From an uncultured Thermomicrobiaceae bacterium (GTDB lineage Bacteria > Chloroflexota > Chloroflexia > Thermomicrobiales > Thermomicrobiaceae): 64,000 nucleotides of DNA. Shown here one piece after another: positions 1 through 64,000 of the stretch. How positions within the stretch are numbered: position 1 is the first letter of the stretch; each line of letters opens with the position of its first letter. The translations under genes and the position numbers were made by a program. The stretch lies in contig CALKCJ010000002.1 of NCBI GenBank assembly GCA_938082375.1, positions 1 through 64,000 of the forward strand, read 5' to 3'. The notes below the pieces were generated by a model that had not been told where the DNA came from, searched no databases, and worked only from the letters and a program-made list of their open reading frames with translations.

Positions 1-459
1 AAGCCTGCCCAGATCGTCGGCCATGCGCTGCACCGTCCTGGCCAAGACACTGACCTGGACGGTCAGCTCGTCGACCCGGGCGGTGAGCAGGGCAATCTGC
101 TCCTCGACCCGCTCCATGCGCTCGGTCAGGCTGTCCACCCGCGCGGTCAGCTGCTCCATGCGCTCGGTCAGGCTGTCCACCCGCGCGGTTAACACCTCGA
201 GCCGCTCCTCAGTGCGCCGCTGCGCCTCGGCCAACCCGGCCAGGGCTTCAGCCGTGCGACTCTGGGCCACCTCCAGGCGCTCCAGCCCTTGCTGTTCGAG
301 CTGCGCCATCCGGCGGACGATGTCAGCAAGTTCTCGAGTGAGGTCAGGCAAGCTGAGGAGTTCCTCGGTCAGCACGAGGCGTCGCAGCTCGGCACGCCAC
401 TCCGGGTGCTGCTCCAGCAGGCGAATCAGCTCATGGAGATCGTCGATACTTAGCGTCAT
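1..459 (-). CDS. Coiled-coil protein of unknown function (3' part outside window)
   Basis: The frame runs leftward off the window edge, so only the first 153 codons are visible. A short helical head (LSIDDLHELIRLLEQ) is followed by a leucine-rich segment and then an almost unbroken heptad pattern (LTARVDSLTERME and variants) that should form a long coiled coil. There is no signal peptide or membrane segment in the visible part. I chose the ATG at 459 because a GAGGGG Shine-Dalgarno sits six bases before it; the in-frame ATG at 465 abuts the same motif. Proteins with this head are familiar hypotheticals in Chloroflexi and some carry a nuclease-like C-terminus, but that region is not visible here, so I assign no function. 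Confidence 0.75.
   Translation of the reverse strand, partial: MTLSIDDLHELIRLLEQHPEWRAELRRLVLTEELLSLPDLTRELADIVRRMAQLEQQGLERLEVAQSRTAEALAGLAEAQRRTEERLEVLTARVDSLTERMEQLTARVDSLTERMERVEEQIALLTARVDELTVQVSVLARTVQRMADDLGRL
112..189. repeat. Tandem 42-nt repeat inside the coiled-coil gene
   Basis: Bases 112-147 and 154-189 are identical over 36 positions, giving a 42-nt period. This equals 14 residues, or two heptads, and encodes the repeated VDSLTERME-type unit. It looks like a recent in-frame duplication that lengthens the coiled coil. Confidence 0.85.
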
Positions 460-818
460 CGTCATCCCCTCAGGCCACACTGCCACTATTGTACTGAAAG
501 CGTGGCACATGCCAGCCAGATGGCCTGGCCGGGTCTCGCTTGCCTCCTCTCGAGCGGCTACGATTGCTGGGGAGTCGCAGGCGCCTGTCGCTGCTTCTCA
601 CCGGTGAGACGGCCCGCACAGCTTCGGGATCGCGCGAGCGACCGAGCCGAGCGGTTGAAGGGGCGTATGAGCGCAGGGGCCGCTGGACCAGCAAGCACGC
701 GTGTGAGGCAGGCTGTCATCCAGTGCCGCCAGCGGATGGTGGCTCCGCAGTGGAGAAGGGTGCGAGCGTGAACACTCGTCTGCTCTTCGGTGTGCGCCAG
801 CACTCCGATGAGGTCGGT
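460..818. other. Divergent intergenic region, 359 bp
   Basis: This gap separates the leftward coiled-coil gene from the rightward transporter gene. Apart from the candidate minus-strand promoter at 488-515 I see no RNA gene, strong hairpin or convincing small gene. A GTG at 768, in frame with the transporter and preceded by GAGAAGG, is an alternative upstream start for that gene. Confidence 0.5.
488..515 (-). promoter_or_regulatory. Candidate promoter of the coiled-coil gene
   Basis: On the minus strand CTGGCA (515-510) and TACAAT (493-488) are separated by 16 bp. The predicted start site lies about 20 bases before the chosen ATG at 459. The -10 hexamer is strong; the -35 matches 4 of 6 positions. 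Confidence 0.4.
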
Positions 819-1817
819 ATGGCACGCCGACAACAGGTGTGGGGAAGCTTGGCTGTCCTGCTCTCGACGGTCGGCTTCGGCGCGCTGCCGACACTGACCA
901 AGCTGGCGTATGCGTCCGGGCTGAACGTGCCCACCCTGCTCGCCCTGCGCTTCGGCCTGGCAGCCCTCGTCGTCTGGAGCACGTTGGCTGCCCGCCAGCG
1001 CCTGGGGTTGCCGGGCCGGCACGTTCTTTCCTTCCTCCTCCTGGGCACCTGCTTCGTTGGCAACACGGCGCTGTTCTTCTCCAGCCTGCGCTACGCGCCA
1101 GCCACCTCGGCCGCCGTGCTGTTCTACACCTACCCGGTTGTCGTCGCTCTCCTGGCGCTCTTTCTCCTCCAAGAACCGCTGACTGTTCAGCGAGCACTGG
1201 CACTGGCGCTGGCCGTGCTCGGTTGTGCCGTCGTCCTCGGGTTTACTCTCGGCGACGTGGATATGCGCGGCCTGCTCTTCGCGCTGGGGTCTGGTGTCAT
1301 CTATGCCTTCTACGTTGTGTTGAGTACCCGGCTTCTCCGCGGGACAGCGGTTGCGGTCGCCAGTGCCTGGATCATGACGTTCATGGCGCTGGCCTTCGTC
1401 AGTTTCGGGATAGTGGCTGGTTCGCTGGACATCTCCTTCGCACCCACTGGCTGGCTCCTGCTCATCCTGATCGTCACCGTCTCGACCGTCATGCCGGTGC
1501 AGCTCTTCCTGGCCGGTACGTTACGGATCGGGCCGACGCTGGCTTCGATCCTGGGCACGATGGAGCCGGTCTTCGCCGTGCTGTTCGCAGCGCTGGTGCT
1601 CGGTGAGCGGCTGGGCTGGCCCCAGGCAGTCGGCGGTGGTTTGATCGTGCTGGCCGTGCTGCTCCTCAGGCTGCCGACTGGCGCACTGCTCGGGCTCGCG
1701 ACGGGATACCGCCCAAAGCCGTCTGGGGATCGCGGGGTATACCAGGATCCGACCCCGAGGCGCGGTAGCATACCAGGTGAGGCTGGTCGATCGACGAGGA
1801 GGGACTGGCAGTCATGA
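819..1817 (+). CDS. DMT-superfamily (EamA) transporter
   Basis: Inner-membrane permease of about 332 residues with ten predicted transmembrane helices, arranged as two EamA repeats of five, as in drug/metabolite transporters. The second repeat contains the conserved segment ILGTMEPVFAVLFAALVLGE, typical of the family, in which a helix ends in a P-x-(F/V)..L.LGE motif. The substrate cannot be told from sequence. The ATG at 819 is preceded by an AGG motif at 5 bp and places the first helix close to the N-terminus, as is normal for the family. The stop overlaps the start of the following peptidase gene (ATGA), so the two are probably translationally coupled; peptide or amino-acid export or uptake is a possible but unproven link. 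Confidence 0.85.
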   Translation: MARRQQVWGSLAVLLSTVGFGALPTLTKLAYASGLNVPTLLALRFGLAALVVWSTLAARQRLGLPGRHVLSFLLLGTCFVGNTALFFSSLRYAPATSAAVLFYTYPVVVALLALFLLQEPLTVQRALALALAVLGCAVVLGFTLGDVDMRGLLFALGSGVIYAFYVVLSTRLLRGTAVAVASAWIMTFMALAFVSFGIVAGSLDISFAPTGWLLLILIVTVSTVMPVQLFLAGTLRIGPTLASILGTMEPVFAVLFAALVLGERLGWPQAVGGGLIVLAVLLLRLPTGALLGLATGYRPKPSGDRGVYQDPTPRRGSIPGEAGRSTRRDWQS

Positions 1818-3163
1818 CGATCTCCTGGCAGCAGGTACGCGACGAAGTGACACGCCACCTGCAAGCGCTCATCCGCTTCAATACCGTGAACCCACCAGGG
1901 AACGAGACGCAAGCGGCGGCCTACCTCGCGTCGGTGCTCCAACACGAGGGGATCGAGGCCCAGGTCGTGGAGAGCGCGCCGGGGCGGGGTAACCTGGTGG
2001 CACGCATCCGGGGCGAAGGCCGGGCGCGGCCCTTGCTCCTGATGGCGCACAGCGATGTCGTGAGTGTCGAGCCGGAGAAGTGGACGCACGACCCCTTCGG
2101 GGGTGAGATCGTCGACGGAAAGGTTTGGGGACGCGGCGCCGTCGATACGAAGTGCCTGATCGCTTGCGAGCTGATGGTCATGCTGCTTGTCAAGCGCTTG
2201 GGGTTGACGCTCGACCGCGACCTGATCATGGCGATCTTCGCCGACGAGGAGGCGGGAGGCCGCTACGGCGCCGGCTGGATGTGGCAGAACCGGCGCGCGT
2301 TGATCGACGCCGAGTACGCGATCAACGAGGGGGGCGGCGCGGCACTGGAGGTAGCCGGCCACCGCTTCTATCTCTGCCAGACCGGAGAGAAGGGCGGTGC
2401 ACGCATGCGACTGACCGCTCGTGGCGAGCCGGGGCATGCCTCGATGCCGCAGCCGGATACGGCTATGCGCCGCGCGGCCCAGGCGGTGGTGACGCTCACG
2501 GATTACACCTTCCCCACCGTGATGACGCGAACGGTCGAGCGAATGCTGCGCTCGATCGGGCTGAAGGTCGGTGGCGAACTGGAGCGACAGATCGAGGCGG
2601 TGCTGCAGGATCCCGCCTGGGAGAACCTGGCAACACTGCCACTCAAGGAGCCGGAGCGGCGGATGCTGTATGCGATGACCCGCAACACGGCGGTGCCGAC
2701 AATGATCAAGGGCGGACACCGGATCAACGTGATCCCGTCCGAGGTCACGGTCGAGGTCGACGGCCGAATCCTGCCCGGCCAGAGCTCAGAAGCCTTCGCC
2801 GCCGACGTGCGAGCGCTCGTCGGTGACCTGGTCGAGGTCGACTTGACTGGCCAGAGCAGCGCGCTCGAAGCGGATCCTGCCTCGCCGCTGTTTGACACCA
2901 TCCGGGCAGTCATGCAGGAGCTCGACCCGGGCAGTGAGGTCGTGCCGTACCTTGTGCCAGGCGGTACCGATGCCAAGAGCCTTCCGGGCATCAAGGTCTA
3001 TGGCTTCATGCCGATGCGCGACCACCCCGAGGAGTTCGACCTGGCCCACGCCCATGACGAGCGGATCTCGATCTCGACGCTCGAGTTCGCCGTCCGGGTG
3101 TTGTTCGAGGTCGTGACCCGCTTCTGCCATGCCCGCAGCGCCGGTGGGGTGACGGCAGGATGA
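1814..3163 (+). CDS. M20-family metallopeptidase (ArgE/DapE/CPG2-like)
   Basis: Cytosolic zinc amidohydrolase of 449 residues. Expected metal and catalytic residues are present: HSD (His79, Asp81), the bridging Asp111 in GRGAVDTK, and the Glu145-Glu146 pair in FADEEAGG, followed by a lid/dimerisation domain with RGEPGHASMP. A C-terminal HAHDERI region carries the last ligand. Members remove N-acyl groups or cleave dipeptides; the exact substrate is not deducible. It overlaps the transporter gene before it and the HAD gene after it by four bases each (ATGA), indicating one operon. Confidence 0.9.
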   Translation: MTISWQQVRDEVTRHLQALIRFNTVNPPGNETQAAAYLASVLQHEGIEAQVVESAPGRGNLVARIRGEGRARPLLLMAHSDVVSVEPEKWTHDPFGGEIVDGKVWGRGAVDTKCLIACELMVMLLVKRLGLTLDRDLIMAIFADEEAGGRYGAGWMWQNRRALIDAEYAINEGGGAALEVAGHRFYLCQTGEKGGARMRLTARGEPGHASMPQPDTAMRRAAQAVVTLTDYTFPTVMTRTVERMLRSIGLKVGGELERQIEAVLQDPAWENLATLPLKEPERRMLYAMTRNTAVPTMIKGGHRINVIPSEVTVEVDGRILPGQSSEAFAADVRALVGDLVEVDLTGQSSALEADPASPLFDTIRAVMQELDPGSEVVPYLVPGGTDAKSLPGIKVYGFMPMRDHPEEFDLAHAHDERISISTLEFAVRVLFEVVTRFCHARSAGGVTAG

Positions 3164-3879
3164 TCCGCGGCCTGATCTTGTTCGATATCGACGGCACGCT
3201 GTTGCGTGCCGGCGACCGTGAGCACGCGCGCGCCTTCGTCGAGGCGATGAGCGAGGTCTTCGGGCGCTCTATCAGCCTAGACGGCGTCCCGTTGGCGGGG
3301 ATGCTGGACAGCGAGATCGCTCGGCTGGCGCTTGAGCGCGAGGGGGTCTCGCCGCTCGAAGTCGAGCAGAAACTCCCGCTCGTGATGGAGCGGATGGGCG
3401 AGCGCTATGCGGCCCGCGTCCTGGCAGGCGACCGGACGGGCTGGGTGCTGGCAGGAGCTGTCGAGTCGACGCTGGCGCTCGGCGACGCCGGGTTTGCACT
3501 GGGGGTGCTGACCGGCAATGCCCGGCCGGTTGCACGCGCCAAGCTGGCAGCGGCTGGGCTCGACGAGCTGTTCCCCATCGGTGCCTACGGCGACCAGGCC
3601 CGCACGCGCAGCGAGCTGGTGCGGCTGGCGTGTGCCGAGGCCAAGCGCTACTACGGCGTGCATTTCCCGCCCCACCACGTCGTCCTCATCGGAGACACGC
3701 CACGCGATATCGCCGCCGCCCACGCGGCAGGGGCGAAGGTGCTGGCGGTGGCGACTGGCCGTTACAGCGTCCTCGATCTGGAGGAGGCGGGAGCAGACGC
3801 GGTACTGCCGGATCTCTCGGATCCCGTCGTCACGCTCACGACGGTGACGGCGCTCCTCAGCCGCCAGTCTGACGGCTGA
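3160..3879 (+). CDS. HAD-family hydrolase (phosphoglycolate phosphatase-like)
   Basis: Soluble phosphatase of 239 residues. The nucleophile motif DIDGT (Asp9, Asp11) is at the N-terminus, GVLTGNA supplies motif II, and the GDTPRDIAAAHAAG segment supplies motif IV with its acidic metal ligands. A helical cap lies between motifs I and II, as in subfamily I enzymes of the Gph/PgmB type. Its start overlaps the peptidase stop. Substrate not determinable; removal of phosphate from a small metabolite is the family role. Confidence 0.88.
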   Translation: MIRGLILFDIDGTLLRAGDREHARAFVEAMSEVFGRSISLDGVPLAGMLDSEIARLALEREGVSPLEVEQKLPLVMERMGERYAARVLAGDRTGWVLAGAVESTLALGDAGFALGVLTGNARPVARAKLAAAGLDELFPIGAYGDQARTRSELVRLACAEAKRYYGVHFPPHHVVLIGDTPRDIAAAHAAGAKVLAVATGRYSVLDLEEAGADAVLPDLSDPVVTLTTVTALLSRQSDG

Positions 3880-3934
3880 AGGGCCGTACACCACCGTCGC
3901 CAGCCAGGGCCGCGTCCTTACTCGAGCGCGTACC

Positions 3935-4882
3935 TCAGGCCCGCGCCAGTTGGGCCAGCCCAACCGGCGTCCGCCACTCTGCGCGGCGAGCGTCTTTGCC
4001 CCGCAGCACGTCGTGGAAGAGTTGCTCGAGCTGCCGGGTGATCGGGCCGATCGTTCCGTCACCGACCTGGTAGTGGTCGATCTCGACGATCGGGGAAATC
4101 TCGGCTGCCGTGCCGCAGAGGAAGATCTCATCAGCGATGTAGAGCTCGGTGCGATCGACTACCCGCTCCTCTACGGCGAGGCCAAGTTCCTCTCTGGCAA
4201 GCCGGATGAGCGCGTCGCGGGTGATGCTCTCGAGAATGCTACTGGTGATGTCGGGCGTGATCAACTTCCCGTCACGCACGAGCATGAGGCAGGCGCCCGG
4301 CCCCTCAGCGACCTTGCCGTGCGTGTTGAGGAGGATGGCGACGTCGTACCCATCTAGTGCGGCCTCCATCGAGGCGAGCTGACTATTGCGGTAGTTCGAG
4401 ATGTTCTTGACGCGCGGCGGCATCACGTCGTCAGAGATACGGCGCCAGGAACTCACCCGCGCCTTGGCCACCTTGCCGGTAAGCAGGTGTGACGGCATCG
4501 GGCGGGTGGAGATGAAGATCTGCGAGTCGGAGCTAAAGCCGCTGAAGCTCCGCGGCCCGGCGCCACGATAGACAACCGGCGCGATATAGGTGTCCTCCCG
4601 GCACTCGTTATCGCGCAGAAGCCGCAAGATCGCCTCGGTCAGCTCCTCGACCGAATGCTTCTGCTGAAGCCGTACCAGCTTCATCGAGCGAGAGAGCCGC
4701 TCGAGATGCTCGCGCAGCCGAAAGACGTAGGCTTCGCCAGCCTCCTCGTTCCAATAGGCCCGGATCCCCTCGAACACCGCACCGACTGTCGACCAACCCA
4801 GCTCAGTGACGTGGATCGTCGCCTCTTCCCAACGCACCTGCCGGCCGTTCCACCAGAGGTATGTGGGGTACCCGCTGCTCAC
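3935..4882 (-). CDS. ilvE: Branched-chain amino acid aminotransferase
   Basis: PLP-dependent class IV aminotransferase of 315 residues, catalysing the last step of valine, leucine and isoleucine synthesis and the first of their breakdown. Family features include the start TYLWWNGR, the GAVFEGIRAY segment, the lysine in RVKNISNYRNSQLA that should carry PLP, and LNTHGKVAEGPGACLMLV, where the family normally has the phosphate-cup glutamate. Length matches IlvE. It stands alone, convergent with the HAD gene, 141 bp downstream of the binding-protein gene that reads in the same direction. Confidence 0.92.
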   Translation of the reverse strand: MSSGYPTYLWWNGRQVRWEEATIHVTELGWSTVGAVFEGIRAYWNEEAGEAYVFRLREHLERLSRSMKLVRLQQKHSVEELTEAILRLLRDNECREDTYIAPVVYRGAGPRSFSGFSSDSQIFISTRPMPSHLLTGKVAKARVSSWRRISDDVMPPRVKNISNYRNSQLASMEAALDGYDVAILLNTHGKVAEGPGACLMLVRDGKLITPDITSSILESITRDALIRLAREELGLAVEERVVDRTELYIADEIFLCGTAAEISPIVEIDHYQVGDGTIGPITRQLEQLFHDVLRGKDARRAEWRTPVGLAQLARA

Positions 4883-5023
4883 GCGACCCTCCTCGATGCG
4901 CTACCGTCCGACCACGGCGCCATCGCCAGTCCCTCGCGCACCGCCCTGGTGCTGCTACCCCCTGATCGTATCACTGTCGTCGAGGCTTGAAAACGGTGGG
5001 GGTTCTGGTCGTCGGCCGCCCGC

Positions 5024-6826
5024 TCAGCCACGCTCGCGCTCCCCGAGCGCGACATACCACTTGAACCGGCTGAACAGCCGGTTCGGGCCGACCGGCTCCC
5101 CCTGACGATTGCGCGGCAGCGCCCGCACCCAGGGCTTGACGAGCAGAGAACTGACTGGGTACCCGATCGGTACGTAGACCCCCTGCTCCTGCAAGATGCG
5201 CTCGCACTGGCGATAGATCGCTAGCCGCCGCAATCGATCGGTCTCGCGGTCGCCCAGGCGGATGAGGGCATCGAAGTTCGAGTCTGCCCAGCCCAGCCCT
5301 CGGATGTGGCGGCGCCCGCTCGCAAACAGCGCCGCGTAGCCGGCGCTCGGGTCTGGGTAAGGAAAATCCCAGCGCAGCCAGAGCAGGTGGAAGTCACCTC
5401 GCTCAATCATGAAGTCCCACTCCCGGCTTCCCACCTCGCGCAGCGCCAGCGGCATCCCGAGATTCCCAGCAAGCTGGCCGAGGAGGTCGTCGACAAGCGC
5501 CCGCTCCTGCGGGCTCAGGCCCTCGTGGACATCTAGCGTCACTGGCGGCCAGACAGCCGGGTCACCATACGGCGTGGTCTCGAGCGACCGCCGGGCCAGG
5601 TCAGGATCGAACTGCTGGCCGCCCAGGAGCTCGTTGTCCTCGAGATGGCCTGCCAGACCAGGCGGGATCAAAGACGAGGCCGGTGCCAGTGCGCCGTAGC
5701 TGAGCTGCCACAGGCGCACCCGATCGATCGCTGGCCCGAGGGCACGGCGTACTGGAAGCTGGTCGAATGGCGGCCGCTGCGTGTTCGGCAAGAGCAACCA
5801 GATGGCAGGCTCGAGAGGACGCACGAGCTGCGGCCCCAGGACGGGATCGAGCACGATCGAGCTGAGCGACCTGCCGCTCACGGGGGCCAAGTCGAGGTCG
5901 CCTCGGAAGAAGGCGACCAGCTCCTGGTCGGCAGCGAGGATCGGTGTCACGCAGCGGTCCACCCGCAAGCCACCGTTCCAGTAGTGCGGGTTTCGGGTGA
6001 GGACGAAGGAGCGGCCGCGTTCCCAGGCCACGAGCTGGAAGGGGCCGTTCGAGACACAGCGGCCGGCCTCGGTCCAGCGATCACCCCACGCCTCGACCGA
6101 GGGGCGGTGCGCGGGCAGCAAGCCCGGCAAGCCAAGCAATACCGGGAAGTAGCTGCGCGGCTGCTCGAGCTCGACTTCGAGCGTCCAGTCGTCGAGCGCG
6201 CGGATGCCCAGCGATGCTGGATCAGCGCCGTGCTGGTTCACGGCCCGAGCGTTCACGACGTCGAAGAGGAGCGCTGCCTGCGGGGCTCCGGTCTCCGGTG
6301 CCAGCATCCGCCGCCATGACCAGACGAAGTCCTGCGCCCGCACGGGGTCACCGTTCGACCAGCCGGCGCGGTTGCGGCGCAAGGTAAACACCCAGCGGCG
6401 GCTGTCGCCACTCGGCTGCCACGACTCCGCCCAATCGGGGACAGGCTCGTAGTCAGGATCGAGGGCGACGAGGCCTCCGAAGAGTTCGGGGTCACCGCCA
6501 CAGTCGGCATTCGCGTTGAAGTCGTGGCTCTGCGGGTCGACGAGGAAGCCACCTTGGGAGAAGACCACTGGTGGCGGCGGCGTTGGGATCGGCGAGGGAG
6601 GTACACCAGAGACAGCGCGCGTTCCTTCCGGTGTCGTGGCCTGAGGAGAGGGAGAGACGATCTGCTCACCGACGCGCGCTGGTGTCCTGCCTCGCTGTGT
6701 CCTCTCGAGGAAGAGAGCGCCGCTCGAGAGGGCAAGCGCAACCCCTGTCCAGCGAAGTAGCCGGCGACGGGTCAGCCTGCCGCTCCTCGTGGCGGGTGAG
6801 CGGTCGGATACCGGTGGTGACCTCAC
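5024..6826 (-). CDS. ABC-transporter solute-binding protein, family 5 (oligopeptide/nickel type)
   Basis: Exported protein of 600 residues. An N-terminal twin-arginine-like stretch (TRRRLLRW) precedes a hydrophobic segment, then a Ser/Thr/Pro-rich spacer up to about residue 90. The body is SBP_bac_5-like, with LEVELEQPRSYFPVLLG and the family signature NGPFQLVAWERGRSFVLTRN followed by PHYW. No permease or ATPase gene lies beside it, so it is an orphan binding protein whose membrane partners must be elsewhere. Ligand unknown; oligopeptides are the commonest ligands of the family. It reads in the same direction as the sugar-kinase gene upstream, 51 bp away. Confidence 0.88.
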   Translation of the reverse strand: MRSPPVSDRSPATRSGRLTRRRLLRWTGVALALSSGALFLERTQRGRTPARVGEQIVSPSPQATTPEGTRAVSGVPPSPIPTPPPPVVFSQGGFLVDPQSHDFNANADCGGDPELFGGLVALDPDYEPVPDWAESWQPSGDSRRWVFTLRRNRAGWSNGDPVRAQDFVWSWRRMLAPETGAPQAALLFDVVNARAVNQHGADPASLGIRALDDWTLEVELEQPRSYFPVLLGLPGLLPAHRPSVEAWGDRWTEAGRCVSNGPFQLVAWERGRSFVLTRNPHYWNGGLRVDRCVTPILAADQELVAFFRGDLDLAPVSGRSLSSIVLDPVLGPQLVRPLEPAIWLLLPNTQRPPFDQLPVRRALGPAIDRVRLWQLSYGALAPASSLIPPGLAGHLEDNELLGGQQFDPDLARRSLETTPYGDPAVWPPVTLDVHEGLSPQERALVDDLLGQLAGNLGMPLALREVGSREWDFMIERGDFHLLWLRWDFPYPDPSAGYAALFASGRRHIRGLGWADSNFDALIRLGDRETDRLRRLAIYRQCERILQEQGVYVPIGYPVSSLLVKPWVRALPRNRQGEPVGPNRLFSRFKWYVALGERERG

Positions 6827-6877
6827 CCGCGCCCCCTTTCACGTCCCCGGCGCCCCGTGGCGGCCGCCTCGGGTCGC

Positions 6878-7864
6878 TCAGCCGAGCCGCACCCTACCGG
6901 CGAATGGCCCGCCCGAGGCCAGAAAGGCTCGCGCCGCCGCGCCGTAGACCCCGGCGTTGTCTCCGAGCGCCGATGGCAACACGCGTACAGTGCCCACGAT
7001 GTAGGTGATGGCATAGTACCGAAGCCAACGCCGGAGTGGTTCTAGCAGCAGATCGCCGGCCCGGGCCACCCCTCCACCGATGACGATCATCTCCGGGTTG
7101 AAGACGTTGACCAGCCCCGCGAGGCCCACAGCCAGCGCCCGGCCGGCGCTTTCGAAGACGCTGCGCGCCGCCTCATCGCCGGCCTGCGCCGCTTCCGTGA
7201 CCATCTCGGCCGTGACCGGCCCTCCACCAGCCGCCCGGCGGATCGCCTCCGAGCGGCCAGAGTGAGCCAGCGCCTCGCCATCCCGAGCCAGCGCCCAGCC
7301 ACTGACATACGCTTCCAGGCAACCGACTCCCCCGCAGTGGCAGCGCGGGCCGTATGGGTCGACCGGTAGATGGCCGACTTCGGCTCCCAGGCCGCGGTAG
7401 CCCTCGATGAGCTGGCCGTGCGCGATGATACCGCTACCCAGTCCGGTGCCGATCATCAGATGGATCAGATGGCGGCAACCGCGGGCTGCTCCGAAGATCG
7501 CTTCGCCCAGGGCCGCTCCGTTGCCGTCGTTGCCGATCACGATCCGCCGGCCCAGCCGCTCGGCCAGGATCGCCCGTAGCGGCACGTTGCGCCAGCCTGG
7601 CAGGTTGGGCCCGAAATAGATCACCCCTTCATCCGGATCAAGCGGCCCAGGGGCAACCACGCCGACGGGGACCTCCGGGTCAGCTCCGGAGGCGCTAATC
7701 ACCTGTTCCGCTAGGTTGACCATTCGGTCGATGACCGGCTGGACCCCCTCCTCCACTCTGGTCGGCGTGTTGACACGGTGAAGGATCGCGCCATCAGCCG
7801 TGACGAGGGCTGCTCGCAGGTTGGTACCGCCGAAGTCGATCGCGATCGCTGCCGGTCTGGCCAT
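6878..7864 (-). CDS. ROK-family sugar kinase (glucokinase-like)
   Basis: Cytosolic kinase of about 328 residues. It has the N-terminal phosphate loop AIDFGGTNLRAA, the catalytic aspartate region GNDGNGAALGEA, the ATP-binding IGTGLGSGII motif, and the zinc-binding ROK signature HCGGVGCLEAYVSG. An intact HCxxxGCxE arrangement and no DNA-binding domain indicate a kinase rather than a ROK repressor; glucose or N-acetyl sugars are likely substrates. I prefer the ATG at 7864 (GGGAGG four bases upstream) over the one at 7879, which precedes that Shine-Dalgarno. It sits 39 bp after a glycosyltransferase gene in the same minus-strand run. Confidence 0.9.
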   Translation of the reverse strand: MARPAAIAIDFGGTNLRAALVTADGAILHRVNTPTRVEEGVQPVIDRMVNLAEQVISASGADPEVPVGVVAPGPLDPDEGVIYFGPNLPGWRNVPLRAILAERLGRRIVIGNDGNGAALGEAIFGAARGCRHLIHLMIGTGLGSGIIAHGQLIEGYRGLGAEVGHLPVDPYGPRCHCGGVGCLEAYVSGWALARDGEALAHSGRSEAIRRAAGGGPVTAEMVTEAAQAGDEAARSVFESAGRALAVGLAGLVNVFNPEMIVIGGGVARAGDLLLEPLRRWLRYYAITYIVGTVRVLPSALGDNAGVYGAAARAFLASGGPFAGRVRLG

Positions 7865-7903
7865 GCCGCCTCCCACCACTGGTCTCCCTGCCGACCGACC
7901 CCT

Positions 7904-8617
7904 TCAGTCCATCAAGCGACAGCGTAGCAAGGTGACCAGCACCGTTATCCCGTCGCGCCAGGTGATCTTCTTGCCTTCCCAGTACTCGCGACCATTGTAG
8001 GAGATCGGCACCTCGTAGATGCGGTAGCCACGCTTGAGGATCTGCGCGGTGATTTCGGGATCGAACCCCCAGCGGTCGCTCCGCAGGCGGAGCTGACGGG
8101 CAACCTCCGCCGTGAAGACCTTATAGCCGGTCTCCATGTCGGTCAGCGTCGTATCGTACAGCAGGTTGGTGACCAGCGTCAGGAAGCGGTTGCCGACCGC
8201 GTGCCAGAAGTACATCGCTTTGTGCTCGCCCAGGAAGCGCGAGCCGTAGACGACCTGGCTTCGCCCCTCGACAATCGGCCGCAGCAAGGTCGGGTAGTCG
8301 CGGGGGTCGTATTCCAGGTCGGCGTCCTGGATAATGAGCACATCACCGGTGGCGGCCTCGAGTGCGGTGCGGATGGCTGCTCCCTTGCCCCGGTTGACGG
8401 GGTGGTAGATGAGCTTGAGGTCGCTCGCGCCCTTCGCCTCTCGGGCCAGCACCTCGCGCGTGCCATCAGTGGAGCCGTCGTCGACGATGACGATCTCGCG
8501 GCGGTAGGGCAGCTCAACCGCTCGTACCCGGCGAATCAGCTCGAGAATCGTCCGCTCCTCATTGTAGACCGGGATCAGCACCGAGATACGCTCGATCGAC
8601 CTGCTCGGGCTTCCCAC
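7904..8617 (-). CDS. GT2-family glycosyltransferase (polyprenyl-phosphate sugar synthase-like)
   Basis: A 237-residue GT-A fold enzyme: VLIPVYNEE at the start, the nucleotide-binding VDDGSTDGT, the metal-binding QDADLEYDP and an acceptor-side PISYNGREYWEGKKI. The length and motifs fit dolichyl/polyprenyl-phosphate hexose synthases, which charge a lipid carrier on the inner face of the membrane. No C-terminal membrane segments are present. The GTG start at 8617 has AGGGAGG six bases before it. Located between hslU and the sugar-kinase gene in one minus-strand run. Confidence 0.88.
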   Translation of the reverse strand: MGSPSRSIERISVLIPVYNEERTILELIRRVRAVELPYRREIVIVDDGSTDGTREVLAREAKGASDLKLIYHPVNRGKGAAIRTALEAATGDVLIIQDADLEYDPRDYPTLLRPIVEGRSQVVYGSRFLGEHKAMYFWHAVGNRFLTLVTNLLYDTTLTDMETGYKVFTAEVARQLRLRSDRWGFDPEITAQILKRGYRIYEVPISYNGREYWEGKKITWRDGITVLVTLLRCRLMD

Positions 8618-8670
8618 CCCAAACCTCCCTGTTGGTGGGCTGCCCCAGATGGGGCCGCTGCGAGCGGAGT

Positions 8671-10125
8671 TTACAGGATGAACTTGCTCAGATCCTCATC
8701 CGCCACGATGTCGCCCACGCGCGCCCGAACGTAGTCCGCGTCGATACGCACCGTCTGCCCAGCGAGGTCGGCCGCGTGGAAGGAGACGTCCTCCAGCACC
8801 CGCTCCATGATGGTCGAGAGGCGGCGAGCACCGATATCCTCCGTCCGGGCGTTCACGTTAGCCGCCAGCCGGGCGATCTCTCGCAGGCCGTCCTCGCTGA
8901 ACTCGAGCTCCACGCCTTCCACGCGCAGCAGGTCCGCATACTGGCGCGTGAGCGCGTTCTCCGGCACGGTCAGGATCCGGTAGAGATCCTCTTCACTCAG
9001 CCGCTGGAGCTCAACCCGGATCGGGAAGCGCCCCTGCAGCTCCGGGATCAGGTCGGACGGGCTCGCGTTGTGGAAGGCGCCGGCCGCGATGAACAGCATG
9101 TGGTCCGTCCGGACCGGGCCGTAGCGCGTCATCACCACCGAGCCTTCGACGATCGGCAGCAGGTCACGCTGGACGCCCTCGCCGGAGACGTCGGGGCCGT
9201 AGTCGCCGTCGCGGCTGATCAGCTTGTCGATCTCGTCGATGAAGACGATGCCGCTCTCTTCGGCCCGCTTAATCGCCGCCTCCACGACCGCGTCGAAGTC
9301 GACCAGGCGCTGTGCCTCCTGCTGGGTCAGGATGCGGCGCGCCTCGCGGATAGAGACCCGGCGCGTCCGGCGACGCGAGTGGAAGCTGTCCAGAAACTCG
9401 GTGAAGGTATCCTGAAGCTCTTCGAGGCTCACCGCCCCGTTACCGTCCGCGGGCGTGAAGTAGACCTCGAATTCCCCCTCGATGTCCAACTCGATCGTCT
9501 CGTCCTCCAGCGCGTCGCGGCTCAAGAGATCGAGCAGGTGTTGGCGCTGGCGGTTCACCCGGCGCTTGAATGCGGCCCGGCGCTTGCGGCGCTCCGCCGC
9601 CCCCTCTTCCGAGACCTCGCCAGCTTCGTCCTCATCCGCATCGTGACGATCGTGACGGCGCTGGCGCTGCTCCACCAGGAGGTCGGCCAGTCGCTGCAGG
9701 GCCGCTCGGGCAGCCTCGTCGCGGACGGCCTCCAAGCGCTCGCCGTGCAACATGCTGATGCTGACCTCGACCAACTCGCGGATAATCGACTCGACATCGC
9801 GCCCCACGTACCCGACCTCGGTGAACTTGGTCGCTTCGACCTTGACAAAGGGCGCGTCGACCAGCTTGGCTACTCGGCGGGCGATCTCCGTCTTGCCGAC
9901 GCCGGTTGGGCCGATCATCAGGATGTTCTTGGGGACGATATCGCGCCGGACGTCCTCCGGGAGCTGCTGCCAGCGCCAGCGGTTGCGGATCGCGACGGCG
10001 ACAGCCCGCTTCGCCTGCTCCTGACCGACGATGTAGCGATCCAGCTCGGCCACGATCTGGGCTGGGGCTAAGAGGGCTCGATTGGTCGGGATACGGGTCA
10101 CGTTGGTAGTCATCTCAGCGATCAT
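8671..10125 (-). CDS. hslU: HslU ATPase subunit of the HslUV (ClpYQ) protease
   Basis: AAA+ unfoldase of 484 residues that feeds proteins into HslV. Walker A is GPTGVGKT (residues 72-79) and Walker B VFIDEIDKL. A charged intermediate domain of roughly 100 residues, rich in Arg/Asp/Glu (HDRHDADEDEAGE), separates them and makes the protein about 40 residues longer than the E. coli one. The VGYVGRDVESII pore-loop segment and the C-terminal DEDLSKFIL, which docks into HslV, are present. Adjacent to hslV (16 bp gap) and downstream of topA, an order known from Firmicutes and related phyla. The start at 10125 has GAGG three bases upstream; an in-frame ATG at 10113 has none. Confidence 0.96.
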   Translation of the reverse strand: MIAEMTTNVTRIPTNRALLAPAQIVAELDRYIVGQEQAKRAVAVAIRNRWRWQQLPEDVRRDIVPKNILMIGPTGVGKTEIARRVAKLVDAPFVKVEATKFTEVGYVGRDVESIIRELVEVSISMLHGERLEAVRDEAARAALQRLADLLVEQRQRRHDRHDADEDEAGEVSEEGAAERRKRRAAFKRRVNRQRQHLLDLLSRDALEDETIELDIEGEFEVYFTPADGNGAVSLEELQDTFTEFLDSFHSRRRTRRVSIREARRILTQQEAQRLVDFDAVVEAAIKRAEESGIVFIDEIDKLISRDGDYGPDVSGEGVQRDLLPIVEGSVVMTRYGPVRTDHMLFIAAGAFHNASPSDLIPELQGRFPIRVELQRLSEEDLYRILTVPENALTRQYADLLRVEGVELEFSEDGLREIARLAANVNARTEDIGARRLSTIMERVLEDVSFHAADLAGQTVRIDADYVRARVGDIVADEDLSKFIL

Positions 10126-10141
10126 CAGCCTCGTGCTCTTA

Positions 10142-10693
10142 TCATTCCGGTGGCGCCGTAAGCAGCGTCACCTGGTCGTTGGTGTAGATACAGAGATCGG
10201 CGGCCACGTGCATAGCCGCTCGGGCGATCTCAGGAGCGCTCAAGTCGGTGTAGCGCAGGAGGGCTCGAGCCGCGGCGGCGGCATAGGGCCCTCCGGTACC
10301 GATAGCCGCCACCCCGTCGTCCGGCTCGATCACGTCTCCCTCCCCGGAGAGCAGCAGCAACTGCCCCGCATCAGCGACCAGGAGTTGTGCCTCCAGACGG
10401 CGGAGATAGCGATCCGTACGCCATTCCTTCGCGAGCTCCACCGCCGCCCGGCGCAAGTCACCATCCCACGCTTTGAGATGCTGTTCGAACTTGTCGAACA
10501 GCGTCAGCGCATCGGCCACCGCCCCGGCGAACCCGGCGACGACGCGCCCATCGTACAGCGAGCGAATCTTGCGCGCCCGGTGCTTGAGGACGACCTCACC
10601 AGCCGTGACTTGCCCGTCTCCCGCGATGGCGACCACGCCATCGCGGAGTACACCGAGGATCGTCGTCCCTCGCCAGGTCGCGGCTTCACCCAT
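10142..10693 (-). CDS. hslV: HslV peptidase subunit of the HslUV protease
   Basis: A 183-residue N-terminal-threonine hydrolase. MGEAATWRG appears to be a nine-residue leader; cleavage would expose Thr10 of TTILGV as the nucleophile. Other family features are AGDGQVT, the lysine in [23 protein letters not shown] and GSGG-like [14 protein letters not shown]. It lies between topA and hslU and is surely co-transcribed with hslU. A TAAAAT hexamer on the minus strand near 10743 in the 85-bp gap after topA may give hslVU its own promoter, though no good -35 is seen. Confidence 0.96.
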
Positions 10694-10778
10694 GCGCGCT
10701 ACTACCTCTCCGAGCGGCTATCGTGACCGCAACCACATAATTTTACCCCGTTCAGCGCATGGGACGGCGGTGCCCCCT

Positions 10779-13079
<2,301 letters not shown>

Positions 13080-13326
13080 CCTACCCGTATGTTCTCTACC
13101 ACAGAGTCATCGTCATCTTCGAATCAGATCTCAAGAGGAGGTGTACCCATTCACGCAGTCTGGGCGATTCGCACCAGAGCCCAGGCGGTACCCATCCCGC
13201 ACGAACCGCTCACGCCGACGCGTGTCGGGCTACCGCTCTCCAGCCTACCATCTCTGCCGAGCCGCTGTGGCCGGTACCGGAGCACGGAGGATACCACAGC
13301 GCACGGTGACCGACCGGTCCCCGGTT

Positions 13327-14412
13327 TCAGGCTGCGGCATAGTGTTGCGCACCCAGGTGGCGCACCAGCCCCTTGAGCTGCATCTGCATGAGCAACGCGC
13401 TGACCTGGCTGATCGCCAGGCCAAGCTGCGCCGCCAGCTCGTCGATATGGCAGGGGCCGGGCTTGAGGTAAGCCAGGACGTCGCGCTCCTCGGGCGAAGC
13501 TGGCAAGACGGCCCGGACCTCGAGCGTGAGCTGGCGGGCCTCCAGCCGCAGATCCTGAAGGATGTCTTCCGCTGCGCTGATCGGCGTCGCGCCCTCGCGC
13601 AGGAGCTGGATCGTCCCCGCGCTCATCGGCGAGAAGATCGGGCCGGGCACGGCGTAGACCGCTCGGCCCTGGTCAGCGGCGAAGTTGGCAGTGATCAGTG
13701 CCCCGCTCTTGCGCGGCGCCTCGACGACCACCACACCCAGCGACAACCCGCTGATCAGCCGGTTGCGCACCGGAAAGTTCTTCGCCATCGGTTGCTCGCC
13801 GGGAGGGAACTCGGTGAGCAGCGCGCCCTGCCCGACGATCCGCTCGGCCAGTCGCGCGTGCTCTGGCGGGTAGATCACATCGATGCCGCTGCCGAGGACG
13901 GCGATCGTCCGACCTCCGGCGTCGAGCGCCGCCTCGTGCGCGACGCGGTCGATGCCCCGTGCTAGCCCGCTGACGACCGTCACCCCGCGCGAGGCCAGCT
14001 CGCCGCTGAGCTGGCGGGCGACGTCCTTGCCGTAGGCGGTGGGGCGGCGGGTGCCGACGAGGGCGACGGCCTGCTCATCCTCGGGCCGCAGCTCGCCTCG
14101 CACGAAGAGGACAAGCGGCGGGCTGGGGATCTCGCGGAGCAGGCGCGGGTAGGCCTCGTCAGCCAGCGGGACGAGCGCTGCGCCGCTGCGCCGCGCCCGC
14201 TCGAGTTCCCGCCCGAGGTCGAGCTGACGACGCTTCTCGACCAGAGCCTCCACGACCCGCCCCGGCAAGCCGGCCTGCCGGAGCGCAGCCGGGCTGGCCT
14301 GCCAGGCCGCCGCCAGGCTGCCGAACCGGGCCAGTAGCGTCTCGAGCCGCCCGGCGCTGACCCCTGGCACCAGGTGGAAGCCAAGCCAGTAGCCGATGTC
14401 TGGCGACGACAT
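13327..14412 (-). CDS. dprA: DNA-processing protein DprA/Smf
   Basis: A 361-residue single-strand-DNA-binding, RecA-loading protein used in natural transformation. N-terminal helix-hairpin-helix-like region (WLGFHLVPGVSAGRLETLL), then the Rossmann-type core with VALVGTRRPTAYG, SGLARGIDRVAHEAAL and NRLISGLSLGVVVVEA, and a C-terminal winged-helix domain (residues about 300-361). I use the ATG at 14412, with AAGGGG five bases upstream, not 14439. It heads the topA-hslVU run and is divergent from the first response regulator. An unrelated damaged DprA-like gene occurs at 39.0-39.8 kb. Confidence 0.95.
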   Translation of the reverse strand: MSSPDIGYWLGFHLVPGVSAGRLETLLARFGSLAAAWQASPAALRQAGLPGRVVEALVEKRRQLDLGRELERARRSGAALVPLADEAYPRLLREIPSPPLVLFVRGELRPEDEQAVALVGTRRPTAYGKDVARQLSGELASRGVTVVSGLARGIDRVAHEAALDAGGRTIAVLGSGIDVIYPPEHARLAERIVGQGALLTEFPPGEQPMAKNFPVRNRLISGLSLGVVVVEAPRKSGALITANFAADQGRAVYAVPGPIFSPMSAGTIQLLREGATPISAAEDILQDLRLEARQLTLEVRAVLPASPEERDVLAYLKPGPCHIDELAAQLGLAISQVSALLMQMQLKGLVRHLGAQHYAAA

Positions 14413-14551
14413 CTGTGCCCCTTCCCAAGCTGGCGGCAATCCTAGCAGCGGCCGGGAGGTGGGGCAATTGTGGCCGCGCCAGCGGAGAAAACCGGCATAC
14501 CTGCACTGCGCTAGAATTACTTGCTAGACACGATAGCGGCGGGACGAGACG

Positions 14552-15265
14552 ATGGCGACGGTTTTCCTGGTCGAAGACGACGAGAGCCTGAGCAACGCGG
14601 TGGCCTACAACCTCCGGCGGGCCGGCTACGACGTGGTCGCGCTCACCGACGGCGAGGCAGCGCTGCGGGCGCTCGCCGCCCAGCAGCCGGATCTGATCGT
14701 CTTGGACATCATGCTCCCCACCATCGACGGCTTCGAAGTCTGCCGCCAGGTGCGGCGCACCAGCTCCGTGCCCATCCTGGTGCTGACGGCTCGCGACGAC
14801 GAGGTCGACCGGGTCGTCGGGCTCGAGCTAGGCGCTGACGATTACCTCACCAAGCCGTTCTCGATGCGGGAGCTGCTGGCTCGGGTCAAGGCACTGTTGC
14901 GCCGGCGCGCGCTGTTGATCGAAGAGCTCCAGCGCGATCAGGCGAGGAGCTCCGAGCGGTTGGTGGTCGGCCCGGTGACCATCGATCTCGCGGCGCGGCG
15001 GGTCTGGCGCTCGGGTCAGGAAGTGGCGCTCAAGCCGAAGGAATACGAGCTGCTCGTTTACCTGGCTCGCCACCAGGGCCGCGTCTGCACCTCGGATGGT
15101 CTCCTGCGCGCGGTCTGGGGCTACGAGGGCTACGGGGAGACCCGAACGCTGGCCGTCCACATCCACGGGCTGCGCGAGAAGCTGGAAGACGATCCCCGGC
15201 ATCCCCGGCTGATCAAGACGGTGCGAGGGGTCGGGTATCGCCTCTCGCTGCAGGCGACCTCGTAA
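14552..15265 (+). CDS. OmpR/PhoB-family response regulator
   Basis: A 237-residue two-domain regulator. Receiver: acidic pair Glu8-Asp9-Asp10, phosphoacceptor Asp52 (LIVLDIMLP), Thr79 and Lys101 (YLTKPF). DNA-binding winged helix: LKPKEYELLVYLARHQ and TVRGVGYRL. Its immediate neighbour is a histidine kinase gene, 123 bp on, and the pst genes follow, so a PhoB/PhoP role in phosphate starvation is likely. A TAGAAT hexamer at 14512-14517 is a possible -10, with no good -35. A second, related regulator lies at 17733, so the roles of the two cannot be separated from sequence. Confidence 0.93.
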   Translation: MATVFLVEDDESLSNAVAYNLRRAGYDVVALTDGEAALRALAAQQPDLIVLDIMLPTIDGFEVCRQVRRTSSVPILVLTARDDEVDRVVGLELGADDYLTKPFSMRELLARVKALLRRRALLIEELQRDQARSSERLVVGPVTIDLAARRVWRSGQEVALKPKEYELLVYLARHQGRVCTSDGLLRAVWGYEGYGETRTLAVHIHGLREKLEDDPRHPRLIKTVRGVGYRLSLQATS

Positions 15266-15388
15266 CCGAGCCAAGGAGATTCGCGCTGCCCCCACCACCG
15301 CAGTCCCGTTCATGATCCAGTAATCTGGGAGGGCACTCGATTCTCTACGATTGTGCTGAGGTGAGGGCTGTCTATTCGAGGTGAACGA

Positions 15389-16732
15389 GTGCCGTTGTCG
15401 GTTCTGCTCTCCGTTCTAATCCTGCTGGCCACGTTCTGGCTAGCGGCCGGAGACCTCCTGGCCGTGCTGCTTGCCGCCGCGCTGGGCGCGGCGGTGGCAG
15501 CGCTGGTTCTGCGCTGGCGGTATCGACGCCAGCTTGTGGGCCGGGTGCAGACGCTTCAGCGCCAGCTCGCCGCGCATCACGCCGAGGCGTGGGCACTGCG
15601 GGAACCGGTCTCGCTGCCGGATCCGCTGGACGGGCTGCGCACACAGCTCGACGAGGCGCTCCGAGCGTCCAGCGAGCAGCGCCGGCTGGCCGAGGCGGAG
15701 CGGGAGCAGCTCCACCGGATCCTCGAGCACCTGAGCGACGGGATCGTGATCATCGATGCCCAAGGCAAGGTCAAGCTCCTCAACCGAGCTGCCCAAGAGC
15801 TGCTGAGCACCGGACGTGGCCGAGCGATCGGTCGCTCGTACCCTGAGGTGCTTCGCGACTACGAGCTGGATGAGCTGGTCCGCACATCTGCCGCAGGGGC
15901 AACCAGCCCGCCGAGCCGTTTCGTCGAGCTGGGGCACCCGCGGCGGACGGTGCAGGCTCTGGCCTCCTCGCTGCCCGGCCCGAGTGGCCCGATGGTCACG
16001 CTGATCCTGCGCGACATCACCGAGCTGCGCCGTACCGAGGCGATCCGGCGCGACTTCATCGCCAACGTCTCGCACGACCTGAGGACGCCGCTGGCCGGGC
16101 TGCAAGCCCTCGTCGAGACGCTACTCGACGGCGCGCTCGAAGACCCGACGGTGGCCCGCGACTTCCTCAACCGGATCGCGACCGAGGTCGACCACCTGAC
16201 CCGGCTCGTCACGCAGCTTCTCGAGTTGACCCGCGCCGAAGCCGGCCAGCTCCACCTCCACCGGATGCCGACCGACCTGGCGGCGCTCATCGAACAGGTA
16301 CTGGCCCGCTTCGAGCCTCGCGCCCGTGCCAAGGGGCTGGAGCTGGAGCCTAGGCTGCCTTCCGCGCTCCCGCCTATCGTCTGCGATCCGGAGCGGATCG
16401 GCCAGGTGCTGTCCAATCTCCTCGACAACGCCATCAAGTTCACTCCGCCGGGTGGGCATATTACGGTAAGTCTGGAGGCAACCGAGAACGCCGTGCGCGT
16501 CGCCGTCAGCGACACCGGGCCGGGGATCCCGTCCGACGACCTGGATCGTATCTTCGAGCGCTTCTACAAGGCCGACCGCTCGCGCTCCGCCAGCGGCAGC
16601 GGGCTTGGGCTGGCGATCGTGAAGCACCTGATACAGCTCCACGGCGGTACCGTCTGGGCCGAGAGCCCTCCGCGCTCGGGGGCGACCATCGGCTTCACGT
16701 TGCCGTTGAATTTCACATCCGCTTCACAGTAG
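15389..16732 (+). CDS. phoR: Sensor histidine kinase, PhoR-like
   Basis: Membrane kinase of 447 residues. Two closely spaced hydrophobic helices (residues about 3-19 and 22-41) with almost no periplasmic loop resemble PhoR. A PAS domain (about 105-215, LSDGIVIIDAQGK), a HisKA domain with His229 in NVSHDLRTPL, and an HATPase domain with Asn347 (LSNLLDNAIKF), DTGPGI (375-380) and GSGLGLA (403-409) follow. It should phosphorylate the PhoB-like partner upstream. The GTG start at 15389 has GAGGTGA four bases before it. The 3' end contains two TTCACA repeats 11 bp apart. Confidence 0.92.
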   Translation: MPLSVLLSVLILLATFWLAAGDLLAVLLAAALGAAVAALVLRWRYRRQLVGRVQTLQRQLAAHHAEAWALREPVSLPDPLDGLRTQLDEALRASSEQRRLAEAEREQLHRILEHLSDGIVIIDAQGKVKLLNRAAQELLSTGRGRAIGRSYPEVLRDYELDELVRTSAAGATSPPSRFVELGHPRRTVQALASSLPGPSGPMVTLILRDITELRRTEAIRRDFIANVSHDLRTPLAGLQALVETLLDGALEDPTVARDFLNRIATEVDHLTRLVTQLLELTRAEAGQLHLHRMPTDLAALIEQVLARFEPRARAKGLELEPRLPSALPPIVCDPERIGQVLSNLLDNAIKFTPPGGHITVSLEATENAVRVAVSDTGPGIPSDDLDRIFERFYKADRSRSASGSGLGLAIVKHLIQLHGGTVWAESPPRSGATIGFTLPLNFTSASQ

Positions 16733-16741
16733 CCATTCACC
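16712..16741 (+). promoter_or_regulatory. Candidate PHO box overlapping the phoR stop
   Basis: TTCACA occurs at 16712 and again at 16723, exactly 11 bp apart, followed by TTCACC at 16736 (13 bp further). Eleven-bp direct repeats with a TTCAC core resemble actinobacterial PHO boxes. A TATGCT at 16749 could be a -10. No gene starts until 17195, and half of the site is phoR coding sequence, so confidence is low. Confidence 0.3.
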
Positions 16742-16859
16742 GGCAGGGTATGCTCCTGATCGAGGGCGATCCAGCAGCTCCCCTCCAACCCGAGGCTAGG
16801 CCGGCTATCACCGGCGCCTATTGCGAACCCCCCGCGGGTCTCCCACTTCTCCTCACGCC

Positions 16860-16890
16860 GGGCGGTGATGTCCCCCCACCATCACCGCCC
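16860..16890 (+). terminator. Strong hairpin, probable terminator of the phoB-phoR transcript
   Basis: An 11-bp perfect inverted repeat (GGGCGGTGATG at 16860-16870, CATCACCGCCC at 16880-16890) with a nine-base loop lies 128 bases after the phoR stop. It is followed by TCCCC rather than a T run, so it is not a classical intrinsic terminator. Confidence 0.6.
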
Positions 16891-16990
16891 TCCCCTGCTC
16901 TTTGCGCAGGCTCGAGCATCCCGCTGCAGGACATGAGCAGGATGTGCCCCACCTGTGAGTGGTCGGGTTCAGCCCCCAGTCGGGGCTCCC

Positions 16991-17095
16991 CTCACCCCGG
17001 CTTCGTCACCCCCCTCTCCCGCCGCGCTAGAGAGGGGCTGGGGATAGCGTCGTCACCCCTCTCCCGTAGGGCAGCAGAGGGGACGGGGGTAAGGG
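16991..17095. repeat. Two tandem REP-like palindromic repeats
   Basis: Two similar units of about 46 bp follow one another. The first has CCCCTCTC (17011-17018) pairing with GAGAGGGG (17030-17037). The second has CCCCTCT (17056-17062) pairing with AGAGGGG (17076-17082). Both begin CGTCACC and end in a G-rich run. The pattern of a CCCTCACCCC lead, CCCCTCTCCCG stem and GGGGAGGGG return is a repeat type widespread in GC-rich bacterial intergenic DNA. Confidence 0.65.
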
Positions 17096-17194
17096 CAGGC
17101 GAAGTGATCAATCCGTGGAGTCTCCGTGGTTGACTTGGGATGCTCCCCATGAGGGGGCAGAGGCACGGGCGGCCGATGGGCCTGGGGCGTGCCG

Positions 17195-17590
17195 ATGACG
17201 CAACAACGAACCAGCACGAGATGGATCGGGCCGGTCATCCTCGTCGAGCAGGAATGGCCGGCCCGTGCCTACCTCAAGGCGCAGCTCGAGGAGGAGGGGC
17301 TGTGGGTGGTCGCCCTGCCCGCGCCGAGCGACGCTATCGCGTATTTGGAGCGCTGGGAGATTGTTCCCACGCTCTTCATCCTCGATTTGACCGGACAGCC
17401 TGCTGAGGAGCAGTCACGCTTCCTGGAACTGCTCCGCCGCCGGCCGGACGTTCCGGTCATCGTGCTGAAAAGCCCGATGCTCGCCGGGCAGCCCGACGTC
17501 GAAGCCCGGGCTGCCCGCGTGCTGGTCCGTCCCTTCAGCGTCGATGATGTGGTGCGCACCGTCGCCGAGGCGCTGGGCGGATGTCGGTGA
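17195..17590 (+). CDS. Stand-alone degenerate response-regulator receiver domain
   Basis: A 131-residue protein with the alternating strand/helix pattern of a receiver and nothing else. The phosphoacceptor position is kept (Asp64 in LFILDLTG), but the N-terminal acidic pair reads Glu18-Gln19-Glu20, the Thr/Ser switch position is Lys92 (VIVLKSP) and the invariant lysine is Arg112 (VLVRPF). Such pseudo-receivers usually act as phosphorylation-independent partners or are phosphorylated abnormally. It lies between phoR and the second PhoB-like gene, directly ahead of the PHO operator. Start at the ATG 17195; a GTG two codons earlier is also possible. Confidence 0.75.
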   Translation: MTQQRTSTRWIGPVILVEQEWPARAYLKAQLEEEGLWVVALPAPSDAIAYLERWEIVPTLFILDLTGQPAEEQSRFLELLRRRPDVPVIVLKSPMLAGQPDVEARAARVLVRPFSVDDVVRTVAEALGGCR

Positions 17591-17624
17591 GCTGGCAGCC
17601 ATCGGCAGGCGGCGCTCACCCTAC

Positions 17625-17663
17625 GTTAATCGTGCGTTAACTCCCCGCTCGCGTGCCGTTAAC
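17625..17663 (+). promoter_or_regulatory. PHO box: four 11-bp-spaced half-sites
   Basis: GTTAAT at 17625, GTTAAC at 17636 and GTTAAC at 17658 stand at multiples of exactly 11 bp; the slot at 17647 (GCTCGC) is degenerate. The arrangement, 6-bp direct repeats with 5-bp spacers, is that of PhoP/PhoB operators (TTAACA type in Bacillus). It lies just upstream of the second response regulator and the pst genes and 10 bp before a TACAGT -10-like hexamer (17674-17679), so it would overlap the -35 region as activator sites do. Confidence 0.75.
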
Positions 17664-17673
17664 CCTCCGACGG

Positions 17674-17679
17674 TACAGT
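17674..17679 (+). promoter_or_regulatory. Candidate -10 of the phoB2-pst operon
   Basis: TACAGT lies 10 bp after the last PHO half-site and 53 bp before the start of the second regulator gene. No -35 hexamer of its own is visible, as expected for a promoter that depends on an activator bound over that region. Confidence 0.45.
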
Positions 17680-17732
17680 GAGGAAGGACGGAAGGCGGGG
17701 CAAGCCCGGGCTTCGTCAAGGAGCAGGAATGG

Positions 17733-18521
17733 ATGGTCGGGCAGCGTGAAGGCAGAGCTCCTAGGTCTGGTTCGAGCGTCGAGCGGCGTCGGGTGCTCAT
17801 CGTCGAGGACGACGCGACCCTGGCAGAGTTGCTGCGCTACAACCTCGAGCGGCACGGCTACAGCGCCTGGATCGCTGCCGACGGCAAGCAGGCGATGATG
17901 CTGGCTCGCTCGGTGCGGCCCGACCTGGTGATCCTCGACCTGATGCTGCCCGGCATCGATGGCCGGGATGTCTGCCGGCTGATCCGCAAGTGGTCATCGG
18001 TGCCGATCCTGATCCTGACTGCCCGCGACAGCGAGGAGGATGTCGTCGCGGGGTTCGCTGTTGGGGCCGACGACTACCTGACCAAGCCGTTCCGCGTCCG
18101 CGAGCTAATGGCCCGGGTCGAGGCGCTGTTGCGGCGGGCCGCAGCCACAAGCGAGGAGCCGCGGGTCTTGACCGTTGGCAAGTTGGCGATCTTTCTCGAC
18201 GAGCACCGGGTGCTCTTTCATGACCGCGAGGTCCACCTTCCGCCTAAAGAGTTCACGCTGCTGGCAGCGCTCGTCAAGCGAGCTGGCCAGGCCTGCACCC
18301 GTGCCGAGCTCCTCGACCTAGTGTGGGGCCGCGAGGTGATCGTGGATCCCCGAAATATCGATGTGCATATCCGGCGGATTCGCGCTGCGCTGGAAGGAGA
18401 GCCCGATGGGTCGCACCTAATCCAGACTGTGCACGGCGTTGGCTACCGGTTTGTACCGGACGTGAACGAGTGGTTGATGCCTGAGACGGGAGGAGGACAG
18501 TACGGTGGAGAAGTGGCGTGA
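17733..18521 (+). CDS. phoB: Second OmpR/PhoB-family response regulator (phosphate operon)
   Basis: A 262-residue regulator. After a 19-residue N-terminal tail comes a complete receiver: VEDD acidic cluster, phosphoacceptor in [10 protein letters not shown], the threonine in LILTARD and lysine in YLTKPF. The C-terminal winged helix has [18 protein letters not shown] and HGVGYRF. AAGGAG lies eight bases before the chosen ATG. It overlaps pstS by 17 bases and is preceded by the 11-bp PHO repeats, so it is probably autoregulated and drives the pst genes. Only one histidine kinase gene is visible, so it may share PhoR with the upstream regulator. Confidence 0.92.
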
Positions 18522-19647
18522 TCCTCAAGCCTTTCGCTTGTTAGCGGCCGAGCCTCTCAGCCGCCGAGCGTTACTCCGGCGCGCAGCGGTCACCGGGCTC
18601 TCGGTTCCGATGGTCGCGGCGCTGCTGGCAGCCTGCCGGCAGGCGGAGGCAACCCCCACACCGGCGGTGGGCGGCGCCGCACCCAGCCCGACCGCCCCAG
18701 CGGCGACGCCGACTACTGCGGCCGAGCAGCTTTCTGGCCTGATCACCATCGACGGATCGAGCACGGTCTTCCCGATCAGCGAGGCCGTGGCTGAGGAGTT
18801 CCAGAAGCAGTACCCGGGAGTGAAGGTCACGGTCGGCATCTCGGGAACCGGCGGTGGTTTCAAGAAGTTCTGTAACAAGGAGACCGATATCAGTGACGCC
18901 TCGCGGCCGATCAAGGATTCGGAGCTCCAGACCTGCCAGCAAAACGGTGTCGAGTTTATCGAGTTGCCGGTCGCGTTTGATGGGCTCGCGGTCGTCGTCA
19001 ACCCGCAGAACGACTGGGTCGACCAGCTCACCGTCGAGGAGCTGAAGAAGATATGGGCGCCCGAGGCGCAGGGAGTCATTACCCGTTGGAACCAGATCCG
19101 GCCGGAGTGGCCAGACGCGCCGCTGAACCTCTACGGCGCGGGCACGGACTCCGGCACCTTCGACTACTTCACGGAGGCGATCGTGGGCAAGAGTGGGGCC
19201 AGTCGCGGGGACTACACCGCGTCCGAGGACGACAACGTCCTGGTTCAGGGCGTGGCCGGCGACGTGAACGCGCTCGGTTACTTCGGCCTGGCCTACGCCG
19301 TCGAGAACGAGGGCCGGGTCAAGCTTGTGCCGATCGTGAACCCAAAGACCGGTGAAGCGGTCATCCCCAGCCTAGAGACGGTGAACAAGGGGCAGTACGT
19401 CCCGCTCTCCCGGCCGATCTTCATCTATGTCGCGCTGACAGCGGCGGAACGGCCGGAGGTCGACGCCTTCGTGCGATTCTACCTCGAGCACGCGGCAGAG
19501 CTCTCCGCCGAGGTGGGCTACGTCCCGTTGCCGGACGAGGCGTACCGGCTTGGCGCGGAGCGGTTCGACCAGCGCAAGACCGGTTCGGTGTTCCAGGGAG
19601 TAGAAGTCGGTGTGTCGATCGAGGATATCCTGCGTCGCGAGCAGTAG
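18505..19647 (+). CDS. pstS: Phosphate-binding lipoprotein PstS
   Basis: Exported phosphate receptor of 380 residues. A twin-arginine-like signal ([14 protein letters not shown]) leads to a lipobox LLAAC at about residue 36, then a Pro/Thr-rich linker, then the binding domain with [18 protein letters not shown], the phosphate-contact [13 protein letters not shown] and [15 protein letters not shown]. The GTG start has GGGAGGAGG eight bases upstream and lies inside the end of the preceding regulator gene. Delivers phosphate to PstCAB encoded immediately downstream. Confidence 0.95.
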
Positions 19648-19729
19648 CGCGGGGTGAGCCACCTCCAGCAGGTAGCTATGCGGCGCGCGTCTGGATGAGT
19701 AGAATCGGCCGTCAGGAGGGGTGCCGGCA

Positions 19730-20728
19730 TTGGCGATGGACAGCGCTCCAGAAGCAGCGTACACATCCACAACCGCCCATCTGGCAGCGGTCGCCGAGCG
19801 ACAAGAGCGCATCCGGCGCACGCTCGAGGGTGGGCTGGCGCAGGATCGCCGTCGCCGCGTCCGCGAGGGCGTCATTACCAGTAGCCTTTTCCTGGCGGCC
19901 GCAATCTCCGTCCTGACCACCGCCGGGATCATCTACACCCTGGGCATCGAGACGTTTCACTTCTTCCAGCGGGTCTCGATCGTCGACTTCTTGACTGATA
20001 CCCAGTGGACACCGCTGTTCACCGAGAAGCATTTCGGGATTGCGCCACTCGCGGTCGCCACGCTCCTGGTCTCGTCGATCGCGATGCTCGTCTCGCTGCC
20101 CCTCGGGCTACTGGCAGCCATCGGCCTGGCCGAGTACCTGCCACTTCGCCTGGCGCGCGTGATCAAGCCGATCCTCGAGATCCTTGCCGGCGTGCCGACC
20201 GTCGTCTACGGCTATTTCGCGCTGCTCTTCGTGACGCCGCTCCTCCAGCGCTTCATCCCCAACCTGCAGGTCTTCAACGCGCTCTCGGCCGGCTTGGTGA
20301 TGGGGATCATGATCCTGCCGCTGGTGGCCTCGCTCTCGCAGGACGCAATGCTGGCTGTGCCGCAGTCGCTGCGTGAAGCTGCCTACGCGCTGGGTGCGAC
20401 CAAGCTCGAGGTTGTGTGGCGAGTAATCCTGCCAGCCTCGCTCTCGGGCATCGTCGCTTCGTTCATCCTGGCGGTCTCGCGGGCAGTGGGCGAGACGATG
20501 ATCGTCGTGATCGCGATGGGCAACACCCCGCGCCTCTCGTTCAACCCGCTGGAGCAGATGCAGGCGATGACCGCCTACATCGTCCAGGTGAGCCTGGGTG
20601 ACACGCCGCACGGCACGCTCGAGTATCAGACGATCTTCGCCGTCGGCGCGACACTGTTCCTGATCACGATGGTGCTGAACCTGCTGAGCTTCCGCCTGCT
20701 GCGGCGTTTCCGGGAGATCTACCAGTGA
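19730..20728 (+). CDS. pstC: Phosphate ABC-transporter permease PstC
   Basis: Inner-membrane permease of about 332 residues with six predicted helices after a 60-residue cytoplasmic N-terminus. The EAA loop for ATPase contact reads [20 protein letters not shown], and [12 protein letters not shown] is a PstC/PstA hallmark. Start choice is uncertain: AGGAGGGG at 19715-19721 is eight bases from the TTG at 19730, which I prefer, and 14 from the ATG at 19736; GTG at 19721 overlaps the motif. It forms the channel with PstA. Confidence 0.92.
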
Positions 20729-21630
20729 CGGGTACGCAGCTCAGAACGACCGTGGGGACTGACACCGAATTCCAGCCCCGGCTGCCTCTCCGACGGAAGG
20801 TGGGTGCCGTCTTCGGGGCCTTGACGGTCGTGGCGATGGCGATCGGGCTGCTGACCCTTGCGGCGCTGATCGTCGACGTGGTGCGCGACGGCTGGACGGT
20901 GCTCTCCTGGGACTTCATCCGGAGCTTCCCCTCGCGGCGGCCGAGCGAAGCTGGCATTCGCTCGGCGCTGATCGGCACGGTCTATATCATGGTGCTGGTC
21001 GCGATCATCGCGTTTCCGCTGGGGGTGTCGGCCGCAGTCTACCTGGAAGAATTCGCCCCCAAGAACCGGCTGACGAGCTTCATCGAGCTGAACATCTCGA
21101 ACTTGGCGGCGGTGCCGTCGATCGTCTACGGACTGCTCGGCCTCGGGATCTTCGTGCGCGCGTTGACGCTCGGGCCGAGCCTGATCGCCGGGGCCTTGAC
21201 GCTGATCCTGCTGATCCTGCCGATCATCATTATCGCCGGTCGGGAGGCACTGCGGGCCGTGCCGCCCTCGATCCGCGAGGCCGGCTATGCGTTGGGCGCG
21301 TCGCGCTGGCAGACGGTGCGGATGTTTGTCTTGCCGGTCGCCATGCCCGGTATTCTGACTGGAACCATCTTGGCGCTTTCACGGGCGATCGGAGAGACCG
21401 CCCCGTTGATCACGATCGGCGCGCTCACCTACATTGCCTTCACCCCGAAGAGCCTGCTCGATCCCTTCACCGTGTTGCCGATCCAGATCTATAACTGGGT
21501 GTCGCGCCCTCAGCCAGCCTTCCACCAGCTCGCGGCCGGTGGCATCATCATCCTGCTCGCGATGCTGCTGACCTTCAACGGGCTGGCGATCGTGCTGCGG
21601 GCGCGCTTGCAGCGCCAGATCCGAGACTGA
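20725..21630 (+). CDS. pstA: Phosphate ABC-transporter permease PstA
   Basis: Inner-membrane permease of 301 residues with six predicted helices. It has [14 protein letters not shown], matching the PstA signature, and the EAA loop [20 protein letters not shown]. Its GTG start overlaps the pstC stop (GTGA), showing translational coupling. Confidence 0.94.
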
Positions 21631-21642
21631 GAGGGGAAGAGC

Positions 21643-22452
21643 ATGACCGCGCCGACTACCGAGCACCGCCACATCGTCGTTCCCCCGGGCTCAGTCGCGT
21701 TGCGCATCGAGAACCTCTCAGTCTGGTACGCCGCATATCAAGCCATCCGCGACATCTCGATGGTTATTCCAGAGCGGAGTATCACCGCCATCATCGGCCC
21801 CTCGGGCTGCGGCAAAAGCACGCTGCTGCGTGCGCTCAACCGGCTGCACGACACGACACCCGGTGCGCGGGTGGAGGGGCATGTCTGGCGGAACGGGGTC
21901 GACCTTTACGCACCGACGACCGACCCGGTCTGGGTCCGCCGACACATCGGAATGATCTTCCAGCGACCGAACCCGTTTCCCAAGTCGATCTTCGAGAACG
22001 TCGCCTTCGGCCTGCGGGTCAACGGCTACCGGGGCACCGTGGTCGAGCGGGTAGAGCAGGCGTTGCGGGCGGCTGCGCTGTGGGACGAGGTGAAGGACAA
22101 GCTGCACACCAGCGCGCTGGCCCTGTCCGGCGGCCAGCAGCAGCGCTTGTGCATCGCGCGGGCGCTGGCAGTCAAGCCGGAGATCCTACTCATGGACGAG
22201 CCATGCTCAGCGCTCGATCCAGTGGCGACCATGCGGATCGAAGACTTGATGCGCGAGCTGGCGAAGTCGTATACCATCGTCATCGTGACGCACAACATGC
22301 AGCAGGCCTCCCGAGTCTCGGACTACACAGCGTTTATGCTAGCCGGTGAGGATCGGATCGGTGAGCTTATCGAGTACGCGCCGACGCGGGAAATCTTCCT
22401 GCGCCCGCGTGACCGGCGGACTGAGGACTACATTACCGGGCGGATCGGATAG
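21643..22452 (+). CDS. pstB: Phosphate ABC-transporter ATPase PstB (first copy)
   Basis: Cytosolic ATPase of 269 residues. Walker [10 protein letters not shown], signature [15 protein letters not shown], Walker B ILLMDEP and the switch histidine in VTHNMQQA are all present. The segment after Walker B reads DEPCSALDP, with Cys where most PstB have Thr. It energises PstCA. A second pstB follows after 105 bp. Confidence 0.94.
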
Positions 22453-22557
22453 CAGCGAGCACGGCCGCGTGCCGCTGTCACCGGCCGAGTGGGTCTCGCT
22501 GGATGTCGCAGTGAGCCGCCGGAGCCTGATCCTTAGCCATGGCAAGGAGCACGGCTG

Positions 22558-23406
22558 ATGAGTGAGCCCCTGGTCTCCGTGACCGTCCGCCAGCGGGAGC
22601 CAGCGCAGAGGCTCGCTGAGCGCGAGGCCGTGGCAGCGAGTATGACCGTTGAGCGCCTCAGCGCGTTCTACGGGAAATTCCAAGCGCTGGCAGATCTCAC
22701 GTTCCCGATCCATCCCGCGGCGGTCACCGCGGTCATCGGGCCGTCAGGCTGCGGCAAGTCCACCTTTATCCGCTGCCTCAACCGCCTGCACGAGCTGACG
22801 CCCGGTGCCCGCGTCAGCGGCCGAGTCCTGCTCGACGGCGTGGATATCTACGATCCCGCCATCGACCCGGCCCGGGTACGCCAGTTGATCGGGATGGTCT
22901 TCCAGAAGCCGAACCCGTTCCCGCACCTCTCCGTCTACGACAACGTGCTCGCCGGCATCCGGCTGCACCGCTCGCGCATCCCCAAACCCCAGGCCGACGA
23001 AATCGTGGAGCGCAGCCTGCGGGCCGCAGTGCTGTGGGACGAGGTCAAAGACAAGCTAGGCGCTCCTGGCTCGTCACTCTCCGGCGGCCAGCAGCAGCGC
23101 CTGTGCATCGCGCGGGCGCTGGCCATCGAGCCGGAGGTGCTGCTGATGGACGAGCCGACCAGCGCGCTCGACCCTATCGCGACCTACCACATCGAGGAGC
23201 TGATCGCCGAGCTGAAGCAGCGCTACACCATCGTCATCGTCACGCACAACATGCAGCAGGCCGCCCGGGTCGCCGACTACGTCGCGTTCTTCCTGGGCGG
23301 CGAGGAGCGAACCGGGCGCCTGATCGAGTTCGACACGGCGGAGCAGATCTTCACCAATCCCAAGCGACGGGAGACCGAGGAGTACATCACCGGCAAGATT
23401 GGGTGA
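22558..23406 (+). CDS. pstB: Phosphate ABC-transporter ATPase PstB (second copy)
   Basis: A 282-residue paralogue of the preceding gene with an additional 20-residue N-terminal tail. Walker [11 protein letters not shown], signature [15 protein letters not shown], Walker [14 protein letters not shown] and [13 protein letters not shown] are intact, so both copies should be active. The two differ most in the helical domain ([16 protein letters not shown] here against [15 protein letters not shown]). Whether they form a heterodimer or alternate is not known. Confidence 0.94.
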
Positions 23407-23435
23407 GCGGTGGCCGCCCATCAGCGTCGTATACC

Positions 23436-23465
23436 CCGACACGCCACACTCACTGGTGGTACAAT
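23436..23465 (+). promoter_or_regulatory. Candidate promoter of phoU
   Basis: CCGACA (23436-23441) and TACAAT (23460-23465) are 18 bp apart in the 230-bp gap between the second pstB and phoU. The start site would leave a leader of about 165 bases. The remainder of the gap shows no other feature. Confidence 0.42.
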
Positions 23466-23636
23466 GGGGCAAACCGCGCGGCCTCAGACGGATATGGCCA
23501 GCTCGCGGGGCGACGCGAGGCGGCCCGGCAAGTTTTCTGGCCGTGGTCACGCACCCTCGCGAGCGCCAGCGAATGCAGCAGGGCAGAGAGCCAATGCAGC
23601 CAGGATGAGCACGACTCTAGGCAAGGCAGGTGTGTG

Positions 23637-24332
23637 ATGGGTACGGCAATCCGCACGCGAGCCGAGTTTGAGCGCGAGCTGCAGTCGCTGCGTGAGGAGG
23701 TGCTCAACCTCGGCAGCATGGTCGAGAAGGCAGTTCAACGAGCGGTCCAGGCGCTCAAGCACCGGGATGTCGAGCTGGCACGGCAGGTGATCGAGAGCGA
23801 CCAGGAGATCGACGAGCGCACCTATGCGCTGGAGGAGAAGGCGCTCCTCCTCATCGCCACCCAGCAGCCGCTGGCCACCGACCTCCGGATCATCGCGGCA
23901 ACGCTGTTCATTATCAGCGAGCTGGAGCGAATCGGCGACTACGCCGAGGGCATCGCCACGATCGCGCAGCGGCTCGCCGATCGGCCGCCGCTCAAGCCGC
24001 TGATCGATATCCCGCGGATGGCCGAGGTTTCGACCGAGATGTTGCGGGGCAGTCTCGACGCGTTCATCGACCGCGACCTGGAGGCGTGCCGCGCGATCTG
24101 GCGGCGCGACGACGAGGTGGACGCGCTCTACGACCAGGTGTACCGAGAGCTCCTGACCTACATGATCAGTGACCCCTCGACGATCGAGCGAGCCACGTTG
24201 CTTCTCTGGACAGCCCATAACCTGGAGCGGATCGCCGACCGGGTCACCAATATCTGCGAGCGGATCGCCTTCGTGATTACCGGCGACCCACGCGCGCTCC
24301 CGGGCGAAGTCGAACCCGACTACCCGAAGTAA
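23637..24332 (+). CDS. phoU: Phosphate transport regulator PhoU
   Basis: All-helical protein of 231 residues made of two three-helix PhoU repeats. The metal-binding (E/D)xxxD motifs are seen in ELERIGDYAEGIA and NLERIADRVTNICER. It represses the Pho response when phosphate is ample by linking PstB with PhoR. The ATG at 23637 starts the conserved region; the open frame extends far upstream without homology. Confidence 0.94.
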   Translation: MGTAIRTRAEFERELQSLREEVLNLGSMVEKAVQRAVQALKHRDVELARQVIESDQEIDERTYALEEKALLLIATQQPLATDLRIIAATLFIISELERIGDYAEGIATIAQRLADRPPLKPLIDIPRMAEVSTEMLRGSLDAFIDRDLEACRAIWRRDDEVDALYDQVYRELLTYMISDPSTIERATLLLWTAHNLERIADRVTNICERIAFVITGDPRALPGEVEPDYPK

Positions 24333-24407
24333 GAGCGCGCCGCACTGCGGAGGTCTTCAGACTGCCCGCAGCGGCGGGAGAGGCACGCCCGGCATGCCAC
24401 CACATGG

Positions 24408-25058
24408 TCAGACGCTGGTCCCTGCTCCCCCCGCAGCACTGAGACCTCCGGTCCTCGACCGCGCCGGGGCGGCGTCGTCGCTGCCGCTCTCGGTGACCGC
24501 GAGTCGCTGCCGGGCGCGCTGCACGATGCGGCGAACGGTGCGCGGGTGGCAGCCCAAGAGCGCCGCGATTTCCTTGAGGCGCAGTCCGGCGGTCACGTGC
24601 AGCTCGAGCACAAGGAGCTCGTGCTCGGCAAGCGGCGCCAGCGCTTCCACCAGCAGCAGCGCCGGACCAGAGGACTCCGGCGGGTCGAGCTCGTCGAGCG
24701 AGAGCGCTCCGCTTGGGTGGCCGCGCTCCAGCCGGGCGATGGCCTGCTCGAGCATGGCGGGAAACCAGGTAAACAGATAGCCAGCGAAACTTCCCATGCC
24801 CTTCCAGCGGCGAGTCATCTCGCAGAAGACGAGGAACGCTTCTTGCTGGACATCGGCGAACTCGCAGGTGCGGAGCATCGCTCGCCGAGCGCAGCGACGA
24901 GCGAAACGCTCGATCTTGAAGGCGAAGGTCTCGTAGAGCAGGTTGCGCGCAGCCGCCTCCTCCTTGGCGCGGTGTGCCAGGCGGTTGATGGCGGCGTCGA
25001 GCTCGGGTGTCAGGTCAAAGTCAGGAGAAACCGCGTGCCCCTCGATGATGACTGTCAT
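24408..25058 (-). CDS. Sigma-70-like factor (regions 2 and 4)
   Basis: A 216-residue protein. A helical region with CEFADVQQEAFLVFCEM resembles sigma region 2, and LRLKEIAALLGCHPRTVRRI is a region 4 helix-turn-helix. Regions 1 and 3 are absent, so it is ECF-sized, but the linker and N-terminal head (MTVIIEGHAV...) are unlike ordinary ECF factors, and phage- or element-type sigma-like proteins are an alternative. The ATG at 25058 has GGAGG seven bases upstream. No anti-sigma gene lies beside it. It reads in the same direction as dinB and the zinc-ribbon gene but after a 248-bp gap. Confidence 0.75.
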   Translation of the reverse strand: MTVIIEGHAVSPDFDLTPELDAAINRLAHRAKEEAAARNLLYETFAFKIERFARRCARRAMLRTCEFADVQQEAFLVFCEMTRRWKGMGSFAGYLFTWFPAMLEQAIARLERGHPSGALSLDELDPPESSGPALLLVEALAPLAEHELLVLELHVTAGLRLKEIAALLGCHPRTVRRIVQRARQRLAVTESGSDDAAPARSRTGGLSAAGGAGTSV

Positions 25059-25174
25059 GGTCTCGCCTCCATCTCTCCATGCCCGGGCGGCAGGCATGGA
25101 CGCCTGGCGGCAGTGGCGTCCGCTGCTCGCCGGGCCGGCAAGGGAGGCGCTGTCGCGCTCTGAACCGCTGACGT

Positions 25175-25200
25175 ACCCTCAACGGGCTTTAGTCCGAGGA
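25175..25200 (-). repeat. Short hairpin resembling IS200/IS605-type ends
   Basis: In the 248-bp gap before the sigma-like gene the minus strand contains CGGACTAAAGCCCG, a near-palindrome flanked by CCTC and GTTGAGG that can extend the stem. CGGGCTNAAGCCCG-type hairpins are common at the ends of IS200/IS605 elements and their REP derivatives. No transposase or tnpB gene is present, so at most this is a relic. Confidence 0.3.
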
Positions 25201-25306
25201 GTGGCTCTTCGCCTCGCCGTTACCCCCTCCCATCGCGTTGCCGCGACGCGTCCAGGATCGACCCAAAGGATGGGAGACGGGTTATCGGCTACCGGTGCAT
25301 GAAGGC

Positions 25307-25549
25307 TCATTCACCGCGATCTGGAACAGGTGGGTCCAGGGCTCGGAGTTGCAGGACGTGCCGGGTACCGCAGCGCGGGCAGATTGCCTCCAGCCATCCT
25401 TGAGCGACATAGCGCCGCTGACGCACCTTCACCTCGATCCTCCCCGTCTCGTCGTAGATCGCCAGTAGCACCGGCGGGTTGGCGCAGTCACAGACCCAGC
25501 GGAAGCGAAGAGGCGCCTGGTCGCTCGCTTCTATCGATCGACGGGTCAT
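25307..25549 (-). CDS. Small zinc-ribbon protein
   Basis: An 80-residue protein with a probable metal-binding site: CDC near residue 20 and CPRCG near residue 58, separated by a beta-rich segment (ETGRIEVKVRQRRYV). I do not recognise the family. The ATG has GGAGG seven bases upstream, and the gene starts only 21 bp after the dinB stop, so it is probably co-transcribed with dinB and hence SOS-controlled. A nucleic-acid-binding role is a guess. Confidence 0.65.
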   Translation of the reverse strand: MTRRSIEASDQAPLRFRWVCDCANPPVLLAIYDETGRIEVKVRQRRYVAQGWLEAICPRCGTRHVLQLRALDPPVPDRGE

Positions 25550-25570
25550 CGCTCGTCCTCCGTCAGCGCT

Positions 25571-26794
25571 CTACCGGCGTTCGAGGGCCGATACCAGGAG
25601 GCGGGTCGGGCCGACTGAATACCCTGGCCCGGCGCCCAGCCACCGCGAAGCCCCATCTTCAGGGCTAAGACGCGGAGAGAGCCGGTCGAGCGTCTGCAGG
25701 AGCCGCAGCGCGCGTAGCGGTCTGGGATCGAAGAGCGAGCGCTGTACCGCCAGCGGCGTCAGACCGCTTACGCGCACGCCCAGCAGCCGGACCGGACACC
25801 GCCACTCGCCCAGGAGCTCGAAGGCGAGGCCGCGCGCCACCTCGAAGATCTCGCGCCCATCGAACGCCGAGCGGGGCAATCGGCGCTGTCGGCCCAGCGT
25901 CGTGAAGTCGTCGAAACGCATCGTGACGCTCACCACCTGCCCCTGCAGACCCTGCCGACGCATCTCCCTGGCGGTCTTCTCCGCGAGCTCGCGCAGTGCG
26001 CGAGTGACCTCACTGCGGTCGCCGAGGTCGCGGTGGAAGGTGCGCTCGTGCCCGATCGACTTCGGCGCGCGCTTCTCGGGTACGACCGGGCGCGGGTCGA
26101 TCCCCTGGGCCCGCTGGTGCACCTCCTCGGCGCGGCGGCCGAAGACCAGGCACAGCCAGTACGGTGGTACTTGCACGAGCTGGCCGAGCGTGCGCACACC
26201 GAGCTCGCGCAGCCGCTGGGCGGCGTGCGGGCCGATGCCGGGCAGGCAGCTGACCGGCTGGGGGGCGAGAAATGCTGCCCCCTGGCCGGGCGGAACGACC
26301 CGCAGACCGTCCGGCTTGGCGAGATCGGCCGCAACTTTAGCCACCGTCCAGTTGGTGGCGATCCCGACGGTGACGCTCAAGCCGAGCTCCGCGCGCACCT
26401 GGCGGTGCAGCCGCTGGCCGGCTGCCACTGGCTCGTCGGGCCAGCGCACTGTCGGCCCCAGCTCTAGGCACGCCTCATCGATGCTCAGGTGCTCGACGAG
26501 CGCGCTGAGCTCGCCCAGGATGGCGCGGAACTGTTCGGCCCGCCCGCGGTAGTAGGCGAAGTCCACCGGCAGAAAGACCGCCTGCGGGCACAGCCGCTCC
26601 GCCTGGGCGACCGGCATACCCGAGCGGATGCCATAGCGCCGGGCCTCGTAATTGGCCGAGGAGACTACTCCCCGCCCGCCGGGACGCCCGCCGACGATGA
26701 GTGGCTGGCCGCCCAGCTCTGGGCGCCGGCATACCTCGGCGGCGGCGAAGAAGGCGTCAAGGTCTGCATGCAGAACGGCTCGCTGCGCGTCCAC
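25571..26794 (-). CDS. dinB: DNA polymerase IV (Y family)
   Basis: Translesion polymerase of 407 residues. The metal ligands are Asp11 (HADLDAFFAAAE) and Asp106-Glu107 (SIDEACLEL); Cys109 stands where most DinB proteins have Tyr. The steric-gate region, the thumb HhH motif (LPGIGPHAAQRLRELGV) and a little-finger domain follow. No beta-clamp motif is obvious at the very C-terminus, although RSLFDPR near residue 360 is similar to a QxxLF type. The GTG start at 26794 has only a weak Shine-Dalgarno. A strong promoter with a LexA box lies 30-75 bp upstream. Confidence 0.93.
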   Translation of the reverse strand: MDAQRAVLHADLDAFFAAAEVCRRPELGGQPLIVGGRPGGRGVVSSANYEARRYGIRSGMPVAQAERLCPQAVFLPVDFAYYRGRAEQFRAILGELSALVEHLSIDEACLELGPTVRWPDEPVAAGQRLHRQVRAELGLSVTVGIATNWTVAKVAADLAKPDGLRVVPPGQGAAFLAPQPVSCLPGIGPHAAQRLRELGVRTLGQLVQVPPYWLCLVFGRRAEEVHQRAQGIDPRPVVPEKRAPKSIGHERTFHRDLGDRSEVTRALRELAEKTAREMRRQGLQGQVVSVTMRFDDFTTLGRQRRLPRSAFDGREIFEVARGLAFELLGEWRCPVRLLGVRVSGLTPLAVQRSLFDPRPLRALRLLQTLDRLSPRLSPEDGASRWLGAGPGYSVGPTRLLVSALERR

Positions 26795-26826
26795 CCCATC
26801 CCACGCCCTTCCCTAACACCGGATCA

Positions 26827-26838
26827 GAACATCTGTTC
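26827..26838 (-). promoter_or_regulatory. LexA (SOS) operator of dinB
   Basis: GAAC-ATCT-GTTC is a perfect GAAC-N4-GTTC palindrome. On the minus strand it reads CGAACAGATGTTCT, matching the Bacillus LexA/DinR consensus CGAACRNRYGTTYG at all but the last base. It begins two bases after the -10 hexamer and so covers the predicted start site, a standard repressor position. Confidence 0.85.
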
Positions 26839-26840
26839 GT

Positions 26841-26869
26841 ATTCTACGCCGCAAGCCGACTGGTGTCAA
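26841..26869 (-). promoter_or_regulatory. dinB promoter
   Basis: TTGACA (26869-26864) and TAGAAT (26846-26841) are separated by exactly 17 bp. This is the best sigma-70-type promoter seen in the window. The leader to the GTG at 26794 is about 40 bases. Confidence 0.85.
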
Positions 26870-27133
26870 GGGTCATTCGTTGGCCCGGACAGGCTCAGGC
26901 AAGTCTCCTGGTGTGGAGAGGGGGTGAGGGGCACCCGCTTCAGCAGGCGCTCTCCTGGGCCCGGAGCATCGAGCCCCGGTTTAGCCCGCCGTGACGGCCT
27001 CATCCCCTCTGTTCGCACGTGCAGCACACGGCGCGAGAGAGGGGGCCGAAAGATGGCAGCAGGGGAAGCGCTTCGTCCTTATGGGGCGCGTCCCTGCGCG
27101 GGCGATAGATAGCGAGTGCACACGTGCACACAC

Positions 27134-27155
27134 GGGCGACCCGGCCGGGTCGCCC
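27134..27155 (-). terminator. 22-bp perfect palindrome after the E2 gene
   Basis: GGGCGACCCGG is followed directly by its reverse complement, 34 bases beyond the E2 stop. As RNA it forms a GC-rich hairpin suited to ending the E1alpha-E1beta-E2 transcript. No T run follows. Confidence 0.5.
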
Positions 27156-27189
27156 CTTGAGACGTGCGCCTGTTGAAACGACGCGAGGC

Positions 27190-28503
27190 TCAGCGTACCA
27201 GCAGGAGCATCGGGTGCTCCAGCAGGTGCTTGACCTCGGACAGGAACTGGGCCGCGGCAACGCCGTCGGCTACCCGGTGGTCGGTCGAGAGCGTCAGCCG
27301 CATCCGCTGGACGGGTACGAGTTCGCCGCCGTCCCGATAGACCGGCTCCTTGACGATACTCCCGACCGCCAGGATCGCGGCCTGCGGCGGGTTGATGACG
27401 GCGGTGAAGTGCTCGATCAGCCCGTACATACCCAGGTTGCTGATCGTGAACGTCCCGCCCTGGTACTCTTCGGGGCGCAGCTCACCAGCGCGCGCCCGGT
27501 TGATCAGATCCTTGCTCAACCGGGCGATCTCGCCCAGCGGCTTGTGGTCGGCATCGACGATGTACGGCGTGATGAGCCCGTTCTCGAGCGCCACCGCGAT
27601 CGCGATGTCGATCCGCTTGTAGACGCGGAGCTGCGTGCCGGCGAAGCTGGCGTTGAGCCCCCGGTGCTTGCGCAGGGCGAGCGCGCAGGCCTTCACGAGC
27701 ATGTCGGTGATCGAGACCTTCTCCGCCTCGTCGTCGACCTGCTCGTTGATCTGCTTGCGCAGCGCCAGCGCGGCGTCCACCTCCACGACCGTGGTGACGT
27801 AGAAGTGCGGCGCCTGCTGGTGGCTCTCGGCCATGCGCCGGGCGATCGTCTGCCGCATCCGGCTGAGGTCGACCAGCTCGAACTCCGGCAACCCAGGGAT
27901 GACCGGCGCTGGCGGCAGCTCGGGGCGTGGCGGCGCCGCTGGCGCGACCGGTGGGGCCGGAGCGGCCACCTCGACCGGCGGTGCCTCTGGTATGGCCACC
28001 GGTTGGCCGATCAGCGGCAAGAGATCTTCTTTAACGATCCGTCCGCCGGGGCCGCTGCCGCGAACCTGGCTCAGGTCGATCCCGTGCTCCGCGGCAAGCC
28101 GACGCACCAGTGGCGAGGCACGAACCCGTTCGCCCGGCGTGCGCTCGGCCACCGCCTCCGCCGCCTGAGCCACCGGCGCTCCGACCGGCTGTTCAGCCCG
28201 CTCCTCGCGTCGCGCCTTGCCGTCCGCCGCGGCTGCCGGCCCGACGGCGGCTTCGACCTGCTCACCTGGTTCGCCGACGATGGCGATCGGCTGGCCCACC
28301 GGAACGGTCTGCCCTTCCTGCGCGACGAGCTTGAGAAGGACGCCGCTCTCGAACGACTCGATCTCGATGTTCACCTTGTCGGTCTCGATTTCGGCGATCG
28401 GCTCCCCGCGCTCTACGCGGTCACCCTCCCGCTTGAGCCAGCGCAGGATAGTGCCTTCGGTCATGTCATACCCCATCTGGGGCATGACGATCGGCTTGGC
28501 CAT
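27190..28503 (-). CDS. pdhC: Dihydrolipoamide acyltransferase (E2) of a pyruvate/2-oxo acid dehydrogenase
   Basis: Core enzyme of 437 residues that transfers the acyl group to CoA. A lipoyl domain with Lys43 in ETDKV comes first, then an Ala/Glu-rich linker, a peripheral-subunit-binding domain (RASPLVRRLAAEHGIDLSQV), a Pro/Ala linker, and the catalytic domain ending with the DHRVADG active site. It is the third gene of the complex. No E3 (lipoamide dehydrogenase) gene is in the window. The specific substrate (pyruvate, branched-chain oxo acids or acetoin) cannot be fixed, but pyruvate is plausible. Confidence 0.92.
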   Translation of the reverse strand: MAKPIVMPQMGYDMTEGTILRWLKREGDRVERGEPIAEIETDKVNIEIESFESGVLLKLVAQEGQTVPVGQPIAIVGEPGEQVEAAVGPAAAADGKARREERAEQPVGAPVAQAAEAVAERTPGERVRASPLVRRLAAEHGIDLSQVRGSGPGGRIVKEDLLPLIGQPVAIPEAPPVEVAAPAPPVAPAAPPRPELPPAPVIPGLPEFELVDLSRMRQTIARRMAESHQQAPHFYVTTVVEVDAALALRKQINEQVDDEAEKVSITDMLVKACALALRKHRGLNASFAGTQLRVYKRIDIAIAVALENGLITPYIVDADHKPLGEIARLSKDLINRARAGELRPEEYQGGTFTISNLGMYGLIEHFTAVINPPQAAILAVGSIVKEPVYRDGGELVPVQRMRLTLSTDHRVADGVAAAQFLSEVKHLLEHPMLLLVR

Positions 28504-28575
28504 CAGTCGCTCCTCCGCGCTCGTGACTGGCTGAACGCGCTCTCACTTCCGCTAGCCGATAGTCACCGGCTGCGT

Positions 28576-29553
28576 CTAGTAGAGCACCTGGCGCACCGCC
28601 GCGACGACCCGATCTTTGTTGGGCACCACCAGGCGCTCCAGGTTGCGCGCGTAGGGCATCGGCACCTCCAGGCTGCCAACCCTGGCGATGGGCGCATCGA
28701 GGTAATCGAAGGCGCGCTCCTGCACCGCGGCCGCGATCTCAGCGCCCATCGCCAGGGTGCGCCAGCCCTCTTCGACCACGACCAGCCGGTTCGTCTTCTG
28801 GACGGAGCGCACCACCGTGTCGATGTCGAGCGGGCGCAGCACCCGGAGATCGATCACTTCGCAGTCGATCCCCTCGCGGGCCAGTTCTTCGGCCGCCCCC
28901 AGCGCCAGGTAGTAGCCACGCGACCATGACACGATGGTCACATCAGTGCCCTCGCGGCGTACCTCGGCGCCCTCCAGCGGCAACAGGAAGTCCTCGTCGT
29001 CCGGCACCTCGCCCCGGTTGCGGTAGATCAGCGAGTGTTCGATAAAGATCACCGGATCGTTACCACGGATGGCTGACTTGAGGAACCCTTTCGCGTCCTT
29101 CGGCACAGCCGGCATGACTACCCGCAGGCCGGGCACGTGCGCGTACCACCCCTCGAACGTCTGGGAGTGCGTGGCGCCGAGCTGGCCGAAACCGGCTGCA
29201 GTTCGGATGACGACCGGCGCGGTGAACTGCCCGTTGAACATGTAGTGCAGCTTGGCCAGGTGGTTGACGATCTGATCCATCGCCAGCAACGAGAAGTTGA
29301 TCGTCATGATCTCGACCACGGGCCGCAGACCGCCGATGGCCGCACCGATCCCGGCGCCTACGATGCCGAGCTCGGCGATGGGGGTATCGCGCACGCGCTT
29401 GGGCCCGAACTCCTCTAGGAAACCGCGCGTCACCGCATATGACCCGCCATAGTGGCCGATGTCTTCCCCCATCAGGAAGACGCGCTCGTCGCGCTCCATC
29501 TCCTCGCGCAGCGCCTCGCGCAGTGCGTCGCGATAGGTGATCTCCCGTGCCAT
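28576..29553 (-). CDS. pdhB: 2-oxo acid dehydrogenase E1 beta subunit
   Basis: A 325-residue transketolase-fold protein. It has REALREEMERDERVFLMGED at the start, the cofactor-contact TPIAELGIVGAGIGAA and a C-terminal transketolase domain (VIDLRVLRPLD). With the alpha subunit it decarboxylates the oxo acid with thiamine diphosphate. Located 19 bp after the alpha gene and 72 bp before the E2 gene. Ends with TAG. Confidence 0.94.
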   Translation of the reverse strand: MAREITYRDALREALREEMERDERVFLMGEDIGHYGGSYAVTRGFLEEFGPKRVRDTPIAELGIVGAGIGAAIGGLRPVVEIMTINFSLLAMDQIVNHLAKLHYMFNGQFTAPVVIRTAAGFGQLGATHSQTFEGWYAHVPGLRVVMPAVPKDAKGFLKSAIRGNDPVIFIEHSLIYRNRGEVPDDEDFLLPLEGAEVRREGTDVTIVSWSRGYYLALGAAEELAREGIDCEVIDLRVLRPLDIDTVVRSVQKTNRLVVVEEGWRTLAMGAEIAAAVQERAFDYLDAPIARVGSLEVPMPYARNLERLVVPNKDRVVAAVRQVLY

Positions 29554-29572
29554 TCGCCTCGCTCCTCCGCCC

Positions 29573-30586
29573 TCAGCTTACGCGAACTGGCTCGGCGTAG
29601 ACGTGCTCCATCACCGTCGCCGGATCGGGTTCCGGGCTCTCTTCGGCGAACCGCACCGCCGCCGTGATGACCTCCTCGACCTCCTGGTCGATCTCATCGA
29701 ACTCGGCTGCCTTGGCGATCCCCTCTTGAGTCAGCCGGGTGCGGAAGAGCGTGATCGGGTCACGCTGGCGGCGATACTCCTCGACCTCTTCCTTAGAACG
29801 ATACATCTCCGGGTCGGCCATCGAGTGGCCACGGAAGCGATAGGTCAGGGCCTCGATGAAGAACGGCCCGTTGCCGGCGCGGCAGTGTTCGAGTGCCACC
29901 TTGGTGGCGTCGTAGACCGCGAGCACGTCTTGGCCGTCGACGCGCTCCGCTGGCATATCGTAAGCACAGGCCTTCTTTGCCATCTCCCGAACTGCCGACG
30001 CGTATTCGACGGCGGTGCCCATGCCGTATAAGTTGTTCTCGCAGAGAAACAGAACTGGCAGCTTCCAGAGCGCTGCCAGGTTCATCGACTCGTGGAATGG
30101 CCCGGCGTTGGTCGCGCCGTCGCCGAAGATGGCTACCGCTACGCGGCGCTCGTTCTGGTATTGGCTGGCCAGCCCCAACCCGACCGCGATCGGGAGGTGA
30201 CCAGAGACGATCGCGTACCCACCCCAGAAGTTCTTGCTCGCGTCGGCGAAGTGCATCGAGCCACCGCGTCCGCCGACCAGCCCGGTCGACTTGCCGAACA
30301 GCTCGGCCATGCAGCGGCCGGGATCCAGTCCGAGTGCCAAAGCGTACCCGTGATCACGGTAGTGGGTCACCAGGTGGTCGCGTGGATCCATCGCGCGGAT
30401 AGCGCCGACCGCCACCGCTTCCTCGCCGATATACAAGTGCAAGAATCCAGCGATCTTGCCGAGCGCGTACTGCTCGGCAGCCGCTTCCTCGAACCGGCGA
30501 ATCAAGACCATCTGCCGGTACATCTCGAGCAGCTCGCTCTTCGGCAGTGCCAGCCCCGGCGAGCGCCCACCTACCGTACTGGTCAT
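29573..30586 (-). CDS. pdhA: 2-oxo acid dehydrogenase E1 alpha subunit
   Basis: A 337-residue protein carrying the thiamine diphosphate motif, GDGATNAGPFHESMN ending in ENN. The phosphorylation-loop region typical of the family, YRFRGHSMADP, is present. First gene of the E1alpha-E1beta-E2 operon. Distinguishing pyruvate from acetoin or branched-chain substrates is not possible from these motifs alone. Confidence 0.94.
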   Translation of the reverse strand: MTSTVGGRSPGLALPKSELLEMYRQMVLIRRFEEAAAEQYALGKIAGFLHLYIGEEAVAVGAIRAMDPRDHLVTHYRDHGYALALGLDPGRCMAELFGKSTGLVGGRGGSMHFADASKNFWGGYAIVSGHLPIAVGLGLASQYQNERRVAVAIFGDGATNAGPFHESMNLAALWKLPVLFLCENNLYGMGTAVEYASAVREMAKKACAYDMPAERVDGQDVLAVYDATKVALEHCRAGNGPFFIEALTYRFRGHSMADPEMYRSKEEVEEYRRQRDPITLFRTRLTQEGIAKAAEFDEIDQEVEEVITAAVRFAEESPEPDPATVMEHVYAEPVRVS

Positions 30587-30788
30587 GCCAGCCTCCTACC
30601 TTCCGCCCCCGCATTGCAGAGGCGGCTCGCTCCACTACCTGGCACACGAGCGCCGCTGCTGTGTGCCCGCGCCGTGCGGCTCTCTCCATCCACTGGCTCG
30701 GCCCGCACACACTGCCTCCAGCGGGCTTTCCAGCCTCCTCACCTAGGATCGCCCGGCGAACGGAACCATCCGCGCCGAGCCACATACA

Positions 30789-30816
30789 AGTCTAGGTTAT
30801 CATACCTGCCCGCCAA
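30789..30816 (-). promoter_or_regulatory. Weak candidate promoter of the PDH operon
   Basis: TTGGCG (30816-30811) and TAGACT (30794-30789) are 16 bp apart on the minus strand; TATGAT (30804-30799) is an alternative -10. The start site would leave a leader of about 195 bases before E1 alpha. Confidence 0.3.
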
Positions 30817-31300
30817 GCTTATAGCCGATCCGCCGCAGGAACTCCTGCCGCTTCGCTACATCGGCCTCGGCTTCGATACCGAGCGGCTTGAACCCGTCCA
30901 CGACCCCCAGCACCGCTCGCCCTTCGCCGACATCAGCCAGGATCACCTCTACAGGGTTCGCGGTGGCGCAGAAGACCGTGCAGACCTCGGCCACGTTGCG
31001 GATCGCCGGCAAGACGTTGATCGGGTACGCGTTCCCTAGCATCACCAAGAAGCAATGCCCGGCCGCGATGTTCAGCACGTTGCGGCGCGCCAGCTCCGTC
31101 AACTCCGGATCGGTGCCGCTCCAGCGCACCAACCTCGGCCCCGAGGACTCGCTGAAGGCGAGGCCGAACCTGATCCCCGGCACCGACGTGACCAGCGCCT
31201 CGTGCAGGTCTTCGACCGTCTTGATGAAGTGCGACTGCCCGAAGATGATGTTGATCTCGTCCGGCTTCTCGATCCGCACGCTCACTAGCTCGATCGGCAT
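30800..31300 (-). CDS. Adenosine-specific kinase family protein
   Basis: A 166-residue soluble protein of the small Adenosine_kin family (PF04008-type), first described from archaea and thermophilic bacteria. Conserved segments seen are IIFGQSHFIKTVEDLHE, KFGLAF-like RFGLAFSESSG, GHCFLVMLGNAYPINVL and FCATANPVEVI. The ATG at 31300 has GGAGG eight bases upstream. It starts 21 bp after the alcohol dehydrogenase stop, so the two probably share a transcript. Activity on adenosine is the family annotation and has limited experimental support. Confidence 0.85.
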   Translation of the reverse strand: MPIELVSVRIEKPDEINIIFGQSHFIKTVEDLHEALVTSVPGIRFGLAFSESSGPRLVRWSGTDPELTELARRNVLNIAAGHCFLVMLGNAYPINVLPAIRNVAEVCTVFCATANPVEVILADVGEGRAVLGVVDGFKPLGIEAEADVAKRQEFLRRIGYKLGGQV

Positions 31301-31321
31301 CGCTCCGTCCTCCGCCACTCC

Positions 31322-32365
31322 TCAGGGCACCAGCACGGCGCGCCCCTTGACCTTCCCCTCGTGCAGGTCGCGGATCGCCTGGTTGATCTGCTCGAGGGGA
31401 TAGTATGCCACTGCCAACCGCACCTTGCCCTCGCCGGCCAGGGTCATCAGCTCGAGCAAGTCGGCGTACGTCCCGACGAGGTTGCCGACGATGCTCTTCT
31501 CCTCAGCGATGAGGTCGATAGCCGGTACCTGTACTGTTCCGCCGTAGCCGATGACGAAGTAGGTCCCGGCCCGGCGCGTCATGGCCAGCCCCTGCTCGAT
31601 GGCGCCGCCCTCACCGACGAAGTCGAGTACGGCCTCAGCTCCCTTGCCACCGGTCAGGCCGCGCACCTCGGCGACCGCGTCGGGCCCGGCCTGTACCACG
31701 TGCTCCGCCCCGAGCTCCCGCGCCAGGCCCAGCGCCAGCTCGGAGCGATCGACGACGATGATCCGAGCCGGACTCAAGTTCCGCAGCACCTGGAAGGCGA
31801 TATGCCCGAGCCCGCCGAACCCGATCAGTACCGCCCAGGCCCCCGGTTCCAACACGCGCGCGGCGCGCTTGGCCGCGTGGTAGGCGGTGAGGCCGGCATC
31901 GGCATGCGGCGCTACCGCCCGTGGCTGGAGCCCATTTGGGAGCCGGACAAGGTTGCGCTCCTTCGTCAGGAGATACTCGGCAAAGCCGCCGTCGCAGTTG
32001 AGCCCGGGAAAGCGGCTGTGCTCACAGTGCATGTCGTTGCCACGTCGGCAGGCCGGGCACATGCCGTCGGTGATCAGCGGGTGGACGATGACCGGATCAC
32101 CAGGCTGGAAGCCGCGCACGCCGGGGCCGATCTCCTCGACGAAGCCGGCGTTCTCGTGTCCCAGCGTGTACGGCAGCTCGACTGAGACCTTGCCCCGCCA
32201 GATCCCCTCGATGATGTGTAGATCGGTGCGACAGAGCCCGGCGCCGTCGATCCGGACAATGACGTCGTCCGCTTCTCGGATGGCTGGTGCAGGAACCTCG
32301 TCGAGGACGAGATAGTCCGGCCCCCGAAACTCCGGGTCGTACTGGTGGAGGCGTGCAGCGCGCAT
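31322..32365 (-). CDS. Zinc-dependent alcohol dehydrogenase (MDR family)
   Basis: NAD(P)-dependent enzyme of 347 residues. Catalytic zinc ligands are in GLCRTDLH and GHENAGFVE, the Rossmann motif is GFGGLGHIAFQVL, and VVDRSELALGLA supplies the acidic residue after strand beta-2, favouring NAD+. In the structural-zinc loop, DGMCPACRRGNDMHC, the first of the usual four cysteines is replaced by Asp; archaeal ADHs from Sulfolobus use Glu there. The substrate is probably a primary or secondary alcohol. Confidence 0.9.
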   Translation of the reverse strand: MRAARLHQYDPEFRGPDYLVLDEVPAPAIREADDVIVRIDGAGLCRTDLHIIEGIWRGKVSVELPYTLGHENAGFVEEIGPGVRGFQPGDPVIVHPLITDGMCPACRRGNDMHCEHSRFPGLNCDGGFAEYLLTKERNLVRLPNGLQPRAVAPHADAGLTAYHAAKRAARVLEPGAWAVLIGFGGLGHIAFQVLRNLSPARIIVVDRSELALGLARELGAEHVVQAGPDAVAEVRGLTGGKGAEAVLDFVGEGGAIEQGLAMTRRAGTYFVIGYGGTVQVPAIDLIAEEKSIVGNLVGTYADLLELMTLAGEGKVRLAVAYYPLEQINQAIRDLHEGKVKGRAVLVP

Positions 32366-32435
32366 CGTTCCCTCCTTCGCTTAGCTCGTCGAGGCACTGC
32401 TTGCGCCGTCCATAGTAGCACCAGCGCACGGCGAG

Positions 32436-32465
32436 TTGGCAGTGGCCGGGCCAGTCCGCTATGCT
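32436..32465 (+). promoter_or_regulatory. Promoter of the pyruvate kinase gene
   Basis: TTGGCA (32436-32441) and TATGCT (32460-32465) are separated by 18 bp. The predicted start lies about 60 bases before the ATG at 32532. Confidence 0.55.
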
Positions 32466-32531
32466 GAGGCGTTCAGCCATCCGATGGCTCGACCCCAGCT
32501 CTATATCGAGCGCAACGGAGGCGAGAAGGGC

Positions 32532-33959
32532 ATGCGCAAACAGACCGTGCGGCGAGCCAAGATCGTTGCCACCATCGGCCCGGCATCGTGGAACGACGCA
32601 GTCCTCGCTGAACTGCTGCGGGCCGGAACCAACATCGTGCGGGTCAACGCTGCGCACAATACCCCGGCGGAGCGCAAGGAGATCGTCACACGGATCCGCG
32701 AGGTCGCCGACCGAGAGGGGCGCTACGTCGGCATCTTGCAAGACCTCGCGGGTTGGAAACCGCGTACCGGGCCGTTAGCCGGTGATGAGCCGATCCGGCT
32801 CAGCCGGGGACAACAGGTCGAGATCGCGCCCGGAGTCCAGCCGTTGGCGCCCGGACGCATCTCGATCGAGGACGAGGCGCTCACCGAGCAGCTCGAGCCG
32901 GGCGACCGCGTCCTTATTGCCGATGGCCTGCTCGAGCTTGTAGTCGAGCGGCGGGAGGGCCGACTCCTCCAGGCGCGGGTGGCCCGCGGCGGACTGCTGC
33001 TCGGGCGCCAGGGCGTCGCCGTCCCGGGGCTCCGGGGTCGCCCCTTTACCCTGAGCGACCGCGACCGCGCCGATATCGCCTTTGCGGCTGAGCACGAGCT
33101 AGAGTACCTGGGAGTCAGCTTCGTGACCCGGGCCGAAGACCTCGAGACGGTGCGCAGCGAACTGCGGCGCTACGGCGGGCGAGCGCACCTGGTCGCCAAG
33201 ATCGAGCGTCCGGAGGCGCTGGAGCGGATCGACGAGATCGTGCGCGTGGCAGACGCGATCATGGTCGCCCGCGGCGACCTCGGTGTCCAGCTCCAGCCTG
33301 AGGAAGTGCCGATCGCTCAGAAGCGGATCATCGCCGCCGCGCGGGCCTGTGGCCGGCCAGTGATCATCGCGACGCAGATGCTCGAGTCGATGGTCAACCA
33401 GCCGATCCCGACCCGCGCCGAGGTGACCGATGTCGCCAACGCCGTCATCGAAGGCGCCGATGCGCTGATGCTCAGTGCCGAGACCGCGACCGGCCAGTAC
33501 CCGGTGGAAGCGGTCGTGATGATGGATCGGGTCATCGGCGCGACCGAGCGGCACTTCCCGCCGACTCCCGCACTGGCCAGCGAGGCACCGACCACCATCG
33601 CCTCGACCATCGCCCGGGCAGCCACCGACATCGCACGGCGCTGGGAAGCCGTCCAGCTCATCGGGGCGATCACGCGCACCGGCTTCACTGCTTGCGAGGT
33701 GGCACGCGAGCGACCGCAGACGCCGATCATCGCGCTGACGGTCGACCCGTACGTCGCGCGGCAGCTCGCGCTCGTCTGGGGTGTCTATCCAGTCGTCGCC
33801 CCCTTCGCCGAGACGACCGAGGAGCTGATCGACGGGATGGCGAGGACGATCGTCGAGGCAGGCTACGCGCAGCCCGGCGACCACGTCGTCTTCACCGGGA
33901 GCCTGCGCTACTCCCCGGAGCCCGGCCACACCGATACGCTACACCTGCGGCGGCTCTGA
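32532..33959 (+). CDS. pyk: Pyruvate kinase, divergent N-terminal active site
   Basis: A 475-residue enzyme converting phosphoenolpyruvate and ADP to pyruvate and ATP. The TIM-barrel core has AKIERPEALE, the acidic metal site MVARGDLGVQL and the ATQMLESM motif. The B domain and a C-terminal allosteric domain are present. The N-terminal active site is unusual: NIVRVNAAHN has Ala41 where most have Ser, and QDLAGWKPRTG replaces the usual D(T/L)xGPxIR. Start at the ATG 32532, which follows GGAGG by ten bases. Divergent from the alcohol dehydrogenase gene. Confidence 0.88.
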   Translation: MRKQTVRRAKIVATIGPASWNDAVLAELLRAGTNIVRVNAAHNTPAERKEIVTRIREVADREGRYVGILQDLAGWKPRTGPLAGDEPIRLSRGQQVEIAPGVQPLAPGRISIEDEALTEQLEPGDRVLIADGLLELVVERREGRLLQARVARGGLLLGRQGVAVPGLRGRPFTLSDRDRADIAFAAEHELEYLGVSFVTRAEDLETVRSELRRYGGRAHLVAKIERPEALERIDEIVRVADAIMVARGDLGVQLQPEEVPIAQKRIIAAARACGRPVIIATQMLESMVNQPIPTRAEVTDVANAVIEGADALMLSAETATGQYPVEAVVMMDRVIGATERHFPPTPALASEAPTTIASTIARAATDIARRWEAVQLIGAITRTGFTACEVARERPQTPIIALTVDPYVARQLALVWGVYPVVAPFAETTEELIDGMARTIVEAGYAQPGDHVVFTGSLRYSPEPGHTDTLHLRRL

Positions 33960-33975
33960 GGGAGTAAGGCGGCGC

Positions 33976-35052
33976 TCAGCCCTCGCAGCCAATCCCGTCC
34001 TGGTCACGGTCGAACCGCTGCGGGTCGGGCGGCAGGACACGGAAGCCTCGATAGGGGATATCGGCACAGCGCAGGTCGGGTGGCGGCGAGGGGAGACAGA
34101 CGTCAGGGTAGGCCGGGTCGCACGGCCAGGTGGGGTCGGGCGGGGGCTGGTAGCCAGACGGGGGTGGCGCCGGCTGCTTGCTTAGGCGCTCGTAGCGCCA
34201 GGCGTAATAGTGGCGGCCGACGTTGCCGGCTTCGACCTTCCACCCTTCCGGGTTGTCCGGCGTATAGGTCAGCACGCGCCGCTCGAAGACCTGTACTAGC
34301 ACCCAGCGCTGGACGCCACCGATACGGATGCGCATCCAGTACGGTTCGGTGAGCGGGAAGCCGGTGGCGTAGAATGGGTTTTCGAACAGCCGCGCCTCCT
34401 GGTATCCGCCGTCTTGGTACACCAGCCCGGCGCTGGTCATGAACGCCCAGAAGACCGAGGCCACCGTATGGTTCGTCTCCGGCACGAGATACGCAGCCGT
34501 GACGCCATAGGCAGCCAGCTCAAGGTTCTGACCGACCGTTCCGCCCCGGTCGACTGTCTGGGTGACGATCTGGCCGGTCGCGAGGGGAGGGGCGCCGAGC
34601 AGGCCGCTGAACGTAGCATAGGTGGGGCCGTCCGGGTCATCGGCGTCCCCGGCGATGTTGACGTCCGCTGGCGGGTGGGCCTCGAAGGTGTCCTGGCCGA
34701 GCTGGAGCTGGCCGGTGACGAGCTCTTTGGCCAGGAGGCCGGTGGTCACGTACCAGGGCGAGCGCGGGTCAGCGGCCGGGTCGGTCAGCTCCATGCGCGT
34801 CTTGTCGAAGTACTGGACGAGCCTGACCCCACCCGCAGCCTCCGCGTACGGTTCACCCAGCGGCCCGGTGAACGGCCCGGGACCCCACATCCAGGTTCGC
34901 CGAGCGGCGCCCTCGAGCACCGGCCGGTCGGTGCGCGCCCAGGTACCGGCGAACGCCCCGGTGGCGAGCGGCAGCGGCTCCGCCACCACGGCTGACGCCG
35001 CGAGGAGGGCAGTGAGCATCACCACGGGGCTCAGTCGACGTACTCTGCGCAT
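33976..35052 (-). CDS. Secreted protein with C-terminal Excalibur calcium-binding motif
   Basis: A 358-residue exported protein. The signal peptide is MRRVRRLSPVVMLTALLAAS and ends near Ala24-Glu25. The body has repeated aromatic-rich segments (VRLVQYFDKTRMEL, RWVLVQVFERRVLTYTPDN, HYYAWRYERL) of a kind common in exported Chloroflexi proteins, then a Pro-rich linker. It ends in DRDQDGIGCEG, the DxDxDGxxCE motif of the Excalibur domain. Enzymatic role unknown; attachment to or modification of the cell surface is a reasonable guess. The gene converges with pyruvate kinase (16-bp gap). Confidence 0.8.
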   Translation of the reverse strand: MRRVRRLSPVVMLTALLAASAVVAEPLPLATGAFAGTWARTDRPVLEGAARRTWMWGPGPFTGPLGEPYAEAAGGVRLVQYFDKTRMELTDPAADPRSPWYVTTGLLAKELVTGQLQLGQDTFEAHPPADVNIAGDADDPDGPTYATFSGLLGAPPLATGQIVTQTVDRGGTVGQNLELAAYGVTAAYLVPETNHTVASVFWAFMTSAGLVYQDGGYQEARLFENPFYATGFPLTEPYWMRIRIGGVQRWVLVQVFERRVLTYTPDNPEGWKVEAGNVGRHYYAWRYERLSKQPAPPPSGYQPPPDPTWPCDPAYPDVCLPSPPPDLRCADIPYRGFRVLPPDPQRFDRDQDGIGCEG

Positions 35053-35195
35053 CGGTCGCGTCCTCTCCAGTCAGCGAGGTTACCCGCATCCATCGACGCT
35101 CTCGCCGAGCGCCCGCCCGGGATCTACGCGGGCACTCAACCAGCCTCGTGCACCTTGGCGGCCGCGCCACCTTAGTCAAGGGCCGGGCGTGGGTG

Positions 35196-36314
35196 TTACC
35201 GCCCGAAGCGGGACGGGTCGAACGGTGCCAGGTCGACGGCCGGCGGGCGCCCCTCGATCAGGTCGGCGATCGCCTCGGCGGTGATTGGGCTCAGGAGCAC
35301 CCCGTTGCGAGCATGCCCGGTCGCCACCAGCACGTTCGCCAGCCCCGATGCCCGGCCGATCAGCGGCAGGCCGTCCTCCGACAGCGGGCGCAGCCCGGCC
35401 CAGGCGTCCAGGAAGGTCGCCTGGCCCAGCGCTGGCACCGTCTCGACCGCAAAACGGCTGAGCAGGGCCACCCCGGCGCCGGTCGGCCGGCGGTCGAAGC
35501 TGACCAGCTCCTCGGTCGACCCCACCGCCACCGTGCCGTCCGCCTTGGCGCCGATGTACAGTTCGCCGCGGTAGAGGGAGCGGCGCACTGTCGGCCCCCA
35601 GGCCGCCAGCCGGACGATCTGCCCGCGCAGCGGCCCCACCGGCAGCGAGAGCCCGAACAGCCTGCCGAGGTGCCCGCTCCAGGCCCCGGCCGCCAGCACC
35701 ACCTGCCCGACCGCCAGCCGGCCGTCGCTGGTGACGAGCGCCGTCACCCGCTCGCCCTCGCGCTCGACCCCGCGCACCTCGACCGTCTCACGGATGTGAA
35801 CTCCACCCAGCGCGGCCGCGCGGGCGTAGGCCTGCACCAGCCGCGGGCTGAGCACCTGCCACTCCCAGGGCACGTAGAGCGCGCCGCGGAAGAGCGGCGA
35901 GACCTCCGGTTCCAGCGCGCGCAACTCCCCGGCCTCGAGCCAACGGCACTCGGGGTGGTGCTGCCGGAGCGTCTCAGGGGGGAGCCGCAGCGCCGCCTCC
36001 TCGTCTGCCGTCAGCGCCAGGTAGAGCGCCCCGGTGTGACGCAGCTCCGGGTCGACCCCAGTGCGCTGGTGAAGGTCAGCCGCCACCCCAGGGAAGCGCT
36101 CCAGGCTGGCCGAGGCCAGCGTGCTGAAAGGGTCGGCGTGATGGCCGGGGGCAGCGCCAGCGAGCAGCCCGGCGAAGGCGATCGCCGCCTGGCCGCCCAC
36201 CCGGTCGCGCTCGAGTATCGTCACGCCCCGGTGGCCGCGCGCCGCGAGCTGGTAGGCGATCGCGCAGCCGATGATCCCACCCCCGACGATGGCGATCTCC
36301 GCGCTCTCCTGCAT
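35196..36314 (-). CDS. FAD-dependent oxidoreductase, glycine/D-amino acid oxidase (ThiO-like)
   Basis: A 372-residue flavoprotein of the DAO family. The dinucleotide-binding motif is AIVGGGIIGCAIAYQLAARG at the N-terminus; the C-terminal GLRPLSEDGLPLIGR and TGHARNGVLLSPITAE segments match glycine oxidase ThiO, which makes dehydroglycine for thiamine synthesis. No other thiamine genes are nearby, so oxidation of another amine is possible. The ATG at 36314 begins the conserved fold; the open frame upstream has no homology. Divergent from the sirtuin gene, sharing a 141-bp region. Confidence 0.82.
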   Translation of the reverse strand: MQESAEIAIVGGGIIGCAIAYQLAARGHRGVTILERDRVGGQAAIAFAGLLAGAAPGHHADPFSTLASASLERFPGVAADLHQRTGVDPELRHTGALYLALTADEEAALRLPPETLRQHHPECRWLEAGELRALEPEVSPLFRGALYVPWEWQVLSPRLVQAYARAAALGGVHIRETVEVRGVEREGERVTALVTSDGRLAVGQVVLAAGAWSGHLGRLFGLSLPVGPLRGQIVRLAAWGPTVRRSLYRGELYIGAKADGTVAVGSTEELVSFDRRPTGAGVALLSRFAVETVPALGQATFLDAWAGLRPLSEDGLPLIGRASGLANVLVATGHARNGVLLSPITAEAIADLIEGRPPAVDLAPFDPSRFGR

Positions 36315-36455
36315 CGGGAACCCTGCTCCAGCCGGTGAACCCTGCCTTCTCACACAGCATACGCGATCCGCCGCTCCGGTGGAACGGACGTCCACTCGCG
36401 CGACGTGAGCGGCCCGGTAGGATTGAGGCCGGAGCGAAGCGGGAGGGTGGTTCGC

Positions 36456-37238
36456 ATGCTGAGTGGGCAGGCTGCACTGACCGTGGCGCAATGGGAGATC
36501 ATCGAGCAGCTCGCTGACGAGCTGTACCGTAACCAGCCGGTGCTGGCCTTCACCGGCGCTGGCATCTCGACCGAGTCCGGTATCCCGGACTACCGTGGGC
36601 CCGATGGGCTGTGGTCGAAGCAGAACCCGACGAAGTTTCGCGACTTCCTCACCGACAGCGAGGTGCGGCGCCGCTACTGGCAGCGCTGGCGCGAGCGCTA
36701 CCCGCTGCTGGCGCGGTCACAGCCGAACGCCGGGCACCGGGCGCTGGCCCGGCTCCAGGCGGCCGGCTACCTGCGGGAGATCATCACCCAGAACATCGAC
36801 GGCCTGCACCAGAAGGCCGGCTCCGACCCATCCCTCGTCATCGAGCTGCACGGCACCGCCCACCAGATCCGCTGTCTCGACTGCGGCGCCCGCTGGCCAG
36901 CCGAGGAGTTTGACCCCGGCCCCGAGGGCACGGTGCCTACCTGCCCGCTCTGCAGCGGGCTGGTCAAAGAGGCGACCGTCTCCTTCGGCCAGTCGCTCGA
37001 CCGCGACGACCTCAAGCGGGCGCTGGAGCTGGCTGAGACGGCGGCGGTACTGCTGGTGATCGGCACCTCGCTGAGCGTCTACCCGGCGGCCTACGTACCG
37101 CGCCGGGCGCTCCAAGGCGGCGCGAGTGTCGCGGTGATCAACAACGAGCCGACGCCGATCGACAACCAGGCGCGCTACGTGCTCTACGCCCCGGCCGGCC
37201 CCGCGCTGGACGTGCTAGCCTCGCTCCTGACCGGCTAG
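36456..37238 (+). CDS. cobB: NAD-dependent protein deacylase (sirtuin)
   Basis: A 260-residue Sir2 enzyme. NAD site AFTGAGISTESGIPDYRG, TQNIDGLHQKAG, catalytic His in ELHGTAH, and the zinc ribbon CLDC...CPLCSG are intact, as are GTSLSVYPAA and VINNEPTP. It removes acetyl groups from lysines using NAD. GGGAGG is nine bases before the ATG. It overlaps the convergent RraA-like gene by four bases. Confidence 0.93.
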   Translation: MLSGQAALTVAQWEIIEQLADELYRNQPVLAFTGAGISTESGIPDYRGPDGLWSKQNPTKFRDFLTDSEVRRRYWQRWRERYPLLARSQPNAGHRALARLQAAGYLREIITQNIDGLHQKAGSDPSLVIELHGTAHQIRCLDCGARWPAEEFDPGPEGTVPTCPLCSGLVKEATVSFGQSLDRDDLKRALELAETAAVLLVIGTSLSVYPAAYVPRRALQGGASVAVINNEPTPIDNQARYVLYAPAGPALDVLASLLTG

Positions 37239-37927
37239 CGGCACTGCCCGCGATCTGGTTGCCCCAGCAACCGCTCCAGGATCGCGGTAGCGCCGGAGAG
37301 CTCGGCCAGCGAAGCGCCCTCCAGCAGCCGACGCCGCCGCTCCTCGCTCCGCCGCTCGCGCGCCTCGACCTCGGGCCACAGCGCCGCCGCCTCCGACGGC
37401 CGGAGGAAGAGCACGCCGTTCTCGTTCGCCAACACGAGATCGCCCGGGTGCACGACTACACCGCCGCAGGACACCGGCAGGTTCAGCGCGCCGCTCGGCA
37501 TTCCCAACAGCTTGGTGGTGAGGAGGCTGGTGCCCCGGGCGAACACTGGGAAGCCCAGCTCCTGCAGCTCGGCGCGGTCGGTGCAGACCCCGTCGACGAC
37601 GATTCCGAGCGCGCCGCGCTGGCGGGCTGCCAGCGCCACCATCCCGCCCACCGGCGCATGGCGGCAGTCGCCGCCGGCCTCGATCACCAGCACGTCGCCG
37701 GGCCGAAGCAGCTCGGTCGCCTTGTGGACGAGCGTCGAGTCCGGCGGCGCGATGCGCACAGTAATCGCCCGGCCGGCCAGCTTGACCGGCTCGACCATGG
37801 CCCGGATGCCGGGATCAGCGAAGCCGTGCTCGATCAGGTGGCCGATGGTGGCGAAGCTCACCTGGAGGTAGCGCTGGCGCAACTCGTCTGGCAGCGGCGG
37901 CGGCGCCGGCCCCATCTCGACACTCAT
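37235..37927 (-). CDS. RraA-family protein (HMG aldolase / RNase E regulator homologue)
   Basis: A 230-residue protein. RraA fold features are the GDVLVIEAGGD loop, GIVVDGVCTDRAEL and FPVFARGTS. Bacterial members outside enterics are mostly 4-hydroxy-4-methyl-2-oxoglutarate aldolases or oxaloacetate decarboxylases rather than RNase E inhibitors. The start is set by GGAGGAGGGG just before the ATG. It follows the fumarase alpha gene by 16 bp, so a link with C4-acid metabolism (oxaloacetate or fumarate) is reasonable. Confidence 0.85.
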   Translation of the reverse strand: MSVEMGPAPPPLPDELRQRYLQVSFATIGHLIEHGFADPGIRAMVEPVKLAGRAITVRIAPPDSTLVHKATELLRPGDVLVIEAGGDCRHAPVGGMVALAARQRGALGIVVDGVCTDRAELQELGFPVFARGTSLLTTKLLGMPSGALNLPVSCGGVVVHPGDLVLANENGVLFLRPSEAAALWPEVEARERRSEERRRRLLEGASLAELSGATAILERLLGQPDRGQCR

Positions 37928-37943
37928 AACCCCTCCTCCCCAC

Positions 37944-38792
37944 CTACAGCTCGACGACACGGTGGCGGGCGGCCGGGCCGCACTGGAGGTTGACCGCCAC
38001 CGGCAGGCTGGCGATGTGGCAAGGGAAGGTTTCGACGTGCACCGCCAGCGCGGTGACCCGCCCGCCAAACCCTTGCGGACCAATCCCCAGCCGGTTGATC
38101 GCCTCCAGCAGCTCAGCCTCGAGCTCGGCCGTCTCAGGATCGGGGTTCAGGCTGCCGATCTCCCGCAGCAGCGCCCGCTTGGCCAGCCGGCCCACCGAGT
38201 CGAAGGTGCCGCCGATGCCGACACCGACGATGACCGGCGGGCAGGCGTTAGGCCCCGCTAGCTTCACCGTCTCCAGCACGAAGCGCTTGATCCCCGCGCG
38301 GCCATCGGCCGGGGTCAGCATGGCTAGCCGGCTCATGTTCTCAGCCCCGCCGCCCTTGGCCAGGAGCGCCAGCCGGATGCAGTCTCCTGGCACCAGCCGG
38401 GTGTGGACGATCGCCGGGGTGTTGTCGCGGGTGTTGCGCCGGGCGGTGAAGGGCCGTTCGACCATCGACTTGCGCAGGTAGCCGACGTTGTAGGCCTCGC
38501 GCACCCCGCGGTCGATCGCCTCCTCGAAGGCGCCGCCGACGATGTGGACGTCTTGACCAACGTCGGCGAAGACGACGACGGTGCCGGTGTCCTGGCACAT
38601 CGGCACGCGGTCGCTCTCGGCGATGGCCATATTGTCCAGGAGCTGCTCGAGCACCTGGCGACCGAGCGGGGAGACCTCGCGCTCGCGGGCCAGGGCGAAG
38701 GCGCGGCGGACGTCCTCGCCCAGCACGTAGTTGGCCTCCAGGCAGAGGTCTCGCACCGCCGCCGCGATCTCGTCGACGTGGATCTCGCGCAT
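37944..38792 (-). CDS. Class I fumarate hydratase alpha subunit (TtdA/FumA N-terminal type)
   Basis: A 282-residue iron-sulphur subunit. Expected [4Fe-4S] ligands appear in PMCQDTGTVVVF, in the PNACPPVIVGVGIGG stretch and near the C-terminal CHIASLPVAVN. Length and motifs match the alpha subunit of two-subunit class I fumarases or L-tartrate dehydratases. No beta subunit gene lies next to it; the next gene codes for an RraA-like protein. The ATG at 38792 has GGAGG nine bases before it. Confidence 0.88.
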   Translation of the reverse strand: MREIHVDEIAAAVRDLCLEANYVLGEDVRRAFALAREREVSPLGRQVLEQLLDNMAIAESDRVPMCQDTGTVVVFADVGQDVHIVGGAFEEAIDRGVREAYNVGYLRKSMVERPFTARRNTRDNTPAIVHTRLVPGDCIRLALLAKGGGAENMSRLAMLTPADGRAGIKRFVLETVKLAGPNACPPVIVGVGIGGTFDSVGRLAKRALLREIGSLNPDPETAELEAELLEAINRLGIGPQGFGGRVTALAVHVETFPCHIASLPVAVNLQCGPAARHRVVEL

Positions 38793-39049
38793 GGTGGTCG
38801 TCCTCCGGGCTGGCTCCGTGCCCAAAGCTAAGGCTACCCGAAAGCCGCCGCGGCGTCTCGCGTATAGGCACACAGGTTCATGTGGAAGCGTCCTCGAAGG
38901 GAGAGGGCTCGAAATCCAACCGACACCCCCTCTGCCGCCGACGGCAGCTCGACCTGTCGAGCGGTATCCCACCCGGTGGCTCGAGCTCGCCGGGAGACGA
39001 GCGCGAAGGCAGCCGGGGCCCAGCGCTAAACGACTCGGCCAGGGCGACC
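38793..39049. other. Intergenic region, 257 bp, no gene seen
   Basis: This lies between the fumarase gene and the 3' end of the damaged DprA-like gene, both on the minus strand. Open frames here have no recognisable content. It presumably holds the fumarase promoter, but no convincing hexamers were found. Confidence 0.4.
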
Positions 39050-39807
39050 TCAAAACCGAAGTCGCTTCCTGGTCGATCGACACCACGCTCCGAGCTCTGG
39101 ATCTGAGAGAAGCGCTCGATTCCCTTCGACGGCTTCGTCGAGCACCCAGAGTGGGCGCCCCCGCTTGCGTGCCTACTCTGCTGCGTTCCATGTCCCGCTA
39201 CGGCGCAGGCTCGCCTGTTCCTGGTTCGAAACGCGCGCGAGTCGGCGATTGCTCGTCTCGCGCGACACGCGCTTCAGCCCAGTGTGGACCACGAGCACGG
39301 CATCGGCCAACCCCACGACGAGCCGGTTCCGCGCCATCGCCGCGCGGGCATGCCAGCGCTCGCGGGGAGGCATTTCCGAAAGCACGAGCAGCTTTCCCGC
39401 CGCGAGGTACGGTTCATCTCGCTTGGCGAATCGGATGGCTTCAGCACTCTCCAAGCCCATCGGGAGGACGACGATGGCTCGCCCTCCGGACTCCAGCGCT
39501 CCGTTCGTCGCTTCCAGATCGACGCCGCGTGCCCCTCCGGTGACCACCACCAGCCGACGGCGAGCGAAATAGGCTCCCGCCTGCCGCGCATACGCGAGGA
39601 AGTCCGGTGGAGCGGAGCGGGATCCGACGATCGCGATGGTCGCTTCGGCGTTTAGGAGCTCGAGATTCGTGCCCTCCCAGGCGTAGAGCGTGGTCAACCG
39701 GCCGCACTTGCCTCTGAGCTTTCCCCCTTCGCCAGGCGTGAAGGGTAACGGCTATCGCCGTGCTCGATCGCGTGCGGCTTCCAGGGAATGCGCTCGTCCG
39801 CGGCCAC
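39050..39807 (-). pseudogene. DprA/Smf-like gene with a frameshift and an in-frame amber codon
   Basis: The minus strand encodes a DprA-like Rossmann protein in pieces. Part 1 (from GTG 39807) reads PHAIEHGDSRYPSRLAK, the family N-terminal motif, then goes out of frame at a G5 run (39723-39727). Part 2 continues TTLYAWEGTNLELLN, then TIAIVGSRSAPP, VVTGGARGVDLEATNGA and NRLVVGLADAVLVVHTG, and ends SGTWNAAE followed by TAG at 39175-39173. The same frame then reads ARKRGRPLWVLDEAVEGNRA up to TGA at 39052-39050. The joined product fits the family, so this is a once-complete gene now disabled unless decoded by readthrough. Distinct from the intact dprA at 13.3 kb; such paralogues often lie in defence islands. 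Confidence 0.75.
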
Positions 39808-39949
39808 GGCGCCACCTCTCCTCGCGCGCTCCCGACTACCGCAGAACCCGCGTCTTCGTCAGAGCTCATACCAGTACTGACCTTCTTGAGCGATCATGCA
39901 AACCGTTCCATGGCAAGACGCAAGGAAATGGCTACGCGAGCATGGATCG

Positions 39950-39990
39950 GTGAGTAGTCGACCCGCCACTTGACCGGGGTGACTACTCAC
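39950..39990. terminator. 10-bp perfect inverted repeat after the HEPN gene
   Basis: GTGAGTAGTC (39950-39959) and GACTACTCAC (39981-39990) pair perfectly around a 21-base loop, beginning at the base next to the HEPN stop codon. Probably a terminator of the leftward island transcript, although it lacks a T run. Confidence 0.5.
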
Positions 39991-40945
39991 CTATTGCGTG
40001 GTCGACGGCGTATCCTCAGAAAGCAGCTTCGTCAGGGCCACCTGTAGCCACTCTCTGGCCCGTGCAAAGGCAATGCTTGCTTCCTCTGGATTTCTGACCT
40101 TGCCCTCGTGCTCAATCGCATTGCGCACATCGATGACGATTCGGATTTCCCGATCCTCAGCCGCAATGCCAACCCGCTGAAAGGCATTGACAAAGCGCTC
40201 ATGCCACGGCCTCTGATCCGCCTGGAACAAGATATCGATAAGCCTGCCGATTTCGCGGTCTGTGAAGACGCCGTCCTGAGAAAGGGTCTCACGAAGCTTA
40301 CGGCGCAGGTCGCGCTGTCTCGAGTGGCTCTGGAGACGAGCTTTAACCAAAGGGACTGCAGATCCCGCCAGGTACTCGACGATCAGCTCCAGCGCTGCGT
40401 ACCGGACGAGGAACGCAGCCCACTCTTCGGGCGTGACAGCGGCAATGTAGTTCAACTCGAGCGCGCGCCTCAGCCGGTCATCGGGTAACGTCTCGAATCG
40501 CGCAACCACCCGATGCGCAAAGTCGACGGAGCCGATCACCTTTTCGAGCGTGAATGCCACCTCTGTCCCTCGTATGCTGTAATCACCAGCGCTCACTACA
40601 AGGACTCTCTCACCCGCGGCATCCACAGAATTGGGCTCTGCGGCGGCCGAAAGCTCGATCGGTTTAGCTCTCGCCTGAAGCTCTGAACCGTACACGACCC
40701 GAAACGCGTGACCCCGAACTGCGAAGGCGGCGAGCGCCCGGCACACCTCGCGCACCGCCTTCTCCTTCGCCTCAGTCGGATTACCAGCTTCGACCTCCAG
40801 CTTGGCGGAGCCAATCTTGCGCGGGGTCGTAGGCGCACAGAATCTCACCTACCTTGAAGGAATTCGGTAGGTGTGTCCACTGAGCAGAGCTCAGTGTCGT
40901 AGCGACAAACGGTTCGAACGGCACCGTGACCTCATAGATCGCCAT
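39991..40945 (-). pseudogene. HEPN-domain protein gene split by one extra base
   Basis: Two adjoining frames code one protein. Frame A starts at ATG 40945 (MAIYEVTVPFEPFV) and runs to GEILCAYD. Removing one C from the C4 run (40823-40826) joins it to PRKIGSAKLEVEAGNPTEAK and the rest of the 285-residue frame B. The C-terminal domain has VIDVRNAIEHEG, an R-x4-H motif as in HEPN ribonucleases and toxins. As it stands, a GTG at 40848 could produce a protein lacking 40 N-terminal residues, so partial function is possible. GGAGG lies 12 bases before ATG 40945, 16 bp after the methyltransferase remnant, so the two once formed an operon. Confidence 0.72.
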
Positions 40946-40961
40946 AGTACAAAGATGCCTC

Positions 40962-41736
40962 CTACTGGGCCGGCGGCACTCTCTCTGGCTCGCTCGTGCC
41001 TGCTGTAGCCCCCGCCCGCGCGAGGTTGAGGGCGAGGAGGCGAGCGAGGATGGTCTCCGCGTCCACGGCGGCCGGGGCGGGGTCGTCCCAGCCGTAGGCG
41101 TCCCAGACGGCGCGGTCGAGCCGGGCGTGCGCCTGCACCAGCCAGGTGGGCCGCTGGTTGTAGAGGTTGGTCAGCGTGCGGTGCTTCAGCTCGGCCGCGC
41201 TCGCCCCCTCGGGGTTCAGCCAGCGCTCGCGCAGGCAGTGCAGCTCGCGCGCCGCCGCGGATCGCGTTGGTCGCCAGCAGCCCGGCGTGCTTGGCCCGGC
41301 CGGCGGCGATCTCGGCCCGCGCCTTCTCGAAGAAGTAGCAGAGGTTGGCCTCGCACGGAACCCGGCCAGCGTAGACGGCGAAGAGGTCGTCCACGTAGGC
41401 GTCGCCCAGCTCCGCCCGCAGGCGCTTGCCGCCTAGGAACGGCGGGTTGCCGATACAGTACTGGAGGAGCTGCTGGTAGGCGGCGGCGAGGTCTCGGTGC
41501 TTGCCCTTGTACTCCCAGGCGAAGTGGCCGCGCATCCAGACGTCGGCGAAGCCCGGGTCGCCGGTCGTCTTGGTCGCGCCCTGCTGGAAGGTGAACCAGG
41601 CGCCGTGGGCGTCGGCCTCGGCCGGGGTCGGCTGGCCAAGCACGCGGCAGAGGTCGATGATGAAGTGCTCTTGGTAGGCTGCCGTCTCCTTGAGCGTGAC
41701 GTCAAACCACTTGGCGATGAACTCCCGGGGAGTCAA
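40962..41736 (-). pseudogene. Remnant of a type IIG-like DNA methyltransferase
   Basis: Three pieces of a large adenine-methyltransferase gene survive. The N-terminal part (TPREFIAKWFDVTLKETAAY, FTFQQGATKTTG, HFAWEYKGKH, AYQQLLQY) is fused in frame near 41457 to CIGNPPFLGGKRLRAEL, the NPPF catalytic motif. After LLATNAIRGG, around 41245-41256, the frame changes and the C-terminal part follows: AARELHCLRERWLNPEG, AELKHRTLTNLYNQRPTW and ILARLLALNLARAG, ending at TAG 40962. Intact relatives are around 900 residues; most of the restriction-like and motif I regions are gone here. The only start visible is a TTG at 41736 with no Shine-Dalgarno. Confidence 0.75.
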
Positions 41737-41895
41737 CGCAGGGGCGGATCGCTCTATACCCGGCTCCCGGCACGACTGGTACTGCTGCGGAAGATGGGCG
41801 TCTCGACCGAAAGGATAGGAGGCCGAGGAGTCAGCGTCAACCGCCGACCGAGCGAGTATGATGAGAGCCCGCGGGGAGGCCCGAGGAGGCGAGCG

Positions 41896-42396
41896 GTGGC
41901 GGGGCATACGGTTCGGCTCATCACCACGCACGACGTGGCCGGACGCCAGGTCTGGATCCAGCGGGCCACGCTGCGCGACCTGCTGCCGGTCACCCGGCTG
42001 CAACGTCGCTGCTTCCCCGATGGGCAGGCCTACGGCCTGGTGACGCTGCTCGTGCTCTACTTGTGGCCCGGGGTCGAGATCCTGGTGGCGCGCGTTGGCG
42101 AGCGCCTGGCCGGCTGCGTGGTCGGCGACGTGCAGCGCTCGCAGGGGCGCGTGTTGAACCTCTGTGTGGCGCCGGAGTTCCGGCGACAGGGAATCGGCTC
42201 GACCCTGCTCAGCGCCGTGGAGCACGTACTGGCCGCCGAGCAGTACACGCTGATGGTCGAGGACAAGAACCTGGGGGCGCAGGAACTGTACCGCCGTTCC
42301 GGGTACCTGCCGGTCAGCGAGCTGCGCCACTACTACGGCCGCAACCGGCACGGGGTCTTGATGCAGAAGCGCCAGAACGACCGGATGTCCTGGTAA
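41896..42396 (+). CDS. GNAT-family N-acetyltransferase (RimI-like)
   Basis: A 166-residue acetyl-CoA-dependent enzyme. The acetyl-CoA motif A is LNLCVAPEFRRQGIGSTLLS, and ELYRRSGYLPVSELRHYY is the motif B region. The GTG start at 41896 has GGAGG six bases before it. Similar proteins acetylate the N-terminus of ribosomal proteins; the substrate here is open. It is divergent from the island and convergent with the DUF1015 gene. Confidence 0.88.
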   Translation: MAGHTVRLITTHDVAGRQVWIQRATLRDLLPVTRLQRRCFPDGQAYGLVTLLVLYLWPGVEILVARVGERLAGCVVGDVQRSQGRVLNLCVAPEFRRQGIGSTLLSAVEHVLAAEQYTLMVEDKNLGAQELYRRSGYLPVSELRHYYGRNRHGVLMQKRQNDRMSW

Positions 42397-42415
42397 GGGC
42401 GGGGGCACGCGCCTG

Positions 42416-43807
42416 CTAGGCTGGCGATGGGCCGGCCAGGTCGTAGAAGACCAGACCCAGCGGCACCTTGGGGTAGAAGTAGGTGGACTTGGGGGGCATC
42501 ACTTCACCAGCCCGGGCCACCGCGAGCACGTCCTGGAGCGGCGTCGGCCGCAGGAAGAACGCCGCCCGCGCCGTCTGCTGGCTCACCAGCCGGACGGCCT
42601 CGTCGACCTCTGGCGTGAACGTGACCGCTGTCTCGCGCGCCGCCCCGTCCAGCCCGAGCAGGTGCTGGAGGACAACTGACTCGAAGACGGTCGCGTCGAG
42701 CTGGCGATAGGTCTGCGACCGCTGTCGCGGCAACAGGCTATCGACGGCGGCCCAGCCGTACAGGCGTAGCCGGAACAGTGCCCGCCCCTCGGGTGCCAGC
42801 GCCAGGTAGACCGGCAGCCCCCGCTCAGTCGCCAGCGCGCGCACCGCAGCCTCCACCGCCGCCGCGTGGCCGGGTGCCGGGAGCGGGACGGTCTCGACGA
42901 GGAAGTGCTGCCGCAGGTGAGCGAGGAAGTCGGGCCAGGCCACCTCGCCGAAGGCGCGGACGACTCGGTGGATCGGGCGGACGAGGATACCTGGGTCGCC
43001 GGCATCGACGATGTGGGCCAGGACGAAGTCGGCCGGGCCGGGGCCGTAGCCGGCCTGCCGCAGCTCCTGGCGGTAGCGCCGGGCGGCGGCGTAGCGATGG
43101 TGCCCATCGGCGATGACGACGGGGAAACCGGCGAGCGCCTGCCGCACCGTGTCGATAGCGGCCGGTTCGGAGAGCACCCAGAGCCGGTGCTCCCCAGAGC
43201 CGGTCTCGGTCGCAACCGTCACCGGCTCAGTCGCCGCCATCTCTCGGAGCAGGGCCGCGAGCCGGCCGCCTGCGGGGGCCAGCGCGTAGACGGCGCTCAG
43301 GTCGGCCCGGGCGGTGCGGAGCAGGGAAAGCCGCTGGGCCAGCACGGCCGGGGTGACGCTCTCATGCGGCAGCACGCTGTAGCGGCCGGGCTCGTCTAGT
43401 CGCAGCGCCGCGAAGACCCCGAACCGCCGGTAGCGCTTGCCGTCGAAGCGATAGGCATGCTCGTAGAGGTAGAACGCTGGAGCGGGGTCGAGCCGCAGCA
43501 CTCCCTCGGCCTGCCACCTCCGCAGGCGCGCGGCGGCCTCGCTGAAGTGCAGGCCGTCGGGGTCGGGTACCTCCAGGTAGAGGCTGTGCCGGGGATGGGC
43601 GGCAGCCAGCGCGAGCGCGGCCGGTCGGGAGAGTACGTCGTCCGGCGGGCCGAGCACTGCCCCCAGGTCGCCGACCTGCAGCAGGTGGTAGCGCAGCCCC
43701 CGGAAGGGGCGAGCGTCCACCGTATCGAGCTGGCGCGGCTCCGGGAGATAGAGGAGCTGGCAGCCGGAAACCGGGCCGGAACGCTCACCGGTTGGCACGT
43801 CACTCAT
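42416..43807 (-). CDS. DUF1015-family protein
   Basis: A 463-residue soluble protein. The DUF1015 hallmark IADGHHRYAAARRYR is present, as is DARPFRGLRYHL near the N-terminus. The family is widespread and uncharacterised biochemically; members are sometimes linked to serine metabolism by neighbourhood. It starts six bases after the gamma-glutamyltransferase stop, so both are in one operon. Confidence 0.88.
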   Translation of the reverse strand: MSDVPTGERSGPVSGCQLLYLPEPRQLDTVDARPFRGLRYHLLQVGDLGAVLGPPDDVLSRPAALALAAAHPRHSLYLEVPDPDGLHFSEAAARLRRWQAEGVLRLDPAPAFYLYEHAYRFDGKRYRRFGVFAALRLDEPGRYSVLPHESVTPAVLAQRLSLLRTARADLSAVYALAPAGGRLAALLREMAATEPVTVATETGSGEHRLWVLSEPAAIDTVRQALAGFPVVIADGHHRYAAARRYRQELRQAGYGPGPADFVLAHIVDAGDPGILVRPIHRVVRAFGEVAWPDFLAHLRQHFLVETVPLPAPGHAAAVEAAVRALATERGLPVYLALAPEGRALFRLRLYGWAAVDSLLPRQRSQTYRQLDATVFESVVLQHLLGLDGAARETAVTFTPEVDEAVRLVSQQTARAAFFLRPTPLQDVLAVARAGEVMPPKSTYFYPKVPLGLVFYDLAGPSPA

Positions 43808-43813
43808 TCGACC

Positions 43814-45553
43814 TCACCAACCCAGCGCGTAGGCCTCGGCGCGGGCATCCGCGCCCGCGGTCAGGGTCTCCCGCGCCTGGTCGACCAAGATCACGCACAC
43901 GTTGCCTGCCACCCGCGTCCACTCGGGCCAGGGTTCGACGCGGTGACCACGCTGCCGCAGCTCCTCAAGGGTACTCTCGGGCACGCGGCGCTCGATCTGG
44001 CAGAGACCAGGCCGGTAGGTGTGTGGCCAGAACGACTCCGGGTAGTTGTAGGTAGCGAAGCGCGGCACCTCGATGGCCTGCTGGGGATCCATGCCAAACT
44101 CGACGATGTTCAGGAAGACCTGGAGCATCGACTGCGGCTGCACGTCGGCCCCGGGCGTGCCGAAGACCATGAAGAGCTGGCCATCCGTGAACGCCATCGC
44201 CGGGTTGGGGGTCAATCGCGGCCGCTTGCGCGGCTGGAGCGAGGAGGGATGGTCGGGATCGAGCCAGCTCTGCGAGCCGCGGCCGGAGCAGAGCAAGCCG
44301 AGGCCAGGCACCACCGGCGTGCTGCCGATGCCGTCGCTCGGGGTGGCCGAGAAGGCGTTCCCCTCGGCGTCGACGACGCAGACGTAGCTGGTGTCCGGTT
44401 GGGGCGGCGAGTCCGCTCCACCTGCCGCGAGAGCCCGGCGCGCCCCGGCACGGAGCCCAGGAGCTGGCATCTCCGCCCAGGCCTGGTCGGGGCGGATCCG
44501 TTCGCGCTGCCAGGCGGCGTACTCCTTGGAGAGCAGTGCCGCCAGCGGCACGTCGACGAAGCGCGGGTCGCCGATGTAGGCCTCGCGGTCGGCGAAGGCG
44601 AGGTCGAGCGCGCTGACCACCGTGTGGATGTAGTCCGGCGAGTTGTGGCCCATCGCCTGCAGGTCGAAGCCCTCCAGGATGTTGAGCGCTTCGAGCAGCA
44701 CCGGCCCCTGGCACCAGGGCCCGCAGCCGTAGACCGTGAGGTCGCGATAGCTGACCGAGGGTGGCTCCTCGACCTCGACGGAGAAGTCGGCTAAGTCATC
44801 CTCGTCCAGGAAGCCGCCTTCCCGCTGGACGAAGGCGACGATCTCCTTCGCGATGTCGCCCCGGTAGAAGGCGTCGAGCGCCGCCTCAATGCCAGCGACC
44901 CGCCCGCGGTGGGCTGCCCGCTCCTCGGCGGCGATCAGTCGGCGAAAGGTGCGCGCCAGCTCGTGCTGGTAGAGCACGTCGCCGATCTCCGGCACGGCGC
45001 CGCCGGGCAGGAAGATGGCGGCCGTCGAGGGCCAGCGCCGGATCGCCTCGGCTTCTTTGCGCAGGTTGCGGTGGAGCGAGGGATAGACCGGGAACCCCCG
45101 CTCGCAGAGCTCGAGTGCAGGGGCCACCACCTCGGCGAACGACTTGGTGCCGTAGCGGGCCAGTGCTGTCAGCCAGGCCGCTGGCGCCCCCGGCACGATC
45201 GAGCGGCGCACACCGAGCGGGATCTCCCCGCCTTCCTCGCGGAGGAACGCCTCGATAGAGGCGCGCTTTCCCCACCAGCCCAGCCCGCTGATGCTGCGCA
45301 GCTCGCCGCTGGCCCGGTGGTAGACGATGATCGGGGCCACGCCGCCGAAACTGGTCAGGTCGGGCAGGAGGACGTTGAGGCAGATCCCGGCGGCGACTCC
45401 GGCATCGATCGCGTTGCCGCCCTGGGCGAGGAGACGGAACGCTGCCGCCGTCGCCAGGTAGTGGCCACTGGCGGCCGCGAAGTGGCGTGCCTGGATCGCC
45501 GGGCGGTACGAGGTGAGCGACGGCGGGCGAGGCGATGTCGCGTCAACCGGCAT
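43814..45553 (-). CDS. Gamma-glutamyltransferase family protein
   Basis: A 579-residue Ntn-hydrolase precursor. N-terminal GGNAIDAGVAAGICLNV, and PDTSYVCVVDAEGNAFSATPS at about 385-405, where the self-cleavage Thr is predicted in DTS (DTTH is more usual). A later GMDPQQAIEVPRF segment and a C-terminal region ending in RVAGNVCVILVD are typical. There is no signal peptide, so it is probably cytosolic; roles in glutathione or gamma-glutamyl or related amide metabolism are possible. Confidence 0.88.
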   Translation of the reverse strand: MPVDATSPRPPSLTSYRPAIQARHFAAASGHYLATAAAFRLLAQGGNAIDAGVAAGICLNVLLPDLTSFGGVAPIIVYHRASGELRSISGLGWWGKRASIEAFLREEGGEIPLGVRRSIVPGAPAAWLTALARYGTKSFAEVVAPALELCERGFPVYPSLHRNLRKEAEAIRRWPSTAAIFLPGGAVPEIGDVLYQHELARTFRRLIAAEERAAHRGRVAGIEAALDAFYRGDIAKEIVAFVQREGGFLDEDDLADFSVEVEEPPSVSYRDLTVYGCGPWCQGPVLLEALNILEGFDLQAMGHNSPDYIHTVVSALDLAFADREAYIGDPRFVDVPLAALLSKEYAAWQRERIRPDQAWAEMPAPGLRAGARRALAAGGADSPPQPDTSYVCVVDAEGNAFSATPSDGIGSTPVVPGLGLLCSGRGSQSWLDPDHPSSLQPRKRPRLTPNPAMAFTDGQLFMVFGTPGADVQPQSMLQVFLNIVEFGMDPQQAIEVPRFATYNYPESFWPHTYRPGLCQIERRVPESTLEELRQRGHRVEPWPEWTRVAGNVCVILVDQARETLTAGADARAEAYALGW

Positions 45554-45605
45554 AGCACCTGATCCTTCCTGCTCGATCGAGGAGCTCCGAGGCAGGCTGA
45601 AATCA

Positions 45606-45629
45606 GCCGGCGAGACATGTCTCGCCGGC
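45606..45629 (-). terminator. 24-bp perfect palindrome between two minus-strand genes
   Basis: GCCGGCGAGACA is followed directly by its reverse complement. It lies 11 bp beyond the stop of the upstream hypothetical gene and 52 bp before the gamma-glutamyltransferase start, so it probably ends the first transcript; a protein-binding operator is an alternative. Confidence 0.5.
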
Positions 45630-45640
45630 CGCCGTGCCAG

Positions 45641-46030
45641 CTACCGGCGCGCCTGCAAGCTGGTCAGTTGCTCGAGCACCGGAACGTCGTCCTCTTCGGC
45701 CCCGATCAGCACCAGCACGACCGCTTCCGGAGCCGGCTCTGTCTCCCGGATCGCCTCTTCGGGCGACGGGATGTACCGGTCGTCGCCCCACCGATCCGGC
45801 CGGTCGGAGAAATACGTCTCGCAGAGCCACGTCCGGCTGATGATTGCGTTGCTACCGAGCTTGCGCCGGGCACGCTCCTGGTAGCGATCGATCCGTCCGT
45901 CCGGATGGAGCACGAAGACCTCGACCACACGCCGGCCCTCGTGCCGGCCCCGGTCGAGGATAGCGGCGCCGATGGCCGCATCGAGCTCGGTCGCCGGCTG
46001 GCCACGCTGTGTCTTGAGGAAGTACCGCAC
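45641..46030 (-). CDS. Hypothetical protein
   Basis: A 129-residue protein that I do not recognise. It starts VRYFLKTQRGQPATELD and has a mixed alpha/beta pattern with no signal peptide or membrane helix. The GTG at 46030 has GGAGGG five bases upstream; the frame is open further up to 46090 but without a good start. A TAGAAT hexamer on the minus strand at 46094-46089 could be its -10 if transcription started further upstream. It is divergent from the ECF sigma module. Confidence 0.6.
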   Translation of the reverse strand: MRYFLKTQRGQPATELDAAIGAAILDRGRHEGRRVVEVFVLHPDGRIDRYQERARRKLGSNAIISRTWLCETYFSDRPDRWGDDRYIPSPEEAIRETEPAPEAVVLVLIGAEEDDVPVLEQLTSLQARR

Positions 46031-46234
46031 GCTAACCCTCCATCGCCGCCTGTGTCGAGACGCGAGTGCGGGACGTTTGATGACGCTCATTCTAGTGTAC
46101 TACGCCGCGCTGGCCACTTCGCCGGCCTGACCGCCCAGCGCGGTAGGCGGCGATTCGATGTCCCGCTTCCGGGCATTTCGGCGTTCATTCGAGTGGCAGG
46201 TAGGCGCCAGCACGGCCGGGGAGAGGAAGGAGGC

Positions 46235-46774
46235 GTGGAGCAGCTCTGCCTCACCGAGCTCGCCTCGGGTGACGAGAAGCACCTTGTCGAGGCCGCACGC
46301 CTCAACCCCCAGGCGTTCGGTGCCCTCTACCAGCTCTACTGGCCACGGGTCTACCGCTACCTTCGCGGCTGGGTCGGCGACGCCGACGAGGCGGACGATC
46401 TGGCGCAGGACATCTTCCTCCGAGCGATGGTTGTGTTGCCAGGGTACCGGCCGAATGGTGCGCCCTTCCTGGCCTGGCTCATGCGCATCGCCCGCAACCG
46501 AGCGCTCGACCGGCTGCGGGCAACGCGGCGGCGCGCGGTCCTCTCACAGGAACTCGCCTGTGTCGAGCTCCGGCAGCGACTGCTGGCCGCGCTGGAACAG
46601 TTGCCGGAAGGCCAGCAGGTGGCGGTTATCCTAGTGGACATCGAGGGGTTGACGTACGACGAGGCCGCGGCCATGACGGCAGTGCCCACCGGGACGCTCA
46701 AGTCGCGCCTCTCCCGTGGGAGAGCACGGCTGCGCACCCCCCCCTCTTGGCCGACGAGCGGTCGCGGGAGCTGA
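46235..46774 (+). CDS. ECF sigma factor (first), with C8 tract near the 3' end
   Basis: A 179-residue sigma-70 factor. Region 2: LYWPRVYRYLRGWVGDADEA and DDLAQDIFLRAM; region 4: LTYDEAAAMTAVPTGTLKSR. It would direct RNA polymerase to a stress regulon. The tail after GRARLRT is odd: a run of eight C (46737-46744) yields TPPSWPTSGRGS, whereas one more C would give LLADERSRELIG, a normal ECF ending that runs past the start of the next gene. Start at GTG 46235. Confidence 0.85.
   Translation: MEQLCLTELASGDEKHLVEAARLNPQAFGALYQLYWPRVYRYLRGWVGDADEADDLAQDIFLRAMVVLPGYRPNGAPFLAWLMRIARNRALDRLRATRRRAVLSQELACVELRQRLLAALEQLPEGQQVAVILVDIEGLTYDEAAAMTAVPTGTLKSRLSRGRARLRTPPSWPTSGRGS
46737..46744. repeat. C8 homopolymer in the first ECF gene
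   Basis: Eight C residues at the codons following region 4. Slippage by one base changes the C-terminus to a typical ECF tail, so the tract could be a slippery or phase-variable site, or an assembly error. Confidence 0.7.
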
Positions 46775-46807
46775 TCGGGATAGGCAGCGTTCGAGAGGGA
46801 CAGCAGG

Positions 46808-47377
46808 GTGGAGAATCCCCAGCTTCCAGCTGACTTGCCTCGAGGTGACGACGAGGCGCTGGTCGAGGCGGCACGGAGAGACCCGGAGGCGTTCGGCGTG
46901 CTCTATCAGCGCTACCTGCCGCAGATCTACCGCTATCTCCGTGCCCGCACCGGGAACAGTGACGACGCCGCCGATCTCACCCAGCAGGTGTTCCTGAAAG
47001 CGCTCGCCGCCCTGCCCGGCTACCGGCTCTGCGGACGGCCGTTCCTCGCCTGGCTGCTCCGCATCGCCCGAAACGCGGTCGCCGACTTCTACCGGCGCCA
47101 GCGGCCCACCGTGGCCTTCGACCTGGTTGAGGAGGCTACCTGGGGAGCGGGCGAGGAGTCACCGGAGAGCGTCGTCCTGAGCCGCGCGGAGCTGGCGCGT
47201 CTCCAGCAGCTCTACCTCAGGCTCGACCCAGCCAAGTAGGAGCTACTCGCACTCCGCTTCGCTGCCGGGCTGACCGTGCCGGAGATCGCCGCAGTCATCG
47301 GGAAGCACGAGGCAGCCGTGCGTAAGCAGCTTTATCGCATCATCCTTCGGTTGAAGGAGCAGTTCCGTGGCGCGTAG
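46808..47377 (+). pseudogene. ECF sigma factor (second) interrupted by an amber codon between regions 2 and 4
   Basis: Codons 1-143 encode region 2 (ALVEAARRDPEAFGVLYQRY, DDAADLTQQVFLKAL) and the linker. TAG follows at 47237-47239, after RLDPAK. The same frame resumes immediately with ELLALRFAAGLTVPEIAAVI and GKHEAAVRKQLYRI, a complete region 4, up to TAG at 47375-47377. The intact protein would be about 189 residues, right for the family; CAG to TAG is the simplest change. Without readthrough the product lacks the -35-binding domain. The 3' end overlaps the start of the following membrane-protein gene by 11 bases. Confidence 0.8.
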
Positions 47378-48887
47378 GCGACGCATCATCGAGCAGTACG
47401 CTGACCTCTTCGACGGGCGCGATGACGCTGAGCTGGCGCACGTGGTCGCCGGGCTCGACGCGCTGCTGGCGTCCTCCGAGCCACCGGCCGAGCTACGCGC
47501 CGCCATCTCCGGCCTGGCCCGGGCCCAGGCGCGGCGCTCCGGCACCGCCGTCGTGCTGCCTGAGCCGGTCTGGGAGCCACATGCCGCAGAGCCCGAGGCT
47601 CCTCGCTCGCCCACCGTCACCGCCTGGTCTGGCGCGCGCCGGGGAAGCCGGCGGCCGCGCGCCTGGCTCCGTTCAGCCTCCGAGCTGCTGGCTGCCGGGA
47701 TGGTGCTGGTGCTCTTCACCTGGCTGCTCGTCACCCTGCTGGGCAGTCGGATCGACGAGCGCGCCGGCCCGCTGGCCCGGCCGGAGCCCACGCCGGCACT
47801 CACGCCGATCGCCGCGCAGCCGTCGACACCGTCCATCAGCCTGGTGAGCATCGTCACCCCGCCACCAGGCACCGACACCTCAACCTGGCAGACCTATCGC
47901 GACGAGCGAGCCGGTTTTGAGCTGAAATACCCGCCCGATGGCAAGCTCACCGCGCAGGAAGGCTCGGTCCGCATCGACCTGCCCTTCACGCCCGGCACCA
48001 ACCTGGTGGAGAAGCACGTCACCGTCACCGCCGGACCGACGCCGTCCGGCGGCTGCACGAGCCCGCAGCTCGCGGGGTACCAGCCGGGGACCATCCCGAC
48101 CGAGCGCGTGCTCGTCGGCAGCGTCGAGTTCACGAGGGCCAGCGGGAGCGGCGCCGCGGCGGGCAATCACTACGACGTGACGAGCTACTGGACAGAGTCC
48201 ACCGGGGAGTGCGTCGTCCTCGACTTCGTGCTGCACTCGACCACTCCACAGAACTACCCCACCCCGCCGCCGGAGTTCGACGCCACCAAGGAGTCCGAAA
48301 TCTTCACCGCGATCGTCTCGACGTTCCGCTGGCTTAAGCCTCCGGACACGCCCCCACTCGTTCCTCCACCCCCCGCGGCGACGCCGACTCCCGCGCCATC
48401 CGAGCCGCCCGCTGGGCCGGTACCGGCGATCCCCGGCCTCGGCAGGTTCGCGGTCGCTACGCCCGGCTGGCTCCGCCTGGTCGACTACGAGTCCGGGCGC
48501 GCGGTGAACGTACCGTCCGATACCGCCCTCGCCTTCCCCGCCTGGTCGCCGGACGGCCACCTGGCTTTCATCCGAGCCGAGGTGCCGGGCCAGTACCCCA
48601 ACGACGAGAAGAGCCTTCAGTCCTGGCTGAGTACCTGGACGCTCGTGGTCGCCAACCCTGACGGCTCCGGTGAGCAGATGCTGGACGCGGCCGGGACGGG
48701 GGTGCAGGCGCCGATGTGGTCGCGCGATGGCCGTTACCTCGTCTACCTGCGGGACAGCACCGTCTGGGCGATCGACGTGCAGAGCCCGCCGCCAATGGCG
48801 CTCGCCACGCTGGCCGAAGAGACGTCGCTCGGGGGCTATGGCCGGCCGATGGTCGACCCGCGGGAGGTGCTCCCGTGGCATCGTTGA
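47367..48887 (+). CDS. Membrane protein with exported domain, candidate anti-sigma factor
   Basis: A 506-residue protein. The cytoplasmic head of about 100 residues is Arg/Ala-rich, followed by one membrane helix (ELLAAGMVLVLFTWLLVTLLG, about 108-128). Outside lie a Pro/Thr-rich stalk, a domain with YRDERAGFELKYPP and VVLDFVLHS, a second Pro-rich linker, and a C-terminal propeller-like part (LAFPAWSPDGHLAFIRAE, APMWSRDGRYLVYLR) as in TolB-type folds. Its position directly after the ECF genes, with an 11-base overlap, suggests it senses the envelope and controls the sigma factor, but no standard zinc anti-sigma motif is seen. Confidence 0.7.
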   Translation: MARRRRIIEQYADLFDGRDDAELAHVVAGLDALLASSEPPAELRAAISGLARAQARRSGTAVVLPEPVWEPHAAEPEAPRSPTVTAWSGARRGSRRPRAWLRSASELLAAGMVLVLFTWLLVTLLGSRIDERAGPLARPEPTPALTPIAAQPSTPSISLVSIVTPPPGTDTSTWQTYRDERAGFELKYPPDGKLTAQEGSVRIDLPFTPGTNLVEKHVTVTAGPTPSGGCTSPQLAGYQPGTIPTERVLVGSVEFTRASGSGAAAGNHYDVTSYWTESTGECVVLDFVLHSTTPQNYPTPPPEFDATKESEIFTAIVSTFRWLKPPDTPPLVPPPPAATPTPAPSEPPAGPVPAIPGLGRFAVATPGWLRLVDYESGRAVNVPSDTALAFPAWSPDGHLAFIRAEVPGQYPNDEKSLQSWLSTWTLVVANPDGSGEQMLDAAGTGVQAPMWSRDGRYLVYLRDSTVWAIDVQSPPPMALATLAEETSLGGYGRPMVDPREVLPWHR

Positions 48888-48916
48888 GGTGAGACGTTGA
48901 GGTCAGAGGGCGAGAG

Positions 48917-49780
48917 ATGAGTTTCGATCGGCTCCGATTTGTGCTCGGGGCGCTCCTCGTTCTGGCGGTCACGGTCGTCGCGCTGAGCGGCCAGGCGACT
49001 CAGCAGGCCGAGAGGGTATCCTCCGCTGCCGATCCGGCCTCCGCGCTGTCGAGCCCGACGCCGCCTCAGTCACCCACGCCCGCGATACGACCGACCCCGA
49101 TCCCCCTCGACGTGCGATGCACGCGAGGCAACGAGGGCGCCGAGTCGCCCCTGGCCGGGCGTACGGTCGTCCTCGACCCTGGCCACGGCGGTGACGACCT
49201 GGGCACGGTCAACCTGGAGTTCGGCCTCTTCGAGTCAGAGCTCACGCTCTCGATCGCTGAGCGGCTGCGCGACCGCCTCGTCGCCGCTGGCGCGACGGTG
49301 TGCCTGACGCGGATCGAGGACGTCAACGTCCCGCTGCCGGAGCGTGCTCGGTTCGCCAATGCGCAGGGTGGGGATGTCTTCGTGTCGATCCACCTCAACC
49401 GGTACGAAGACCCGCAGATCGACTACACCATGACGATGTGGGCTGAGGAGCAGAAGGATCGTCGGTTGGCCGAAGTCCTGATCGAGGAGCTGGCCGCTGA
49501 GCTCTCGACACCGGAGAGCTATGCTGGCGTCCCGAACCCGCTCAGCCAGGAGACGGCTCGCCACGAGCCTTTCGACTCGAGCCTGCTGCGCCTGCCGCAC
49601 ATGCCGGCCGTCCTGGTCGAGGCCGTCTTCCTCTCTAACCCGTGGGAGGCGAGGGCGTTCGCTGAGGGACGGGGAGATGGCACGCGCTGGCGGGAGGAGC
49701 AGATCGTCCGGGCGATCGAGGCTGGGCTCCGGCGGTACTTCGCCGCGAGCGGCGCTGAGGGGCAGCGCACCGAGGGCTGA
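48917..49780 (+). CDS. N-acetylmuramoyl-L-alanine amidase (Amidase_3)
   Basis: A 287-residue exported peptidoglycan hydrolase. The signal anchor (LRFVLGALLVLAVTVVALSG) is followed by a Pro-rich stalk, then the catalytic domain: VLDPGHGGDD (zinc His), FGLFESELTL (zinc Glu), VSIHLNRYED (zinc His) and LVEAVFLSN (catalytic Glu). It cleaves the stem peptide from muramic acid. Placed 29 bp after the membrane protein, so it is likely a member of the sigma-controlled operon. Confidence 0.92.
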   Translation: MSFDRLRFVLGALLVLAVTVVALSGQATQQAERVSSAADPASALSSPTPPQSPTPAIRPTPIPLDVRCTRGNEGAESPLAGRTVVLDPGHGGDDLGTVNLEFGLFESELTLSIAERLRDRLVAAGATVCLTRIEDVNVPLPERARFANAQGGDVFVSIHLNRYEDPQIDYTMTMWAEEQKDRRLAEVLIEELAAELSTPESYAGVPNPLSQETARHEPFDSSLLRLPHMPAVLVEAVFLSNPWEARAFAEGRGDGTRWREEQIVRAIEAGLRRYFAASGAEGQRTEG

Positions 49781-49796
49781 GAGGCACTTCGCGTGG

Positions 49797-50948
49797 TCAG
49801 GTGCGCGCTCGTCTCGCCAGGATCGCCTCGTACAGCTCGGTGTGGCGACGAGCGATCTCGTCCCACTCAAAGGCACCGCTGACCAACCGGGCCGCTCGAC
49901 GCAGGCGCTCGCGCGCGGTGCGGTCGGCCAGCAGTGTGGCGATCGCAGCGCGCAGCGCTTCAGGATCTTCCGGCGGCACCAGCCAGAGGTGCTCGCGGTC
50001 GCGTAGCGGATCGAGCCACGCCGGCCGGGCTGGCGTTGTGGTGACCACCGCGGCGCCACAGGCCAGCGCGGCGACCAATGTACCGTTCCGCAGGCTCGCT
50101 CCCGTGCGAAACGGCAGAACGACCAGGTCGAGCGCCGAGAGCAGGTCGGCTGCCTCCTGGGGTGGCAGATAGCCGACGCGGATCACTGGGACAGGCGACT
50201 CGACAAGCCGCCGGTCGAGCCAGGAGAGATAGCCGGCATTGGCCTGGTCGGTGTCGGCCAGCCCGCCGCCGACCAGCACCAGCGCCGGCCGCGGATCCGG
50301 TAGGGCCTCGAGCGCTACGAGCAGCAGGTCGATCCCCTTGTCCCGGGTGAGGAAGCCGAAGAACCCGACCGCAGGCCGATCGACCGGCACGCCGAGCCGG
50401 CGACGCGTCACGGCGGGGTCGGCACCCGACGGCTCCGGCAGGTTGCTGCCGATCGGGATAAGGTGGAGCCGAGCCCGCAGCCGGCGATCGCGCCCCAGCA
50501 TGGCATAGTCCTCCGGGTTGGTCGCGATCACGGCGGCGCTGCCGAGGGCCAGCAGCCGGTTGAGATAGAGCCGGAGCGGCCCGGCCTTGGGGAAGAGATA
50601 GGGCACGCGCAGGTCGTGGAAGGTGGTGACGAGCGGCCACGCGCGCACCCGGTAGGGGAGCAGGTTGACCGCCGGGTGCATCGCGAAGGCCCCCGTCTGG
50701 TACTGGAGATGGAGCAGGAGCGCGCCCGCGTCCCGCGCGGCCTGGCGCGCCCGGTCGGCTAGATCCCAGCCCCACCGCTCGACCGTGCCGGCGACGTAGC
50801 GCGACCCGGCCGCTCGCCGGTTGGTCAGGACGGCGGGGCCCCAACCCTGCCGCTCGAGCGTCTCGGCCAGCCGCGCCGTGTAGTCGCCCACCCCGCCGCG
50901 CATCGGCGGGTACTCCCCGGTGATGAAGAGCACGCATCGCTCGCTCAT
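49797..50948 (-). CDS. GT4-family glycosyltransferase
   Basis: A 383-residue GT-B enzyme. N-terminal FITGEYPPMRGGVGDYTARL, mid GFFGFLTRDKGIDLLL and the C-terminal donor-binding PPEDPEALRAAIATLL region are typical. The start ATG overlaps the stop of the GT2-GT2 gene (ATGA). It probably transfers a sugar in surface polysaccharide or glycoconjugate synthesis. Confidence 0.88.
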   Translation of the reverse strand: MSERCVLFITGEYPPMRGGVGDYTARLAETLERQGWGPAVLTNRRAAGSRYVAGTVERWGWDLADRARQAARDAGALLLHLQYQTGAFAMHPAVNLLPYRVRAWPLVTTFHDLRVPYLFPKAGPLRLYLNRLLALGSAAVIATNPEDYAMLGRDRRLRARLHLIPIGSNLPEPSGADPAVTRRRLGVPVDRPAVGFFGFLTRDKGIDLLLVALEALPDPRPALVLVGGGLADTDQANAGYLSWLDRRLVESPVPVIRVGYLPPQEAADLLSALDLVVLPFRTGASLRNGTLVAALACGAAVVTTTPARPAWLDPLRDREHLWLVPPEDPEALRAAIATLLADRTARERLRRAARLVSGAFEWDEIARRHTELYEAILARRART

Positions 50949-52702
50949 GGCCGTGTGGCTCGCAGGCCCGAACTGAAGGCCCGCCAGTAGCGGGCGATCC
51001 GCTCTTGCCGGAGCGTCCGCTTGTGCCCGAGCAGCCACTTCGAGCCCTCGATGGCGATCCAGGCCAGGTAGTTCAGGAGCAGGAAGGCGCGCAGGATCTC
51101 GGCCGCCGGCCGGCCGTGGAGCCGCTCGTAGAGCTGTACCTTGGCGGTGTCGAAGGCGATCTGCCGCCAGGCCGGCTGCTGGCCGGCACTGGCGCTCTCG
51201 TGATGGTAGACCGTGGCCTCGGGCAGGTAGACTACGCGCCAGCCGGCCCGCCGGATCCGCCAGCACCACTCGACCTCCTCGGAGTAGAGGAAGAAGCGCT
51301 CATCGAGCAGCCCGGCGGTCTCGATCGCCTCGCGCCGCACCGCTAGGCAAGCGCCGACCAGCCAGTCCACCTCTTGCGTCTCGTCGTCGGAGCGATCGGC
51401 GACGTAGTAACGGCGCAGCACGCGGTTGTCGCGCCAGTAGTCCTGCACCACCGTGCTCTCGAGGAAGCCGGTGAGCAGCGTCGGGAAGCGGCGGCGCGAG
51501 GGCTGCGTCCGGCCATCCGGGTACACCAGGCGCGGGCCGACGACGCCGACGGCCGGGTTCTCGTCGAGGAAACGGACGAGCCGCCCGAGCGCGTCGCGCG
51601 TGACGCGGGTATCCGGGTTGAGCAGCACGACCACGCGGCCGCGCGCTTGCCGGATGCCCTGGTTGTTGGCGGCTGCGAAGCCCCGGTTCTGGTGGTTGGC
51701 GATCATTTCCACGTGCGGGAAGGCGGCCCGCACCGCCTCCACTGTGCCGTCACCCGAGGCGTTGTCCACCACGATGACCTCGCCGCGCAGCCCCCCGGCC
51801 TTCAGGCCGGCACAGACCGTCTCCAGGCAGGCCAGCAGGTGCGCGCGGACGTTGTAGCTGACGATGACCACCGAGAGGTCGAGTGAGACGTCTGGAAGCT
51901 CCACCCTGGCCGGCGTGCCGCGATCGCTCGCTAGGGTGCTCGCCCGCCAGAGCCGGCGAACTAGGAGCCAGGTGTGCAGCTCGTGCCAGGCCATGGCGAG
52001 GGCGAGGAAGAGGCCGGTCAGGCCGTCGCGATAGCCGCGCAGCGTCACGAAGCGCCGCCAGAACTCGCGCGCCGGCTGGCCGAGATAGGTGCGGCGCCGC
52101 GGCCGTCGTCCTTGCCGCACCAGGGTCTCGGCCCGGATGCGGGCGTAGCGTGCCTGCTTGGTCAGGAACTCCCGGTACGACTCGTAGTTGATGTGCACGA
52201 GCGGGTGCACCAGCCGGCCGGCCTCGCCGGCCAGCTCGACGACTTCGTGCACCTCCACCTCTGGCCGGTAGCGCGCCCGGCAGGCCCGTAGGAGGCGCAG
52301 GCGCTCGTCCGGCCACCAGCCGCCGCCATGGATCCAGCGACCGAACATCCAGTTCTGGGTCGGGATCCAGAAGCCGGCGATCTTCTCCGTCGCCCCGTCG
52401 ATGGCCTGGCAGATCTCAGCGGCCAGCTCCGGCGTGACGCGCTCGTCGGCGTCGAGGAAGAGCACCCAGGGCTGCCGCGCCAGCTCGAGGGCGGCGTTGC
52501 GCTGGCTGGCAAAGCCGGTGAAGGGACGGTGGATGACCTCAGCCCCGGCGGCCCGCGCTAGCTCGACCGTGCGGTCGTGGCTCCCCGAGTCCACGACCAG
52601 GATCTGGCGGGCCAGTCCGGTGACGCTCGCCAGGCAGCCAGGCAAGTGGCGCTCCTCGTTTAGGGTCAGGATGATGACGGCGAGCGGCAGTGGCTCACTC
52701 AT
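50945..52702 (-). CDS. Two-domain GT2-GT2 glycosyltransferase
   Basis: A 585-residue protein with two GT2 domains in tandem. Domain 1 (residues about 7-240) has LTLNEERHLPGCLAS, VVDSGSHDRTVEL and a DADERVTPEL metal motif, like WaaE/SunS-type enzymes. Domain 2 (about 270-520) has VIVSYNVRAHLLACL, VDNASGDGTVEA and NPDTRV, like rhamnosyltransferases. The final 40 residues are basic. The fusion suggests two successive sugar additions. It overlaps both neighbours by a few bases. Confidence 0.88.
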   Translation of the reverse strand: MSEPLPLAVIILTLNEERHLPGCLASVTGLARQILVVDSGSHDRTVELARAAGAEVIHRPFTGFASQRNAALELARQPWVLFLDADERVTPELAAEICQAIDGATEKIAGFWIPTQNWMFGRWIHGGGWWPDERLRLLRACRARYRPEVEVHEVVELAGEAGRLVHPLVHINYESYREFLTKQARYARIRAETLVRQGRRPRRRTYLGQPAREFWRRFVTLRGYRDGLTGLFLALAMAWHELHTWLLVRRLWRASTLASDRGTPARVELPDVSLDLSVVIVSYNVRAHLLACLETVCAGLKAGGLRGEVIVVDNASGDGTVEAVRAAFPHVEMIANHQNRGFAAANNQGIRQARGRVVVLLNPDTRVTRDALGRLVRFLDENPAVGVVGPRLVYPDGRTQPSRRRFPTLLTGFLESTVVQDYWRDNRVLRRYYVADRSDDETQEVDWLVGACLAVRREAIETAGLLDERFFLYSEEVEWCWRIRRAGWRVVYLPEATVYHHESASAGQQPAWRQIAFDTAKVQLYERLHGRPAAEILRAFLLLNYLAWIAIEGSKWLLGHKRTLRQERIARYWRAFSSGLRATRP

Positions 52703-53642
52703 GCAGGCACGGCGCCTCCCGGTAGAGTTGGGCCACCCGCCGCATCCGCGCTCGCCGCTCGCGACGCTCGGCGCTCACCGGGGCCAGCAAGGCCCGCAGC
52801 GTCGCCCAGCCGGCGGCGGCCCGCGCCATCAGGGCCAGCACCCGGACGAAGCGGGGCGAGTGCCAGCGGCAGAAGTACTGTACCCGGCTGCGATGGAGCT
52901 GGAGCAGGCTCGCCTCCGAGACCTGGCCGGTACTTCGTCCGGCGTAGTGGATCACCTGCGCGGCCGGCGCCGTCAGTACCGTCCAGCCGGCTGCCTTGAT
53001 CCGTCGAGCCCAGTCGATCTCCTCACTGTAGTAGAAGTAGCGCTCGTCGAGCCCGCCCACCTCGTCGATCACCTCCCGGCGCACCAGCATGCAGGCGCCG
53101 AGCGGGTGATCGATCGCAAACGGGCTGAGGCCGTCGCCGGGACCGAAGCGGCCGTTGATCCGGGAGCCGATGATCCGCAGGTGCACCGGGAAGAAGTCGA
53201 AGAAGCTCTGGACGAGGCCAGGGAAGCGGTAGCCGGCCGACTGCAAGCTCCCGTCGCCGTTGAGTAGCCGGGCACCAACCATGCCGACGTGCGGCGCGGC
53301 GTGGAGCGCCCGCCAGAGTGCCGTCAGCGCGCCCGGCAGGACGACAGTATCGGGGTTGAGCAGCAGGAGCGCCCGACCCCGGCTCTCGGCGATGCCCCGG
53401 TTGTTCGCCCGCGAGAACCCGGCGTTCTGGCCCAGCGGGATGAGCCTAGCCCGGGGAAAGCGTTCCTGTACCAGCTCGAGTGTCCCGTCGGTCGAGCCGT
53501 TGTCCACGACGATCACCTCCGTCGCGAGCCCGGAGCGATGGATCTCCTCGCCCAGCGAGGCCAGGCAGCCATGCAGCAGATCCCGGACGTTCCAGGACAC
53601 GATGATGACTGAGAGGTCGAGGGCTTTCCCACTCATCTCCAT
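52695..53642 (-). CDS. GT2-family glycosyltransferase (rhamnosyltransferase-like)
   Basis: A 315-residue enzyme related to the second domain of the fusion gene: VIIVSWNVRDLLHGCL, VDNGSTDGTLEL, LLNPDTVVLPG and YYSEEIDWARRIK. First gene of the three-gene glycosyltransferase run. I take the ATG at 53642; a second ATG lies two codons later. Confidence 0.85.
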   Translation of the reverse strand: MEMSGKALDLSVIIVSWNVRDLLHGCLASLGEEIHRSGLATEVIVVDNGSTDGTLELVQERFPRARLIPLGQNAGFSRANNRGIAESRGRALLLLNPDTVVLPGALTALWRALHAAPHVGMVGARLLNGDGSLQSAGYRFPGLVQSFFDFFPVHLRIIGSRINGRFGPGDGLSPFAIDHPLGACMLVRREVIDEVGGLDERYFYYSEEIDWARRIKAAGWTVLTAPAAQVIHYAGRSTGQVSEASLLQLHRSRVQYFCRWHSPRFVRVLALMARAAAGWATLRALLAPVSAERRERRARMRRVAQLYREAPCLHE

Positions 53643-53675
53643 CCCACTCCACGCGGGCCGCTGCACACGATTCTG

Positions 53676-53700
53676 CGCTATGCGTCGACCAGGTTGTCAA
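53676..53700 (-). promoter_or_regulatory. Weak candidate promoter of the glycosyltransferase operon
   Basis: A perfect TTGACA (53700-53695) precedes CAGAAT (53675-53670), but the spacer is 19 bp, longer than ideal. It lies about 30 bp before the ATG. Confidence 0.35.
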
Positions 53701-53829
53701 GGAGGTGCAGCTCTCACCTGTCGGGATGGCGAGGTGCGCAGCGCCGAGCTGGGGGTGAGGGGCTGTGTTAGACTGGACAAGTACAGCGGCTGGCCGCACC
53801 GCCGGGCGGCCAAGAGGGGGCGGGAGACA

Positions 53830-54594
53830 ATGCGCGTCGTCCGGAATGTCGGGTACCTCAAGCGACGCCAGCGGGCAGCGCGGCTGATGATTGCCGGTGG
53901 GCTGGCTGGGTTAGCCTCCTCGATCGCGATGACGTTCCAGCCCCAGTTGATCCTCTGGGCCTACTTCGCGCTGATCGTCGGGTTCCTCCTCTTCAATGCG
54001 GGCATGCAGCAGTGGGCCAAGTGGAACCGCAGGCCGCGCCCGGACGAGCTGCTCGACGCGACGCTCCGCCGCTTCAACGACCGCTACACGCTAATCCACT
54101 ACCCCGAGATCCCCCAGGGTTGGCGCCCTGAGCATGTGCTGGTTTGGCCTGGTGGGCTGCTGGTCATCACCACGCGTGAGATGGCCGGCCAGATCCAGGT
54201 ACAGGGTATGCGCTGGCGCCGGCTCGATAGCCGGCTGATCCGGATCTTCACCTTCGGCGGCCCGCCCCTCGGCAACCCGACCGTCGAGTGCCAGCGCCAG
54301 CAGGAAACGCTGCGCGAGTTCTTGACACAGCGTGACCTGCCTGGAACGGGTGCCGTCGACGGCTTGATCGTGTTCCTGAACGACCACGTGAACCTCCAGG
54401 TCATCCAGTCCGAGATCACGGTCGTGACACGTAAGGAACTGGTCGATGCCATTCGCGCCTTTGGCACCGAGCGGCGACTGAGCGGCAAAGAGTGCGAGGA
54501 GATCGTCGCCGCCCTGTCTGTCGGCGACGAGGTCGAGGGGCCGGTCGCTCTGCCAGTTCGACCGTCGGAAAGGAAGAAGGCACGGGTTGCGTGA
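53830..54594 (+). CDS. Membrane protein with NERD-like domain
   Basis: A 254-residue protein with two membrane helices (LMIAGGLAGLASSIAMTF and LILWAYFALIVGFLLFNA) at residues about 18-60, then a cytosolic domain with WRPEHVLVWPGGLLVITTR and VECQRQQETLREFL, which resembles nuclease-related (NERD) domains. Catalytic residues cannot be judged. GGGAG is five bases before the ATG at 53830. It overlaps holB by eight bases; such proteins are often found in this position in related genomes, but I cannot verify that here. Confidence 0.65.
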   Translation: MRVVRNVGYLKRRQRAARLMIAGGLAGLASSIAMTFQPQLILWAYFALIVGFLLFNAGMQQWAKWNRRPRPDELLDATLRRFNDRYTLIHYPEIPQGWRPEHVLVWPGGLLVITTREMAGQIQVQGMRWRRLDSRLIRIFTFGGPPLGNPTVECQRQQETLREFLTQRDLPGTGAVDGLIVFLNDHVNLQVIQSEITVVTRKELVDAIRAFGTERRLSGKECEEIVAALSVGDEVEGPVALPVRPSERKKARVA

Positions 54595-55651
54595 GTCACG
54601 ACCTCAGACCAAGCCGGAGGGAGCGAGCCGGTGGCCGGTCATTGGTCACCAGACCGCCGTCGCGGCACTCGAGCGGGCCGTGCGGCGAGGCCAGGTCAGC
54701 CATGCCTACTTGATCAGCGGCCCAGCCGGCGTCGGTCGCCGCCGGCTGGCACTCGCCTTCGCGCAGGCGCTCCTCTGCCAGGCAGCACCTGCCGAGCGTC
54801 CCTGTGGGCACTGCCGTGGCTGTGTCCGGGTCGAACGGACTGTCCACCCAGACCTCACACTGCTGAGCTTGGAGGCAGCCGGAGGCGAGCGTGAGACCCG
54901 GCTGACCCGCATCTCGATCGACGCTGTCCGCGAGCTCCGCGCCACCATCGCCTTGCGCCCGCTCGAGAGCGACTGGCGGGTGATCGTGATCGACGACGCC
55001 GATCGGCTCTCGCGCGACGCGGCTGATGCCCTGCTCAAAACGCTGGAGGAGCCGCCGCCCTTTGCCGTCCTCATCCTCATCGTCGAAGACGTCTCCAGCC
55101 TCGCCGAGACCATCCGCTCCCGCTGCCAGCAGATCCAACTCGGGCCGGTACCGAGCGCGACCGTCCGCGCGGCGCTGGAAGCCCGCGGGGTCGAGGCGGC
55201 GCAGGCAGCCCTGATTGCCAGCCTGACCCGGGGTCGGATCGGAGAGGCGCTCCGGCTGGCTGCCGACCCGGTGGCGCTGGCCAGGCACCAGGAACTAGCG
55301 GAGGCAGGTGTGCAGATGCTGAGCGATCCGCTCGTCGCGCTCGGCCGGGTACGCCAGCTCGCCGAGCACTACCGGCGCGGTCGGCGGGCGCAGGTCGAGG
55401 CGCAGCTTGCGGTGCTGGCGATGCTGTGGCGCGACCTGTTGCTGCTCCGCTACGGTCTGGACGACCTCGTAGTCCACGCCGGCCTACGCGCGCGGCTGGA
55501 ACGGCTGGCCTGTCGCTGGTCATTCACCGAGATCCTGCGCGGCCTGCGGGCGACCTGCCAGGCGATGGTCGACCTCGAGACCAATGTGCAGGTTCGGCTG
55601 GCGCTCGTTGCACTGGTGACACAGTGGCCGAGTCCCGATCCGATCCACTGA
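54587..55651 (+). CDS. holB: DNA polymerase III delta' subunit
   Basis: A 354-residue clamp-loader subunit. RPVIGHQ-like start (WPVIGHQTAVAALERAV), the modified P-loop GPAGVGRRRLALA with Arg where ATPases have Lys, a zinc site CGHCRGCVRVERTVHP, and DDADRLSRDAADALLKTLEE followed by the SRC-like SRCQQIQL motif. The altered P-loop fits a non-hydrolysing delta' subunit. The TTG start overlaps the NERD-like gene; the end overlaps the PSP1-like gene by 28 bases. Confidence 0.9.
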   Translation: MRESRPQTKPEGASRWPVIGHQTAVAALERAVRRGQVSHAYLISGPAGVGRRRLALAFAQALLCQAAPAERPCGHCRGCVRVERTVHPDLTLLSLEAAGGERETRLTRISIDAVRELRATIALRPLESDWRVIVIDDADRLSRDAADALLKTLEEPPPFAVLILIVEDVSSLAETIRSRCQQIQLGPVPSATVRAALEARGVEAAQAALIASLTRGRIGEALRLAADPVALARHQELAEAGVQMLSDPLVALGRVRQLAEHYRRGRRAQVEAQLAVLAMLWRDLLLLRYGLDDLVVHAGLRARLERLACRWSFTEILRGLRATCQAMVDLETNVQVRLALVALVTQWPSPDPIH

Positions 55652-56352
55652 TCGCTGGCATTCGGCGGCTCGGGGAAGCGCGCGTCGAATTCGGCCGGGT
55701 GGCCGAGCGGCTGCACGCGGGCGAGTGGGTCGCGGCACCGGGCCCGGCGGGTGAGGAACCGGCGCTGGTCGTGATCGCGCCGGAGCAGGTGCTCCTCAGC
55801 GAGGCGGAGCTGCCGGAACTGCCCCTCCGGCGACTGAGCGAGGTCGAGCGGGCGCGCCTGCCGGAACTGTTTGAGCTTGCCCTCCGGCTCGCCCGGCAGG
55901 CTGCTGCGGTCATCGGCGAGCTCAAAGAGCCCCTTCGGTTCCTCGGCGTGCGGGTCACGCTCGACGGGAGTGCCATCGTCGAGTACTGGGAGAAAGAGGG
56001 CCGCTTGCCGGCCGCCGACATCGCAGCCCGGCTCTCCGAGCGGCTCGGGCGGCCAGTGCACCTCGTTGCCAGCACGGGCGAGAGGCCGCGAGCGCTCTTC
56101 GGCGGGCCGGGCCGGCTCGGGGGCGAGGCGCTCGACCTCGTTGAGCTGGCCCGGCGACGGCTGGGAGTGCTCCCCGGTGAAGTTCCACCACGACCTGGTG
56201 GTTACCCCCGGCTGGGAAGCCGGGTTGCCACCCCTCTGGGCGACGGCGTCGTGCGCTCGGTGTCGACCCGGCATCGCACGGTGAGCGTCGAGCTCGAGGA
56301 TGGCACTCGCCACGACGTACCGCTCGACCAGGTGGTACCGGGTGTGCGGTGA
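55624..56352 (+). CDS. PSP1-like (YaaT/RicT-related) protein, divergent
   Basis: A 242-residue protein following holB, the usual place of yaaT. Residues 70-160 follow the PSP1 pattern (PLRFLGVRVTLDGSAIVEYW, AADIAARLSERLGRPVHL). The Cys residues that ligate iron-sulphur clusters in RicT are missing; the equivalent stretch reads FGGPGRLGGEALD. The C-terminus (PLGDGVVRSVSTRHRTVSVE) resembles the RicT tail. Start GTG 55624 lies within holB and is uncertain. Confidence 0.6.
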   Translation: MAESRSDPLIAGIRRLGEARVEFGRVAERLHAGEWVAAPGPAGEEPALVVIAPEQVLLSEAELPELPLRRLSEVERARLPELFELALRLARQAAAVIGELKEPLRFLGVRVTLDGSAIVEYWEKEGRLPAADIAARLSERLGRPVHLVASTGERPRALFGGPGRLGGEALDLVELARRRLGVLPGEVPPRPGGYPRLGSRVATPLGDGVVRSVSTRHRTVSVELEDGTRHDVPLDQVVPGVR

Positions 56353-56356
56353 GCGG

Positions 56357-58735
56357 CTACGGGCCGGCTGACGGTGCAGGCAGGCGGACGGAGAGCAGCG
56401 CCTGGTCGGTCAGCACATAGGCCACGCCCAAGATGTCGTCCACCGCGATGTCCCGGATCGACCCCAGCGGCGGTGCCCCCTCAGCTGGGAGGAACTGCTG
56501 CACGAGCGTCCCGTCCTGCGTCAGTCGCAGGATGCGACCCTCCCGGTCTGCCACATAGCGGTAGGGCCGATCTGGCTGCATCGAGAGCGCGACCGCATGC
56601 ACTACCGGCGGATCGACCTGTGGCTTCGACTCCCCTTCCAGGGCGCCACGGTAGAAGGTCGCGACCGTACCGTCAGGCTCGAGCACGTAGATGCGCCCGT
56701 CGATCTCCATGTCGACAGCCCCCAACAGGTGATCAGTGAACTGACCGCCTGTCCAGTCTTCTGGCTGATTCTGGTAGGCGCCTGCGAGGAACTTCAGGAT
56801 CTGCCCCGGCTCTGGAAGCAGGAGGTACAGGTTGCCGCTGAAGCTGCCCACCGCCGCCACACCGGAGTAGGGTGCGCCGAACGTGCCGACCGGCAGCCGG
56901 TTCCACTGCGCCGTCGCCGGGTCGAAGACATAGGCGCTGGCACCGTCGAAGGCGACCAGCGTGCCGTCACCCCAGGCAGCGCCGAGCAGGGTACCGACCG
57001 GCGCGCCGCCCACGTCGCTTCCGGGCTCGAGCAGCTTGATCAGCTTGGTGCCGCCGCTGTCGAGGCGATAGAGCGCGTCGGTCAGGAGATAGAGCTGGCC
57101 GTTCCCGACGAAGAGCCGGGGCGTGACCCCCTCCGGCGCTGGCGGGACGCCACCGAGCACCTGGATCGACTCGAGGCGATGGATCTTGAGCACGCGGTCG
57201 ATAGCCGCCTGGACGGCAGCACGCTCCTGTGCGATCCGCGCGGGGTCGAGCCCCAGCGTAGCAGCCGCGTCCAGCCGAGCCCGAGCTGTCGCCAGATAGG
57301 CCCGGGCAAGAGCCGGATCGCTCGACTGCTCAGCGAGCGTCCGCTCCTGGACGGCCGTCTGGAGGAGTGTCTCGAACCGCTCCTGGCGCGCACGCGCGCG
57401 GTCGTTATGAACCGAAAAGGCGAGCGCCGTCGAGAGGATGCCGATCAGGCTGAGAGCGACCAACCCGGTCATCCGGCTGACTGGCAGCCGGGGGAGCTGC
57501 CGGCGCACGGGGCCGAGGTCGGGGAACTGGATCGCGTCGTCAAAGCGCTGCAGGCGCGGTAACCCGAACGTCCCGTCGTCGGGCGGTGGAGTGATCCGGC
57601 GGTGCCGCCGAGCGAGAAGCTGCCACAAGCCCAGCGCAGCCGCGGCGAGCGCGATGGCGAGACCGGTCAGCAACTCGACCAGGGTGCGACTCCTCCCTGC
57701 CCGGTGCTCAACGTCGCCCTCGACAGCCTCATCACCCGAGCTGGCGGAGGGTTCCCAGCGCATCCCGGCGGTCAATTCCCCGTCGGGCCAGGGCTGGCCG
57801 AGCGTCGTTGCGTCGTCGCTGCGTCGAGCTGAGTGACGTTCCCAATCCCCCCGCGCCTCGGCGTGCGCCTCGACGCCGCCGTTGGCCCCGTGACTAGTCT
57901 GCCCCGTCTCGGCTCCGGGGTCAACCAGCTCACCCGGCCAATTCGTCCTAGCCCTCGAGCCCAGTCGTCGCGCCGTGTCTTCAGGAAGCAGTTGGAGGAG
58001 CAGGTCTGCCAGCCGCCGCAGCGGGCGGGCCGGCTCACCGCGCTCCAGGCCGATAGCGATAGCGATGGCCTGGGCGCTGCTGTCTCCTCGCTCCCACGCA
58101 AGCTCTTCGAGGAGTCCGATCACCTGCTCCGGCTCCGGCCTGAGGACGGCCTCGGGATAGCGAGCGGCAAGGGCGGCTCCGAGCTCCTGCTGACTGAGGA
58201 CAACCGTATCCCCCGGCGCTAGCCGGGTGTAATACAGCGACGGCTGAGTGTTCCGATACTGCCCAAGCGGATAGCACCCGTCGTGCGTCTGGACATCTTC
58301 GCCGGGGAAGGCGTAGATCTCCTGCTCCTGGCCGACCAGCACTTGGCTCGGCAACACCTGTGCGATCAAAAGATCGTGCCCGCGGAACAACACACAGGCG
58401 GCACCGAAGCGGTACCACTCCTCTCGCGCGCGCCCGGCGTTCAGATTGAAGAGCCACTGGTTGGCAGCCCCGAAGGCTTGTGTCACCAGCTGACCCAGCT
58501 CTTCGAGCGTGCTCTGTTCGTTGATCTGCCAAGCGATCTGTTGTATGAGGGCGAGCACCTGCCGAGCTACCTCGACCGTCCCTGGCCCCTCGAGGAGGGG
58601 TTCCACGATGACCGCGAGCCCGTGACCTGACCTGGTGCCCAAGATGCCGTCGACCAGCAGTCCGAGGTACGTGGACTCCGCTGTGGTCGCGATTCCTTGT
58701 GCACGCTGGGCTGTTGTCCACGCGACCCGCGACAT
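56357..58735 (-). CDS. Large membrane protein with N-terminal PP2C-like region and C-terminal propeller
   Basis: A 792-residue protein. The N-terminal 240 residues have a pattern suggestive of a PP2C phosphatase-type domain (TYLGLLVDGILGT, APGDTVVLSQQELGAAL), but the key aspartates cannot be confirmed. A charged linker, one membrane helix near residue 350, a second near 430 (LVALSLIGILSTALAF), a coiled-coil-like stretch and a C-terminal domain of repeated beta units follow (GDGTLVAFDGASAYVFDP, SFSGNLYLLLP, IDGRIYVLEPDGTVATF). Function unknown. The neighbouring TPR gene reads the same way 231 bp upstream. Confidence 0.65.
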   Translation of the reverse strand: MSRVAWTTAQRAQGIATTAESTYLGLLVDGILGTRSGHGLAVIVEPLLEGPGTVEVARQVLALIQQIAWQINEQSTLEELGQLVTQAFGAANQWLFNLNAGRAREEWYRFGAACVLFRGHDLLIAQVLPSQVLVGQEQEIYAFPGEDVQTHDGCYPLGQYRNTQPSLYYTRLAPGDTVVLSQQELGAALAARYPEAVLRPEPEQVIGLLEELAWERGDSSAQAIAIAIGLERGEPARPLRRLADLLLQLLPEDTARRLGSRARTNWPGELVDPGAETGQTSHGANGGVEAHAEARGDWERHSARRSDDATTLGQPWPDGELTAGMRWEPSASSGDEAVEGDVEHRAGRSRTLVELLTGLAIALAAAALGLWQLLARRHRRITPPPDDGTFGLPRLQRFDDAIQFPDLGPVRRQLPRLPVSRMTGLVALSLIGILSTALAFSVHNDRARARQERFETLLQTAVQERTLAEQSSDPALARAYLATARARLDAAATLGLDPARIAQERAAVQAAIDRVLKIHRLESIQVLGGVPPAPEGVTPRLFVGNGQLYLLTDALYRLDSGGTKLIKLLEPGSDVGGAPVGTLLGAAWGDGTLVAFDGASAYVFDPATAQWNRLPVGTFGAPYSGVAAVGSFSGNLYLLLPEPGQILKFLAGAYQNQPEDWTGGQFTDHLLGAVDMEIDGRIYVLEPDGTVATFYRGALEGESKPQVDPPVVHAVALSMQPDRPYRYVADREGRILRLTQDGTLVQQFLPAEGAPPLGSIRDIAVDDILGVAYVLTDQALLSVRLPAPSAGP

Positions 58736-58786
58736 CGCTTACACTTCCTCCCCACTGGCGCGCCCGCCGGGGCGCACATCTCCTAG

Positions 58787-58808
58787 GGGCACAAGCATCT
58801 CTGTGCCC
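58787..58808 (-). other. Leader hairpin upstream of the large membrane protein gene
   Basis: GGGCACA (58787-58793) and TGTGCCC (58802-58808) form a 7-bp stem with an 8-base loop in the 231-bp gap between the TPR gene and the membrane protein gene. It could end the TPR transcript or structure the next leader. Nothing else was seen in this gap. Confidence 0.35.
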
Positions 58809-58966
58809 AGGTGGTCTGACCGGCACCATCGTGCCTCTCTGGCACTGCCAGTCTAGCACAGGTGTGTACGTACGTCCAGGGGGAAGGAGCAGAAATCTAG
58901 CGTCCGTACGCGTGTTCTAATGGGACGCCCGATCGTGGAGCGCGCCGCACTGGCAAAGGCCGGCCG

Positions 58967-61072
58967 TCAGTCTCGCAGCACGTCCCGATGCTGTTCAGTG
59001 CCCTCGTGGAGAGCCTGCTCGCCCAGCACCAGATCTTCGGCAACCTCGGGCGACAGCGGCGCAACAGGAGCAGCGTGCCGGTCGAAAGGTTCGCCTAACA
59101 GCTCCGCCGTCGCTTCGGTGAGATCGCGCTCGCCGAGGTGGGTCGCCAGCTCGTAGGCGCAGCGGAGATGATAGCGCGCGTCGGCCTCGTTACCCTGGTC
59201 GAGCAAGAGCACGCCCAGATTGTAGTGGAGCACCATCGCTGCCCGCCGGTCGTTGAGCTGCTCCGAGAGGGTGATCGCCTGCCGGTAGGCTGCCGTTGCG
59301 TCCTCCGGCTTCCCGGCGACGTCGAGGACGGTGGCCAAGCCGCGCAGCGCTCGGGCCAGCAGGGGAACGTCCTCGATCTCCTGTGCCGCGGCGAGGGCGG
59401 CCCGGTAGTGCTCCTCGGCTTCCTGGAAGAAATGCAGCGACTGGTAGAGACGGGCGATTTGCCCGTGTAGACGGGCACAGGCCTCCGTGTTACCGGCCGC
59501 GCTCGCCAGTTCGAGCGCTTGCCGGAGGTAGCTAAGCGCGCCGTGGGGGTCAGTGGTGCGGCGCGCGAGCTCGGCGAGCGTCAGCAGGTACCGCTGTTGG
59601 CCGGCGAGATCCCCCGCCTCGGCAGCCAGTCCGACCGCCTGCTCCAGGTAGCTCCTGGCTTCTCGGGTTAGGCTGCGCACGAGGCAGATCGAGCCCAGCA
59701 GCGCTAGGGCCTGCGCTTCCAGATGGGTCGCGCCCGCCTGCTGGGCCAAGTTGATGGCGCGATCCGCCACCTCGAGCGCCTGGCCCAGCTCCCCGTACTG
59801 GAGCAGGAGTTCACCGGTGCCGAGCAACCAGCGTGCCTCATCCACCAGGGAGCCAGAGCGGCGAGCCAGTTCCAGCGCCTCGGCCAGGTAGTCCGAGGCT
59901 TCGCCACGGTGGTCGAGTGCGCCGTGCGCCAGCCCCAGCAACCCGAGCAGCCGCTGACGGGCCTCACGGTCGTCCAGGGTCTCAGCGTTCTGCTGGGCGA
60001 GGTGCAGCATCTGCAGTGCGCGGCCGGGCTGACGGGCCTCCAGATAGAGCTCGGCTGCATCGAGCAGTGCACGGACAGCGCTCGGGCGGTTGCCCAGGCG
60101 CAGCTCGAGGTTGGCGAGCTGGTGATAGTGCTCAGCGGACTCGCTGACCCTGCCCATCCGGCGCTCGAGTTTGGTCAGGCCCATCAGGCAACGACTCTCC
60201 ATGGTGAGGTCACCACTGCCTCGCACCCGCTCGAGGGCACCGAGCAGCGCCGAGCGGGCCAGGCCGAGGCGGCCTCGCTGGGCCAGCAACGCGCTGATCT
60301 GCACTGCGATCTCGGCTTGCAAGCGGTGGTCGATGGTGCGCTCGGCCGCCTCCTGCGCCTGCTGCAGCAAGATGTACGCTGCGTCCGGATCCTTCGAGCG
60401 GACAATCGCGACCTGGCGCAACAGGGCGTCGACGAGCCCAGCATAGTGCTTGACGCGACGGGCGCTTCGTCCCGCGCGGTGGTAGAACTCGCGCGCCGCA
60501 TCCTCGTCGCCGTCTTGGTAGGCGAGATCGCCGAGCATCAGGGCGGTCTCCACGTCCTCTAACGTGTCGGTCTCTTCTCGCCCGGCCTCGAGCTGCCGCT
60601 TCAGGAGCTCTCGGGCCTGCTCCCGGTCGTTGGTCTCGTACGCCAGCCGCGCCAGCCGGGCGAGCGCTCGTCGCTGTCCGGTCACATTGGCGATGCGCTG
60701 GGCTGCACGCAGGGCTTCGCGCAGGTGGAGCCCGCGCTCGGACATCTCGTTCATTTCCGCCAACAGATCGGCTGCCCGCAGGTTGGCCTCCATCAGCACA
60801 CGGTCGAACCCCTTGTGCCGGGCAGCCAGGATCGCCAAGCGGTAGAGCAGCAGCGCCTGCTCCGGATCGTCGACGCCGACGCGCGCCGCCTCCGCCTGGA
60901 GTTCCCACAGGTCGCCGTCGGCGATGCGGGCCAGCAGGTCAGGTCGCTCGGCGGCCAGGTAGGCCTGCTCCGGGGTCAACCGGCCGGCCTCGACTTCAGC
61001 GGCAAGCCGGTACAACGGGTTGCGTTCGATCCCCTGCCGACGACGAAGCCAGCGGCCGAACTGCTCGAACAT
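58967..61072 (-). CDS. Tetratricopeptide-repeat protein
   Basis: A 701-residue cytosolic all-helical protein containing many TPR units across about residues 110-660, such as ARLHGQIARLYQSLHFFQEA and LHYNLGVLLLDQGNEADARY. No catalytic or DNA-binding domain is seen, so it is probably a scaffold. The start (MFEQFGRWLRRRQG) follows AGGG by five bases. It lies 19 bp after the threonine dehydratase gene and is likely co-transcribed with it. Confidence 0.82.
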   Translation of the reverse strand: MFEQFGRWLRRRQGIERNPLYRLAAEVEAGRLTPEQAYLAAERPDLLARIADGDLWELQAEAARVGVDDPEQALLLYRLAILAARHKGFDRVLMEANLRAADLLAEMNEMSERGLHLREALRAAQRIANVTGQRRALARLARLAYETNDREQARELLKRQLEAGREETDTLEDVETALMLGDLAYQDGDEDAAREFYHRAGRSARRVKHYAGLVDALLRQVAIVRSKDPDAAYILLQQAQEAAERTIDHRLQAEIAVQISALLAQRGRLGLARSALLGALERVRGSGDLTMESRCLMGLTKLERRMGRVSESAEHYHQLANLELRLGNRPSAVRALLDAAELYLEARQPGRALQMLHLAQQNAETLDDREARQRLLGLLGLAHGALDHRGEASDYLAEALELARRSGSLVDEARWLLGTGELLLQYGELGQALEVADRAINLAQQAGATHLEAQALALLGSICLVRSLTREARSYLEQAVGLAAEAGDLAGQQRYLLTLAELARRTTDPHGALSYLRQALELASAAGNTEACARLHGQIARLYQSLHFFQEAEEHYRAALAAAQEIEDVPLLARALRGLATVLDVAGKPEDATAAYRQAITLSEQLNDRRAAMVLHYNLGVLLLDQGNEADARYHLRCAYELATHLGERDLTEATAELLGEPFDRHAAPVAPLSPEVAEDLVLGEQALHEGTEQHRDVLRD

Positions 61073-61091
61073 GGCTTCCCTCGCTGACGCG

Positions 61092-62093
61092 CTAGCTGGC
61101 CGGCCCAGCGACGGCCGGCGGATATCCCGCTATCGCCATGGCCCAGCGCAGCGTCTCGAGCGTGAGATTGCCACCACTCACGATGAGCGCGACCTTCTTT
61201 CCGGCGAGCCGCTCGCGCAGCCGATGGGCGGCCGCCAGCGCCGCTGCGCCCGCGCCCTCGGCGACCAGGTGAGCCGTCTCCATCAGCTCGACGATCGCCC
61301 CGCACATCTCCTCATCGCTGACGAGCACGAGCTCGTCGACCCGCTCGCGGATGATCCGGAGCGGCAACTCGAATGCGACCCGCGTCGCCAGCCCCTCGGC
61401 GAACGTCGAGCCGCGCTCCAGCTCCAAGAGCCGGCCTTGCCGCCACGACTCGTAGACGACCGGCATCCCGGCGGCCTGCACACCGATCACCTCGATCCGC
61501 GGATCGACCGTCTTCATCACGATGCCGGTGCCGCACACGCCGCTCCCGGCCCCGACGGGGACGATGACTGCGTCCAGGTCGGGTACCGCCTCGATCAGCT
61601 CGAGCGCGTACGTTCCTACCCCGGCGATTAGGTCGGGCTCGTTCGCCGAGTGGATATACCGGAAGCCATCGCGCGCGGCCCGCTCCTCGCAGGCCAGGCG
61701 AGCCTCGTCGAAGTCGCGCCCGGTCAGGACGACTTCGGCGCCCAGCCGGCGCATGGCTGCCAGCTTGAGCGGATTCGCGTCCTCCGGCGCGTAGATGATC
61801 GCTCGCACGCCGAACAGCCGGGCCGCGTAGGCGATCGACTGGCCATGGTTGCCGGTCGAGGCCGTAACCACGCCCCGGGCACGCTCCTCCGGGGAGAGGC
61901 AGCTCATCAGGTAGATCCCGCCACGTACCTTGAAGGCGCCGATCGGTTGGAGGTTCTCGCATTTGAGGTAGACCTCGAAGCCCAACCGCTCGCCCAGAGC
62001 AGCCGGCTGCACGACCGGGGTCGGGGGCAGATACCGGTGCACGACTGCGCGCGCTCGCACGATATCGCGAAATGTCGGCGGCTCAAGTCTCAT
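61092..62093 (-). CDS. Threonine dehydratase (catabolic or biosynthetic type, single domain)
   Basis: A 333-residue PLP enzyme deaminating threonine to 2-oxobutyrate (and serine to pyruvate). PLP lysine in GAFKVRGG, cofactor-binding GAGSGVCGTG and the ASTGNHGQS substrate loop are present. The C-terminal ACT-like regulatory domain of IlvA is absent, so it may be unregulated TdcB/serine racemase-like. GAGGAGG is six bases before the ATG. Confidence 0.9.
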   Translation of the reverse strand: MRLEPPTFRDIVRARAVVHRYLPPTPVVQPAALGERLGFEVYLKCENLQPIGAFKVRGGIYLMSCLSPEERARGVVTASTGNHGQSIAYAARLFGVRAIIYAPEDANPLKLAAMRRLGAEVVLTGRDFDEARLACEERAARDGFRYIHSANEPDLIAGVGTYALELIEAVPDLDAVIVPVGAGSGVCGTGIVMKTVDPRIEVIGVQAAGMPVVYESWRQGRLLELERGSTFAEGLATRVAFELPLRIIRERVDELVLVSDEEMCGAIVELMETAHLVAEGAGAAALAAAHRLRERLAGKKVALIVSGGNLTLETLRWAMAIAGYPPAVAGPAS

Positions 62094-62376
62094 GTCCAGC
62101 CTCCTCGGCGACCCTCACCCCGCGACGGTGGCACTGGTGAGCGTACGACGATCCCGCGCGGTTGTCCATGAACCCTTCAGGCTCTCCTCCGACGTCCAGC
62201 ACGCCACTGCCCTGACGTCACCTACGCCACCGGGCCGCCGCTCGTCCGGCATGCGAGATCAGAGTCGAGCGGCTATTATCGCGCGGTGGGCGCTAGCCTC
62301 TACCCGGATTACCTCTCACGAGCACCGTGGCCCTGCTATTCTACGGCCGACTAGGCGCTCGCACTGCGGAGGCGAC

Positions 62377-63207
62377 ATGCGGTTTTTAGAGCGGCTAACC
62401 CAGGTGATCCAGGCGAACGACTCGATGCTCTGCGTCGGGCTCGATCCCGACCTGGAGCGATTTCCAGCTCATCTACCGCGCGACCCGGCCACGATCGTCG
62501 CATTCAACCGGGCGATCATCGAGGCGACCGCCGATCTGGTCTGCGCCTACAAGCCGAACCTGGCCTTCTACCTCGTCCACGGCCAGGCCGGCATCCGGGC
62601 ACTCGTCGAGACGCGCCGGCTGATCCCGCCGGAGATCCCGGTGATCCTGGACGCCAAGGTCGGCGATATCTCCAGCACCTCGGCAGCCTATGCCGAGGCC
62701 TTCTTCGACCGGTGGGGCTTCGACGCGGTCACCGCTCACCCGTATCTGGGGCAGGATGGGCTGGCCCCGTTCCTGCGCACGCCCGGCCGGGGCGTCTTCG
62801 TGTTGGTGAAGACCTCGAACCCGGGCGCTGGCGAGTTTCAGGATCTACCGATCCGCGTCGACAGTGGCGACGAACCACTCTACCTGCGTGTCGCCCGGCA
62901 CGTTGCTCGCTGGAATGAGCGCTACGGCTCCTGCGGGCTGGTCGTCGGCGCGACCTACCCTGCCGAGCTGGCCGCGGTGCGCCGCCAGCACCCCGACCTG
63001 CCGATCCTGATCCCCGGCATCGGCGCCCAGGCCGGCGACCTGGAGGCCGCGGTGCGGGGTGGCCTCGCTGGCGCCACCGCCCCCATCGTCGTCGCCGTGA
63101 CGCGCTCGGTGATCTACGCGAGCCAGGGGGCCGATTTCGCCGCGGCTGCCCGCAGCGCCGCCTCAACGCTGCGCGACGCCATCAACCGGGCGCGGCCAAG
63201 GCGGTGA
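62377..63207 (+). CDS. pyrF: Orotidine 5'-phosphate decarboxylase, subfamily 2
   Basis: A 276-residue TIM-barrel enzyme for the last step of UMP synthesis. CVGLDPDLERFP at the start and the catalytic DAKVGDISSTSAAYA are diagnostic of the longer type 2 enzymes. GGAGG lies four bases before the ATG at 62377. It shares a 283-bp divergent region with the threonine dehydratase; TATTAT and TATTCT hexamers are seen there without a clear -35. Confidence 0.92.
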   Translation: MRFLERLTQVIQANDSMLCVGLDPDLERFPAHLPRDPATIVAFNRAIIEATADLVCAYKPNLAFYLVHGQAGIRALVETRRLIPPEIPVILDAKVGDISSTSAAYAEAFFDRWGFDAVTAHPYLGQDGLAPFLRTPGRGVFVLVKTSNPGAGEFQDLPIRVDSGDEPLYLRVARHVARWNERYGSCGLVVGATYPAELAAVRRQHPDLPILIPGIGAQAGDLEAAVRGGLAGATAPIVVAVTRSVIYASQGADFAAAARSAASTLRDAINRARPRR

Positions 63208-63258
63208 ATTTGTCCTCCCCCCGACCGGCGGGGAGAGCATGGTAGCAAGGGCCCAAGC

Positions 63259-63798
63259 TCAGTCGCCCTGGGCCGGCACGGCGGCCAGCGCCTTGGCCAT
63301 CGCCTCATCGAACTGCGGAAGATCGGCCGGCACCCGCGAGGTGATCAGGTTGCCATCGACCACCAGCGGCTCGTCCACGTAGTTGGCGCCAGCGTTCTTG
63401 ACGTCGTCGCGGATCTTGTTGACACAAGTGACCGTCCGGCCGCGCAGCACATTTGCTGAGATCAGAAGCTGCGGGCCGTGGCAGATCGCCGCGACCGGCT
63501 TGCCGCTCTCGACGAAGCGACGGGTGAACTCGACCGCCCGGTCGTCGATCCGCAGGTTCTCCGGGGAGCCGCCGCCGGGGATGACCAGCAGGTCGAACTC
63601 ATCGACTCTGACCTCGTCGAAGGTCTTGTCCGGCTGGATCGTGGTGCCCTTCTTGCCGGTGATCGGCTCGCTCGTGAGGCCGATCACGACGACCTCAGCA
63701 CCCCGCTCTTCCAGGTACCGCTTGGGGTCGGTCGCCTCGATGTCCTCAAAGTTGTTCGCGAGCACCATCGCCACTCGCTTGCCAGTCAGCTCGGCCAT
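63259..63798 (-). CDS. DJ-1/PfpI-family protein (class I glutamine amidotransferase-like)
   Basis: A 179-residue protein with the nucleophile-elbow Cys in AICHGPQLL, the acidic residue in NNFEDIEATDP and the family IPGGGSPENLR. Members are proteases, glyoxalases or chaperones, commonly linked to stress. The ATG at 63798 follows AGGG by seven bases; the frame is open to 63828. Confidence 0.88.
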   Translation of the reverse strand: MAELTGKRVAMVLANNFEDIEATDPKRYLEERGAEVVVIGLTSEPITGKKGTTIQPDKTFDEVRVDEFDLLVIPGGGSPENLRIDDRAVEFTRRFVESGKPVAAICHGPQLLISANVLRGRTVTCVNKIRDDVKNAGANYVDEPLVVDGNLITSRVPADLPQFDEAMAKALAAVPAQGD

Positions 63799-63903
63799 GC
63801 GCTTACCCTCCCTCCGAGCGTGGGTCAAGGTCTACCAGACGCAGTCACAGGATGCCATCCCCACCCACCCAGGGGCAACCGAGGCGCCCGGTGTAGCCAA
63901 GTG

Positions 63904-63999
63904 TCACGCCAGGATATCGCGCCGGCGGAAGATCGCGAGCGCGGCCAGCGCACCACTGATCCCGATCGCCAGCAACGCTACGAGCCCCGCCCAGCTCAC
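63904..63999 (-). CDS. C-terminal end of a probable ABC-2-type permease (5' part outside window)
   Basis: Only 31 codons are visible. They encode one hydrophobic helix (LVALLAIGISGALAALAIF) and the end RRRDILA, a common finish for ABC-2 permeases of the multidrug or heme type. Too short for certainty. Confidence 0.45.
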   Translation of the reverse strand: MSWAGLVALLAIGISGALAALAIFRRRDILA

Positions 64000-64000
64000 G

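Follow-up and report, generated by a model that had tools for sequence, protein, structure and literature searches.

Response regulators of the Spo0F, RR468 and DivK type retain a complete active site and participate in phosphotransfer. CmrT of Clostridioides difficile carries a DNA-binding domain. It is encoded with a normal regulator in CmrRST, is a likely pseudo-receiver and possibly forms heterodimers, as stated in the part of PMC12548384 cited here. A pseudo-receiver is defined, in the part of PMC12632262 on which we draw, as a receiver fold in which at least one of the DD, D, T and K residues is missing. According to the same part of that source, the second of the two DD positions is a direct metal ligand, and about 80% of pseudo-receivers have a non-acidic residue there; Lys to Arg is a common change, and the phosphorylation chemistry may survive substitutions at DD, T or K. 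It also gives examples of pseudo-receivers that have a normal regulator as partner or proposed target (WhiI with BldM and CmrT with CmrR), describes GlnR and RamR, in which the Asp is needed for dimers and not for phosphorylation, and states that the on/off mechanisms of bacterial pseudo-receivers remain a mystery. In the part of PMC2991266 cited here, helix 1 of regulators is identified as a determinant of partner specificity.

The ORR locus

We analysed a 64-kb stretch of DNA (the window) from a genus of the Thermomicrobiaceae, here called g1. An ORF scan of the window found a stand-alone ORF of 131 aa with an ATG start, which we call ORR, in a cluster of phosphate genes. The features of the locus are as follows.

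14552 to 15265, + strand: phoB1, an OmpR/PhoB-family regulator with an intact active site
15389 to 16732, + strand: phoR/pnpS-type histidine kinase
17116 to 17137, + strand: 22-nt block TGGAGTCTCCGTGGTTGACTTG with TTGACT, just 5' of ORR, identical in 3/3 g1 genomes
17189 to 17194, + strand: candidate in-frame GTG start, two codons 5' of the ORR ATG
17195 to 17590, + strand: ORR pseudo-receiver, with E18-Q19-E20-W21, D64, K92 and R112-P113
17624 to 17680, + strand: PHO-box-like array of 11-bp units, then a -10-like TACAGT, 5' of phoB2 (alignment and matrix scan)
17733 to 18521, + strand: phoB2, an OmpR/PhoB-family regulator with an intact active site
18505 to 24332, + strand: pstS, pstC, pstA, pstB, pstB and phoU (Pfam and context)

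The gene order in the window is phoB1-phoR-ORR-phoB2-pstS-pstC-pstA-pstB-pstB-phoU, with dprA and topA (named by eye) 5' of the cluster. The first-pass annotation had placed the ORF between phoR and the second phoB, and the ORF positions bear this out. Pfam gave general families only for pstS, pstC, pstA, the first pstB and phoU; the pst gene names were taken from context, and the second pstB was named by reading. The ORF is real, as judged by the receiver fold of its product, its purifying selection and its relatives, and its codon-position GC is similar to that of the neighbouring genes.

Active site and fold of ORR

In the alignment with PhoB1 and PhoB2 of the window, ORR reads E18-Q19-E20 opposite E-D-D, D64 at the acceptor Asp, K92 at the Thr position and R112 at the Lys position. 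An earlier reading had held that the phosphoacceptor Asp was kept while the acidic pair and the Thr/Ser and Lys positions were changed. D64 confirms the former, and Q19, K92 and R112 are changes of the kind described; E18 is the Glu also found there in both window PhoBs, and only the second acidic residue of the pair is lost. Because E18 is normal for a PhoB, the five active-site positions show three losses rather than four. By its aligned residues ORR is therefore a pseudo-receiver under the definition in the part of PMC12632262 cited above, and the frequencies given there make the combination of Q19 and R112 typical of such proteins. ORR is not an aspartate-less receiver, since D64 is kept. 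It is not a canonical single-domain response regulator, in which DD, D, T and K are all present, and it is not an OmpR/PhoB response regulator, as it has 131 aa and no C-terminal winged-helix (PF00486) match.

The Pfam Response_reg model (PF00072) matched ORR with an E-value of 0.0041 and 17.7 bits, under the gathering cut-off of 30.2; none of 10 relatives reached that cut-off (best 22.4 bits). No Pfam cut-off was reached by any of the 11 family members tested (ORR and 10 relatives), and no NCBIfam cut-off by any of seven. The nearest curated near-miss was VpsR, in one relative (22.5 bits vs. 23.7), and PHROGs gave weak matches only, to function-unknown families. The receiver is nevertheless recognisable by sequence and fold: a family profile searched against the PDB returned KdpE receivers first (3e-9), and the structural neighbours of the ORR model were headed by receivers, with Z up to 16.8. 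This AlphaFold model, made from a 10-row alignment, has a mean pLDDT of 88.4, a pTM of 0.84 and a (beta-alpha)5 fold in which helix 4 is short (residues 100-105). The model of a distant family member (pLDDT 94.1, pTM 0.88) likewise matched receivers in the structure search. Among the best 50 structural matches listed, no special family stood out; the top rows were receivers, and a few matches bear other titles, e.g. 8oyp and 28tm. With the receiver fold recovered and the positions of Q19, K92 and R112 lost, the designation of ORR as a degenerate stand-alone receiver holds.

We compared ORR with the described proteins. It shares with pseudo-receivers, as treated in the cited part of PMC12632262, the receiver fold, the non-acidic second DD position and the Lys-to-Arg change. 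It differs from them in belonging to a family with a single domain and no output, in which the Asp and the Arg occur together in 30/30 members and an E/D-W-x-x-R motif is present. CmrT is an OmpR-family regulator (PMC12548384, in the part cited), whereas ORR is a bare receiver. In GlnR and RamR, the kept Asp serves dimers and not phosphorylation, according to the part of PMC12632262 cited; they are DNA-binding regulators, unlike ORR. One distant relative of the 10 matched the GlnR domain (GlnR_1st, PF21695) weakly, with an E-value of 0.034 and 14.5 bits vs. a cut-off of 27, and ORR was not listed for this model at E-values up to 10. ORR is like the single-domain regulators Spo0F, RR468 and DivK in fold and size. 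With PhoB1 and PhoB2 of its own cluster, it shares the receiver fold and a Glu as the first residue of the acidic pair, but it lacks both their DNA-binding domain and their GADDY...TKPF face, and the tree places it on a different branch.

A family of stand-alone pseudo-receivers

ORR is one of a group of related stand-alone pseudo-receivers in two classes of the phylum, not a relic of PhoB. GTDB calls the phylum Chloroflexota; NCBI places Thermomicrobium and Thermalbibacter under Thermomicrobiota. We found no description of the family in open-licence PMC papers. Profile searches were positive in 11/158 genomes of the window class at E-values up to 1e-18 (three of g1, six of a second genus, g6, and G005 and G112) and in 25/120 genomes of another class. 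Across the phylum, at least 12/400 genomes were positive at E-values up to 1e-14, a count that includes G132 (an ordinary receiver) and G225 (putative), and at least 10/400 at E-values up to 1e-18; both are lower bounds because 10 candidates were scored per genome. The weak matches in G006 and G013 (both g4) were rejected as relatives, being ordinary receivers, and the other weak matches of the first search in the relatives' genomes were sampled in part.

We aligned 30 members, which included 20 of the 25 other-class matches (G504, G540, G560, G579 and G590 were left out) and excluded G014, whose protein is identical to that of G008. D64, R112, P113, R24, L31, E33 and G35 are invariant in all 30, and W21 of the E/D-W-x-x-R motif is present in 25/30; as the rows were collected by profile similarity, shared residues were favoured, which accounts for part of this agreement. 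Acidic residues occupy the first position of the acidic pair in 9/30 and the second in 1/30, the residue after the pair is acidic in 27/30, and the Thr position holds Thr/Ser in 9/30. The varying positions include four neighbours or partners of the classical site, while the D and the R are constant. In the other class, where start codons are uncertain, single-domain means that the receiver has no further domain after it and that none was seen ahead of it.

In the tree, the family is separate from 11 ordinary receivers (two from the window, both PhoBs, and nine chosen from search matches) with support of 100/99. Local duplication of phoB was not supported by this tree. The phoB2-linked proteins of g1 and g6 form two tree groups, and the g6 group includes the long-branched, unlinked protein of G005. 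The conserved helix-1 residues are common to linked and unlinked members.

Conservation and selection

Relatives of ORR share 87 and 79% identity with it within the genus; for those from the family's other genera the figure is 31-41%. The gene is present in 3/4 g1 genomes and in 6/7 genomes of g6, which is apparently Thermomicrobium; both genera are in the Thermomicrobiaceae. The two genomes without the gene are assemblies of 81% and 54% completeness, and they are also without a phoB2 match at 1e-60. The carriers apparently include Thermalbibacter longus CFH 74404, Thermomicrobium sp. CFH 73360 and the bacteria HR27 and HR28.

By the NG86 method, omega of the gene was 0.206-0.227 in the three g1 pairs, compared with 0.137-0.159 for phoB2. 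In g6 it was 0.24-0.38 where computable, one identical-protein pair aside, and that of phoB2 was 0.02-0.08; three g6 pairs were undefined by saturation, and distant pairs are near saturation. These values indicate that the gene is constrained yet evolves faster than phoB2. Lack of conservation or of purifying selection had been named beforehand as grounds for dismissing the ORF; the close relatives and an omega of about 0.2 in the genus are the opposite result. A pseudogene is contradicted by the same omega.

Genomic linkage to phoB2-pst

The gene is located just 5' of phoB2-pst and its PHO-box-like promoter in 9/9 carrier genomes (three g1 and six g6). The g1 order is phoB1-phoR-ORR-phoB2-pst; dprA precedes the cluster in the window and G001, and the contig of G003 breaks off within phoB1. 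ORR-phoB2-pstS-pstC-pstA-pstB was found in 6/6 g6 genomes, the short G019 contig stopping within pstA, and dprA and phoB1-phoR are at a separate locus in 5/6. There, phoB1-phoR is 102, 284 and 108 kb from the gene in G008, G011 and G014, respectively. In G016 and G018 the two loci are on different contigs, and in G019 phoB1-phoR was not found. Two genomes have the gene about 0.7-0.8 kb from phoB2, still with phoB2-pst. Since phoB1-phoR is elsewhere in 5/6 g6 genomes, the gene tracks phoB2-pst and not phoR.

In G005 (g3), topA-dprA-phoB1-phoR-phoB2-pst is contiguous, without such a gene between phoR and phoB2. The start of the G005 relative lies 14 bases ahead of the end of cydB, itself after cydA (cytochrome bd oxidase genes). 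G006 (g4) has phoB2-pst without a pseudo-receiver gene. Other contexts were seen at 22 loci (20 of the other class, G112 and G005). Among the matches listed, the most widely shared neighbours are a CDP-alcohol phosphatidyltransferase-like ORF, downstream at five, and a lon-like ORF, upstream at four; Pfam identity was checked for two of the former and one of the latter, and many stretches end at contig ends. Close relatives, e.g. G236 and G556, have further neighbours in common. In one other-class locus (L151, 2381-7155), the member follows lon at a distance of about 1.2 kb and immediately precedes the CDP-alcohol phosphatidyltransferase gene. Searching the fetched stretches with the window pho and pst proteins found no pho-pst cluster at the 20 other-class loci; it returned generic ABC ATPases at three, one kinase, and one OmpR-type regulator about 4 kb off.

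PHO-box-like promoter of phoB2

The array 5' of phoB2 consists of the 11-bp units CGTTAATCGTG CGTTAACTCCC CGCTCGCGTGC CGTTAACCCTC, three of which read CGTTAA..., with TACAGT at -10 distance. The PhoB site of E. coli O157 is two 11-bp direct repeats, according to the part of PMC3978041 cited. We infer that PhoB proteins bind the array at 17624-17680. It aligned in 8/8 g1 and g6 genomes. A matrix built from five g6 genomes ranked 17624 first in the 64-kb window with 25.8 bits; the next places were an 11-bp shift of the same array (10.6 bits) and one of 1.8 bits, and the best of five mononucleotide shuffles reached 11.3 bits. With an eight-genome matrix, the element was found before phoB2 in G005 (34.7 bits), G006 (27.1) and G010 (21.6), i.e. 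at 3/3 scanned g3 and g4 loci, all without the pseudo-receiver gene there. This indicates that phoB2, which has its own promoter-like element, does not need ORR. In 4/5 scanned g6 genomes, the pseudo-receiver gene reaches with its 3' end into the first units of the array.

Possible role of ORR

We tentatively prefer the explanation that ORR acts on the PhoB2 branch as a binding partner insensitive to phosphorylation. The observations that support it are D64 and the Arg in 30/30 members, an acidic residue at the second position of the pair in only 1/30 and Thr/Ser at the Thr position in only 9/30, the receiver fold modelled for ORR and a distant member, the omega of 0.21-0.23 in the genus, the 9/9 linkage to phoB2-pst and the separate phoB1-phoR locus in 5/6 g6 genomes. 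The WhiI, CmrT, GlnR and RamR cases described above are precedents. ORR folds as a receiver, but aspartyl phosphorylation would not switch it in the normal manner; direct pairing of D64 with R112 would lock it in a single state. A protein partner would be bound by the conserved first loop and helix 1 (W21, R24, L31, E33 and G35); in the Thermomicrobiaceae this partner would be on the PhoB2-Pst branch and most simply PhoB2 itself. The amount of ORR, rather than its phosphorylation, would then tune PhoB2 output. The adaptor role suggested in the first-pass annotation may accordingly take the form of an adaptor for the second regulator, PhoB2, which is the form that we prefer. ORR has not kept the OmpR-type alpha4-beta5-alpha5 face: it has no GADDY, and its modelled helix 4 is short. 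A heterodimer of the usual PhoB type is therefore less likely. Also against the preferred explanation are the promoter-like element that phoB2 has of its own, present too in g3 and g4 where the gene is missing, the relatives found beside cytochrome bd oxidase genes in G005 and beside lon or a CDP-alcohol phosphatidyltransferase gene in the other class, and the tree, in which the linked proteins are not one clade that excludes the unlinked G005 relative. The proximity of ORR to phoB2 could be accidental.

The gene may instead be a passenger with a general role outside phosphate metabolism, its place beside phoB2 in two related genera being an inherited position. We consider this possible though doubtful, and nearly as likely as the preferred explanation. 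The other contexts (after cydAB in G005, and beside phosphatidyltransferase-like ORFs at 5/22 and lon-like ORFs at 4/22 loci among the matches listed) agree with it, as do the helix-1 residues conserved alike in linked and unlinked members and the separate promoter-like element of phoB2; a gene that stays with phoB2-pst where phoB1-phoR is apart (5/6 g6), even at a spacing of about 0.7-0.8 kb, is harder to reconcile with it. A weakly working phosphoacceptor, in which D64 is slowly phosphorylated by PhoR or small donors and ORR acts as a sink or relay, seems distinctly unlikely. The constancy of D64 and the acidic residue after the pair in 27/30 members would suit such a protein, and the part of PMC12632262 cited allows that DD, T and K changes need not end the chemistry. 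However, the second acidic residue, which that source gives as a direct metal ligand in receivers, is lost in 29/30 members, the Lys is replaced in 30/30 and the Thr/Ser is kept in only 9/30.

A decoy or antagonist that competes with PhoB1 and PhoB2 for PhoR, as the first-pass annotation had also proposed, is very unlikely. The gene is between phoR and phoB2 in the window genus, but phoR is elsewhere in 5/6 g6 genomes, and no pho-pst cluster was seen in the fetched stretches of the 20 other-class loci. Moreover, four helix-1 positions, onto which we presume the register of RR468-mutant positions (kinase-pairing rewiring) to carry over in ORR and the PhoB proteins, read P, A/T, Y and Q/E in eight distinct linked proteins and S/T/A, L, A/T/L/I/V and N/S/T in 16 PhoB1/PhoB2 proteins, three of which were read by eye. 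In this comparison, made at these four positions only, the linked proteins and PhoB1/PhoB2 share no residue at any position. That ORR is a decaying, functionless duplicate of phoB has a close to negligible probability: its lost catalytic residues and its faster evolution than phoB2 are set against an omega below 1 in every computable pair, the tree support of 100/99 apart from ordinary receivers, and positions kept across two classes.

The preferred explanation, a binding partner of the PhoB2 branch, can be extended to the two-class family. A fixed Asp-Arg pair would have replaced the Mg-Asp-Lys switch, giving a phosphorylation-independent module that different lineages attach to different pathways, and that in the Thermomicrobiaceae would be a co-regulator of the second PhoB. 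We regard this extension as rather unlikely; if it is true, the phosphate response would be set by the dose of a co-regulator as well as by phosphorylation. The family consists of bare pseudo-receivers with a kept D64/R112 pair, a conserved first loop and helix 1, and no output domains. It comes partly from thermophiles, and one lineage has it beside a well-understood pathway. The family makes directly testable why a dead receiver keeps its Asp.

Other features of the locus

No RNA element was found at Rfam gathering scores in 14000-19000, which includes the gap between phoR and ORR. The 22-nt block at 17116-17137 is possibly a promoter element for ORR. A perfect hairpin, GGGCGGTGATG...CATCACCGCCC, is present between phoR and ORR at 16860-16890 and is identical in 3/3 g1 genomes; it has no T run and is perhaps a terminator or attenuator. 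TTCAC repeats followed by TATGCTC are found at the end of phoR (16711-16755), largely conserved in 3/3 g1 genomes, and are a possible second Pho-type promoter that is partly codon-constrained. An apparent small ORF (by eye) upstream of the pseudo-receiver gene in the g6 stretch L034 (about 6890-7160) is conserved in 5/5 aligned g6 stretches, with a hairpin after it in some, and was not seen in g1. The window pst operon has a tandem pstB pair (21643-22452 and 22558-23406), as have 7/7 of the g1 and g6 loci whose fetched stretches are long enough to include it.

Follow-up and report, generated by a model that had tools for sequence, protein, structure and literature searches.

A probable PHO operator of tandem 11-bp units in front of the response regulator-pstSCABB-phoU operon of a Thermomicrobiaceae genome

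The window (the whole stretch of 64,000 nucleotides that was analysed) contains pst genes, two OmpR-family response regulator genes and a sensor kinase gene. A short tandem array is found in the gap between a receiver-like gene (17189-17590) and the RR2-pstSCABB-phoU operon. The features are as follows:

14552-15265, + strand: RR1, a second OmpR-family response regulator, YycF/MtrA/PhoB-like (rival candidate binder)
15389-16732, + strand: sensor histidine kinase of PnpS/PhoR-like type with PAS, HisKA and HATPase domains, probably acting in phosphate signalling
17614-17619, + strand: GCTCAC, probable outermost unit, weak, in the 11-bp register
17625-17630, + strand: PHO-box unit GTTAAT, in exact 11-bp register
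17636-17641, + strand: PHO-box unit GTTAAC, the slot with the highest conservation among relatives
17647-17652, + strand: degenerate slot GCTCGC
17658-17663, + strand: promoter-proximal PHO-box unit GTTAAC, with 10 bp between its end and the -10
17674-17679, + strand: -10 element TACAGT (TANNNT), with no -35 partner
17733-18521, + strand: RR2, a PhoB/MtrA/RegX3-type OmpR-family response regulator, first gene of the controlled operon
18505-19647, + strand: pstS, phosphate-binding protein (TIGR02136, above cut-off)
19721-20728, + strand: pstC (TIGR02138, above cut-off)
20725-21630, + strand: pstA (TIGR00974, above cut-off)
21643-22452, + strand: pstB, copy 1 (TIGR00972, above cut-off)
22558-23406, + strand: pstB, copy 2 (TIGR00972, above cut-off)
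23634-24332, + strand: phoU (TIGR02135, above cut-off)

RR2 scores 233.5 bits against the PhoB model TIGR02154, below the curated cut-off of 296.2, and is therefore called PhoB-type and not PhoB, its name resting on context. Its recognition region is alike in all orthologues and is of the PhoB/MtrA/RegX3 type. The two pstB genes (21643-23406) follow each other in one operon, an arrangement retained in several relatives.

The gene at 17189-17590, between the kinase gene and the array, encodes a degenerate receiver-like protein of 133 amino acids, for which no Pfam match was found. The phospho-acceptor Asp is retained and the conserved Lys is replaced by Arg. The protein is kept in genera g1 and g6 with 39-87% identity, and examination of g3, g4 and f2 loci revealed no homologue. 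In three g6 genomes, L177 (G011), L180 (G016) and L187 (G018), the first units of the PHO box overlap the last codons and the stop codon of the receiver gene (TAA of GTTAA).

The initial annotation had placed GTTAAT, GTTAAC, a degenerate slot and GTTAAC at 17625, 17636, 17647 and 17658, and both the coordinates and the 11-bp period are exact. Its description of TACAGT as a -10 element without a -35 also holds: TACAGT stands at 17674, and no -35/-10 pair of sigma-70 type spaced by 16-18 bp was found in 17180-18000. By sequence, the array has the placement expected of a PHO box, about 10 bp before a TAN3T -10 whose -35 it would replace. Within 300 bp upstream of the RR2 gene, the best four-slot array scores 22/24 at a spacing of 11 bp, against 13-15 at spacings of 7-10 and 12-15 bp, and the score of 22/24 was equalled in none of 500 shuffles. 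The units are not all equal, since the slot at 17647 is degenerate. GCTCAC at 17614-17619 matches GTTMAY in 5 of 6 positions, and the equivalent slot reads GTTCAC in one relative (G003) and GTTCCC in another (G001). Because GCTCAC is in register, the array at 17614-17663 is probably five units long, comprising three strong units, one weak slot and one probable outer unit; PHO boxes have at least two units (E. coli) or at least three (cyanobacteria), a number that is reached here.

For comparison among relatives, the 300 bp upstream of RR2 orthologues were scored for four GTT[AC]A[CT] slots at 17 loci, the window included. (A search of the genome contigs with RR2 returned distant OmpR regulators only, useless for promoter comparison.) The array is conserved at these orthologous promoters, upstream of the regulator gene, in 15 of the 17 loci; there no more than one of 500 shuffles equalled the score at spacing 11 (P 0.002-0.004), with lower scores at spacings 7-10 and 12-15. 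Spacing 11, the period of the direct repeat units of PHO boxes (7 conserved and 4 variable positions), is thus the best-scoring one in the window and in 15/17 orthologous loci, the other two (G028 and G025) showing weak, non-significant arrays only. The arrays were located without the use of the -10 element. Nevertheless, each of the 15 significant arrays has an in-register TANNNT that starts 10 bp past its last hexamer (directly behind the four scored slots in nine, one or two units further in six). When 14 sites are aligned without gaps, the -10 has the same T, A and T in every one, and the T and A positions at the core of the units show little or no variation.

The hexamers vary between lineages. 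The slots carry GTTAAY in genus g1 (three species), GTTCAT/GTTCAA and GTTAAG/GTTAAA in g6, GATAAM, GATCAC and CTTCAY in g4, GCTAAT and GTTGAT in g3, and CTTAAC and CTTCAC in family f2; GATAAC is among the forms found in relatives. The slot corresponding to 17647 is degenerate also in g1 and g6 (GCGAAY, GCGAAA, GGGAAT, GCTCGC), while in g4 it is a proper unit, GATCAC. For 21 order-level pstS loci from other families, scoring of the upstream DNA with the simple consensus gave no significant result, although in-register arrays accompanied by TANNNT do occur at two of them, G032 and G022.

A sequence-only profile (R1) was built from the 14 sites and run over 61 genomes. The training sites were picked by orthology to RR2, so the array inevitably stands beside RR2 in that set, and the held-out matches are for that reason the fair test. 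The genes downstream of these matches were classified after the matches were seen; pstS was called by tblastn, NCBIfam (G027) or Pfam PBP_like_2 (G017), and PhoX by Pfam. At E≤0.5 there are 21 held-out matches; at 10 of these the gene immediately following is pstS or encodes a PhoB-like regulator (G004, G009, G012, G017, G027:C43, G033, G036, G038, G049 and G052). In G004, G009 and G012 the array stands before pstS and behind the kinase gene, not before the regulator gene. Other phosphate-scavenging genes follow at three of the 21: phoX, with a gene for a small secreted protein in front of it (G023:C288), a secreted Exo_endo_phos/SLH nuclease of the endonuclease/exonuclease/phosphatase type (G023:C163), and a UgpA-like permease that scores below its curated cut-off (G027:C73). 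Two more precede near-identical glycosyltransferase genes (G027:C100), one a solute-binding protein (G048) and one a different response regulator (G034:C92), and the last four look unrelated (G059, G014:C23, G052:C409, G034:C105). Arrays stand before phosphate-starvation genes in the window, as identified by family models, and at held-out places in relatives.

Two side observations concern arrays in other genomes. In G027:C100 (L220) the near-identical arrays at 147734 and 155134 precede two near-identical GT4 glycosyltransferase genes, which may serve to make glycolipids when phosphate is limiting. Family f4 has two genomes (L167:1501-1720 and L168:1501-1730) in which a perfect array with TAGACT is followed by ~150-170 nt with no evident gene and a G+C-rich hairpin, making a phosphate-controlled small RNA a candidate product. 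The two candidate transcripts are only weakly alike, and no Rfam match was found for either.

Within its own genome the site stands alone. GTTAAY-N5-GTTAAY matches exactly once in the 3.36-Mb genome (reversed control pattern, 0), where 0.08 pairs would be expected from the base composition; for three units in phase the expectation is about 1e-5. A three-unit TTMAY pattern with TANNNT at the observed distance also finds the window site as its sole match in the genome, and its control has 0 matches in the 61 genomes. With two mismatches allowed, the pair pattern gives 50 matches genome-wide against 35 for the reversed control; given this small excess, the near-exact site alone is informative. 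Profile R1, run over the own genome and two congeners up to E≤10, returned the known site only, besides one overlapping fragment. The initial annotation had proposed searching for GTTAAY-N5-GTTAAY pairs near phosphatase genes; the search recovers the window site and no pair near such genes, and as family searches detected no PhoA, PhoD or PhoX in the genome, this check has nothing to act on here. Of the two outcomes that it had named as counting against a PHO box, lack of conservation upstream of pst in related species is not what is seen (the array is conserved upstream of pst/phoB), while the motif is indeed absent elsewhere in the own genome. The sole detectable array and the failure to detect PhoA, PhoD and PhoX families suggest a minimal, autoregulated phoB-pst regulon. 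A broader reading, in which the operator is the genome's sole Pho site in a self-amplifying regulon of one operon and the degenerate receiver at 17189-17590 is an added phosphate-signalling component (e.g., a phosphate sink or an RR2 antagonist), is speculative and rather improbable. A second PstS-like match in the same genome, L227 (G000:C18:58349-58999), contains an in-frame TGA and may be a pseudogene or a frameshift.

The repeated GTTAAY units are very probably a genuine PHO box before a phosphate-uptake operon. We consider it highly likely that 17614-17679 serves as PHO operator/promoter for a response regulator-pstSCABB-phoU operon under autoregulation, with PhoB-type activation at low phosphate. 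In such a mechanism, the PnpS/PhoR-like kinase would phosphorylate a PhoB-type response regulator when phosphate is low, most likely RR2, encoded just downstream of the array. The phosphorylated regulator would occupy the tandem 11-bp units in head-to-tail order, along one face of the DNA, and would there replace the missing -35 and recruit sigma-70 RNA polymerase to TACAGT. As RR2 is the first gene of the operon, the operon would be autoregulated. Phosphorylation-dependent binding, activation and the choice of binder are all taken from the E. coli PhoB model and are proposed here by analogy.

The identity of the binder leaves the most room for another explanation. OmpR-family regulators commonly recognise direct repeats of about 11 bp, and a genuine PHO operator of this period could be bound by RR1, with RR2 as a downstream target that relays the signal or serves another pathway. 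The RR1 gene adjoins the kinase gene, and the best family of this kinase is PnpS, described as the kinase of pneumococcal PnpRS, whose genes adjoin pst1 (PMC4913102). Against this stand the loci examined in g6, g4 and f2: neither RR1 nor the kinase can be recognised there beside pst, and RR2 lies directly behind the array (partly by selection). The recognition regions also differ, with HIHGLRE in RR1 and HIRRIRA in RR2. We regard binding by RR1 as unlikely, though worth keeping in mind, and RR2 is preferred as the predicted binder on two grounds: it still adjoins the array at loci where no RR1 or kinase gene was detected in the vicinity, and the orthologues are alike in their recognition region.

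The other alternatives carry far less weight. An operator of another OmpR-family regulator, of the cell-envelope WalR/MtrA type, standing before pst by coincidence would fit the high scores of both RR1 and RR2 against YycF and MtrA models and the use of direct repeats by such regulators, but it is very improbable given that held-out R1 matches fall mainly at phosphate genes, phoX and the secreted nuclease in another family among them. Chance clustering of AT-rich hexamers, for which nothing speaks except that promoter DNA is generally A+T-rich, is contradicted by the arrays of fixed spacing conserved in relatives and by the pair frequency (1 observed, 0.08 expected, in the genome), and its probability is close to nil. 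The initial annotation had also suggested a PHO box with a new, lineage-specific core. The three species of genus g1 do carry GTTAAY in the same slots; however, the identical core has been published for cyanobacterial Pho boxes (PMC1906773), so it is not new, and it varies inside the same family and order. A core of this kind should be absent from described PHO boxes and uniform in its lineage, and GTTAAY is neither; this suggestion is dropped as hardly tenable.

What stands of the earlier reading is the PHO operator with PhoB/PhoP-type 11-bp spacing before pst, borne out by the spacing, the conservation and the held-out matches at phosphate genes. By every feature that can be tested on the sequence the site is a PHO operator, a well-supported but ordinary new example. 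For an order with no described Pho operator found in the literature searched, it adds a PHO-box architecture, well backed by comparison, of 11-bp units set 10 bp from TANNNT; searches for a Pho box in Chloroflexi or Thermomicrobium returned nothing relevant. Profile R1 can be used to predict phosphate regulons in this bacterial order. The TTAAC-type core is common to cyanobacteria and this lineage and is not special to the latter. Modestly unusual are the apparent status of the array as the sole operator of its genome and the conserved degenerate receiver gene in front of it.

The comparison with known PHO boxes places the array among established forms. The PhoP box of Bacillus subtilis has a TTAACA-type consensus, and the window array shares with it the TTAAC core and the 11-bp spacing. 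In Streptomyces, the PHO box is likewise defined by tandem 11-nt units, in the form GTTCACC (PMC4415409), which differs by one base from GTTAACC: position 4 is A in the window genome and C in Streptomyces, and GTTCAT/GTTCAA occupy the same slots in relatives of the window genome. GTTAAY had been set apart from both the Bacillus and the Streptomyces forms, a distinction that is not supported, as it contains the TTAAC of the one and is a single base from the other. The E. coli PhoB sites, 10 bp upstream of TAN3T/A (PMC1906773), are similar in the tandem 11-bp direct repeats, in the distance to the -10 and in the location before pst and phoB; they differ in the core, CTGTCAT there and GTTAAY here, and in the window genome the pst operon begins with the regulator gene. 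Closest in sequence is the cyanobacterial SphR Pho box, with consensus CTTAACCT, a 3-bp linker and at least three tandem units (PMC1906773). Both are tandem direct repeats of 8+3=11 bp with at least three units and a TTAAC core, and GTTAAT-N5-GTTAAC occurs verbatim in the predicted Pho box of Anabaena Ava_2541 phoA, printed as GTTAATCTtcaGTTAACCT (PMC1906773). In contrast to the cyanobacterial box, the distance from the array to the start of TANNNT is fixed at 10 bp here, and the operator precedes the regulator gene itself, a placement that is uncommon in cyanobacteria (PMC1906773).
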